Part shown: piece after piece, positions 1-39,128 of the stretch
Layout: every line of letters starts with the position of its first letter
Numbering within the stretch: the first letter of the stretch is position 1
Assembly (NCBI GenBank): GCA_013151635.1
Contig: JAADHV010000102.1
Location: 1-39,128 of the forward strand
DNA from: Deltaproteobacteria bacterium
GTDB lineage: Bacteria > Desulfobacterota > Desulfobacteria > Desulfobacterales > Desulfobacteraceae
Reading direction: 5' to 3'
DNA: 39,128 nt
Notes under the pieces: model-generated
What the model saw: the letters and a program-made list of their open reading frames with translations, nothing else
Databases searched by the model: none
What the model was told of the DNA's origin: nothing
Position numbers and translations under genes: made by a program

Positions 1-126
1 GGTTTTGACCCGGACTCCCTGATTGCCGAAGTTAATCTTGAAGTGGTGAAACAGGGAGCCTGGGAAGATATCTTCCTCAAATGCAGGGATAATATTGAAT
101 TGTTAAGTTTTGTGGGAGGAGGATAA
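1..126 (+). CDS. thiS: Sulfur carrier protein ThiS (C-terminal part)
   Basis: Frame 1 is open from the window edge and gives 41 residues ending in FVGGG before a TAA. The C-terminal Gly-Gly, preceded by a hydrophobic stretch (ELLSFVGGG), is the ThiS hallmark. That terminus is adenylated by ThiF and converted to a thiocarboxylate that donates sulfur to thiazole synthase. The upstream half lies outside the window. The stop is immediately followed by the thiG ATG, and the glycine codons themselves supply the thiG ribosome-binding site (GGGAGGAGG), so the two genes are closely coupled. Identity is very likely given the terminus and the thiG neighbour. Confidence 0.9.
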   Translation, partial: GFDPDSLIAEVNLEVVKQGAWEDIFLKCRDNIELLSFVGGG

Positions 127-909
127 ATGCAGGATATTAAAAACGATATGCTTACCCTTGGCGATGTCAACTTTCAAAGCCGCCTGTTCACCGGGACAGG
201 CAAATTTGCATCTAAAAAATTAATTGCGCCCATGCTTGAGGCGAGCGGTTCCGGCATGATAACGGTTGCTCTTCGCAGGATTGATCCGGGACAGGCCAAG
301 GAAAATATATTAAATTATATTCCGGGCTCAGTCACGCTTTTGCCCAATACATCAGGCGCCAGAACCGCATCCGAAGCAGTTCGCATTGCAAGGATCGCAA
401 GGGAAGGGGGGTGTGGAAAATTTATTAAGATTGAAGTGATCACGGATATGCAATACCTTTTGCCGGATAATCATGAAACTGTCAAGGCAACTGAAATCCT
501 GGCCAGGGACGGTTTTGTGGTCCTCCCCTACATGATGCCGGATATTACCGTGGCAAAGCAGCTCTATGATGCCGGGGCAGCAGCAGTAATGCCCCTTGGT
601 TCTCCCATAGGGTCCAACCGCGGGCTTGAAATGGAGCCTGTGATAAAAATGATCATTGAGGCAAGTAAAATTCCTGTGGTAGTGGATGCCGGTATCGGCA
701 GGCCGTCCCAGGCAGCCCAGGCCATGGAAATGGGTGCGGACGCAGTCCTTGTTAATACGGCAATCGCCACAAGCTGCGATCCTGTCCTTGCGGGCAGGGC
801 CTTTTCTCTGGCTGTGAAAGCCGGGCGGATGGCTTATCTTTCCCGGATGGTGGAAAAGAAAGTGTATGCCGAGGCTTCTTCACCCCTGACCGGATTTTTA
901 AGGAAGTAA
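127..909 (+). CDS. thiG: Thiazole synthase ThiG
   Basis: 260 residues, full length for the family. ThiG condenses 1-deoxy-D-xylulose 5-phosphate, dehydroglycine and ThiS thiocarboxylate into the thiazole phosphate of thiamine, in the cytoplasm. Visible motifs are an N-terminal FTGTGKF, the FIKIEVI strand whose Lys101 is the expected Schiff-base lysine, the phosphate-binding PLGSPIGSNRGL (156-167), and GIGRPSQAAQAMEMGADAVLVNTAIA near the C-terminus, all typical of this TIM barrel. The start follows the thiS stop directly. In the family it works with ThiH, whose gene begins 4 bases after this one ends. Confidence 0.97.
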   Translation: MQDIKNDMLTLGDVNFQSRLFTGTGKFASKKLIAPMLEASGSGMITVALRRIDPGQAKENILNYIPGSVTLLPNTSGARTASEAVRIARIAREGGCGKFIKIEVITDMQYLLPDNHETVKATEILARDGFVVLPYMMPDITVAKQLYDAGAAAVMPLGSPIGSNRGLEMEPVIKMIIEASKIPVVVDAGIGRPSQAAQAMEMGADAVLVNTAIATSCDPVLAGRAFSLAVKAGRMAYLSRMVEKKVYAEASSPLTGFLRK

Positions 910-913
910 CAAC

Positions 914-2020
914 ATGAGTTTTATGAATATTATAAAAAGGTTTGAATCCTTTGATTTTGAAGAATATTTCAAGTCAGTTACAAATTCTGATATTCAAAAG
1001 TCTTTGGCCCGGGATCATCTTGACCCATACGATCTTCTTAACCTTTTATCCGGAAAAGCACAGAAGTTTTTAGAACAGATGGCTCAAAAAGCACAAAAGA
1101 TAAGCCTTCAGTATTTTGGCAGGACCATAGTGCTTTACGCACCAATGTATATTTCCGACTATTGCACCAATTATTGTACCTATTGCGGGTTTAACAGTTT
1201 AACCAGGTTTAAGAGAACTAAATTATCGCTTGAAGAAATAGACAGGGAGGCAAAGGCGATTCATGATATGGGGATTTGTCACATCCTTGTCCTGACCGGG
1301 GAAGCGCCTGCCAAAACCCCCCTGTCCTATCTTGAAGATGCCGTGGGTGTTTTGAAAAAGTATTTTTCTTCCATTGCCCTTGAGATGTTTCCCATGGAGG
1401 AAGATGAGTATCGAACCTTAAAAAACGCAGGTGCTGATTCTTTGACTGTATACCAGGAAGTGTATGATCAAAAAATTTATAAAGATGTCCATCTTGCGGG
1501 AAGAAAAAAAGATTATCAATACCGGCTGTTAACCCCGGAGCGAGGGGCAAAAGCAGGGTTCAGGGCTGTCAATATCGGGACATTGTTCGGCCTTGGTGAA
1601 CCAAGATCAGAAGCTTTTTTGACCGCCATCCATGCAAGATACCTGGAACAGAAGTTTCCTGATGTGGAAGTATCGCTTTCCCTTCCCAGGATGACAAAGG
1701 CTAAAGGCGGGATTGAACCTAAGCATATTATTGATGACTCAAGCTTTGTCCGGTTCATGCTGGCCTGGCGGCTTTTTATGCCAAGGGTGGGTATTAATAT
1801 CTCCACAAGGGAATCGGAAAATTTCAGAGATAAGCTTATTTATCTTGGGGCAACAAAGTATTCGGCAGGTTCAAAAACCGATGTGGGGGGATATGCTTTA
1901 AAAGCAGATGACTCAACAGTCCAGTTTGAAGTGACAGATCAAAGAAGTGTGGAAAAAATAGCGCGGATGATCCGGCAGAAAGGTTATCAGCCGGTGTTTA
2001 AAGACTGGGAGATTATTTAA
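914..2020 (+). CDS. thiH: 2-iminoacetate synthase ThiH (radical SAM tyrosine lyase)
   Basis: 368 residues. ThiH cleaves tyrosine by radical SAM chemistry to p-cresol and dehydroglycine (2-iminoacetate), the glycine-derived input to ThiG. The CX3CX2C iron-sulfur motif is present as CTNYCTYCGF with Cys84, Cys88 and Cys91, after the usual helical N-terminus. Further on, LTGEAPAKTP and the NIGTLFGLGEPR stretch fit ThiH. Using ThiH rather than the oxygen-dependent glycine oxidase ThiO fits an anaerobe. The ATG sits 4 bases after thiG behind AAGGAAG. The stop shares one base with the thiF ATG (TAATG). Confidence 0.96.
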   Translation: MSFMNIIKRFESFDFEEYFKSVTNSDIQKSLARDHLDPYDLLNLLSGKAQKFLEQMAQKAQKISLQYFGRTIVLYAPMYISDYCTNYCTYCGFNSLTRFKRTKLSLEEIDREAKAIHDMGICHILVLTGEAPAKTPLSYLEDAVGVLKKYFSSIALEMFPMEEDEYRTLKNAGADSLTVYQEVYDQKIYKDVHLAGRKKDYQYRLLTPERGAKAGFRAVNIGTLFGLGEPRSEAFLTAIHARYLEQKFPDVEVSLSLPRMTKAKGGIEPKHIIDDSSFVRFMLAWRLFMPRVGINISTRESENFRDKLIYLGATKYSAGSKTDVGGYALKADDSTVQFEVTDQRSVEKIARMIRQKGYQPVFKDWEII

Positions 2021-2559
2021 TGAAAATCGGTATAGCAGGCATTGGGGGTGTCGGGTCAAATGTGGCAAGGCATCTTGCCCAGGCCCGTGTAAAAGATATC
2101 AGGATCGTTGATTTTGATAATGTGGAAGCCTCAAATCTCAACCGGCAGTTTTACCTTTTTTCCCAGGTTGGGAAAAAAAAGACCGACAGCCTGGAAATAA
2201 ATCTTAAGGAGATATTTCCGGGTATGACCGTTGAAAAGATTGAAAAGAAAATTCAACCCGGGGATTTGGCCGGGCTTTTTTCAGGCTGTGAAATCGTGGT
2301 GGAAGGCTTTGATAATAAAAATTTAAAGAAAATGATTATTGAAGAACTTGCAGGAACCTGCCGGCTTCTGGTTTCAGCCTCGGGCGTTGCCGGGGAAAAC
2401 ATGGATGCCGTGACAATAAGAAAAATTGGCAATTGTCAAATTGTCGGGGATTTTGTGTCTGACCAGGAAAATTACGCGCTTTTCGGGCCGAAAATCGTCA
2501 TGGTTGCATCAATCATGGCGGGAATTGTTTTAAAGGCATTAAAAGGGTGGAGCAAATGA
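2020..2559 (+). CDS. thiF: ThiS adenylyltransferase ThiF, short form
   Basis: 179 residues of the E1-like (ThiF/MoeB/HesA) fold. It should adenylate the ThiS C-terminus using ATP. The nucleotide-binding GIGGVGSN (7-14), the acidic IVDFDNVEASNLNRQ segment and VVEGFDNKNLKK are clear. It is much shorter than the roughly 250-residue E. coli protein, and I see neither the two CXXC zinc pairs nor an obvious counterpart of the E. coli acyl-disulfide cysteine. This matches the compact ThiF subfamily of anaerobes and archaea. The start overlaps the thiH stop by one base, and the end overlaps the start of the next gene (ATGA at 2556-2559). Confidence 0.9.
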   Translation: MKIGIAGIGGVGSNVARHLAQARVKDIRIVDFDNVEASNLNRQFYLFSQVGKKKTDSLEINLKEIFPGMTVEKIEKKIQPGDLAGLFSGCEIVVEGFDNKNLKKMIIEELAGTCRLLVSASGVAGENMDAVTIRKIGNCQIVGDFVSDQENYALFGPKIVMVASIMAGIVLKALKGWSK

Positions 2560-3593
2560 AAGAATCGCGGCTTTTAGATGCAAATATTAACCGGTCGGCC
2601 GAAGGGTTGCGGGTGCTGGAAGATATAGCAAGGTTCAGGTTTGACAATCAAAAGATGTCATCTGGTCTCCGCGGGATGCGCCATGATATAAGGCGGCTTT
2701 TCAAAGAAAGAACAAAAGAACTCCTTTTCTCCAGGGATTCCTTCCATGATGTGGGAGTTGCAACATCTTTTGGGGAAAGCTGTGATGCAAGAAAGAATCT
2801 GAAAGACACAGTACTTTCCAATTTCAAGAGGGTCCAGGAAGCCTTCAGAACCATGGAGGAAATACTCAAGACAAAGGGCGAATATAAGGCCGGGAAAAAA
2901 ATTGAAGCATTAAGGTTTTGTGTTTACTCCCTGGAACCCGGGTTCCTTTCGCTTTTTTCGCGCAGGCTTCCCCATGGTATCTACGGTATCTTAGGTGAAA
3001 AATTTTCCCTTGGCCGGTCCAATGTGGAAGTTGCAGGGCAAATGGTGGATGCAGGCATTGATATCATCCAGTACCGTGAAAAATTAAAGGATAAAAGCCT
3101 TAAGGAAATGTTCAGGGAATGCCGTGATATCCGTAAAATTACTGAAGAGGCGGGTGTACCGTTTATTATTAATGATCATGCCGCTATCGCACTTATGGTG
3201 GGGGCGGACGGCATCCACCAGGGCCAGGATGATCTTCCTGTAAAAGACCTTAGAAAAATTGCCCCTCATATGATGATCGGGTGTTCCACACATTCGCCCT
3301 GCCAGGCTGGGAAGGCCGTGGAGGACGGGGCTGACTACATTGGTGTCGGCCCCATATTTGCCACCCGCACAAAGGAGGATGTATGCGATGCCGTGGGATT
3401 TGAATATCTTGATCATGTCGTAAAAAATCATGATATCCCCTTTGTTGCCATTGGCGGGATCAAACGGCATAATTTAGGGAAGGTCGTTTCAAGGGGTGCA
3501 AAAACGATATGCCTGGTTACTGAAATTATAGGTGCAAAAGATATTAAAAGCAGGATTAAAGAAATCAAACAGATAATAGGAGAGGTTAAATGA
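2556..3593 (+). CDS. thiE: ThiD2-ThiE fusion: HMP-P kinase domain plus thiamine-phosphate synthase
   Basis: 345 residues from the ATG that overlaps the thiF stop; a GTG nine bases earlier (2547) is less likely. Residues about 1-135 match the ThiD2 domain ([48 protein letters not shown]), an all-helical domain reported as an alternative hydroxymethylpyrimidine-phosphate kinase. Residues about 140-345 are the TenI/ThiE TIM barrel, with [43 protein letters not shown] and FVAIGGI. ThiE joins HMP-PP to thiazole phosphate to make thiamine phosphate. No separate thiD is present in the operon, so the fused domain probably supplies the second phosphorylation. It overlaps thiC by ATGA. Confidence 0.92.
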
Positions 3594-4873
3594 AGCAAGC
3601 TTACACAACCCAGATGGATGCGGCAAGAAAAGGTATTTTGACACCCCGGATGAAAGAGGTGCTTGAAAATGAAACCATATCGCAGGAATGTCTTATGGAG
3701 AAACTTGCAAAAGGGCATATTGTGATTCCTGCCAACCGCAATCATTTTAATCTTAAGGCAAAAGGTGTGGGCGCAGGTCTTAAAACCAAGATCAATGTAA
3801 ACCTTGGTGTATCCAAAGACGTATGCTCCTTTGATGCGGAGATGAACAAGGCAAAACTTGCTCTTGATTACAAAGCAGATGCCGTGATGGACCTTAGCGT
3901 GTCAGGCGACACCGAAGGATTCAGAAAGAGGCTTGTAAAAGAAGTTCCCGTGATGATCGGAACTGTACCAATCTATGATACCCTTACAAGAACAGGCAAA
4001 TCCGTCTGGGAAATTACCATTGAAGACTGGTTTAAGACCGTTGAAATTCATGCTGAAAACGGGATTGATTTTATCACCATACATGCAGGGCTTACAAAAA
4101 AATGTGTAAGAAGCCTCAGGGCCAACAGGCGGCTTTGCGGTATTGTCAGCCGGGGCGGGGCCATCTTGTTTGAATGGATGGAAAAAACAAAAAATGAAAA
4201 TCCTTTTTATGAACATTTTGACAGGCTTCTTGATATCTGTGAAAAGTATGATGTCTGTATCAGCCTGGGGGACGGGCTTCGGCCGGGTGCTGTAGAAGAT
4301 TCCACTGACGCACCCCAGATCGAGGAACTTATCACCCTTGGAGAGCTGACCAAAAAGGCCTGGGAAAGAAATGTCCAGGTCATGATAGAGGGCCCGGGTC
4401 ATGTACCTCTCCACGAGATTGAAATGAATATGAAACTTCAAAAGAAGCTGTGCCATAACGCACCCTTTTATGTCTTAGGCCCTCTTGTTACCGATATCGC
4501 TCCCGGTTATGACCATATCACTTCTGCCATAGGCGGAGCGCTTGCTGCCATGCACGGGGCGGATTTTCTCTGCTATGTCACTCCTGCCGAACATCTTAGA
4601 CTGCCGTCAGCCGATGATGTGAAAGAAGGCATCATTGCCTCAAAAATTGCTGCCCACGCAGGAGATCTTGCCAAAGGGTTAAAAGGAGCAGATGCCCTGG
4701 ACCACAAAATGAGCAGGGCAAGAGGGAAGCTTGACTGGGATGGACAGTTTGACTGTGCGATTGACCCTGAAAAGGCGCGTTCATACAGGGAATCTTCCAA
4801 ACCTTCTGAAAAGGATGTATGCACCATGTGCGGTGATTTTTGTGCGGTAAAACGGGTTGGAGCCCTGTTGTAG
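3590..4873 (+). CDS. thiC: Phosphomethylpyrimidine synthase ThiC
   Basis: 427 residues, the shorter anaerobe/archaeal size class compared with about 630 in E. coli. ThiC is a radical SAM enzyme that rearranges 5-aminoimidazole ribonucleotide to HMP-P. Visible landmarks are VIPANRNH near the N-terminus, [31 protein letters not shown] and the [14 protein letters not shown] block. The C-terminal cluster motif reads CTMCGDFC (Cys411, 414, 418), i.e. CX2CX3C, one residue shorter than the CX2CX4C of E. coli. The ATG overlaps the previous stop (ATGA) behind AGGAGAGG. It is the last gene of the operon and is followed by a strong terminator. Confidence 0.96.
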
Positions 4874-4887
4874 CCTGTAAATATTTG

Positions 4888-4921
4888 ATATTAGAGGGAT
4901 TTTTCCCTCTAATATTTTTTT
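4888..4921 (+). terminator. Intrinsic terminator of the thiamine operon
   Basis: A perfect 12-base-pair stem (4888-4899 with 4904-4915; arms ATATTAGAGGGA and TCCCTCTAATAT) closes a four-T loop and is followed by a run of seven T to 4921. It begins 15 bases after the thiC stop, a textbook Rho-independent terminator for +. Read from the other strand there is no comparable U-run, so it probably does not serve the converging gene. Confidence 0.93.
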
Positions 4922-4949
4922 GGTTCATAACTCGCTTTTGACGGCTAAG

Positions 4950-5486
4950 TTAAATTTTCTGTTCCACATTCTGAAAACACGGGATGCAAAGGTTTTTGCC
5001 GTCAAACATTCTGATGCGGGATTCCATTGTCTTTTCACCACAGGTATCACATTGAATGCTTTTCAATATCCTGGCCGGTCTTGCAGGTGGTGTGTCAATA
5101 TCTTCCACCAAAAAAAGGTCTTTTAAATCAGCCTTAAGCAGGGTTTTGATACGCTGGTCCTTAGTTTGTCCTCTATTTGCAAAATTATTCCTGAATACAG
5201 CTCGAAATCCTTTTTGGGCATCTCTGTCATAAAAAGTGAATGCTGATTTGCCGTAGTCCTTGTGGATAAGGTTTCCCTTGCCAAAAGAACAACCTGTCAG
5301 AAACTGGATCGCATCAACTCCGCACATGTCGGTTTCGGTTATGCACAAGGGGGCTTTGACATTACGTATATCCAGTTTTTCAATTGCAAGCTCAGATGCC
5401 CTGATTCCTATAGTCAGGCCCGGGCAGTTATGCCCGTGAAAGTCTATGGTTTGCTCAATTAACTCTTTTTTTAATGAACATGCCAT
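4950..5486 (-). CDS. FmdE-family protein with C-terminal zinc finger
   Basis: 178 residues. Residues about 8-130 match the FmdE family (formylmethanofuran dehydrogenase subunit E-like), with the signature FHGHNCPGLTIGIRA (His17, His19, Cys21), ITETDMCGVDAIQFLTGCSFGKGN (Cys55, Cys66), and a DRDAQKGFRAVFRNN segment. The C-terminus carries a CXXC...CXXC zinc ribbon (Cys146, 149, 167, 170). Despite the name, bacterial members usually occur without formylmethanofuran dehydrogenase and are thought to bind a metal or cofactor; their function is unsettled. Expression probably comes from the promoter upstream of the 60-residue gene, through a 172-base spacer with inverted repeats. The family call is strong; a specific function is not supported. 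Confidence 0.85.
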   Translation of the reverse strand: MACSLKKELIEQTIDFHGHNCPGLTIGIRASELAIEKLDIRNVKAPLCITETDMCGVDAIQFLTGCSFGKGNLIHKDYGKSAFTFYDRDAQKGFRAVFRNNFANRGQTKDQRIKTLLKADLKDLFLVEDIDTPPARPARILKSIQCDTCGEKTMESRIRMFDGKNLCIPCFQNVEQKI

Positions 5487-5564
5487 TATATTTTTTTCCT
5501 TATACAGACGCGTATGGTTTGGTAAAAATTGAAAATATCATTCAATCCTGTGGTTCACACAAAT

Positions 5565-5631
5565 ACATCCTGGCTTTTTTACTCTATCGACCAGGAAAGA
5601 ACCGGGTCAGGAGTTGAGAAAACCAGGATGT
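5565..5631 (-). repeat. Inverted repeat in the leader between the 60-residue gene and the FmdE-like gene
   Basis: ACATCCTGG at 5565-5573 and its complement CCAGGATGT at 5623-5631 form a 9-base-pair outer stem around 49 bases. Shorter internal pairings are possible. On -, a second small hairpin follows (TGTG, five bases, CACA at about 5549-5561). Neither strand has a U-run after the stem, so this is not a standard terminator. It could be a structured RNA leader of the FmdE-like gene or a DNA site. I could not match it to a known riboswitch. Confidence 0.5.
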
Positions 5632-5658
5632 CCTTATCAAGCAAGCATTTTAAGTTTA

Positions 5659-5841
5659 TCAGCCTGCATCATATGTACAGGTTGTGAAGTCTATTTCCGC
5701 GCCACATTTATCGCAGTTATGATTTTTTTCAAATTCATCTGAAAAAATTTCTTTGGGTGCATTGCATTCAGGGCAATTGCAGGTAAAGGATTTTAAATTC
5801 TTAAATTGTTCAAAACCTGGGCAATGTTTTGGGGTTGTCAT
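5659..5841 (-). CDS. Small cysteine-rich zinc-ribbon-like protein (60 aa)
   Basis: 60 residues with seven cysteines: Cys7, a CNCPEC cluster (21, 23, 26), CDKC (43, 46) and Cys55, plus His6 and His41. This pattern suggests one zinc or other metal site built from the two cysteine knuckles. There is no signal peptide, so it is probably cytoplasmic. It is a real gene despite its size: the ATG has an ideal AAAGGAGG Shine-Dalgarno eight bases upstream and a good promoter beyond. It is the first gene of the unit that includes the FmdE-like protein. I do not recognise a named family, and its function is unknown. Confidence 0.75.
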   Translation of the reverse strand: MTTPKHCPGFEQFKNLKSFTCNCPECNAPKEIFSDEFEKNHNCDKCGAEIDFTTCTYDAG

Positions 5842-5871
5842 AATATCCTCCTTTCGGGATTTGATTGTTGG

Positions 5872-5888
5872 AACAAGGAATCCTTGTT
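5872..5888 (-). promoter_or_regulatory. 17-base palindrome at the predicted transcription start (candidate operator)
   Basis: AACAAGGA, one central base, TCCTTGTT: a perfect 8-1-8 inverted repeat. It starts four bases downstream of the predicted -10 hexamer on -, so it covers the expected +1. A repressor bound here would block initiation. The palindrome and its placement are seen directly; the operator role is inferred. Confidence 0.6.
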
Positions 5889-5892
5889 AAAA

Positions 5893-5921
5893 ATTAAAGG
5901 TTAATTTGTCTTCATTGTCAA
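5893..5921 (-). promoter_or_regulatory. Sigma-70-type promoter for the 60-residue protein / FmdE unit
   Basis: On -, a consensus TTGACA (5916-5921), a 17-base spacer and TTTAAT (5893-5898). The ATG of the small gene lies about 50 bases downstream. The -35 is a perfect consensus match, and the spacing is optimal. Confidence 0.65.
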
Positions 5922-5940
5922 GATAAAACAAAGATTTAAT

Positions 5941-6933
5941 TTAGTTTAAATTTACCAGGGTTCTGCCTTTTAGCTTTCCTTTCAGTATAAGTTTGATTTT
6001 ATCATTTAACTGGTCAAGAAAAATTTCTTCGTAGATGTTTTCAAGCATGTCGAATTTCCAGTCTGCGGCAAGTTTTTTCCAGATTTCCATGCGAAATTCC
6101 ATGGGGCAGTGTTGTGAGTCTATCCCCAAAAGCGAGATCCCCCTTAAGATAAAGGGAAATACATTAATGGGCAGATCAGGCGATGCCACATTGCCGCAGC
6201 AGGTTACAATTCCGTCTGGTTTTGTAGATTTTATGGCGGTCGCAAGAATCATTCCCCCCACAGTATCAATGACTCCGGCCCATTGGGGTTTTAAAACAGG
6301 CGGTTTTGTGTTTTCAAGAAAATCATTCCTGGCAATAATGTTTTTAACACCAAGGTTGTTCAGTAAGGTGGTATCTTTTTTCCCCGACACAGCTGTTACA
6401 CGATACCCAAGGTGGGACAAGATCCCGGCGGCAAGGCTTCCCACTCCTCCTGTGGCACCGGTGACAAGAATGTCCCCGTGTTCCGGCTCTATAGTCCGGG
6501 TAAGCTTATAGACGGACATGCCGGCTGTAAACCCGGCTGTGCCGAGTACCATGCTGTGTTTCAGGTCAAGCCCTTTGGGCAGCTTTACCACCCAATCCGC
6601 CGGTACACGGATATACTGGCCGAACCCGCCTTTTGTATTCATGCCAAGGTCATAGCTCGTAACAATTACCATATCATTTTTTTTAAATGTATCAACATGG
6701 CTTTCCTCCACAATCCCTGCGGCATCAATCCCTGGTGTATGCGGATATTGCTTTGTGACACCGCGATTTCCCGAGGCTGATAACGCGTCTTTATAATTAA
6801 GGGAAGAATACTTGACCCGGATAAGAACATCACCCCGGGGCAGGTCGTTGATAAACGCTTTTTTGATTGTTCTTGAAAATTCGTTTTTTCCGGTTTCCTT
6901 AACTATCAATGCTTTGTATGAGATATTTTCCAT
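5941..6933 (-). CDS. YhdH/YhfP (AcuI-type) zinc-free quinone oxidoreductase family
   Basis: 330 residues from the ATG at 6933, which follows a good AAAGGAG site; the longer open frame to 7068 would run into the upstream gene. It is a medium-chain dehydrogenase/reductase: N-terminal GroES-like domain with SSLNYKDAL and YPHTPGIDAAGIV, then a Rossmann fold with ILVTGATGGVGSLAAG and VDTVGG. The YhdH/AcuI subfamily reduces acrylyl-CoA or related enoyl/quinone substrates with NADPH and lacks catalytic zinc, which fits the absence of zinc-site cysteines here. It begins 19 bases after the GalT-like gene and is probably cotranscribed with it. The substrate is not determined by the sequence. Confidence 0.85.
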   Translation of the reverse strand: MENISYKALIVKETGKNEFSRTIKKAFINDLPRGDVLIRVKYSSLNYKDALSASGNRGVTKQYPHTPGIDAAGIVEESHVDTFKKNDMVIVTSYDLGMNTKGGFGQYIRVPADWVVKLPKGLDLKHSMVLGTAGFTAGMSVYKLTRTIEPEHGDILVTGATGGVGSLAAGILSHLGYRVTAVSGKKDTTLLNNLGVKNIIARNDFLENTKPPVLKPQWAGVIDTVGGMILATAIKSTKPDGIVTCCGNVASPDLPINVFPFILRGISLLGIDSQHCPMEFRMEIWKKLAADWKFDMLENIYEEIFLDQLNDKIKLILKGKLKGRTLVNLN

Positions 6934-6952
6934 TTTTGCCGCTCCTTTGATT

Positions 6953-7984
6953 TTATTTATTCCAGAACTCTTTTGCCATGGCTGCAACAGTTTCGGGAAG
7001 AGTGAAGGTGGCCATTTCGCCCGATGCAAGCTCAAAACCCGTGAAATCGTTTCGCACCCAGGGAGCATAACTTGATCTTGCTGTCAGGGTAACCCTCAGG
7101 GCTGGAATGGTTTTTCCATCTTCAACAGACAGAATGGCAAGATTATACGCGTTCCTGTTCAGGCTTTTATAAAATTTTTGTACGTTCAAAACGCCTTTGG
7201 CAAGATTCTTCCAGACCGCTGTTTCCCCTGAAGCCAGAAGGGATGAGTTCATCCGTGATATTCCCCATATCTCATAAAACCCGGAAGGGGCAAAGGCTGC
7301 GATCCACTCCCATGATCCTGTCCTGCCGATATATCTTTCCCTGGTTTTTTTTTCAGCCATGAGCAGATCCGACAGGATACAGCTGCCATGCCGGGCTTCA
7401 TGTTCCCGGGCTCTTTGTTCAAAAACCCTGTGATTGTTTGATATCTGCTTTGTCGCATGTACCTGCAGGTGGGGGTGAATCAGGGAACCCCCTGCACCGG
7501 GCAGATGGTTCTGGGTGATTGACATGTAAATGGCCCCCGGATCAACCTTTTTAACCTGTACAAGGTATCTGGAACAATTGATAAAGCTGTCCTGGTAAGA
7601 CTGCAGGCTTGCACTAGCGATTTCAACATGGTGGGTATTGTCGAACAGAGAGACTGCCGACCATTCGGTGTATGGAAAAAGATTGGGGAAAAGGATGGAA
7701 TGGTTATTGGACAGTCTTTTGGCTTCGCTTATTTCCGGCAAAAGGCAGGGTGTCATGGACTCAAGATTTCCAGGGCAGAACGGACATTTTTTTTCGTCCA
7801 GGTCTGTTTCCGGCGGGTGATAAAGCATTTCCGTGCCTCGTTCATTTTCAAGGGCTCTGCTGGGCGTGACCCTGCACTGTTTCAGGCTTACAGGATCTGT
7901 CCGTACCTGTTGGACCCTTTCCATCCGGTTGCCTGATGCGTCCATAAAGGTTGCCCTGTATTCTGATGTCTTAAATTCAATCAA
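6953..7984 (-). CDS. Galactose-1-phosphate uridylyltransferase-like protein (HIT superfamily)
   Basis: 343 residues. The GalT active-site signature is present as HPHLQ (His170, His172, Gln174), where the second histidine is the expected covalent nucleophile. CPFCPGN (Cys67, Cys70) is the usual zinc knuckle. IHPHLQVHATK and YEIW are further family landmarks. GalT moves a nucleotidyl group between a sugar phosphate and a nucleotide sugar. No galK, galE or sugar transporter is nearby, so galactose metabolism is not supported; a nucleotide-sugar or ADP-sugar phosphorylase role is equally possible. The start shown is a TTG; the ATG at 7945 has an AGGG site and could be the true one. Confidence 0.78.
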   Translation of the reverse strand: MIEFKTSEYRATFMDASGNRMERVQQVRTDPVSLKQCRVTPSRALENERGTEMLYHPPETDLDEKKCPFCPGNLESMTPCLLPEISEAKRLSNNHSILFPNLFPYTEWSAVSLFDNTHHVEIASASLQSYQDSFINCSRYLVQVKKVDPGAIYMSITQNHLPGAGGSLIHPHLQVHATKQISNNHRVFEQRAREHEARHGSCILSDLLMAEKKTRERYIGRTGSWEWIAAFAPSGFYEIWGISRMNSSLLASGETAVWKNLAKGVLNVQKFYKSLNRNAYNLAILSVEDGKTIPALRVTLTARSSYAPWVRNDFTGFELASGEMATFTLPETVAAMAKEFWNK

Positions 7985-8167
7985 AGGTTTTGGTTGTTCC
8001 TGTTTTTATGGTATATAGACCATCTATCTGATTTTCATACAATATAATCCCTTTTTGCGCAATGGCTATTGGTTTTATTTTCAAAGGATACCTCACTCTT
8101 ATATCAACTATCCGGTCAAGACAGAAATATTTTTACTTTCAAAGGTAAATTTGATAATTCTACCGGA

Positions 8168-9310
8168 ATGAAAACTAAAAAATTCCAGGCAGGCAGGGTT
8201 ACACTTGTTGCATTCTCCCATTTTATCCATGATGTTTATACAAGCTTTCTATCTCCTCTGCTGCCCTTAATTATTGAGAAATTATCACTGAGTTTAAGCC
8301 AGGCAGGACTTTTGTCTACTTTTATGCAGGTGCCTGCACTGCTCAATCCTTTTATCGGGCTTGTTGCAGACAACAAGGGCCTGGCCCGCTGGCTGGTTAT
8401 CCTTGCACCGACTCTCACGGCCATACCCATGAGCCTTATTTTAAGTGCATCCTCCTACTCTGTGTTGCTTTGTCTTCTCTTTTTTGCGGGAGTAAGTGTG
8501 GCTTTATACCATGTCCCGTCACCTGTTCTGGTTGCAAAGTATTCAGGAGATAAAAAAGGCCGGGGCATGAGCATTTTTATGACAGGCGGGGAATCTGCCA
8601 GGACCATAGGCCCCATGTTTGCTGTCTTTGCCGTATCATTTCTCGGTGCGGATCATTTTTATGCTGTAATTATATTTGCCGGGTTAACATCAGTTTTGTT
8701 GTTTTTTACCCTTGAAAAAGAGGAAAAAAAGACCGCCATTAAGGAAAAAGGCTCTTTAAAAGCATCATTTCATGAAATCCGGCATGTGCTTATCCCCCTG
8801 GCGGGTATCCTGGCGGCACGGTCCTTCATGCATGCATCCATGGGGGTTTTCCTCACGGTTTTTGTGGAAAGGCAGACCGGAAGCCTCTGGCTTGGCGGGG
8901 CGGCCCTTGCCCTGTATGAAGCTTTTGGCGTGGCAGGTGTTTTAAGTGCCGGAACATTCAGCGACTGGATAGGGAGGCAAAGAGTATTGTTCTGGGTGTT
9001 GACCGTGGCCCCTGCTGCCATTTTAATCTTTGTCCTTTCAACCGGTATTTTAAAAATTATCATGCTGGCCATTACAGGGTTTACCGTTCTTTCAACCACC
9101 CCTGTCATGCTGGCAATAATCCAGGACAATGCAAAACAAAACCCTTCGGCCGCAAACGGACTTTTCATGATGACCTCTTTTGCTGTAAGATCCATAGCTG
9201 TATTTATTGCAGGAATAATCGGAGATCTGGCAGGACTTGACAACATGTTTATCATCAGTGCCTTAATCGGGTTTTCTGCTATTCCGTTTTTATTAAAACT
9301 TGATCATTAG
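8168..9310 (+). CDS. Major facilitator superfamily exporter, Fsr (fosmidomycin-resistance)-like
   Basis: About 380 residues from the ATG at 8168; the longer frame needs a TTG at 8069 and adds 33 residues unlike the family. It is very hydrophobic with about 12 predicted membrane segments. The opening FSHFIHDVYTSFLSPLLPLIIEKLSLSLSQAG, the ALYHVPSPVLVA segment and the KGRGMSIFMTGGESARTIGPM loop are characteristic of the Fsr-like MFS branch. It is likely a proton-driven efflux protein of the inner membrane with unknown substrate. It is probably cotranscribed with the DUF4438 gene that begins about 15 bases later. Confidence 0.82.
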   Translation: MKTKKFQAGRVTLVAFSHFIHDVYTSFLSPLLPLIIEKLSLSLSQAGLLSTFMQVPALLNPFIGLVADNKGLARWLVILAPTLTAIPMSLILSASSYSVLLCLLFFAGVSVALYHVPSPVLVAKYSGDKKGRGMSIFMTGGESARTIGPMFAVFAVSFLGADHFYAVIIFAGLTSVLLFFTLEKEEKKTAIKEKGSLKASFHEIRHVLIPLAGILAARSFMHASMGVFLTVFVERQTGSLWLGGAALALYEAFGVAGVLSAGTFSDWIGRQRVLFWVLTVAPAAILIFVLSTGILKIIMLAITGFTVLSTTPVMLAIIQDNAKQNPSAANGLFMMTSFAVRSIAVFIAGIIGDLAGLDNMFIISALIGFSAIPFLLKLDH

Positions 9311-9323
9311 AATTTAGGAGGTA

Positions 9324-10220
9324 ATGATGTTAAAAACCAATGAAGACAGGCTTGTCGAACTATCCATGCAGTGTAAGCCAGGCCCACCCAGAATAAGGCC
9401 CGGCTGGAAGGTGGGCCATGAGGGCAAGCCCTTTATCCTTCCTTCCATCGGTGGTATTACATTAAATGTCCAGGTGGGGGATTTGGCCTTCGGACTTGCA
9501 GGAGATCATATAGAACCGGGTGTCAGTTGTTCTGCAAATGCTGAAAAACCTTTTGAGTTTCCCAATAATTCACTGCAGCTTCTGTCCTGCATAGGCAATG
9601 AGGCCATTATCGTATCAGGGGATGTAAAGGGTAAAAAAGGCACGGTCACAGGCCATCATGGTGGATCAGAGCATGTCATGGTTGATTTTTCTAAAAAGGT
9701 TTTAAGACAATTGACCTATGATGACAAGATAATAATCCGAACCAGGGGCCAGGGGCTTCAACTTATTGATTATCCTGATATAAAACTGTTTAATCTTGAT
9801 CCGGGTCTTTTGAAAAAAATGAAAATAAAAAAGATAAAAGGCAAGACCCTGAAGGTTCCGGTTACGACCGTTGTGCCCGCACAATGCATGGGTTCAGGTC
9901 TTGGCTCCGCCCATGTGGCAGCAGGAGATTACGATGTTATGACAAGCGATCCTGAATCTGTAAAAGAATATAAACTGGACAGGCTCAGGTTTGGCGATTT
10001 TGTGGCATTGCTTGACCATGATAATTCATATGGCAGGGCGTTTGTAAGAGGCGCCGTGAGCATTGGTGTCGTTGTCCATTCAGACTGCCTGCTTGCAGGC
10101 CATGGCCCCGGTATTTCAACTTTAATGACCTGTCATGTCCCTTTAATTGAACCTGTGATCGATCCGGATGCCAATATTGCCAATCTTCTTAAAATAGGAA
10201 CAAAAAGAAAAAAAGCATAA
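9324..10220 (+). CDS. DUF4438 domain protein
   Basis: 298 residues matching the DUF4438 family, known mainly from anaerobes and Thermotoga. The sequence is glycine-rich with conserved blocks: [77 protein letters not shown] and [21 protein letters not shown]. There is no signal peptide or membrane helix, so it should be cytoplasmic. The biochemical function is unknown. AGGAGG is two bases before the first ATG and five before a second at 9327, so translation probably starts at 9327. It is paired with the MFS gene, which hints at a shared small-molecule theme but proves nothing. Confidence 0.85.
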
Positions 10221-10319
10221 TTTTTTTCAAAAAGGGTTTTCTTTCAGGGCATGCCAGGCCGGCAATGCAGCCCCGGACGGTCATGTCATACTCACAATTT
10301 ATTTTCAGGAGGAAGGAAT

Positions 10320-11291
10320 ATGTTTGGGATGCAAACCCTTGATATAGGTATTGGCCTTATGGTTGTCTATTTGGCACTGAGCTTTGTCTGCACGGCAGCC
10401 AATGAATTCATTTCGGGCCTAAGAAATATGAGAGCAAAGAATCTGGAAAAATGTATAAATAATTTTCTGGGTGACGGTAAGAAAAATGAGATAAGAAACG
10501 CGTTTTTCAGCCACTCCATGATCAGAAGTCTTTGCAAAGACACCGAAAGCAAGAAGAGCATTCCTTCTTATATTTCTTCCAAAACTTTTTTTCTGGTTCT
10601 CATGGACATCCTGGATAAAAGAGCGAATACCAAAGGCGAAGACGAGCCTGATATCGGGGAAATGATCAGTTCATTTGCCAAACAGACCCACCTGAATAAG
10701 ATCCTCAAGGTATTATGGGAAGAATCTTCTGGAAATATCGACGAGTTTAAAGAAAACCTGGAAGCCTGGTATGATAATGTTATGAGCAGGGTTGTCGGGT
10801 GGTATAAACGCGATTTGCAGATATTAACCATTGGAGTCGCATTTATAATTGTACTTATCAGCAATGCAGATACGATCCAGATTATCAAATCATTGTCAAA
10901 TGATCCGGCATTGAGACAAACCCTTGTGACCCAGGCCGGTATGCTTGTAAAACAAGAACATCAACTGGAATTGCAGCAGGCGGGAATGGGGCGAAAAGAC
11001 CTGTTATCCAGAAACGCTCAAAAATTAAAAAACGTTCATAATGAGCTTAAAAGTCTAGGAATCCCGCTTGGCTGGAAGCTTGATTATGATTTGCCGGATA
11101 ACCTGGGAGTCTTAGGCTGGATACTTTTGACAGTAAGTAAAGTAATCGGCCTTGCCATAACGGTATTTGCAGTTTCCCTGGGAGCTCCTTTCTGGTTTGA
11201 TATGTTAAACAGGTTGATAAACTTCAGGGCAACAGGGCATCGTGAACAAACCAGGGCAGAAATAAATGCAAAAGGAATTAAATTAAATTAA
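10320..11291 (+). CDS. Uncharacterised membrane protein of a widespread family
   Basis: 323 residues from the ATG at 10320, which follows an excellent AGGAGGAAGG site; the longer frame from 10251 has none. There are three likely membrane segments: about 8-28 (IGLMVVYLALSFVCTAANEF), 168-186 (ILTIGVAFIIVLI) and 262-290 (LGWILLTVSKVIGLAITVF). The large polar region between the first two contains a WYDNVMSRVVGWYKRDLQ motif just before the second helix, and PFWFDMLNRL ends the third. I recognise this layout (AANEFISGL, PSYIS, GWYKR, PFWFD) from many hypothetical proteins but know no function. It follows the DUF4438 gene by about 100 bases; cotranscription is uncertain. Confidence 0.72.
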   Translation: MFGMQTLDIGIGLMVVYLALSFVCTAANEFISGLRNMRAKNLEKCINNFLGDGKKNEIRNAFFSHSMIRSLCKDTESKKSIPSYISSKTFFLVLMDILDKRANTKGEDEPDIGEMISSFAKQTHLNKILKVLWEESSGNIDEFKENLEAWYDNVMSRVVGWYKRDLQILTIGVAFIIVLISNADTIQIIKSLSNDPALRQTLVTQAGMLVKQEHQLELQQAGMGRKDLLSRNAQKLKNVHNELKSLGIPLGWKLDYDLPDNLGVLGWILLTVSKVIGLAITVFAVSLGAPFWFDMLNRLINFRATGHREQTRAEINAKGIKLN

Positions 11292-11390
11292 TATTGAAAG
11301 TTTATTTGGTCCAGAGATATTTTAAAAATGGTTTAACCCTGATATAATTCCTGCTTTTTATAGCTGTTGACCAATTAAAGGATTTAAAAT

Positions 11391-12596
11391 TTGAACAAAG
11401 GCAAGAAAAGTATCCTCCAAAAAGGAAAAGGCAAAACAAGAAAACAGGCTAAACTTGAGTATCTTTATGAAAAAGAATCACAATATTTTGCACAGATTGC
11501 AGAAAGCATAAAAGACATTGCCATAAACGAACTGAAAGAGCTTGGAGCCTATGGTTTAAAGCCGGTTTTCAGGGGGATATGGTTTAAGGCATCCAAAAAG
11601 GATTTTTATAGGATCAATTATTTTGCAAGACTTGTTTCAAGAATTCTTGCCCCCCTTGTTTCTTTTGAATGCCATGACAAGGATGATCTCTATAAGGCTG
11701 TCAGGAAAATACGCTGGGAAGAATTTTTAACACCGAAAAATACTTTTTCCGTTGTGGCCAATGTATCTGAATCGCAGATCACCCATTCCAATTTTGCAGG
11801 ATTGCGGGTCAAAGATGCTATTGCAGATTATTTCAGGGACAGGACCAACAAAAGACCGAGTGTGGATTCAAAAGACCCGTATGTTATTATCAATCTTCAT
11901 CTTCATAAAGATCTTGCAACCCTGTCCATTGATGCTTCAGGGGGTCCTTTGCACAAACGCGGCTACAGGGAAGAATCTGTGTCCGCTCCCATGCAGGAGA
12001 CTGTTGCCGCATCCATTATCACTCTGTCCGGGTGGGACGGCAAGGTGCCGCTGTACGATCCCATGTGCGGGTCAGGCACCATTTTGTGCGAAGCCCTCAT
12101 GAAGTACTGCAGGATACCTGCCCAGGTATTCAGGACCAGGTTTGGCTTTGAAAGGCTGCCTGATTTTGATGAAAACTTATGGAGAAAGATTAAAAACAAC
12201 TCCCTTGAAAATTTAAGAAAGATTGAAAAGGGTATGATTGCGGGCAGCGATATATCCGGGCATTCTGTTAATGCTGTAAAAACAAACATCATGGGCCTTC
12301 ATTTCGGAAGTGAAATTACAATTGAGCTAAAGGATTTCCAGGATATCGAATCCATGGGAAACAGCGTGATTGTAACCAATCCCCCCTATGGCATAAGAAT
12401 GGGGAAAGATAAAAATCTTAACAAGTTCTACCAGAGTTTTGGCCTTTTTTTGAAAAATAAATGCAGGAAATCAACTGCTTTTGTCTATTTCGGGGAGCCA
12501 AGATACATTAAAAAAGTTCTGCTTTCGCCATCATGGAAACGGCCTTTGAAAATCGGCGGCCTTGACGGCAAACTTGTTAAATACGAGCTGTACTAG
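11391..12596 (+). CDS. THUMP-domain class I SAM RNA methyltransferase (RlmK/L-like)
   Basis: 401 residues. The lysine-rich N-terminus is followed by a THUMP-like RNA-binding region (about 50-160) and then a Rossmann methyltransferase domain. DPMCGSGTILCEAL (from Asp223) binds SAM, and NPPYGIRMG (from Asn330) is the N-methyltransferase catalytic motif. This matches the YcbY/YpsC group that makes N2-methylguanosine in 23S rRNA, so that is the likely reaction. No in-frame ATG exists in the first half, so the TTG at 11391 is the best start; AAAGGA lies about ten bases upstream. The gene ends six bases from the converging ctlX-like gene. Confidence 0.88.
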   Translation: MNKGKKSILQKGKGKTRKQAKLEYLYEKESQYFAQIAESIKDIAINELKELGAYGLKPVFRGIWFKASKKDFYRINYFARLVSRILAPLVSFECHDKDDLYKAVRKIRWEEFLTPKNTFSVVANVSESQITHSNFAGLRVKDAIADYFRDRTNKRPSVDSKDPYVIINLHLHKDLATLSIDASGGPLHKRGYREESVSAPMQETVAASIITLSGWDGKVPLYDPMCGSGTILCEALMKYCRIPAQVFRTRFGFERLPDFDENLWRKIKNNSLENLRKIEKGMIAGSDISGHSVNAVKTNIMGLHFGSEITIELKDFQDIESMGNSVIVTNPPYGIRMGKDKNLNKFYQSFGLFLKNKCRKSTAFVYFGEPRYIKKVLLSPSWKRPLKIGGLDGKLVKYELY

Positions 12597-12602
12597 AAGA
12601 GG

Positions 12603-13565
12603 TTAGAACTTTTTTTCCCTTGCGGAAAAGATTTCCGCCATCATGCACCTTGCACTGCCGCCGCCTGTTTTTTCAATGGTTGAAAGATCAAAACTTAAGA
12701 TTTCACCATATTGCTCAAGAAAACTTTTCTGGGCCCTGGTAAACCCCTGGCAGGCATTTTTGGACATCACAATAAAAGGGTCGTTTTTATTGTTTCTGAC
12801 TTCAAGAATATTGCCGCAGAAATGATTTTCCATCTGGCCCATTGTTATTTCCATCACATCAAAAGACTTTTTCAAGGTGGAAAGGACGTGATTCCTCTGT
12901 TTTTTATCAGTTATGCACTCAAGGCAGATAACAGCATATTTTTTTCCAAGGCTCATCATGACATTGGTGTGGTATACAGGTTTTCCCGAAGAGCTTTTTG
13001 TATCAAATAAAATTCCTTCAAGATAAAAGCGAAGGCGGATAAAATTGTCAAACTGGTCAGGGTGGCATCTTTCCGATCTTGCAGCATAAACCTTTTCGTC
13101 CACATGATCTATGATCAGGCTTCCTGTGCCTTCCAGGAACTTTTCAGGTTCATCAAGCCTTCCTACATTTATGCAGTTTCGAATTGTATATCCGTTTTTA
13201 TTGAGAAGTTTTTCTATTTCAAGGAGCCGTCTTTCAGCCTGCCTGTTTTTTGCCATCATAGGGTAGGTCAGGATAGTACCGTCATGTTCAGTAGAGAACC
13301 AGTTGTTAGGGAAAATGGCATCCGGGGTTGTGATATCACGGCTGATGGGAGGTTCGAGCACCAGAACGGTTACGCCCCTGCTTTTTAAGCCATCCACCAT
13401 TGCCTGGAATTCTTTACTGGCTTTTTTATTAATCAATTCCGGGCTCATGTCAGGTTTGTTCTGAAATTCATTGTCCACACCGGTTTCTTCATTATAACCA
13501 AAATCCCTGGGCCTGACCATGAGGATGGTATCTGCTGTTCTGGTGATTTTTATTTCCATGTCCAT
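12603..13565 (-). CDS. CtlX-like amidinohydrolase (citrulline-utilisation / arginine deiminase superfamily)
   Basis: 320 residues of the guanidine-modifying (pentein) fold. Family blocks are MVRPRDFGYNEETGVDNEFQ, TPDAIFPNNWFSTE, LEGTGSLIIDH, VYHTNVMMSLG (His199) and a C-terminal GGGSARCMMAEIF (Cys307), which supply the His and Cys of the pentein active site, with Asp82 or nearby acids binding the guanidinium. CtlX-type proteins were named from citrulline-utilisation loci; here no arginine or citrulline genes are adjacent, so the substrate is open. Two ATGs are possible (13565, 13559). A candidate promoter lies about 45 bases upstream. Confidence 0.85.
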   Translation of the reverse strand: MDMEIKITRTADTILMVRPRDFGYNEETGVDNEFQNKPDMSPELINKKASKEFQAMVDGLKSRGVTVLVLEPPISRDITTPDAIFPNNWFSTEHDGTILTYPMMAKNRQAERRLLEIEKLLNKNGYTIRNCINVGRLDEPEKFLEGTGSLIIDHVDEKVYAARSERCHPDQFDNFIRLRFYLEGILFDTKSSSGKPVYHTNVMMSLGKKYAVICLECITDKKQRNHVLSTLKKSFDVMEITMGQMENHFCGNILEVRNNKNDPFIVMSKNACQGFTRAQKSFLEQYGEILSFDLSTIEKTGGGSARCMMAEIFSAREKKF

Positions 13566-13583
13566 AGCTTTCCCTGATCAATC

Positions 13584-13622
13584 CTGATAAATAAAAATAT
13601 TGAAAATCTGATAAATAAAAAT
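13584..13622. repeat. Direct repeat of 15 bases in the ctlX / PEP-binding-protein intergenic region
   Basis: CTGATAAATAAAAAT occurs exactly twice (13584-13598 and 13608-13622), start to start 24 bases. The right-hand copy contains the predicted -10 of the ctlX-like promoter. It may be a paired protein-binding site or a small duplication in AT-rich DNA. Confidence 0.6.
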
Positions 13623-13636
13623 CATTAAAAAGTCAA
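13608..13636 (-). promoter_or_regulatory. Candidate promoter of the ctlX-like gene
   Basis: On -, TTGACT (13631-13636), a 17-base spacer and TATCAG (13608-13613). The start codon is at 13565. The -35 is one base from consensus, and the -10 is weaker. Confidence 0.4.
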
Positions 13637-13679
13637 TACTTAAGAAAGGCAATGGTTTTACTCTCATGTCTCTCTTTTA

Positions 13680-13708
13680 TTGCATTCTTCATGTTTTTTT
13701 AATATAAT
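13680..13708 (+). promoter_or_regulatory. Promoter of the receiver/PEP-binding signalling gene
   Basis: TTGCAT (13680-13685), a 17-base spacer and a perfect TATAAT (13703-13708), 61 bases before the ATG. This is a good sigma-70-type match, suggesting basal expression of the signalling pair downstream. Confidence 0.55.
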
Positions 13709-13769
13709 TTAAAATCAAAACGATCTTGCACTGGTAAATATATCAATTATTCACAAAGGTTTATTCAAG

Positions 13770-16700
13770 ATGGCTCATTCCACCAATAGCTCGACCAAGG
13801 TCCCCACGCTTAAATTATATCATGAATTAATGGCCAACAAGGTGGGTGAAATCCTGCTTGTATCCTGTCCTTATGATGCGTTTATCATGGAAGAGGAGGG
13901 CAGGCTTTCAACACGTATCATAAATGAATATAAAGGGCTTAACCTTTCAAAACCGCCCAGGCTTACATGGGTATCATCAGCATCAGAGGCATTTCAAATG
14001 CTTGAGAGCAAGAAATTTGACTTGATTATTGCCATGCCGAGCCTGGATGAAATGGATGTATATACCTTTGGAGCTAAAGTAAAACAAATATATTCGGATC
14101 TGCCCCTTTTTATGCTGCTGCATAATACCTGCGATGTTGACAAGTATATATGCGCGGACAATTCCACGGCCATTGACCGCATATATATCTGGGGAGGGAA
14201 TGCAGACCTTCTGCTGGCCATTATCAAAAATTTTGAAGATGAAATGAATGTTGCCTTTGACACTGAGAATGCAAGTGTCAGGGTGATTATCATGGTGGAG
14301 GATTCACCTTATCATTTTTCTTCCTTTCTGCCTGTGCTTTACAAGCAGATTGTAATGCAGACCCAGTCCGTCATTGATGAATCCATTAATGAAGAACACA
14401 GGTTGCTGAAAATGCGGGGCCGGCCCAAAGTACTGGTTGCCCATGATTATGAAGAAGCCATGGCTTTGTATGAGAAATATAAGCCATATCTTTTATCTGT
14501 TTTTTCAGATATGCGTTACCCGAAAGACGGTGTGGAGGATGAACAGGCAGGGTACAAGCTTTTGACAAAAATCAAAAAAGAAATACCTGACCTGCCGGTG
14601 CTTATACTTAGTACGGAAGAGCATAACAAGGAGAAAGTGGTTGATATTCCGGCTGTATTTATCAATAAGAATTCAAGTAATTTAAACGACAGGATTAAAA
14701 GTTTTTTTGTGTCTTATCTCGGATTCGGAGCCTTTGTTTTCAGGCTTCCCAACGGGGAGGAAATTGCAAGAGCAAGCGATTTAAGAGCCATTGAAAAACT
14801 TTTGTCTGAAATCCCGGATGAATCCATTGTTTATCATGCCATGAACAATGATTTTTCAAGATGGTTCATGGCCAGAAGTGAAATTGAATTCGCACTCAAA
14901 CTCAAGCCTTATAAAATCAGTGATTTTCCAGACCCGAGTAACCTGAAAAAATTTTTGATCGAGAGCATTCATGCAAGGAGAAAAGGCTCCAGGCAGGGCC
15001 AGATTATTGATTTTGATTCTGAAAAGTTTGATTCAGATACGGATTTCATGAAAATCGGGAACGGCTCCCTTGGCGGAAAAGCAAGGGGCCTTGCTTTTAT
15101 GGCATCCCAGATCAGGAAGGACACTTCTTTGCGTGATAAGTTCCCGGATGTGGATATCAGCATTCCACAGACTTTTGTGATTTCAACGGAAGGGTTTAAA
15201 ACCTTTATAGAGGAAAATGAACTTGCAGGGCTCCTTGAATCGGATGAGGAACTGGAAGACAGCCGGATTGTTGAGCGGTTTCTTCAAACCAGGTTTCCGG
15301 GCTGGATGAAAAAAAGCCTGAAAGCATATCTGGAGAGTGTCAGGTACCCCATTGCCGTCCGGTCATCATCCCTTTTTGAAGATGCTCATTATCAACCATT
15401 TGCAGGTCTCTATAATACCTATATGCTTCCCAATTCTCATCCCAACATTGAAAAACGGCTTGAAAGACTGATTGTGGCAATTAAGCTTGTCTATGCCTCA
15501 ACCTATCTTAAGGCTCCAAGGTCATATGCCAAATCCACCATGCACAGGACAGAGGATGAGGAAATGGCAGTGATTCTCCAGCAGTTAACAGGCATGAAGT
15601 ATAAGAATTATTTTTACCCTTCTATTTCAGGGGTGGCCCAGTCATATAATTTTTATCCTATTTCCCATTTAGAGGCGGAAGACGGCATTACCTATATTGC
15701 ATTGGGGCTTGGAAAGATTGTCATGGAAGGGGGAAAGACATTGAGGTTCTGTCCGAAATACCGCCAGTTTTTACCACAGTTTTCCATTGTGGATGATATT
15801 CTTGAAAATTCTCAGAAATATTTTTACGCATTAAAACTTGATGAAGCACCTGAAGATGAAAAATTTGTATTTGACTCAGCAAAAGACCCTACGCTTGCAA
15901 AGCTCGATTTAAGCGATGCAACCGACCATCCTGTTGTCAGGTTTTTGTCCTCCACCTTTTATGTCCAGGACAACAGGATCAGAGACTCTTTTTCCAATAA
16001 AGGATTCCCGGTGTTAACCTTTGCCAATATACTGAAATATAATTCTTTTCCCCTGGCCGGGCTCCTGGAAGAGGTCACGAAAATCGGCAGCAAATGGATG
16101 GGTTCCTCTGTCGAGGTGGAATTTGCAGTTAATTTGCCCGAAGATAAGACTAAAAAACCACAATTTTCTTTGCTTCAAATCAGGCCCATGGGGCGGTACA
16201 AGCAAAATCTCGGGGTAAAAATCGGAAAGGAAGAGATTAAAAAGGCGTTTTGTTATTCCTCGTTATCCCTTGGGAATGGGGAATATAAGGATATTTATGA
16301 TGTGGTTTATGTGGACCCTGAAACCTTTGACCCTGGAAAAACTATTGAAATTGTAGCGGAAATAAACAGGATAAACGCCTTATTTAATGAAAATAATCAA
16401 AAATATGTTTTGATCGGGCCAGGCCGCTGGGGATCGTCAGACAGGTGGCTTGGCATACCCGTGGTCTGGAATGATATTTCCAATGTGGGAGTAATGCTTG
16501 AAACCACCATAGAAAGCATTAAAGCAGATCCTTCCCAGGGATCCCACTTTTTCCAGAATATAACTTCCCTTGGTATCAGCTATATTACTGTATCAGATAA
16601 GGGGAATGATTTTATTGATTATGAATTTTTCAAATGCCGGGAATGTGAAAACACCACAACTTATCTAAAACATATAAAATTTGAAAACCCCATAAAAATT

Positions 16701-16796
16701 CTTGTGGACGGAAAAACATCCCAGGCCGTGCTTATGCCCTATGAAAAGGAAGACCAGGATGATATCATGGATGATATTCCCATCACTGATTCCTGA
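13770..16796 (+). CDS. Receiver-like plus PEP/pyruvate-binding domain protein (1008 aa)
   Basis: A multidomain signalling-type protein. Residues about 25-165 look like a degenerate receiver (ILLVSCPYDAFIMEEE, FDLIIAMPSLDEMD, with no clear phospho-acceptor). Residues about 215-325 form a second receiver with Asp247 in FSDMRYPKDG, LILST and a Lys in INKN, so it looks phosphorylatable. Residues about 428-800 match the PEP synthase/PPDK nucleotide-binding domain (GNGSLGGKARG from 431, IAVRSSSLFEDA around 529, MAVILQQL, LLQIRPMG). Residues about 880-975 are a distinct C-terminal block with IGPGRWGSSDRW. I find no phospho-histidine swivel domain and no PEP-binding barrel, so it cannot be a complete PEP synthase. 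It is followed 38 bases later by a REC-HDOD gene, probably in one transcript. ATG after AAAGG. Confidence 0.82.
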   Translation: MAHSTNSSTKVPTLKLYHELMANKVGEILLVSCPYDAFIMEEEGRLSTRIINEYKGLNLSKPPRLTWVSSASEAFQMLESKKFDLIIAMPSLDEMDVYTFGAKVKQIYSDLPLFMLLHNTCDVDKYICADNSTAIDRIYIWGGNADLLLAIIKNFEDEMNVAFDTENASVRVIIMVEDSPYHFSSFLPVLYKQIVMQTQSVIDESINEEHRLLKMRGRPKVLVAHDYEEAMALYEKYKPYLLSVFSDMRYPKDGVEDEQAGYKLLTKIKKEIPDLPVLILSTEEHNKEKVVDIPAVFINKNSSNLNDRIKSFFVSYLGFGAFVFRLPNGEEIARASDLRAIEKLLSEIPDESIVYHAMNNDFSRWFMARSEIEFALKLKPYKISDFPDPSNLKKFLIESIHARRKGSRQGQIIDFDSEKFDSDTDFMKIGNGSLGGKARGLAFMASQIRKDTSLRDKFPDVDISIPQTFVISTEGFKTFIEENELAGLLESDEELEDSRIVERFLQTRFPGWMKKSLKAYLESVRYPIAVRSSSLFEDAHYQPFAGLYNTYMLPNSHPNIEKRLERLIVAIKLVYASTYLKAPRSYAKSTMHRTEDEEMAVILQQLTGMKYKNYFYPSISGVAQSYNFYPISHLEAEDGITYIALGLGKIVMEGGKTLRFCPKYRQFLPQFSIVDDILENSQKYFYALKLDEAPEDEKFVFDSAKDPTLAKLDLSDATDHPVVRFLSSTFYVQDNRIRDSFSNKGFPVLTFANILKYNSFPLAGLLEEVTKIGSKWMGSSVEVEFAVNLPEDKTKKPQFSLLQIRPMGRYKQNLGVKIGKEEIKKAFCYSSLSLGNGEYKDIYDVVYVDPETFDPGKTIEIVAEINRINALFNENNQKYVLIGPGRWGSSDRWLGIPVVWNDISNVGVMLETTIESIKADPSQGSHFFQNITSLGISYITVSDKGNDFIDYEFFKCRECENTTTYLKHIKFENPIKILVDGKTSQAVLMPYEKEDQDDIMDDIPITDS

Positions 16797-16834
16797 TAAC
16801 AAGGGGTGTCTGGCAATTTAACAAGGGAGTTGCA

Positions 16835-18121
16835 ATGAAGATTTTAATTGTCGATGATGAAAATGTTTCCAGAAAAATATTACTGAAGAAAATGGAACTC
16901 ATTGGCGAATGCACGGCTGTTGATGACAGCCTTTATGCCCTGGAATTATTTAATAATGCAGTAAAGACCAAAAAACCGTTTAACCTTGTCACTCTGGATG
17001 TGTCCATGCCTAAAATGGATGGCAGAAAATTGCTGAGTACGATCCGTAAAACAGAAAGAAAAATGAAAACCCCCAGGGAAGACAGGGTTAAGATTATTAT
17101 GGTTACTTCAAGGATGAACGTATCCACCATAAAAGAGTGTATTAAGCTTGGGTGCAACGGGTATATTTCAAAGCCGGTTAACAAATATCAATTGCTTGAA
17201 AATTTAAGCCGGATGGGGTTGGCCCAGCCCCCGGAAATTCAAAAGGATGATAAAAAGACACATTCCAGGATTGTAGCAAAGATTATTAAACGGTTTTATA
17301 AAGGGCAAATCAAGCTGCCGGTATTGCCTAAAATTGTTGAAGAAGCAAAGTTGTTATTAGAGGGTCAGGAGCCGTCCATTGAGGATCTGGCAAAAATTAT
17401 TCAAAAGGATATTCTTATAACCAGTAAACTTATCGCCATTGCAAATTCCCCACTGTACAGGGGTGTTGATAATGCGGTAAATTTGAATGCAGGCCTGCTC
17501 AGGCTGGGGATGGAAGCTTCCCAGGGACTTATATCCACCATTGTTACAAAGGATCTTTTTAAATCGGATAATAAGGTATTGAATGGCCTGCTTGAAAAAC
17601 TCTGGATGCATTCGTTTGCCTGCGGCTGCCTGGGAAAGCGTATTGCACAGCAATTGGGTATGCCAAATGCCGAAAGCGTTTTTTTAATGGGTATTGTTCA
17701 TGATATAGGCAAGATGCTGCTGATAAAAGCAATTGTGGATATGAATCCCGAAGAAACCTTTGAAGATGGTGAGATGCTTGTTGCCATCCATGAAATCCAT
17801 ACGACATTTGGTGCTGCGGTTCTTAAAAAAATGAGGTTTTCAAAAGAATTTATCCATGTTGCGGAATTTCATCATTGGAATGATTTTTCCAAAGATGATG
17901 CAAAAGAGCTTCTTATTATTCATCTTTCAGATTACCTGGCAAATAAAATCGGGTTTGGTTTTTTTGATGCTTATCAAAACTATGATAAACCAGGATCAGA
18001 TTTCAAGAAAAACCTGGAAAATCTTAATTTTTTAAAGCAGTTAAATCTTGAAACAGGCAAAATCATGGAAATAGCAGATGAAATTAAGATACTTGTAAAG
18101 GATTCTGCCCATGCATTCTAA
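16835..18121 (+). CDS. Response regulator with HDOD output domain
   Basis: 428 residues. Residues 1-125 are a canonical receiver: acidic pocket VDDE, phospho-acceptor Asp55 in VTLDVSMPKMDG, MVTS and the conserved Lys in ISKPV. Residues about 155-360 are an HDOD domain (LPVLPKIVEEAKLLL, KDILITSKLIAIANSPLYRG, FLMGIVHDIGKMLL), a catalytically inactive relative of HD phosphohydrolases that usually acts as a scaffold in signalling. There is no DNA-binding domain, so output is probably through protein contacts. Strong AAGGGAG site before the ATG; it likely shares a transcript with the preceding receiver/PEP-binding gene. Confidence 0.92.
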   Translation: MKILIVDDENVSRKILLKKMELIGECTAVDDSLYALELFNNAVKTKKPFNLVTLDVSMPKMDGRKLLSTIRKTERKMKTPREDRVKIIMVTSRMNVSTIKECIKLGCNGYISKPVNKYQLLENLSRMGLAQPPEIQKDDKKTHSRIVAKIIKRFYKGQIKLPVLPKIVEEAKLLLEGQEPSIEDLAKIIQKDILITSKLIAIANSPLYRGVDNAVNLNAGLLRLGMEASQGLISTIVTKDLFKSDNKVLNGLLEKLWMHSFACGCLGKRIAQQLGMPNAESVFLMGIVHDIGKMLLIKAIVDMNPEETFEDGEMLVAIHEIHTTFGAAVLKKMRFSKEFIHVAEFHHWNDFSKDDAKELLIIHLSDYLANKIGFGFFDAYQNYDKPGSDFKKNLENLNFLKQLNLETGKIMEIADEIKILVKDSAHAF

Positions 18122-18183
18122 TCCTCTACATAGCGGGGATATGTTGTTTTAGCATTCCAGGCAGCAAAAGCAGGCTGGTACTT

Positions 18184-19515
18184 TCATTGATTGCCGTCCT
18201 TTTTGCTTTTTGCATTGAACCTCAGCATCATTAAAAGCCCTGATGCGGTAAGGCTTATGAGAAGTCCGTACCAGACCCCGTAAATGCCCATGTTGAGCTT
18301 GAATGCCAGAAAATACCCTGAAGGAAGCCCTATCAGCCAATATGCGGCAAGGGTTATCAGGGTCGGGATTTTCATGTCCGTCATTCCTCTTAAAATACCA
18401 AGGCCCACTGCCTGGGTCCCGTCGGATACCTGGAAAAAGGCAACAATCACTAAAAGGGCCGAGCTAATATCAATGACCTCTTTTTCAGAAATATACAGGG
18501 TGGGTAAAAAAGACCTGAACAGTATGAAAACAAGTCCTGCTAATGCCATAAACCCGGCGCATAAAAGCGTGGCGGAAAATCCGGCAATCCTTGCCCCTTG
18601 AATATCCTTTCTTCCGATGGCATTGCTGACCCGGATGGTTGCGGCAGAAGAGATTCCCATGGCAACCATGAATGAAATGGAGGCAAGGTTTAATGCAATC
18701 TGGTGGGCGGCAAGGGCATCGGTTCCCATCCACCCGACCATGACAGACGAGGCTGCAAAAGCGCTGACTTCAAAAAAATATTGAAACCCGGCCGGAATGC
18801 CGATGGCTAAAAGACGCTTTATCATGGAAAAATCAATTTTCCTGTAATTCAAGGTGGGGTCAAAGCGTTTCATTTTTGGAGATTTACCAATAACAATCAT
18901 AAGGGTTGCCGCCATGAACATCCTGGAACTGAAGGTTGCAATACCTGCACCTGTAAGGCCAAGAGGTGTTACCCCGAGATGGCCGTATATGAATATCCAG
19001 TTAGCCAGGATATTAACGATGTTAGCCAGGAGCATGATAATCATGGCAGGTTTTAAAAAACTTACCCCTTCTGCAAACTGGCGATAGCTTTGAAACAGCA
19101 TTAAAGGCAGCATGGAAAATCCCAATACCTTCATGTAAAGGGATGCCGGCCCGACAATTTCAATCGGCTGGTCAAGGTATTGAATACAATATGAAAAAAA
19201 AACAGTGATACCGCAAAGCAATATGCCGGAAAAAAGGTTTACGATAATTCCCTGGCGTAAAACAATTCCGCATTCCCTGTCATTGCCAGACCCGCAGGCA
19301 ATGGCGGTAAGAGGGGTCACAGCCATTGTAAGTCCGAATCCCACAACCATGACAAGGGTGAACATTGCATTGGCTATGGATGCGGCAGCAAGCGCCCCGG
19401 CACCAACTTTACCCACCATAATATTATCCACAACCGACATCATCATTTGCCCAAGCTGCCCCACAACAATGGGAAGAGACAAAACCATGGTTTTCTTTAT
19501 TTCAGTTTTAAGCAT
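18184..19515 (-). CDS. MATE-family multidrug/sodium antiporter (NorM-like)
   Basis: 443 residues with about 12 membrane helices and the pseudo-repeat of the MATE family. The opening LSLPIVVGQLGQMMMSVVDNIMVGKVGAGALAAASIAN is highly typical, and the second half repeats the theme with GIPAGFQYFFEVSAFAASSVMVGWMGTDALAAHQIALN. MATE proteins expel cationic or aromatic compounds in exchange for sodium or protons across the inner membrane. It lies alone on - between two signalling operons, and its stop converges with the REC-HDOD gene 62 bases away. No clear terminator is visible in that gap. Confidence 0.93.
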   Translation of the reverse strand: MLKTEIKKTMVLSLPIVVGQLGQMMMSVVDNIMVGKVGAGALAAASIANAMFTLVMVVGFGLTMAVTPLTAIACGSGNDRECGIVLRQGIIVNLFSGILLCGITVFFSYCIQYLDQPIEIVGPASLYMKVLGFSMLPLMLFQSYRQFAEGVSFLKPAMIIMLLANIVNILANWIFIYGHLGVTPLGLTGAGIATFSSRMFMAATLMIVIGKSPKMKRFDPTLNYRKIDFSMIKRLLAIGIPAGFQYFFEVSAFAASSVMVGWMGTDALAAHQIALNLASISFMVAMGISSAATIRVSNAIGRKDIQGARIAGFSATLLCAGFMALAGLVFILFRSFLPTLYISEKEVIDISSALLVIVAFFQVSDGTQAVGLGILRGMTDMKIPTLITLAAYWLIGLPSGYFLAFKLNMGIYGVWYGLLISLTASGLLMMLRFNAKSKKDGNQ

Positions 19516-19647
19516 TTATTATCATCAAAGGCCAGTTATTAAAATACAAGGGTTGGATTAGATATTAAATCAGCCGGGAAATCAATAAAAAATTTTATCC
19601 GTATCTAATTTAAAATATGTTTTAGTTGTATTGTGTTGACCATCTTT

Positions 19648-19676
19648 TTGAATTCATATACTTCTTAAGTTAAGAT
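19648..19676 (+). promoter_or_regulatory. Candidate promoter of the HDOD-histidine kinase pair
   Basis: TTGAAT (19648-19653), a 17-base spacer and TAAGAT (19671-19676), 27 bases before the preferred ATG. The match is moderate. A separated 8-base inverted repeat (ATTAGATA at 19557-19564, TATCTAAT at 19602-19609) lies upstream. Confidence 0.4.
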
Positions 19677-19703
19677 TCAATTAAAAATCACAGGTTGAAT
19701 ATT

Positions 19704-20936
19704 ATGAAGAAAGTCAATGTTTATAAGATCAAGCCTGGAATGATCCTTGGGCGGGATGTCAAAAACAGGGATGGACGGCTCCTGTTCTTAAAAGATCTGA
19801 AACTTGCACAAAAAGAAATCCGTACCCTTAAGATGTGGGGAATCCCGGAAATATTTATTCAAATTGAATCTCAAAAAGAGGAGCAAACAGAAACCGGCAG
19901 TAAATTAAAGGACAATAAGAGGACAAGGCAATTCCTTGACAACTGGTTCGGCAACAACGATCTTAAGAGTCCTGTAATTGAAATGCTCTATGATATTTGC
20001 CTTTCCAGGTTAAAAAATAATCAATTCGAGATTCCTTCTTTTTTTGAAAAAAAAGACGATCCAGCAAAATTGCAGCCCGGAAAAAAGATTAAACCTGTTA
20101 AAAATATTCAACGTCTGCTGGAAGACAAGCTAAAACTCCCGTCACTTCCGACAATTTTTTCTGAAATCAATGAAGCTGTTCAAAGTCCAAAATGCTCAGG
20201 CAAGGATATCGCTGCTATCGTCAGCAAAGATACAAGCTTGAGCGCAACGCTTTTAAAAATTGTCAACAGTGCCTATTACGGGCTGGGTGAAAAAGTGGAG
20301 TCCTTGAATTATGCAGCCATGGCACTTGGAACAAGGCAGGTAAGCTCTCTTGCCCTTGGCATTACGGTAATTAATTATTTTAAGGGGATATCAGACCAGC
20401 GTATTAATATGCAGTCTTTCTGGCGCCACAGTATTGCATGCGGGATTGCTGCGAAAACTCTTGCAGCACATGTGAAGGGTGCTGTGCCGGACCGGGTGTT
20501 TATAGGCGGACTGCTCCATGATATAGGCCGCCTGATTTTTTTAAATATCTATCCTGCCGAGTTTAACGCCTTGTTGAACAAGTCTCAAATACTTGGTGCG
20601 TTTTTATACCAGGTTGAACCCGAATGCTTTGGAATGGACCATGCCCGGTTTGGAAGTCTTCTTGCAAAAACCTGGAATTTTTCCGGCAAGATATCCAGGC
20701 TTATACATCACCACCATGATGATTTTAAAAAAGAGCCGCCCAGGGAAGTGGCAATTGTGTATTTTGCGAATTGGCTGGTAAATGCCATCGGGATAGGCTC
20801 CTCCGGTGAAAATGGACTGCCGCCAATGAATATCAACGCCTGGAAAGTTTTAGACATGCCGGAAACCATGCTGGAATCCATTGTTAAACAGATTGACCGG
20901 CAAATTGTGGAAGCAGTAAAATTTTTTTATGAATAA
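19704..20936 (+). CDS. HDOD domain protein
   Basis: 410 residues from the ATG at 19704 (a TTG at 19695 would add three). The N-terminal 60 residues (VNVYKIKPGMILGRDVKNRDGRLLFLKD) resemble the small beta-rich domain often found before HD or HD-GYP modules. A linker follows, then an HDOD domain at about 140-350: LPSLPTIFSEINEAVQ, IVSKDTSLSATLLKIVNSAYYG, ALGTRQVSSLALG, FWRHSIACGIAAKTLA, FIGGLLHDIGRLIFLN. HDOD proteins serve as adaptors in bacterial sensory networks. It overlaps the following histidine kinase gene by eight bases, so the two are translated together and likely act in one pathway. Confidence 0.9.
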   Translation: MKKVNVYKIKPGMILGRDVKNRDGRLLFLKDLKLAQKEIRTLKMWGIPEIFIQIESQKEEQTETGSKLKDNKRTRQFLDNWFGNNDLKSPVIEMLYDICLSRLKNNQFEIPSFFEKKDDPAKLQPGKKIKPVKNIQRLLEDKLKLPSLPTIFSEINEAVQSPKCSGKDIAAIVSKDTSLSATLLKIVNSAYYGLGEKVESLNYAAMALGTRQVSSLALGITVINYFKGISDQRINMQSFWRHSIACGIAAKTLAAHVKGAVPDRVFIGGLLHDIGRLIFLNIYPAEFNALLNKSQILGAFLYQVEPECFGMDHARFGSLLAKTWNFSGKISRLIHHHHDDFKKEPPREVAIVYFANWLVNAIGIGSSGENGLPPMNINAWKVLDMPETMLESIVKQIDRQIVEAVKFFYE

Positions 20937-22674
20937 ACTAAATGAAATAGATATGGAAAAGAGGTTGGCCTACCTGGAGCAGGCCAATCTTTTTAAGATG
21001 ATGGCCCTGGACCTGACAAAAGAATTGGGAGAGTTCAATTCCAGTATCAACAGGCTTGAGAATCCTGGCATTGTTTTTGAAAAATGCAATGCCAGGGCAA
21101 GGCAGATCGTCGGGTTTAAACAAATAGCCTTTTTCCTCGTGGATGAAGACAATTCTGATTTTCATCTCACAAGATGCTATCCTGAAACAGGTAAAGACAA
21201 GATCGAGAAAGAAATTGATGTGTTGATAGAAGACGGGACTTTTTCACGGGCAGTACTTGAAAAGAAACCTGTCACAGCCTATTCAAAGGATTTCAACCAT
21301 CAATTGCTGCTCCATGTGCTGGCAACGGTTTCCCGGGTCCGGGGTATGTTTGCGGGTGTATTGGAGAAAAAGTCAAAACATATACCGGAAGCCTCTTTTG
21401 AGCTATTATCCATATTGATGGCACATTGTGCAAATACTTTGGAAAGCTTTGAGTTATATTACCAGCTTAGAACTTCAAACAGGTGCCTTAAAGACAAGGT
21501 AAACGAGCTTGCTGTTTCAGAATCCTGCCTGAAACGCGAAATAAAGGAGCACAGGAAAACCGAGACCGCTTTAAAATCAAGTGAGAAACTCTATAGACTG
21601 CTTACCGAAACTGCCAGTGAAATCATCATCATGGTTTCAGATAATGGTCAAATCCTGTATTTGAATCAATCTGCTCAAAAGGCCTGCGGATATTCGAAAA
21701 AGGCTGTGGAAGCCATGAGTATTAAAGATTTGATTGATGATTTTGACAATATTATGGCAGACCATGCCCACAGTTATTCAAATACCCACGATGCAAAGCT
21801 TTTATCCAGATGCGGGGATAAAATTTCAATGGAAATAAACATAGAGTCCATTCCAAATAAAGGCGCGCCACCCGGGATTTTAATTGTGGGCAGGGACATT
21901 TCAGAAAGGCTGAACTCGGAAAAGGAAAAAAAATTCCTGGAAGAAAAACTGTGGCAGTCCCAGAAAATGGAATCCATTGGAATACTGGCAGGCGGCATTG
22001 CCCATGATTTTAATAATATTTTAAGTGTTATTGTCAATTATTCTTCTTTGTCACTTTCCTGCCTGCCCAAAGAAAGCCCGGTTTACAGCCATTTGGAAAA
22101 AGTGCAGACAGCCTCGAACAGAGCGGTTGACCTGGCAAGAAAACTTTATACCATTGGCAGGAAAGACGATCACAAGAAACATATCATCGACATGGTATCC
22201 ACAATCAATGAAACCATTGATTTATTAAGATCATCCCTGGGAAAAGGCATTGAGATCAAAACCGGTTTTGAAAAGACCGGGATGCATGTTTTAGCTGAAG
22301 AAACAAGAATCCAGCAGATAATCATGAACCTTATAACAAATGCCGCCCATGCAATTGCTGATAGAAAAGGGATCATTACAGTTTGCGCTTCTAAAACCCG
22401 TGTTCTTGCGGAAAAACCTATTTCATCCCTGGACCTGGCACCTGGAAAATATATTGAGCTTTGTATTTCAGATAATGGCCCTGGCATTGATACCAATATT
22501 TTGCAACACGTGTTTGAACCTTATTTTTCAACAAAAAAAGGCAAAGATAATTCAGGCCTTGGCCTTGCCGTTGTCCACGGGATTGTTAAAAATTATCATG
22601 GAGCCATTGATATCAGAACCAAAATGGGACAAGGCACATCCTTTCATATTTACCTGCCGGAAGCCTTATTTTGA
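20929..22674 (+). CDS. GAF-PAS sensor histidine kinase
   Basis: 581 residues with no membrane helix, so a cytoplasmic sensor. Residues about 20-180 form a GAF-like module, then a coiled linker, then a PAS domain (about 220-330; LLTETASEIIIMVSDNGQILYLNQSA). The dimerisation helix carries the phospho-acceptor His359 in GGIAHDFNNILSVI. The ATPase domain has QIIMNLITNAAHAI (N box), ISDNGPGID (G1) and DNSGLGLAVVHGIV (G2). Many kinases of this type end in a receiver, but this one stops after the ATPase domain, so it needs a partner; the REC-HDOD gene 3 kb away is a candidate. The start overlaps the HDOD gene by eight bases. Confidence 0.93.
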   Translation: MNKLNEIDMEKRLAYLEQANLFKMMALDLTKELGEFNSSINRLENPGIVFEKCNARARQIVGFKQIAFFLVDEDNSDFHLTRCYPETGKDKIEKEIDVLIEDGTFSRAVLEKKPVTAYSKDFNHQLLLHVLATVSRVRGMFAGVLEKKSKHIPEASFELLSILMAHCANTLESFELYYQLRTSNRCLKDKVNELAVSESCLKREIKEHRKTETALKSSEKLYRLLTETASEIIIMVSDNGQILYLNQSAQKACGYSKKAVEAMSIKDLIDDFDNIMADHAHSYSNTHDAKLLSRCGDKISMEINIESIPNKGAPPGILIVGRDISERLNSEKEKKFLEEKLWQSQKMESIGILAGGIAHDFNNILSVIVNYSSLSLSCLPKESPVYSHLEKVQTASNRAVDLARKLYTIGRKDDHKKHIIDMVSTINETIDLLRSSLGKGIEIKTGFEKTGMHVLAEETRIQQIIMNLITNAAHAIADRKGIITVCASKTRVLAEKPISSLDLAPGKYIELCISDNGPGIDTNILQHVFEPYFSTKKGKDNSGLGLAVVHGIVKNYHGAIDIRTKMGQGTSFHIYLPEALF

Positions 22675-22690
22675 TTTTAAAAAGATTTGT

Positions 22691-24631
22691 TTATTGAACA
22701 AGGGCTTTGATCTCATGGATAACTTCTTCGCAGGCTTTTATACCCCTTTGCATCAGCACCTCTCCTTTATGGAAGTCGTCCCATGCAAATCCCTGGACAT
22801 CAGGGTAGATGACAATATCGGATTTTTTGGCAAAGCCACTGGTGGCTCTTCCATGGACAATACTGATCGTTCTGGAAATCACTCCCATAATACCAGGAAC
22901 CCTGGTTCTGTCTTTTGGATGTGAGCCAGGGCTTTCCACGCAGACTGCAATAACCTTGTCAGCGCCCTTTTGTTCCAGTATACTTACGGGTACAGGGTTT
23001 AAAAGGCCGCCATCAACCATCCACCGCCCCTGGTATTTGAACGGGGTGAATACAGCCGGTAAAGAAAGGCTGGATCTTACCGCCTTTGAAACATCACCTG
23101 TTTCAAAGAGGATTTCTTCTCCTTTCATTATGTCAACACCCACAAGGTAGGTTGGAATTACAAGATCCATGAAATCAGCATGATCAATTGCTGTTGCAAC
23201 AAGATTCATGGCTTTTCTCCCCTTTAAAAAACCTCTGAAGGGAAGGGTATAATCAAATATTTTTTTTCTTGCCAGGGCCCGTGTAGGGAAAAGATCAATA
23301 GTATATTTTTTTAAATGGTCCACTGATCCCCTGGCGGCGAAAATTGCACCCACAAGTGCCCCCATGCTTGTGCCCGCGATCATGTCAATATGTATTCCCT
23401 GGTCTTCCAAGACCTTTAATACTCCGATATGAGACCATCCCCTTGCAGCGCCGGCACCAAGGGCAAGTCCGATTCTTACACCTGCAATTTCCCTGGCCAC
23501 TGCCCTTGGCCCTTTAACCGGGAATCTTTTTTCAGTATCAATCTGATCATTTAAGGCTTTGTCAGACCTGTCCACCCATATTTGAGGGATTTCGGAAAGG
23601 CTGAGTTCTCTTTTTAAGTCTTCTCTTGCAATTCCATATGAACCGCAAAGATGGCTGACCCCGACACGGACCCTGTCTAAACCCGTACCTGCCTGTGTTT
23701 CAATTGCACAAAGTTTTTGTTTTACATCCCTTAAAGCTTTTCTTGTGTTGTTAATCAGCAAAAGATTTTTATCGCACAGCCTTACAGCCTGCTGTTCAAG
23801 GTTTTTAAAATGGTGTGCAAGGCTGAAAATAACGATATCATAACGGTATTTAAAACTTTCCATTAAAAGAGGCAACACCGGGACAAGTTTTTCATTAAAC
23901 CCTTTATTAACCTGTAATACCTGGAATCCTGACTCATGGTAAAACCATTTAAAATCGCCGGGTTTATATGTGTCTGGCGGTAACAGGCCAAAAAGGCTTT
24001 CATCAGGGCAGGGAATGATGGAAAGGCCGAATCTCTGCATAACGCTTTCAAGCTCAAGATGCGGTTCAACAACCAGGACTCTTTTTTTTGACTCTGTTGA
24101 AATATGGAATGACATTGAATACAGAAAATGGGAAAGACCAAGGTCAGGATCAGTGGCGGAAATAGTGTAGAAAATTGATTTTGGTTGAATTTCCCTGAAT
24201 TTAAAGCCGGATGACAAACGCCTGGCATAAAGCCTGCTCAGGAACAGGCCGATATGCCTGTTTTTTGATATCAGGTTTTCAAAGTCTTTTTTTTTCAGGT
24301 AAAAGAGGGTTGCATCCAGGGTCACTTTTACACTTGCGTTCCTTGGAAGGTCAGACAGCAAGGCCATTTCACCAAAAAAATCTCCTCTTCCAAGTTCGGT
24401 TTGGAAATTTTTTTCCTCTCTTTTCCCCGAATAAATTATGACGGCACCTGAGCGGATAATATACATTGAATCGCTGAAATCACCCTGGCTGAAAATAATG
24501 GAATCCTTTTTAAATTCCGAGAAATGGAAGCAGGATGCGATTTCAATGATTTGCGGGCCAGGAATGGAAGAAAATAAAGGGACTTGTTTTAAAAAATGTT
24601 CAAGGTCTGTATGCTGGTCAGAAACCTTCAT
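22691..24631 (-). CDS. Cyclic-nucleotide-binding patatin-like phospholipase (NTE family)
   Basis: 646 residues. Residues about 12-130 are a cyclic-nucleotide-binding domain (FSQGDFSDSMYIIRSGAV, GEMALLSDLPRNASV). Residues about 150-370 form a Rossmann-like region beginning FYTISATDPDLGLSHF and RVLVVEPHLELE, reminiscent of ParA/MinD proteins but without the P-loop lysines. Residues about 380-590 are a patatin lipase: oxyanion loop GAGAARGWSHIG, nucleophile Ser422 in GTSMG, and catalytic Asp540 in DGGLLNP. The layout resembles neuropathy-target-esterase-type lysophospholipases, probably controlled by nucleotide binding. The ATG overlaps the TIGR03790 stop (ATGA), so the two genes are translationally coupled. 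Confidence 0.9.
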   Translation of the reverse strand: MKVSDQHTDLEHFLKQVPLFSSIPGPQIIEIASCFHFSEFKKDSIIFSQGDFSDSMYIIRSGAVIIYSGKREEKNFQTELGRGDFFGEMALLSDLPRNASVKVTLDATLFYLKKKDFENLISKNRHIGLFLSRLYARRLSSGFKFREIQPKSIFYTISATDPDLGLSHFLYSMSFHISTESKKRVLVVEPHLELESVMQRFGLSIIPCPDESLFGLLPPDTYKPGDFKWFYHESGFQVLQVNKGFNEKLVPVLPLLMESFKYRYDIVIFSLAHHFKNLEQQAVRLCDKNLLLINNTRKALRDVKQKLCAIETQAGTGLDRVRVGVSHLCGSYGIAREDLKRELSLSEIPQIWVDRSDKALNDQIDTEKRFPVKGPRAVAREIAGVRIGLALGAGAARGWSHIGVLKVLEDQGIHIDMIAGTSMGALVGAIFAARGSVDHLKKYTIDLFPTRALARKKIFDYTLPFRGFLKGRKAMNLVATAIDHADFMDLVIPTYLVGVDIMKGEEILFETGDVSKAVRSSLSLPAVFTPFKYQGRWMVDGGLLNPVPVSILEQKGADKVIAVCVESPGSHPKDRTRVPGIMGVISRTISIVHGRATSGFAKKSDIVIYPDVQGFAWDDFHKGEVLMQRGIKACEEVIHEIKALVQ

Positions 24632-25872
24632 GGTTTAAGGTTTAACCTGTATAAAGGGTCGCCGACAAGGACCATTTTCCAGGAAAGGTAAGGGACGCTT
24701 ATTATATAAGATTCCGCCAGGGTCAGGTATCCTTCCGTGAGGAAACTAAAGAAAATTTCCGGCACCGGGAATGCTTGAACATAAGGTTCTCCGACAGGGC
24801 CGATGGTTGCGGCAATTCCATTATCCAGCATTTTTTTGCACCAGACCTGGCTGCCCGGGGTTTTTAGTGTTGTGCATTCCGAACTTGCAATATGGTATCC
24901 CACAGATCCTTTTTGCCAGGTAAAAGCGTCAATATATTTAGCAAGGCTGTACCAGCCGCAATAAAGTGCTGTATCAGGGCTTTCTCCTCTTTGGAACAAG
25001 GTTTGATCATCATTCAGGACAACGGATATCCTTTTTTGTTTTGAAAGCAATTGCGCTGCAAGGTGAATTGATTTGTCGTAAAAGGCATAGCCGGATACCT
25101 TTTTGGTTCCGGGATCTTTCCATCTGGCATCAAAATAGGCTTTTCCCTTTAAGCCTGTTTTTTCAGCTTCAATGCTGTCTTCAATGATTCTTTTTACAAT
25201 GGTTTCGTCAGCACCGTCAAGCCGGCTTGTCATTAAAACTTCAGATCGCCTTACATTAAGTTTCTGGTTTCGAAAGCCCAGGTAGTACGGATTTGGCATC
25301 CACATGTTAAGGTTATATTTTTTCTTTTTTACCAGGGTTAATTCAGAGTCAAAAGAGGCAATCTTGTCAATTGATCTCAAATATTTTGAAATTGCTCTTT
25401 TCAGGCTGGATAATTCCTTTTGTTTTTCCTGTTTTATTTTTAAATCAATGATTTCTCCACTGTTTAATTTATCTTCCAGAGCTTTTTTTTTTGCTTTCAT
25501 CCGGTTAATTTTTTTTTGTTCCATCAATGTTTTTCCCGGGGATGAAATTCTTAAAGGAAGCCCGAACATGGTAACTATAGCCCTGATCTGTTTGTTCCGG
25601 TCAAGAAATCTTCTTATTGGCGGCAAGGCTTTTTTCTCATATTCTTCCCTTGTACATGTCTCTTTGTCCGTCATAAACAATAAAACAAGGTTGTTTTTGG
25701 GAATCTGCCGTTTTTTCATGTAAAATTCAGCAAGCCCTTTGCTTTTTGCCGCATTTAAGTTTGCGATCACAAGAACCTCATCCGGGTCAAGGGCATATGC
25801 CCTTGAGCAGACAAGAAAACCAAAGAATACAAGAAGAATATATTTTAAATTTTGATTAGTTATTACGCACAT
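24628..25872 (-). CDS. TIGR03790 family secreted protein
   Basis: 414 residues. An N-terminal signal peptide (hydrophobic YILLVFFGFLVC, likely cleavage after AYA near residue 28) sends it to the periplasm or surface. The mature start DPDEVLVIANLNAAKSKGLAEFYMKKRQIPKNNLV and the C-terminal end KMVLVGDPLYRLN match the TIGR03790 family, whose function is unknown. A charged, lysine-rich stretch at about 120-170 is probably a coiled coil. It is first in a two-gene operon with the patatin-like phospholipase, from a promoter about 70 bases upstream. The coupling of a secreted and a cytoplasmic protein suggests envelope lipid biology but is not proof. Confidence 0.82.
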   Translation of the reverse strand: MCVITNQNLKYILLVFFGFLVCSRAYALDPDEVLVIANLNAAKSKGLAEFYMKKRQIPKNNLVLLFMTDKETCTREEYEKKALPPIRRFLDRNKQIRAIVTMFGLPLRISSPGKTLMEQKKINRMKAKKKALEDKLNSGEIIDLKIKQEKQKELSSLKRAISKYLRSIDKIASFDSELTLVKKKKYNLNMWMPNPYYLGFRNQKLNVRRSEVLMTSRLDGADETIVKRIIEDSIEAEKTGLKGKAYFDARWKDPGTKKVSGYAFYDKSIHLAAQLLSKQKRISVVLNDDQTLFQRGESPDTALYCGWYSLAKYIDAFTWQKGSVGYHIASSECTTLKTPGSQVWCKKMLDNGIAATIGPVGEPYVQAFPVPEIFFSFLTEGYLTLAESYIISVPYLSWKMVLVGDPLYRLNLKP

Positions 25873-25940
25873 ATCAGAAAAACAGTCCCTGTTTATTGTT
25901 GTTAAATTTTATTTTATGTTAAAGAAAATTATTTATAATA

Positions 25941-25968
25941 ATTATACTTTAATTGAACGGTTTTTCAA
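25941..25968 (-). promoter_or_regulatory. Promoter of the TIGR03790-patatin operon
   Basis: On -, TTGAAA (25963-25968), a 16-base spacer and a perfect TATAAT (25941-25946), about 70 bases before the start codon. It separates this operon from the coaX-end transcript upstream, where I see no intrinsic terminator. Confidence 0.55.
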
Positions 25969-25995
25969 GGTCAAGCATTGAACATATCTTCTGTT

Positions 25996-26763
25996 TCAAA
26001 TTTGATTGCTGATTAATTTTAAACCGTCAAGAGTGAGGGATTGCTCCACTTTTTCAATGGTTTTGGAAACCTTTGATATCAATGGTGCAAGCCCGCCCGT
26101 GGCAAGGATTTTGGGCGTGCTGCCCATTTCTTTTGCCATTCTTTCGACCATCCCGTCCACCATGGCGGCATTTCCGTGAATAATGCCGGATTTAATGCTT
26201 TCAATGGTGTCTTTTCCTATGACTTTTTCAGGTGCCTTGAATATTTCCACCCTGGGCAGCCTGGATGCTTTCCGGAAAAGAGCGTCACAGGCAATCATGA
26301 TACCAGGTACAATTGCGCCGCCCAGGTATTCTCCTTTTTCCGAGATGACATCAAAAGTTGTTGCAGTTCCAAAATCAATAATGATGAGAGATGTTTTATA
26401 TTTATCGTAGGCTGCCACGGCATTGACGATCCTGTCTGCCCCCACTTCATTCGGGTTGTTATAAAGAATGGGCATAAGCTTTTTTACAGAATCAGGATTT
26501 ATCCATAAGGGTGTTAAATCAAGATATCTCCGGCAGAACGCATCCAGAATGGGAACTGCTGAGGGAACCACTGAGGAGATAATGGTTTTTTTAATTCTGG
26601 TACGGCTAAGACCTTTATCTGAAAAAAGCGCGTTGACAAGTATATTGAATTCATCGGCCGTTGTGTCCCGGATCGTTCGAATCCGCCAGTCATGCTTAAG
26701 TGTGTCGTTGTCATAAATACCGATAACAGTATTAGTATTTCCAACATCAATGACAAGAAGCAT
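25996..26763 (-). CDS. coaX: Type III pantothenate kinase CoaX
   Basis: 255 residues, the normal length. It phosphorylates pantothenate, the first step of coenzyme A synthesis. Motifs are MLLVIDVGNTNTVIGIY (phosphate 1 loop with Asp6), PNEVGADRIVNAVAAYDKY, IIDFGTATTFDVI, YLGGAIVPGI and a C-terminal ILATGGLAPLI. ATG after GGGGGA. It begins 12 bases after the ybbR gene and is the last gene of the mqnD-to-coaX block. Confidence 0.96.
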   Translation of the reverse strand: MLLVIDVGNTNTVIGIYDNDTLKHDWRIRTIRDTTADEFNILVNALFSDKGLSRTRIKKTIISSVVPSAVPILDAFCRRYLDLTPLWINPDSVKKLMPILYNNPNEVGADRIVNAVAAYDKYKTSLIIIDFGTATTFDVISEKGEYLGGAIVPGIMIACDALFRKASRLPRVEIFKAPEKVIGKDTIESIKSGIIHGNAAMVDGMVERMAKEMGSTPKILATGGLAPLISKVSKTIEKVEQSLTLDGLKLISNQI

Positions 26764-26775
26764 AAAAATCCCCCT

Positions 26776-27708
26776 TTATTCTATTTTTACGGTAAACACT
26801 TGCGGGTCGGCATCAGTCATCATAAGGCCTACGGGTATGTTAATATAGGCATGCCTTGCATATACACCAGGTAAAAGTCCCTTCATGTCTATAAATGAAT
26901 ATATCCGGTCCATAATTTTTTTATTGCTTAATGTTTCAAAGGGGCCTTTAACCATGATACTGATTTTTGAGGGTTCAATATTGACCCTGGACGAGGTATT
27001 CCAGACCTGGATAGGAATATTTTCAACCTTTTTTGAAACAAGCTGCTGCCGAACCGGCACGGTTACAATGATAATACGGTTTGAAGATGAAATAATTGAC
27101 GGCTTTTCCAGGTCCAGGGGGATCTTTTTTTTGAATGTTTCATTGACATTTGTAAGATCAATCGGTTTGGTCTTTAATTCCCTGATTGACTGAATCATGG
27201 GAAAGGCACCTGTCAATTCTACACGGGCAGGCTTAGTGGCAGCCTCCAGTGCAATATAGCCTTTGGCAGGTTTCCCGATATAGGGAACAGTAATCTTAAA
27301 AATTTTTTTTATTTTTTTTTCAAGCCGAACTCTGAGATAAGAAGGATTGATACTCAGGATTTTTATGGCAGGGTCCATGGGAATCCGTTTTTCTTCCACA
27401 GGGATCAAATACGTGCCGGGTTCAATAGAGTCGGAAGCGCCGGCAGGGTCGAACTCAAGATCAGTATAAAGGTCAACAGGATAACGAAAATTTTCCTTGT
27501 TTATAAATTCCATCAACTTCGGGTCAGCCTGTATTTTTATTTCTATTTTATCTGTGTGAAAATCAGTTAAGACCATGTTTGCAGGTACATTGGAAAAGTC
27601 CACAGGAAGCAGCAGGTCCGTTTCCACAGGCTCTGTGGTACAACCTGGAAAATAAAAAAGAACAAGTGTGAGAAGGACGATAAAAAGGTTGAAAAAAGGC
27701 TTATGCAT
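26776..27708 (-). CDS. YbbR (CdaR-like) domain protein, membrane-anchored
   Basis: 310 residues. The N-terminal hydrophobic segment FFNLFIVLLTLVLFYFPGC either anchors it in the membrane or, with Cys23, acts as a weak lipoprotein signal. The rest is beta-rich with YbbR-like repeats (PANMVLTDFHTDKIEIKIQ; LRVRLEKKIKKIFKITVPYIG; KISIMVKGP). YbbR/CdaR proteins bind and regulate the diadenylate cyclase CdaA and usually sit beside it; here no cdaA is adjacent, as folP overlaps this gene by eight bases upstream and coaX follows downstream. The role is therefore uncertain, perhaps another envelope function. Confidence 0.8.
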   Translation of the reverse strand: MHKPFFNLFIVLLTLVLFYFPGCTTEPVETDLLLPVDFSNVPANMVLTDFHTDKIEIKIQADPKLMEFINKENFRYPVDLYTDLEFDPAGASDSIEPGTYLIPVEEKRIPMDPAIKILSINPSYLRVRLEKKIKKIFKITVPYIGKPAKGYIALEAATKPARVELTGAFPMIQSIRELKTKPIDLTNVNETFKKKIPLDLEKPSIISSSNRIIIVTVPVRQQLVSKKVENIPIQVWNTSSRVNIEPSKISIMVKGPFETLSNKKIMDRIYSFIDMKGLLPGVYARHAYINIPVGLMMTDADPQVFTVKIE

Positions 27709-28567
27709 TCCTGATCGAATCTATGATACGGGTAAATGATTTTACTTTTTCAACATCATGGACCCTTACAATATGGGCTCCGTTCAAGATGGAGGCTGCA
27801 ACAGCCGCCAATGTGCCATATTCTGTCCTGATATTGTCCGGTCCAACAGGGGTGTTTCCCTTTTTTGACAGGATATTTTGAATAAACGACTTTCTTGAAG
27901 GCCCGATAAGAACAGGGAAACCAAGTGAGGTAATCTTGTCAAGATACTTGATGAGAACCAGGTTATGTTCAACAGTTTTTCCAAAACCTATTCCGGGATC
28001 AAGTATGATATTTTTCTTTTGAACGCCTTTTTTAACGGCATATGCCGCCCTTGAACCAAGATAGTTTGTGATTTCAAGCATTAAATCATCGTAATCAGGA
28101 TCCACCTGCATGGTTTCAGGGGTTCCTTTCATGTGCATCAGTACGACCGGTGCATTTTTTTTAGCAGCAAGAACAGCCATGGCAGGGTCTTTTTCAAAAG
28201 CAGATATATCATTTATAATGGCAGCCCCTGCATTGAGGGCTTCTTTTGCCACGCCTGACTTTACCGTATCAATGGAAATCGGCACATCAATTTGTTTTGA
28301 CAGGGTTTCTATGACCGGTATTACCCGGTCAAGTTCTTCCTGCTCTGAAACAGGTGTGGCAAAGGGTCTTGAGGATTCTCCTCCAATATCAAGGATATGG
28401 GCTCCGTCTTCAACTAATTTGATTCCCTGTCTTACCGCAGTTTCAAAAGTGTTGAATTTTCCACCGTCGGAAAAAGAATCCGGAGTTGCATTTAAAATTC
28501 CCATAATGCATGTTCCGGAACCCAGTTCAAGGCGGAATCCGTCAAATTCAAGTGTGAATGGTTTCAT
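27701..28567 (-). CDS. folP: Dihydropteroate synthase FolP
   Basis: 288 residues. It condenses 6-hydroxymethyl-dihydropterin pyrophosphate with p-aminobenzoate in folate synthesis and is the sulfonamide target. All signatures are present: CIMGILNATPDSFSDGG, LDIGGESSRP, IINDISAF, VVLMHMKGTPETMQ, ILDPGIGFGKTVEHN, LIGPSRKSFI and VRVHDV. The ATG overlaps the ftsH stop (ATGA), and the end overlaps the ybbR start by eight bases. Confidence 0.97.
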   Translation of the reverse strand: MKPFTLEFDGFRLELGSGTCIMGILNATPDSFSDGGKFNTFETAVRQGIKLVEDGAHILDIGGESSRPFATPVSEQEELDRVIPVIETLSKQIDVPISIDTVKSGVAKEALNAGAAIINDISAFEKDPAMAVLAAKKNAPVVLMHMKGTPETMQVDPDYDDLMLEITNYLGSRAAYAVKKGVQKKNIILDPGIGFGKTVEHNLVLIKYLDKITSLGFPVLIGPSRKSFIQNILSKKGNTPVGPDNIRTEYGTLAAVAASILNGAHIVRVHDVEKVKSFTRIIDSIRNA

Positions 28568-30543
28568 GATATATCTGTATCGTCAGAATCATCATCATTG
28601 GAGGTGTCACTGGTATCAGGGTCTTTAGCCCGGTCAACAACCTCAATGTCTTCTTTGTCATCTTCCAAAGGCTTTTCTTCAGGATCTTCCGGTTCAACAG
28701 GTTGTTCTGGCGGTGAGTATACATTCTTTTTCCCGAAGAAATCAAAATCAGGCCGTACAGAGGCAATCAGGTCATCCAGTTCCGGTCCTAAGACCGTTTC
28801 TTTTTCAATAAGCAGATCGGTTAACGCGTGAAGGATATCCGTATTTTTATCAAGAATTTTTCTGGCAGTATCATATGCCCGTTCAACAATAAGGGCAACT
28901 TCTGTATCAATTTTTCTTGCAGTGTCTTCTGAATAGGCTTTGGCCTGTGTCATTTCCCGGCCGATAAAAATGTTTTCATCATGGTTTTCATAAGAAAGGG
29001 GTGCCAGGTTATCACTCATTCCAAAAGTCCTGATCATGCTGTTGGCAAGCTTTGTAGCCTGTTTTATGTCATTGGATGCACCAGTGGAGATTCGTTTGAA
29101 AATAATTTCTTCAGCCACCCTGCCGCCAAATGCAATAGCAAGCTCATTTTCAAGCTGGTCCTTATATTTGAAATCTCCTTCTTCCGGCAGGAACCACGTA
29201 ACACCGGCAGCCCTGCCTCTTGGGATAATCGTAATCTTATTTACGGTATCTGTATTTGGCAGGAACCTTGCCACAAGGGCATGTCCCCCCTCGTGATAGG
29301 CAGTTGTCCTCTTTTCTTCTTCCTTAATGACCTTGGATTTTCTCTCAAGACCCATATACACCTTGTCTTTTGAATCTTCAAAATCTTTCATGCTAAGTTT
29401 ATCATGGTCACGCTTTGCTGCCAGGAGCGCTGCTTCGTTTACAAGATTTTCAAGGTCGGCACCTGAAAATCCGGGTGTGCCTTTGGCAAGTACCACCGGA
29501 TCAACATCTTTGGCTAGGGGGGTTTTTTTCATGTGAACCCTTAAAATACCTTCCCGGCCTTTAATGTCAGGCATATCAACCATGACCTGGCGGTCAAACC
29601 GCCCAGGGCGAAGCAGGGCAGGGTCAAGAACATCTGCCCGGTTGGTGGCTGCCATCAGGATCACCCCTTCATTGGATTCAAATCCGTCCATTTCAACAAG
29701 AAGCTGGTTCAGGGTCTGTTCCCTTTCATCATGTCCCCCGCCAAGGCCTGCACCTCTCTGCCGTCCAACCGCATCAATTTCATCAATAAATATAATACAG
29801 GGCGCATTTTTTTTACCCTGGGCAAAGAGATCTCTTACCCTTGAAGCCCCGACACCCACAAACATTTCAACAAAATCAGACCCGCTTATGGTAAAAAACG
29901 GTACCCCGGCCTCGCCTGCAACCGCTCTTGAAAGAAGGGTCTTGCCAGTTCCCGGATTCCCCACGAGCAATACCCCTTTAGGGATACGTCCGCCAAGCCT
30001 TGTATATTTTGAAGGGTTTTTTAAAAAGTCCACTACTTCGGTCAATTCTTCTTTTGCTTCATCAATCCCCTGTACATTGGCAAAGGTGACTTTTTCTTTC
30101 TTGTCATCCAAAAGCCTTGCCCTGCTCTTTCCGAAAGAAAGGGCTTTGCCTCCGCCTGCACCTCCCTGCATCTGGCGCATAAAAAAGATCCACACGCCGA
30201 TTAAGACAATCATGGGCAGCCAGGAAACAACCAGGGACATGAACCAGGAGTTTTCAGCCGGCGGTTTTGCTTTTATGGCAACCCCGTTGGTACGCAGGAT
30301 GCTGATTAACTCCCCGTCTGCCGGTGCAAAACTTTTATACCTGCCACCATTGCTGTCGGTCAGGTATAAATTCTGGCCCTGGATCACAACGTTCTTGACA
30401 CGGCCGGTTTTAACCATGGAGATAAATTCTGAATACCCGATATCTGTCTGGCCTGCCTGCTGCTGGTTGAATATATTGTAGAGCATGATCATCATAAGAA
30501 CAATTACCAGCCACAGGGAAATATTTTTATAAAATTGATTCAA
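28564..30543 (-). CDS. ftsH: ATP-dependent zinc metalloprotease FtsH
   Basis: 659 residues. It is a membrane-bound AAA+ protease that removes misfolded and regulatory proteins. Two membrane helices (about 8-23 and 103-122) flank a periplasmic domain. The AAA domain has Walker A GNPGTGKT (195-202), Walker B IIFIDEID and arginine fingers in [11 protein letters not shown]. The peptidase has HEGGH (His417, His421). A long, very acidic tail (about the last 45 residues, rich in Asp and Glu) extends past the conserved part. The start is a TTG after AAAGGA with no alternative ATG. Operon order downstream is folP, ybbR, coaX. Confidence 0.97.
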
Positions 30544-30661
30544 GGTTTTTCCTTTCTTTGTTTAATCAACCAAAACACTGTTCAGCCATAAGCCCGGCCG
30601 GTTTTGCTCCTTTTGCCCGCCCTTGTGACCGAATAATTTTTTTGTTCTTTAAAAACTAACT

Positions 30662-30691
30662 AATATATAAACATGAAATCCGAATATACAA
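30662..30691 (-). promoter_or_regulatory. Candidate ftsH promoter
   Basis: On -, TTGTAT (30686-30691) and TATATT (30662-30667) with an 18-base spacer; a register with TATATA and 16 bases also fits. It lies in the 172-base gap between tilS and ftsH, about 120 bases upstream of the TTG start. The leader is long, but I see no clear structured element in it. Confidence 0.35.
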
Positions 30692-30715
30692 GAAAAAGTT
30701 TCAGCTTTATTTGTC

Positions 30716-31792
30716 TTACTTTTCCTTTGCCATCTGCCTTAATTGCTTCTCTTTTTTGCCGATTTCCCGCAATGGTTTTTCTTCTTTTTTAATCAAAATA
30801 ACGTCCTTGTTTTTATATATCCTGATCCGGTCGGGAAGATCCAGGCTCATGCCGGAAGATTGATTAAAACAAAATTTTACAATATCATTTATATGGGCAA
30901 GGGTGATACGCTTTAAATCCTTTTTAACTGTTTTTATGCCCTTTCGAAATAAGCGGTTTAAAACAGCCGGATGGAGGTTTGATAACCTGGTTTTTGAAAA
31001 TGCAACAAAACACCTGTCTTTTTTGACCACACAGTTTTTAAATTGCATTTGAGTTTCATTGTCCAGGAATTCTTCTTCCTTTTTTAAAATATTGCTCAGC
31101 CTGTCCAGGCCGTCAATAATTTCAGGATTGTATTCTGCCTTAAGAAGAGGGATCAGCCGGTTTCTTATATTATTTCTCAAATAGGTCATATCCTTGTTTG
31201 AAGAATCAAATACATATGGCTGGCCTTTAATTTTTAAAAAATCAAGGATCTCATTTTTTGTGAGCCGGATCAGGGGTCTTATATACAGGCCGCCCCTGAT
31301 GGGGGGAATACCTGAAAGCCCTTTGGGGCCGGTCCCCCTTAAAAGATTCATCAATACAAGTTCGGCATTGTCGTCCTTGTTATGCCCGGTTGCAATTTTT
31401 GAATATCCGTGGTTTGCAGCTGTTAGTTCAAAAAAACCATACCTGGCCTGCCTGCCTGCTTCTTCAATGGAAAGCCTGTGTTTCCCGGCAAGGGCCTTTA
31501 CATTTTTTCTCTCACTGTGGAACGGAAGGGCAAGTTTTCCGGCAAGTTTTTTTACAAAGGTTTCATCCCTTAAGGATTCCCCGGCCCGGAGCATGTGGTT
31601 TAAGTGGGCGATTCCCAGTGTTATGTTATATTTTTCTTTCAGGGCCAGCAGTGCCAGTAAAAGGGAAACAGAATCCGGGCCGCCTGATACCGCTGCAAGT
31701 ACTTTGTCCTCTTTCTCAATCATCTTGAAATCAAAGACGGTTTCTGCAATAATTTTAATGAAATGTTTTTTTTTGGTTTTTTTGTCGCTCAT
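30716..31792 (-). CDS. tilS: tRNA(Ile)-lysidine synthase TilS
   Basis: 358 residues from the ATG at 31792; the open frame extends to a TTG at 31804 inside the mqnD end. It is an N-type ATP pyrophosphatase that attaches lysine to C34 of the AUA-reading tRNA-Ile. The PP-loop SGGPDS (36-41), AHLNHMLRAGESLRDE, GRQARYGFF, ATGHNKDDNAELVLMNLLRGTG and YLRNNIRNRLIPLL are clear. The C-terminal region is highly basic, as expected for tRNA contact. One base separates it from the mqnD stop, so it depends on coupled translation. Confidence 0.95.
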   Translation of the reverse strand: MSDKKTKKKHFIKIIAETVFDFKMIEKEDKVLAAVSGGPDSVSLLLALLALKEKYNITLGIAHLNHMLRAGESLRDETFVKKLAGKLALPFHSERKNVKALAGKHRLSIEEAGRQARYGFFELTAANHGYSKIATGHNKDDNAELVLMNLLRGTGPKGLSGIPPIRGGLYIRPLIRLTKNEILDFLKIKGQPYVFDSSNKDMTYLRNNIRNRLIPLLKAEYNPEIIDGLDRLSNILKKEEEFLDNETQMQFKNCVVKKDRCFVAFSKTRLSNLHPAVLNRLFRKGIKTVKKDLKRITLAHINDIVKFCFNQSSGMSLDLPDRIRIYKNKDVILIKKEEKPLREIGKKEKQLRQMAKEK

Positions 31793-31793
31793 A

Positions 31794-32657
31794 TCAGCAG
31801 GCAAACAGGGGATATTCTTGTTTTTTAATTAATCCGGACTGCCGGGCCCTTTCAAAAAATGCAGTGATGGAAGCTTCCCCGTCCTTTCCAATATTTTTTG
31901 AAAAATCATTGACATAGAGCCCGATATGCTGTTGGATCACATCTTCATCAAGTTCCTTTGCATAGGTTTTAATATAATCATAAGCCATGCCCGGGTTTAA
32001 AAAGGCGTGGTCAATGCTCTGCCTGATCAGTTCCTGGATATCAAAGGCAAAAGCAGGGTCAATATCACGCTTTATGGCAATACAGCCCAGCGGAATGGGC
32101 AGGGACGCAGTTTTTTCCCACCAGACACCCAGGTCTGCCTGTAATTCAAGCCCCATTGCTTGATAAACAAAACGCCCTTCATGGATGATCACGCCAAAGT
32201 CAGCCTCTTGTGCAATCACGGCCGGCATGATTTTTTCAAATGCCATGGGAATAATTACAGGATCAATACCGGCACCCTTAAAAAGATCATCCATATAAAA
32301 TCTGAAAAGATGGTAAGCTGTGGTTCCAAGGCCTGGCACGGCAACCACGGGTTTTATTTTATCATCAAAGGACCGTCCGGGAAGGCTGATAATAAGCGGG
32401 CCGCAGCCTATGCCCAATGCAGCCCCGGTTCTTAACAGGGCGTATTTGTCCATGATATTGCCAAATGCAGCAAAAGACAGCTTGGTAATATCATATTTGC
32501 CTTTAAAAGCGTTTCTGTTCAGAGTCTCCACATCCTCAAGCACAATGTCAAAGGTATGCCCTTGAAGATCAATCAGGCCCCTGGCAATGCCTTTAAATAT
32601 AAAGGTATCATTAGGGCAGCCTGAATATGCAAGCCGATATCTTTTATTTTCTTCCAT
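31794..32657 (-). CDS. mqnD: 1,4-dihydroxy-6-naphthoate synthase MqnD
   Basis: 287 residues of the periplasmic-binding-protein-like fold used by the futalosine menaquinone pathway. SGCPNDTFIFKGIARG near the start, ALGIGCGPLIIS, VPGLGTTAYHLFRFY and IIHEGRFVYQAMGL are MqnD landmarks. It converts cyclic de-hypoxanthine futalosine to 1,4-dihydroxy-6-naphthoate. No other mqn gene is in the window, so the pathway genes are dispersed. It heads the tilS-ftsH-folP-ybbR-coaX block on -. Confidence 0.93.
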   Translation of the reverse strand: MEENKRYRLAYSGCPNDTFIFKGIARGLIDLQGHTFDIVLEDVETLNRNAFKGKYDITKLSFAAFGNIMDKYALLRTGAALGIGCGPLIISLPGRSFDDKIKPVVAVPGLGTTAYHLFRFYMDDLFKGAGIDPVIIPMAFEKIMPAVIAQEADFGVIIHEGRFVYQAMGLELQADLGVWWEKTASLPIPLGCIAIKRDIDPAFAFDIQELIRQSIDHAFLNPGMAYDYIKTYAKELDEDVIQQHIGLYVNDFSKNIGKDGEASITAFFERARQSGLIKKQEYPLFAC

Positions 32658-32685
32658 GATGATTTAATACCAGAAGAAAACCCAT

Positions 32686-32702
32686 AAAATCAATTTGATT
32701 TT
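32686..32702. promoter_or_regulatory. 17-base inverted repeat in the mqnD-uvrA divergent region
   Basis: AAAATCAA, one central base, TTGATTTT: a perfect 8-1-8 repeat 28 bases before the mqnD start on -. It may be an operator for mqnD or the uvrA side. The composition is AT-rich, so chance is possible. Confidence 0.35.
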
Positions 32703-32744
32703 TAATATTGACTTAACTTTACTTTTACCCTGGCATGCTTATGG

Positions 32745-32781
32745 TTTCAAATATTGAAATGAATTTTAAAAACAATATCAT
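32745..32781 (+). promoter_or_regulatory. Candidate uvrA promoter with an overlapping inverted repeat
   Basis: TTGAAA (32754-32759), a 16-base spacer and TATCAT (32776-32781) precede the uvrA ATG by 17 bases. The -35 is the right arm of a 6-3-6 inverted repeat (TTTCAA at 32745-32750). A repressor here would block the -35. SOS control of uvrA is common, but this is not the E. coli or Bacillus LexA box. Confidence 0.4.
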
Positions 32782-32798
32782 ACCACGGGAAAAACCAG

Positions 32799-35741
32799 AT
32801 GGGAAACGGCAGTTCAACGGGCTTGTCAACAGTTTTGAAAGAAAGCGTAACCAATAAAACTCCAGGGTCAAGTTCCAAAGAGCTTGACAGGATCATTGTC
32901 AAGGGTGCCAAAGAGCACAATCTCAAAAATATTGATATAGACATTCCCAAAAAAAAGATGGTTGTTTTTACAGGGGTGTCAGGGTCTGGAAAGTCAAGCC
33001 TTGCCTTTGATACGATTTTTGCAGAAGGCCAGCGCAGGTATGTTGAATCCCTCTCTTCCTATGCAAGGCAGTTTATCGGCCAGATGGAAAAGCCCAAATA
33101 TGATACGATAAGAGGACTTTCCCCCACTATTGCCATTGAACAGAAAGCTGCAAGCAAGAACCCGAGATCCACTGTGGGAACCATTACGGAAATTTATGAT
33201 TATTTAAGGGTGCTGTTTGCCAGGGTTGGAACCCAGTATTGCTATAAATGCGGGGAAAAAGTGGGCCGGGGGCATGCACAGAGCATGGTGTCCCAGATCC
33301 TGTCCCTGCCTTTGAATTCAAAAATCCTGATTCTTTCCCCGATTGTTGAGAATAGGAAAGGGGAGCATAAAGAAAGGCTTTTTGAGCTGAAAAAGGAAGG
33401 GTATGCAAGGGTCAGGGTGGATGGTGTGGTCCAGGAACTTGATAATGTCCAGTCCCTTGCTAAAAACAAGAAGCACCATATTGAAGTTGTGGTGGACCGC
33501 CTGCACCTTAAAAACAGCAGTAAGTTTGAAGAGCGTCTGACCGACTCTGTGGAAACTGCTTTGAAACTTGGAAACGGACAGATTATTGTCCATATGATTG
33601 GCCGTGAAGACCTGAAAATGAGTGAGGCAAGATCCTGCTGCAAGATTGCGTACCCGGAACTTACACCCCAGATTTTTTCTTTTAATTCACCTTTGGGCAT
33701 GTGCCCGGACTGCAATGGTATTGGAACCCTTTTGTCCATGGATGCTGATAAGATTGTGCCGGACAGGAACCTGAGTATAAGACAGGGTGCTGTTGTCCCG
33801 TGGAAGAATTATTTTATCAAGAAACCAAGGTATCAAAATGATAATTCATGGGGAATGAGCCAGCTTAAGGCCATGGAACAGCAATGGGGCATCAATTTTG
33901 ATACTCCGTGGAAAAAATTATCCAAAAAAGATAAAGACCTTCTCCTTTACGGCTCTAAAGATAAAGAAATGATAGTAAACTGGAATTCAGCCAAAATCCA
34001 GGGAGAATTTACAAGGACCCATGAAGGGCTTATCCACACCCTTATGCGGCGTTACAAAGCAACCAAGTCCGAGGGGCAGAAAAAATATTATTCCGCGTTT
34101 ATGACCGCCAGCACCTGCCCTGCATGCCGGGGCAGGCGGCTGAAAAAAGAGATACTTCATGTCCACATCAATAAAAAGTCTATTATTGATGTGACAGCCA
34201 TGACTGTGAAAGAAGCCTTTGAATTTGTCAACGGCCTGAGCCTGGGCGGAAATAAAAAATTGATAGCCGAAGAATTGTTAAAGGAGATATCAGACCGGCT
34301 CGGGTTCCTTGTAAATGTAGGACTTGATTACCTGTCCCTTGACAGGAGCGGGCCAACCCTTTCAGGCGGTGAGTCCCAGAGGATCAGGCTTGCCTCCCAG
34401 GTGGGGTCTGAGCTTACAGGGGTTCTTTATATCCTGGATGAGCCTTCCATCGGCCTGCACCAGAGGGATAACATTAAATTACTGCACACCCTTCATCATC
34501 TAAGGGACATCGGCAACACCCTTATCATTGTTGAACATGACCGGGAAACAATGGAAAAATCAGACTGGATCGTGGATATAGGCCCTGGTGCAGGACACCT
34601 TGGCGGTCAGATCGTGGCCCAGGGCACACCAAGTCAGATCAGGCGGAACAAGGCATCCATCACGGGTAAATTTTTAACAGGCAAAGAGCTGATAGAAATC
34701 CCGGAAAAAAGGAAAACCCATAAAACCCGGGAAAACAAATGGATCTCCATTGTCAAAGCATCAGAAAATAACTTAAAAAATATTACGGTAAAAATACCAT
34801 TAGGACTGCTTGTGGCGGTTACGGGCGTATCAGGGGCGGGAAAATCAACCCTGGTTAACCAGATTCTCTTTCCTGCTCTTGCAGCAAAACTTCATGGCTC
34901 CCGAATGAATGTGGGCAGGCATGATAAAATCAGGGGCCTTTCTTATCTGGACAAAATTATAAACATTGACCAGAAGCCCATAGGCCGGACTCCCCGCAGC
35001 AACCCTGCCACTTACACAAAGGTGTTTGACCATATCCGGGATTTTTTTGCCATGCTGCCGGAATCAAAGGCACGGGGATATAAAAAGGGAAGGTACTCCT
35101 TTAATGTAAAAGGAGGCCGGTGTGAGGCCTGCCATGGTGACGGGTATATTAAAGTGGAAATGCATTTTTTAGCCGATGTATTTGTCCCCTGTGAAGTCTG
35201 CCATGGAAAAAGGTTTAACAAGGCAACCCTTGAAATCACGTATAAGGACCATTCTATTTCAGATATACTGGATCTGTCCATCATGCAGGCAAGAGAACTT
35301 TTTTCAAGCCATCCTAAAATCACCCATATACTGGATACCCTGATGGATGTGGGACTTTCCTATATCAAGCTTGGACAGGCAGCAACCACGCTTTCAGGGG
35401 GAGAAGCCCAGAGGATCAAGCTTGCCCGTGAGCTTGCCAAGAGGGACACGGGAGAAACCCTTTATATACTTGACGAGCCCACCACAGGCCTCCATTTCCA
35501 GGACGTCAGGCTTTTGCTCAAAGTCCTTTCCCGCCTGACAAAGGCCGGTAACACTGTTATAATTATCGAGCATAACATGGATGTCATTAAAACAGCAGAC
35601 TGGGTTATTGATCTAGGGCCTGAGGGGGGCAACAGCGGGGGTGAAATTATTGCCCAGGGGCCTCCTGAAAAAATTGCAGAGTCGTCTAAAAGCTATACAG
35701 GCCACTTTTTAAAGGAAATTTTAGGCTGTAAAGGACAATAA
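32799..35741 (+). CDS. uvrA: Excinuclease ABC subunit UvrA
   Basis: 980 residues. It is the damage-recognising ATPase of nucleotide excision repair, working with UvrB and UvrC. Two ABC modules are visible: Walker A GVSGSGKSS (Lys65) and GVSGAGKST (Lys682), with signatures LSGGESQRIRLA and LSGGEAQRIKLA. Zinc knuckles appear as CYKCG, CPDCNG, CPACRG, and CEACHG with CEVCHG. It is about 40 residues longer than E. coli UvrA, mainly from a Ser/Thr/Lys-rich N-terminal extension of about 30 residues before IIVKGAKEHNLKNIDI; no internal start would remove it. The next gene begins nine bases downstream. Confidence 0.97.
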   Translation: MGNGSSTGLSTVLKESVTNKTPGSSSKELDRIIVKGAKEHNLKNIDIDIPKKKMVVFTGVSGSGKSSLAFDTIFAEGQRRYVESLSSYARQFIGQMEKPKYDTIRGLSPTIAIEQKAASKNPRSTVGTITEIYDYLRVLFARVGTQYCYKCGEKVGRGHAQSMVSQILSLPLNSKILILSPIVENRKGEHKERLFELKKEGYARVRVDGVVQELDNVQSLAKNKKHHIEVVVDRLHLKNSSKFEERLTDSVETALKLGNGQIIVHMIGREDLKMSEARSCCKIAYPELTPQIFSFNSPLGMCPDCNGIGTLLSMDADKIVPDRNLSIRQGAVVPWKNYFIKKPRYQNDNSWGMSQLKAMEQQWGINFDTPWKKLSKKDKDLLLYGSKDKEMIVNWNSAKIQGEFTRTHEGLIHTLMRRYKATKSEGQKKYYSAFMTASTCPACRGRRLKKEILHVHINKKSIIDVTAMTVKEAFEFVNGLSLGGNKKLIAEELLKEISDRLGFLVNVGLDYLSLDRSGPTLSGGESQRIRLASQVGSELTGVLYILDEPSIGLHQRDNIKLLHTLHHLRDIGNTLIIVEHDRETMEKSDWIVDIGPGAGHLGGQIVAQGTPSQIRRNKASITGKFLTGKELIEIPEKRKTHKTRENKWISIVKASENNLKNITVKIPLGLLVAVTGVSGAGKSTLVNQILFPALAAKLHGSRMNVGRHDKIRGLSYLDKIINIDQKPIGRTPRSNPATYTKVFDHIRDFFAMLPESKARGYKKGRYSFNVKGGRCEACHGDGYIKVEMHFLADVFVPCEVCHGKRFNKATLEITYKDHSISDILDLSIMQARELFSSHPKITHILDTLMDVGLSYIKLGQAATTLSGGEAQRIKLARELAKRDTGETLYILDEPTTGLHFQDVRLLLKVLSRLTKAGNTVIIIEHNMDVIKTADWVIDLGPEGGNSGGEIIAQGPPEKIAESSKSYTGHFLKEILGCKGQ

Positions 35742-35750
35742 GGCTGTTCC

Positions 35751-36518
35751 ATGGTTTTTTTAAAATGGGTAATCCGTCCGTATCTTTATATTCAGTATTT
35801 TTTCCAGAAATTCACGAAGCAGGGGGCTTTTGGGGCAGATCAGGCTGTTTATATTAAAAAGCCCTGTAAAAATACCGGTAATTTTTTAAAGGACGGGTTG
35901 TTTAAATACCATGTTAAACAATTTCATGAATCCTCATGTTCGGTTGCATCCATTGTGTCTGTCGTCAACACCCTCCTTGAAAGGCAAGGCTCTTTGAACG
36001 GGACTTGTGTTACACAGCAGGACCTGCTTGAAAAGGTGAAAACAGCACACTGGAAGGAGAGGATGAGCGACAACGGCTATAAAGGGCGAAGGGGGCTTCC
36101 CCTCCATACCCTTGGCAAGGTTTTAAAAGCCAGCCTCAAGGCTTATGATATCCCATATCAATCTGTTGAAATCGTCCAGACAACAGGTGATCCTGCAAAA
36201 TTGAAAAATACAAGGAAGCTGCTGCGTGACAGGCTTGAGCAGTTTGAAAAAAAGAGCAACTGCCTTATCATTTCGCATTTTGACCAGGGAAGTTTTATCA
36301 AGGACCTGCACATCCCTCATATTTCCCCTGTGGGCGGGTTTGACCCTGTATCAGGAAGGGTGACCCTTCTTGATGTTGACTCAACCCAGGCCTGGCCCTA
36401 TCAAGTATCCTTTGACACTTTCTACAAAGGGTTATCATATAATTACAATTTTATATTCCGTAAGTTCGGGTATGCTGAAGGCGGGTATGTTTGTTTGACA
36501 TTATATGCTAAGTTATAG
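35751..36518 (+). CDS. Phytochelatin-synthase-like cysteine peptidase
   Basis: 255 residues. The triad of the phytochelatin synthase family (papain-like clan) is visible: Cys63 in HESSCSVASIVSVVNTLL, His190 in HISPVGGF and Asp208 in LLDVDSTQAWPYQV. The His-to-Asp distance is 18, the same as in the plant enzyme, and HISPVGGF followed by LLDV parallels its HFSPIGGY and LILDV. Plant enzymes join gamma-glutamylcysteine units for metal chelation; short bacterial members mostly cleave glutathione or similar peptides. The N-terminus has a hydrophobic aromatic stretch but no clean signal peptide. It starts nine bases after uvrA, so cotranscription is likely. The substrate here is open. Confidence 0.75.
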   Translation: MVFLKWVIRPYLYIQYFFQKFTKQGAFGADQAVYIKKPCKNTGNFLKDGLFKYHVKQFHESSCSVASIVSVVNTLLERQGSLNGTCVTQQDLLEKVKTAHWKERMSDNGYKGRRGLPLHTLGKVLKASLKAYDIPYQSVEIVQTTGDPAKLKNTRKLLRDRLEQFEKKSNCLIISHFDQGSFIKDLHIPHISPVGGFDPVSGRVTLLDVDSTQAWPYQVSFDTFYKGLSYNYNFIFRKFGYAEGGYVCLTLYAKL

Positions 36519-36525
36519 CATATAA
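36501..36525 (+). repeat. Perfect 10-base-pair hairpin at the stop codon of the phytochelatin-synthase-like gene
   Basis: TTATATGCTA (36501-36510), loop AGTTA, then TAGCATATAA (36516-36525). The right arm opens with the TAG stop. No U-run follows, so it is not a classical terminator; it could protect the 3' end, mark processing, or bind a protein before sbcD. Confidence 0.55.
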
Positions 36526-36591
36526 ATGGATCTGCCCTGACAACATGGAACGAATTGAGAATTTTAAAAAAAATTAAGAGGTTACGGGTTT

Positions 36592-37824
36592 ATGAAAATA
36601 ATTCATACCTCGGACTGGCATATCGGCCGGTCCCTCTATGGCAGGAAAAGATATGATGAATTTGCAGCATTTCTCGACTGGCTGTTGGAGCTTATCAAAA
36701 ATGAGAGTATTGACGCCCTCCTGGTTGCAGGTGATATTTTTGATACCACCACGCCGGGTAACCGGGCCCAGGAGCTTTATTACAGGTTTCTCGGCAATGC
36801 TTCCGCATCGGGTTGCCATCAGGTTGTGATCATCGGGGGCAATCATGATTCTCCTTCTTTCCTGAATGCGCCAAAAGAACTTCTTAAAGCTTTGAACGTC
36901 AATGTTATAGGTTCTGCTGCGGAAAATCCTGAGGATGAGATTATACTTCTTAAAGACCATTCAGGTGTTCCAAAGGCTATAGTGTGCGCTGTTCCTTATT
37001 TGCGGGACCGGGATATCAGGGCCGCAAAGGCCGGGGAAAGCCTGGAAGACAAGAATCAAAATCTTGTTGACGGCGTACGGGGGCATTATGCTGAAGTATG
37101 TGCGCTTGCCGGAGAGAAACAGAAAAAATATGATAATATCCCGATAATTGGAATGGGGCATCTTTTTACGGCCGGGGGCAAAATAGTCGAAGGGGATGGA
37201 GTAAGAGAACTTTACGTGGGCTCGCTTGCCCATGTTGGAAAAGATATTTTCCCAGTGTGCATGGAGTATCTTGCATTGGGGCACCTGCACGTTCCCCAGG
37301 AGGTTGGAAAGTCAGGGCATATAAGGTATGCTGGCTCACCTGTACCCATGGGGTTTGGAGAAGCAAAACAAAAAAAAAGTGTTGTAGAGATTTTGCTTGC
37401 AGACACTGGCAACCCGCTTGAAATAAAATTACATACTATTCCGTGCCTTCAGGCCCTGGAAAGAATATCCGGCGGGGTGGATGAGATTATAAGCAAGATA
37501 GTTGATCTTAAGTCCAAAGGCAGCCACGCATGGCTGGAGATTGAATATACAGGGGATAAAATTGCCGCAAATTTAAGATGGCTGATTGATGAGGCAGTTG
37601 CCGGCAGCGGTATGGAAGTTCTTAGAATAAAAAACAAACGTGTTATTGAACGGGTAACCAAGTGGATTTGTGAAAACGATACCCTGGATGACCTTGATGA
37701 AACCGATGTTTTTAACCGTCTGCTTGACACATATGAGGTGGCAGCGGACGAGAGACCGTCTCTTAAACAGGCCTACCAGGAGATCATCACTCTTCTCCAC
37801 GAGGAAGATATAAATGCGGAATAA
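36592..37824 (+). CDS. sbcD: Nuclease SbcCD subunit D
   Basis: 410 residues, the usual size. It is the Mre11-type nuclease subunit that, with SbcC, cuts DNA hairpins and protein-blocked ends. The phosphoesterase motifs are complete: HTSDWHIGRSLYG, AGDIFDTTTP, GGNHDSP, GMGHLF and LALGHLHVPQ, and then the YAGSPVPMGFGE block. ATG after AAGAGG. sbcC follows after 11 bases, the conserved pairing. Confidence 0.96.
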   Translation: MKIIHTSDWHIGRSLYGRKRYDEFAAFLDWLLELIKNESIDALLVAGDIFDTTTPGNRAQELYYRFLGNASASGCHQVVIIGGNHDSPSFLNAPKELLKALNVNVIGSAAENPEDEIILLKDHSGVPKAIVCAVPYLRDRDIRAAKAGESLEDKNQNLVDGVRGHYAEVCALAGEKQKKYDNIPIIGMGHLFTAGGKIVEGDGVRELYVGSLAHVGKDIFPVCMEYLALGHLHVPQEVGKSGHIRYAGSPVPMGFGEAKQKKSVVEILLADTGNPLEIKLHTIPCLQALERISGGVDEIISKIVDLKSKGSHAWLEIEYTGDKIAANLRWLIDEAVAGSGMEVLRIKNKRVIERVTKWICENDTLDDLDETDVFNRLLDTYEVAADERPSLKQAYQEIITLLHEEDINAE

Positions 37825-37835
37825 AGGGACGAGTC

Positions 37836-39128
37836 ATGAGGATTCTTGAGCTGAGATTTAAAAATCTTAATTCACTTTACGGTGAGTGGAGTATTGATTT
37901 TACAACACCGGGATATGTTTTTGACGGGATATTTGCCATTACAGGCCCGACCGGGGCCGGCAAGTCAACTATTCTGGATGCTGTCTGCCTTGCTCTTTAC
38001 GGAAGAACTCCGCGCTTGAAATCCATTACCAAAACCAGCAATGAGATCATGTCCAGGCAGACCGGGGAGTGCTTTGCAGAAGTAACCTTTGAAACCATGG
38101 ATAAAAAACTGCGGTCCCACTGGAGCCAGCAAAAGGCCTGGAAAAAGGCTGATGGTAAGCTTGGTGATTCAAGGCATGAGATATCAGATGCTGTCACCGG
38201 GCGGATTATAGAGTCGAAAAAACGGGATGTTGCACTCAGGGTTGAAAAGGAAACAGGAATGGATTTTGACAGGTTTACCCGTTCAATGCTGCTTGCTCAA
38301 GGGGGCTTTGCTGCGTTTCTTGCGGCCGTACCGGACAAAAGAGCACCCATACTTGAACAGATTACAGGCACTGGAATTTACAGCGAAATTTCAAAACAGG
38401 TCCATGAGCGCTTCCGGGACGAATCAGAAAAACTTGAATTGCTCAGGGCAGAAACTTTTGGGATAATATTTTTAAGCGATGAAGACGAAGATGCATTGAT
38501 AAAGGAGATAAGCACGAAACAAAAGCTTGAAAAGGAACTTAATCAAAAAAATGAAGCTTTGGGAAAGTCCATTCTCCGGCTTGAAAAAATCAATACTCTT
38601 AAAGCAGAGCTTTCTCAAATCGATAAGGAATCTAAAGTCCTGTCAGGGCGGGTAAAGGCGTTTGAACCTGATAAAATAAAATTGGAAAATGCTTTAAAAG
38701 CAGCAGAACTGGAGGGCGAATATGCAGGTTTGCAATCCACAAGGCAGCAGCAGAAGTTTGATCTTGGAGCCCTGGCAAAAGCTCAAAACCTGGTGCCGGA
38801 CCAGGAAAAATTATCAGGATTAAAAGAAATTAATTTAAAAAAAGCAAAAAAGGCCACGGCAAAAGTAAAAGAAGAACAAAGAAACGAAATCTTAAAGATC
38901 CGGGAGGTAAGAGCGCTTGATTTTCAAATTGCACAGCAAAAGTCTGCTTTGGAAACTTCAAAATCGGAATGCGGAAAGATTGAAAACAGGATTTTAGAAG
39001 AAAAAGAACAGGAAAAAAAAGCAAAGTCAGCCCTTAAGCTGACAGGGAAAAAGCTTTTTAAGGCTGAAGCCTATTTGTCTGCAAATGCCTTTGATTCCGC
39101 ACTTGTTACGGAAATGACCGGGATAAAA
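37836..39128 (+). CDS. sbcC: Nuclease SbcCD subunit C (N-terminal 431 residues, cut by window end)
   Basis: Open from the ATG at 37836 to the last base with no stop. It is a Rad50-type SMC ATPase. The N-terminal lobe has the start MRILELRFKNLNSLYGEWSI, Walker A GPTGAGKST (Lys43), AVCLALYGRTPR and a Q-loop region RSMLLAQGGFAAFLAA. After about residue 190 it becomes Lys/Glu-rich coiled coil. The zinc hook, second coil and C-terminal ATPase lobe lie outside the window. It should form a complex with the adjacent SbcD. Confidence 0.94.
   Translation, partial: MRILELRFKNLNSLYGEWSIDFTTPGYVFDGIFAITGPTGAGKSTILDAVCLALYGRTPRLKSITKTSNEIMSRQTGECFAEVTFETMDKKLRSHWSQQKAWKKADGKLGDSRHEISDAVTGRIIESKKRDVALRVEKETGMDFDRFTRSMLLAQGGFAAFLAAVPDKRAPILEQITGTGIYSEISKQVHERFRDESEKLELLRAETFGIIFLSDEDEDALIKEISTKQKLEKELNQKNEALGKSILRLEKINTLKAELSQIDKESKVLSGRVKAFEPDKIKLENALKAAELEGEYAGLQSTRQQQKFDLGALAKAQNLVPDQEKLSGLKEINLKKAKKATAKVKEEQRNEILKIREVRALDFQIAQQKSALETSKSECGKIENRILEEKEQEKKAKSALKLTGKKLFKAEAYLSANAFDSALVTEMTGIK

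Follow-up and report, generated by a model that had tools for sequence, protein, structure and literature searches.

The 1008-aa protein encoded in the window, by which we mean the whole 39,128-nucleotide stretch of DNA analysed here, belongs to a family whose genes are accompanied by that for glutamate dehydrogenase (GDH) more often than by any other. The family has a predicted shared core in which a PPDK_N ATP-binding domain is followed by a C-terminal domain that carries GPGRWG and SxG[ST]HFF motifs and has no recognised relative, and the window's protein contains both PPDK_N and a domain with the two motifs. Because many relatives, from several phyla, adjoin a GDH gene, the family probably has a part in regulating the cell's handling of ammonium and glutamate. 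An earlier first-pass annotation of this DNA overlooked this conserved partner. Carbon and nitrogen metabolism meet at GDH, and the genomic link makes a candidate regulator, open to testing, of a protein annotated just as 'PEP/pyruvate-binding domain-containing'. The link extends over several phyla and takes in gut Bacteroidales that can be cultured (Parabacteroides distasonis).

The features of the gene are collected in Table 1. The open reading frame starts with ATG, and a match at 84-89% identity is present in 17 of the 25 same-genus genomes searched (two of the 17 partial), so the protein is more than a chance reading frame; the source genome has one copy of the family. AlphaFold2, supplied with 85 sequences, modelled the whole protein at pLDDT 87.8 and pTM 0.82.

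Table 1. Features of the 1008-aa gene and its downstream neighbour, in positions of the window.
Feature	Position	Residues	Strand	Evidence
1008-aa protein, REC-REC-DUF5752-like-PPDK_N-C-terminal domain	13770..16796		+	ORF, Pfam, AlphaFold2
REC1, receiver fold without phospho-Asp	13842..14234	~25-155	+	alignment, hhalign, model, Foldseek
REC2, complete receiver active site	14277..14717	~170-316	+	Pfam, alignment, model
D247 codon, predicted phospho-acceptor of REC2	14508..14510		+	alignment
DUF5752-like middle domain with conserved H356	14757..14999	~330-410	+	Pfam sub-threshold
PPDK_N ATP-binding domain with K437, R531, E784, Q803	15045..16217	~426-816	+	Pfam, hhalign, alignment
C-terminal domain, without Pfam match or convincing fold match	16227..16739	~820-990	+	model, Foldseek, hhalign
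GPGRWG motif	16416..16433	883-888	+	alignment
H926 codon in SQGSHFF	16545..16547		+	alignment, model
REC-HDOD gene, local neighbour, 38 bases downstream	16835..18121		+	Pfam, locus counts

The first-pass annotation had described two receiver-like domains of which the second alone is intact, and residue conservation, hhalign and fold matches all agree with it. The Pfam Response_reg model matches the whole protein at E 1.2e-7, with its best stretch at residues 211-289. At the usual phospho-site of REC1, placed by motif at residue 89, the 90 rows listed of the 92-row alignment have M (68), T (13), F (3), N (3), L (2) or V (1), and none of these 90 has Asp. REC2 passes a response-regulator test with its acidic pair E177/D178 together with D247, S281 and K300; D178 is found in 88 of 92 rows (N in four), D247 and K300 each in 91 with one gap, and S281 in 87 (T in four, A in one), while a second set of relatives, found by protein search, keeps all four residues in 50 of 50 cases. 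A comparison of the REC1 profile with the REC2 profile in hhalign gave 95.7%. The top Foldseek matches to the whole model are tandem-REC chains of PleD (E 3e-8, TM-score about 0.28 of the target, 18 A rmsd), and single receivers fit it better, with TM-scores of up to 0.78. The likeness to PleD-type response regulators thus lies in the REC1-REC2 tandem, which brings them to the top of the Foldseek matches at a low TM-score, whereas those proteins carry GGDEF where the 1008-aa protein has PPDK_N and the C-terminal domain.

The middle of the protein matches DUF5752 below threshold at residues 334-409 (E 0.0024); the same model exceeds the Pfam cut-off in three of nine relatives scanned, and H356 is found in 91 of 92 rows, with one gap. 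The presence of a PPDK/PEP-synthase N-domain, also claimed previously, is confirmed by a match to Pfam PPDK_N (PF01326) at residues 433-816 with E 3.3e-35. In addition, hhalign relates the family's PPDK_N to that of a PF00391-bearing protein (L057) at 99% over 196 columns, which make up the first half of the domain. As no PEP synthase is among the best 50 of 1588 Foldseek matches to the whole model, the assignment rests on sequence. K437, R531, E784 and Q803 are kept in 50/50 relatives and 24/24 sister proteins, sets that come from protein or profile search; the loci of the 92-row alignment were found in part via the patterns GGK[AG]RGLAF and SQG[ST]HFF[HQ], and the conservation of K437 and H926 in those rows is partly by construction. 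The PPDK_N ATP domain is shared with PEP synthase, PPDK and rifampicin phosphotransferase, but PEP synthase and PPDK continue into a PF00391 domain and a PEP barrel, neither of which is in the 1008-aa protein. It reaches 41 bits on TIGR01418, whose cut-off is 740, and falls below the curated cut-offs of the PigC model (53 versus 1300 bits) and the rph model (15 versus 999 bits).

The separate C-terminal block noticed in the first-pass annotation is borne out as the GPGRWG domain, which yields a confident model of its own (pLDDT 90.8, pTM 0.87). A Foldseek search with this domain against the PDB returned nothing below E 0.001, and TM-scores are at most 0.32 among the best 50 of 493 matches. R886 and W887 are invariant in the 50 relatives and 24 sisters and occur in 91 of 92 rows. 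H926 is equally invariant in the 50 relatives from protein search and the 24 sisters, and is found in 90 rows of the 92-row set, which is biased here, its loci having been found partly through the H926 motif. In the AlphaFold2 model H926 opens a helix (926-933), and it may serve as a phosphoryl carrier or catalytic residue.

Scanning the genome collection for sequence patterns yielded at least 590 confirmed relatives, of which 80 were kept. The kept loci come from Thermodesulfobacteriota, Myxococcota, Bacteroidota, Chlorobiota, Ignavibacteriota, Acidobacteriota and Gemmatimonadota, among others, and many are from metagenome-assembled genomes. When 297 genomes of the source phylum were searched with a profile, 80 of them yielded family loci, 86 in all, the majority belonging to a receiver-less sister subfamily; two candidates per genome were scored in this search, and some 'family-negative' genomes may hide members. 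Seven candidates per genome were scored in a separate draw of Bacteroidota. All of the 24 sister proteins keep the core residues K437, R531, E784, Q803, R886, W887 and H926.

What is attached to the core varies, judging by predicted domains: REC-REC-DUF5752, an N-terminal extension, a non-REC N-terminus, a C-terminal nucleotidyltransferase, or nothing. The N-terminal extension, which has no Pfam match, is common to ten aligned members, nearly all Bacteroidota (L128, L131, L099, L103, L118 and others); it is doubled in L131 and L099, and in L118 it is preceded by a PAS domain. The N-terminus of the sister subfamily had no significant Pfam match in six members, and a REC origin for it was rejected, as hhalign gave less than 1% to REC1, REC2 and the linker; going by its motif, it looks KaiC-like by eye. 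Some Bacteroidota have core-only frames of 581-591 aa beside family members and near GDH (L220:8610-10367, L221:4605-6377, L222:4989-6731). NTP_transf_2 is matched above cut-off C-terminal to the core in L220:5434-8616 and L176:5419-8640, at loci with GDH genes, and these nucleotidyltransferase-bearing sisters recall GlnD/GlnE-type control. In L220, two GDH genes adjoin three family genes in tandem.

Clustering of the neighbours makes GDH the commonest neighbour family, at 42 of 83 loci, with the next at 8. Nine GDH-like neighbours were scanned, and GDH models were best in all nine, above the curated cut-off in seven and below it in two (L175 and L187). A GDH-like ORF lies within 1 kb in 65 of the 110 scorable rows among L026-L138 (45 without, a further 15 not scorable) and in 12 of 20 rows of the sister subfamily (L171-L190). 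The 1-kb counts take in the window as L001 and omit L201-L210 as repeats; the tally of the whole table with those rows is 88 with GDH, 86 without and 16 not scorable (n=190). Two linked rows (L116 and L137) were counted on stop-to-stop frames, and this reading is the source of overlaps with the GDH frame that we rejected as fusions; no fusion to a GDH-family protein was seen. The linkage spans several phyla and two subfamilies with different N-termini. GDH lies downstream on the same strand in 42 cases, upstream on the same strand in 25, downstream on the opposite strand in 10 and upstream on the opposite strand in 8, and the tree requires 32-36 gains or losses of linkage, at least 26 of them on well-supported branches (the tree omits the L201-L210 repeats, L001, L025, L080, L137_11914 and L200). 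Because the arrangements differ and so many changes are needed, the linkage is not one inherited block.

Genome content follows the same pattern. Among the matches listed for the 297-genome draw, a PF02812 dehydrogenase, a class that also covers Leu/Val/Phe dehydrogenases, is found in 80 of 80 family genomes versus 96 of 217 others, and lies within 5 kb at 56 of the 86 family loci. Within the same GTDB families the figures are 74/74 versus 28/51, and none of 20,000 permutations was as high; this permutation takes in 125 genomes from 26 hand-compiled GTDB families, omits six family genomes alone in theirs, and controls for GTDB family only, the species being related. In the Bacteroidota draw, GDH is within 5 kb at 28 of 37 loci and in 17 of 20 genomes, among the matches listed; as GDH is nearly universal there (108 of 118 genomes, again among the matches listed), only its position counts. 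A control around PF00391-bearing proteins found a GDH-like ORF in 0 of 18 loci with flanks of up to ~7 kb. A first control, with GDH in 0 of 30 PF00391 loci, is weak, since those loci reach only ~1.5 kb past the domain. Genes resembling 2-oxoacid:ferredoxin oxidoreductase neighbour family genes in 6 of 83 loci (L074, L079, L084, L103, L127, L130), and the one beta subunit scanned had that family as its best match, at 234 bits, under the cut-off of 261.9. In four of 83 loci (L065, L066, L108, L135) a neighbour resembles a glutamate synthase domain by eye.

We suggest, at what we regard as even chances, that the family consists of ATP-using regulators of GDH or of the glutamate/2-oxoglutarate node that are gated by their attached parts. 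In the window's protein, the ATP domain would be switched when Asp247 of REC2 is phosphorylated, whereupon a phosphoryl group would move from the core, perhaps via His926, to a target whose activity would change as a result. In the window's clade, going by the family at large, the protein would either act in trans on GDH or have a new target. A more specific form of the proposal is speculative: the PPDK_N core would phosphorylate His926, which would hand the phosphoryl group to GDH, making the family a multi-phylum class of reversible GDH modifiers, with a nucleotidyl group transferred in members that have the extra transferase and with receiver, PAS or other inputs. If so, the family's relation to GDH would parallel that of the GlnD/GlnE system to glutamine synthetase. 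GDH of Bacteroides fragilis was reportedly found in 1987 to be reversibly inactivated in vivo, and, if that report holds, the family is a candidate agent of this inactivation.

Other accounts of the core are conceivable, and one turns on whether the C-terminal domain is PF00391 in diverged form, which would make the protein a cut-down PEP-synthase-like enzyme. Such a swivelling phospho-His domain was suggested by eye, since GSHFFQNITSLGI resembles the swivel motif seen in the sequences compared and the conserved H926 sits at the start of a helix. Neither hhalign nor Foldseek bore it out: the profile comparison of residues 815-1000 with 22 PF00391-type sequences, a search for the hidden phospho-His domain that the first-pass annotation had named as evidence against itself, gave a probability of at most 1.2%, and no PF00391-type domain is among the best 50 of 493 fold matches, the best of which has E 0.011. 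Pfam finds neither PF00391 nor the PEP/pyruvate barrel in the 1008-aa protein, whose chain ends after the C-terminal domain, nor PF00391 in the relatives scanned, and the seven PF00391 matches of the source genome are all on other contigs. In their canonical form, the swivelling His domain and catalytic barrel are therefore missing, as had been claimed, and a disguised swivel domain is very improbable, although H926 of the unmatched C-terminal domain could take over such a role. The lack of a canonical phospho-His or acceptor domain by Pfam, hhalign and the fold matches listed, the varied attachments and the linkage to GDH would also suit a non-catalytic sensor, in which PPDK_N reads out the energy state simply by binding ATP or ADP, GDH is controlled by binding and REC2 provides a second input. 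We consider such a sensor unlikely, as the seven core residues kept throughout the relatives and sisters look catalytic. It is improbable, too, that the protein is itself an enzyme of glutamate metabolism, such as an ATP-dependent ligase or small-molecule kinase, rather than a regulator. PPDK_N does serve small-molecule enzymes, for example rifampicin phosphotransferase and PigC (to whose models the matches are weak), and a pathway would fit both the GDH linkage and the oxidoreductase-like genes at 6 of 83 loci; yet fusion to receivers, PAS or nucleotidyltransferase domains fits regulation better, as do family genes in tandem.

The window's own clade raises the further possibility that its members have been re-purposed away from GDH, to work together with the REC-HDOD gene in a local pathway or on a different target, a reading that overlaps the others and that we hold to be possible, if doubtful. 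GDH is within 1 kb at none of the 24 clade loci, window included, and within 6 kb in none of five clade genomes (L203-L207); the two PF02812 matches of the source genome are on other contigs. Because its own clade is unlinked, we infer the target of the window-type protein. Where genomes have two or more full-type copies, GDH is beside one copy in five of eight (G003, G007, G027, G032 and G038); G022, G026 and G042 have multiple full-type copies with none beside GDH, G022 being cut by a contig end. Four of these genomes (G003, G007, G027 and G032) thus keep a second, GDH-linked copy, as re-purposing would have it, and in G003, G007 and G032 the linked copy is the one less similar to the window's. 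From the unlinked clade and these three less window-like linked copies, the window type looks like a lineage apart from the gdh neighbourhood. Of 24 close loci, six, the window among them, have the REC-HDOD gene immediately downstream, which favours a local pathway, but this adjacency is a minority trait even in close relatives, and the core and REC2 residues are unchanged. The gene follows none of 25 further loci and just one of the 71 named loci whose flanks are long enough, and on these locus counts REC-HDOD was rejected as a conserved partner. The first-pass interpretation is therefore supported where it joins a nucleotide-domain core, lacking the canonical His and PEP domains, to a complete receiver, and lacks support for coupling to the REC-HDOD gene.

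A REC-PPDK architecture is already in print (PMC5847659), and receivers lacking the Asp have been described with pyruvate phosphate dikinase effector domains (PMC4395418). These proteins apparently have the same architecture as the window's, and its Asp-less REC1 fits the latter account, but the passages describing them give no function, C-terminal domain or GDH link. The first-pass remark that such a system is uncharacterised thus holds for function, in the literature searched, and not for architecture, which the relevant parts of both papers (PMC5847659, PMC4395418) already note. Searches of open-licence papers for any that link GDH to such an architecture found nothing relevant. DVU0246 of the Desulfovibrio nitrate cluster is likewise a PPDK-type protein by a single-REC gene in a sulfate reducer, but the account available annotates it with a mobile His domain (PMC4001038); the similar-length L057 carries PF00391, and on these grounds DVU0246 was rejected as a member of the family. 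BT1971, tried as a Bacteroides homologue, was likewise rejected, as passages in two papers give it as a catalase.

Further along the window, at 19695-22674, a second HDOD gene and a gene for a PAS/GAF histidine kinase share an 8-base overlap, and this kinase may be one that acts on the nearby receivers. On the other side, divergent from the 1008-aa gene, a DDAH-like gene (PF19420, E 1.6e-87) lies at 12603-13565 on the minus strand; it is present in 4 of 25 close loci, window included, with flanks of ~1.5 kb or less.
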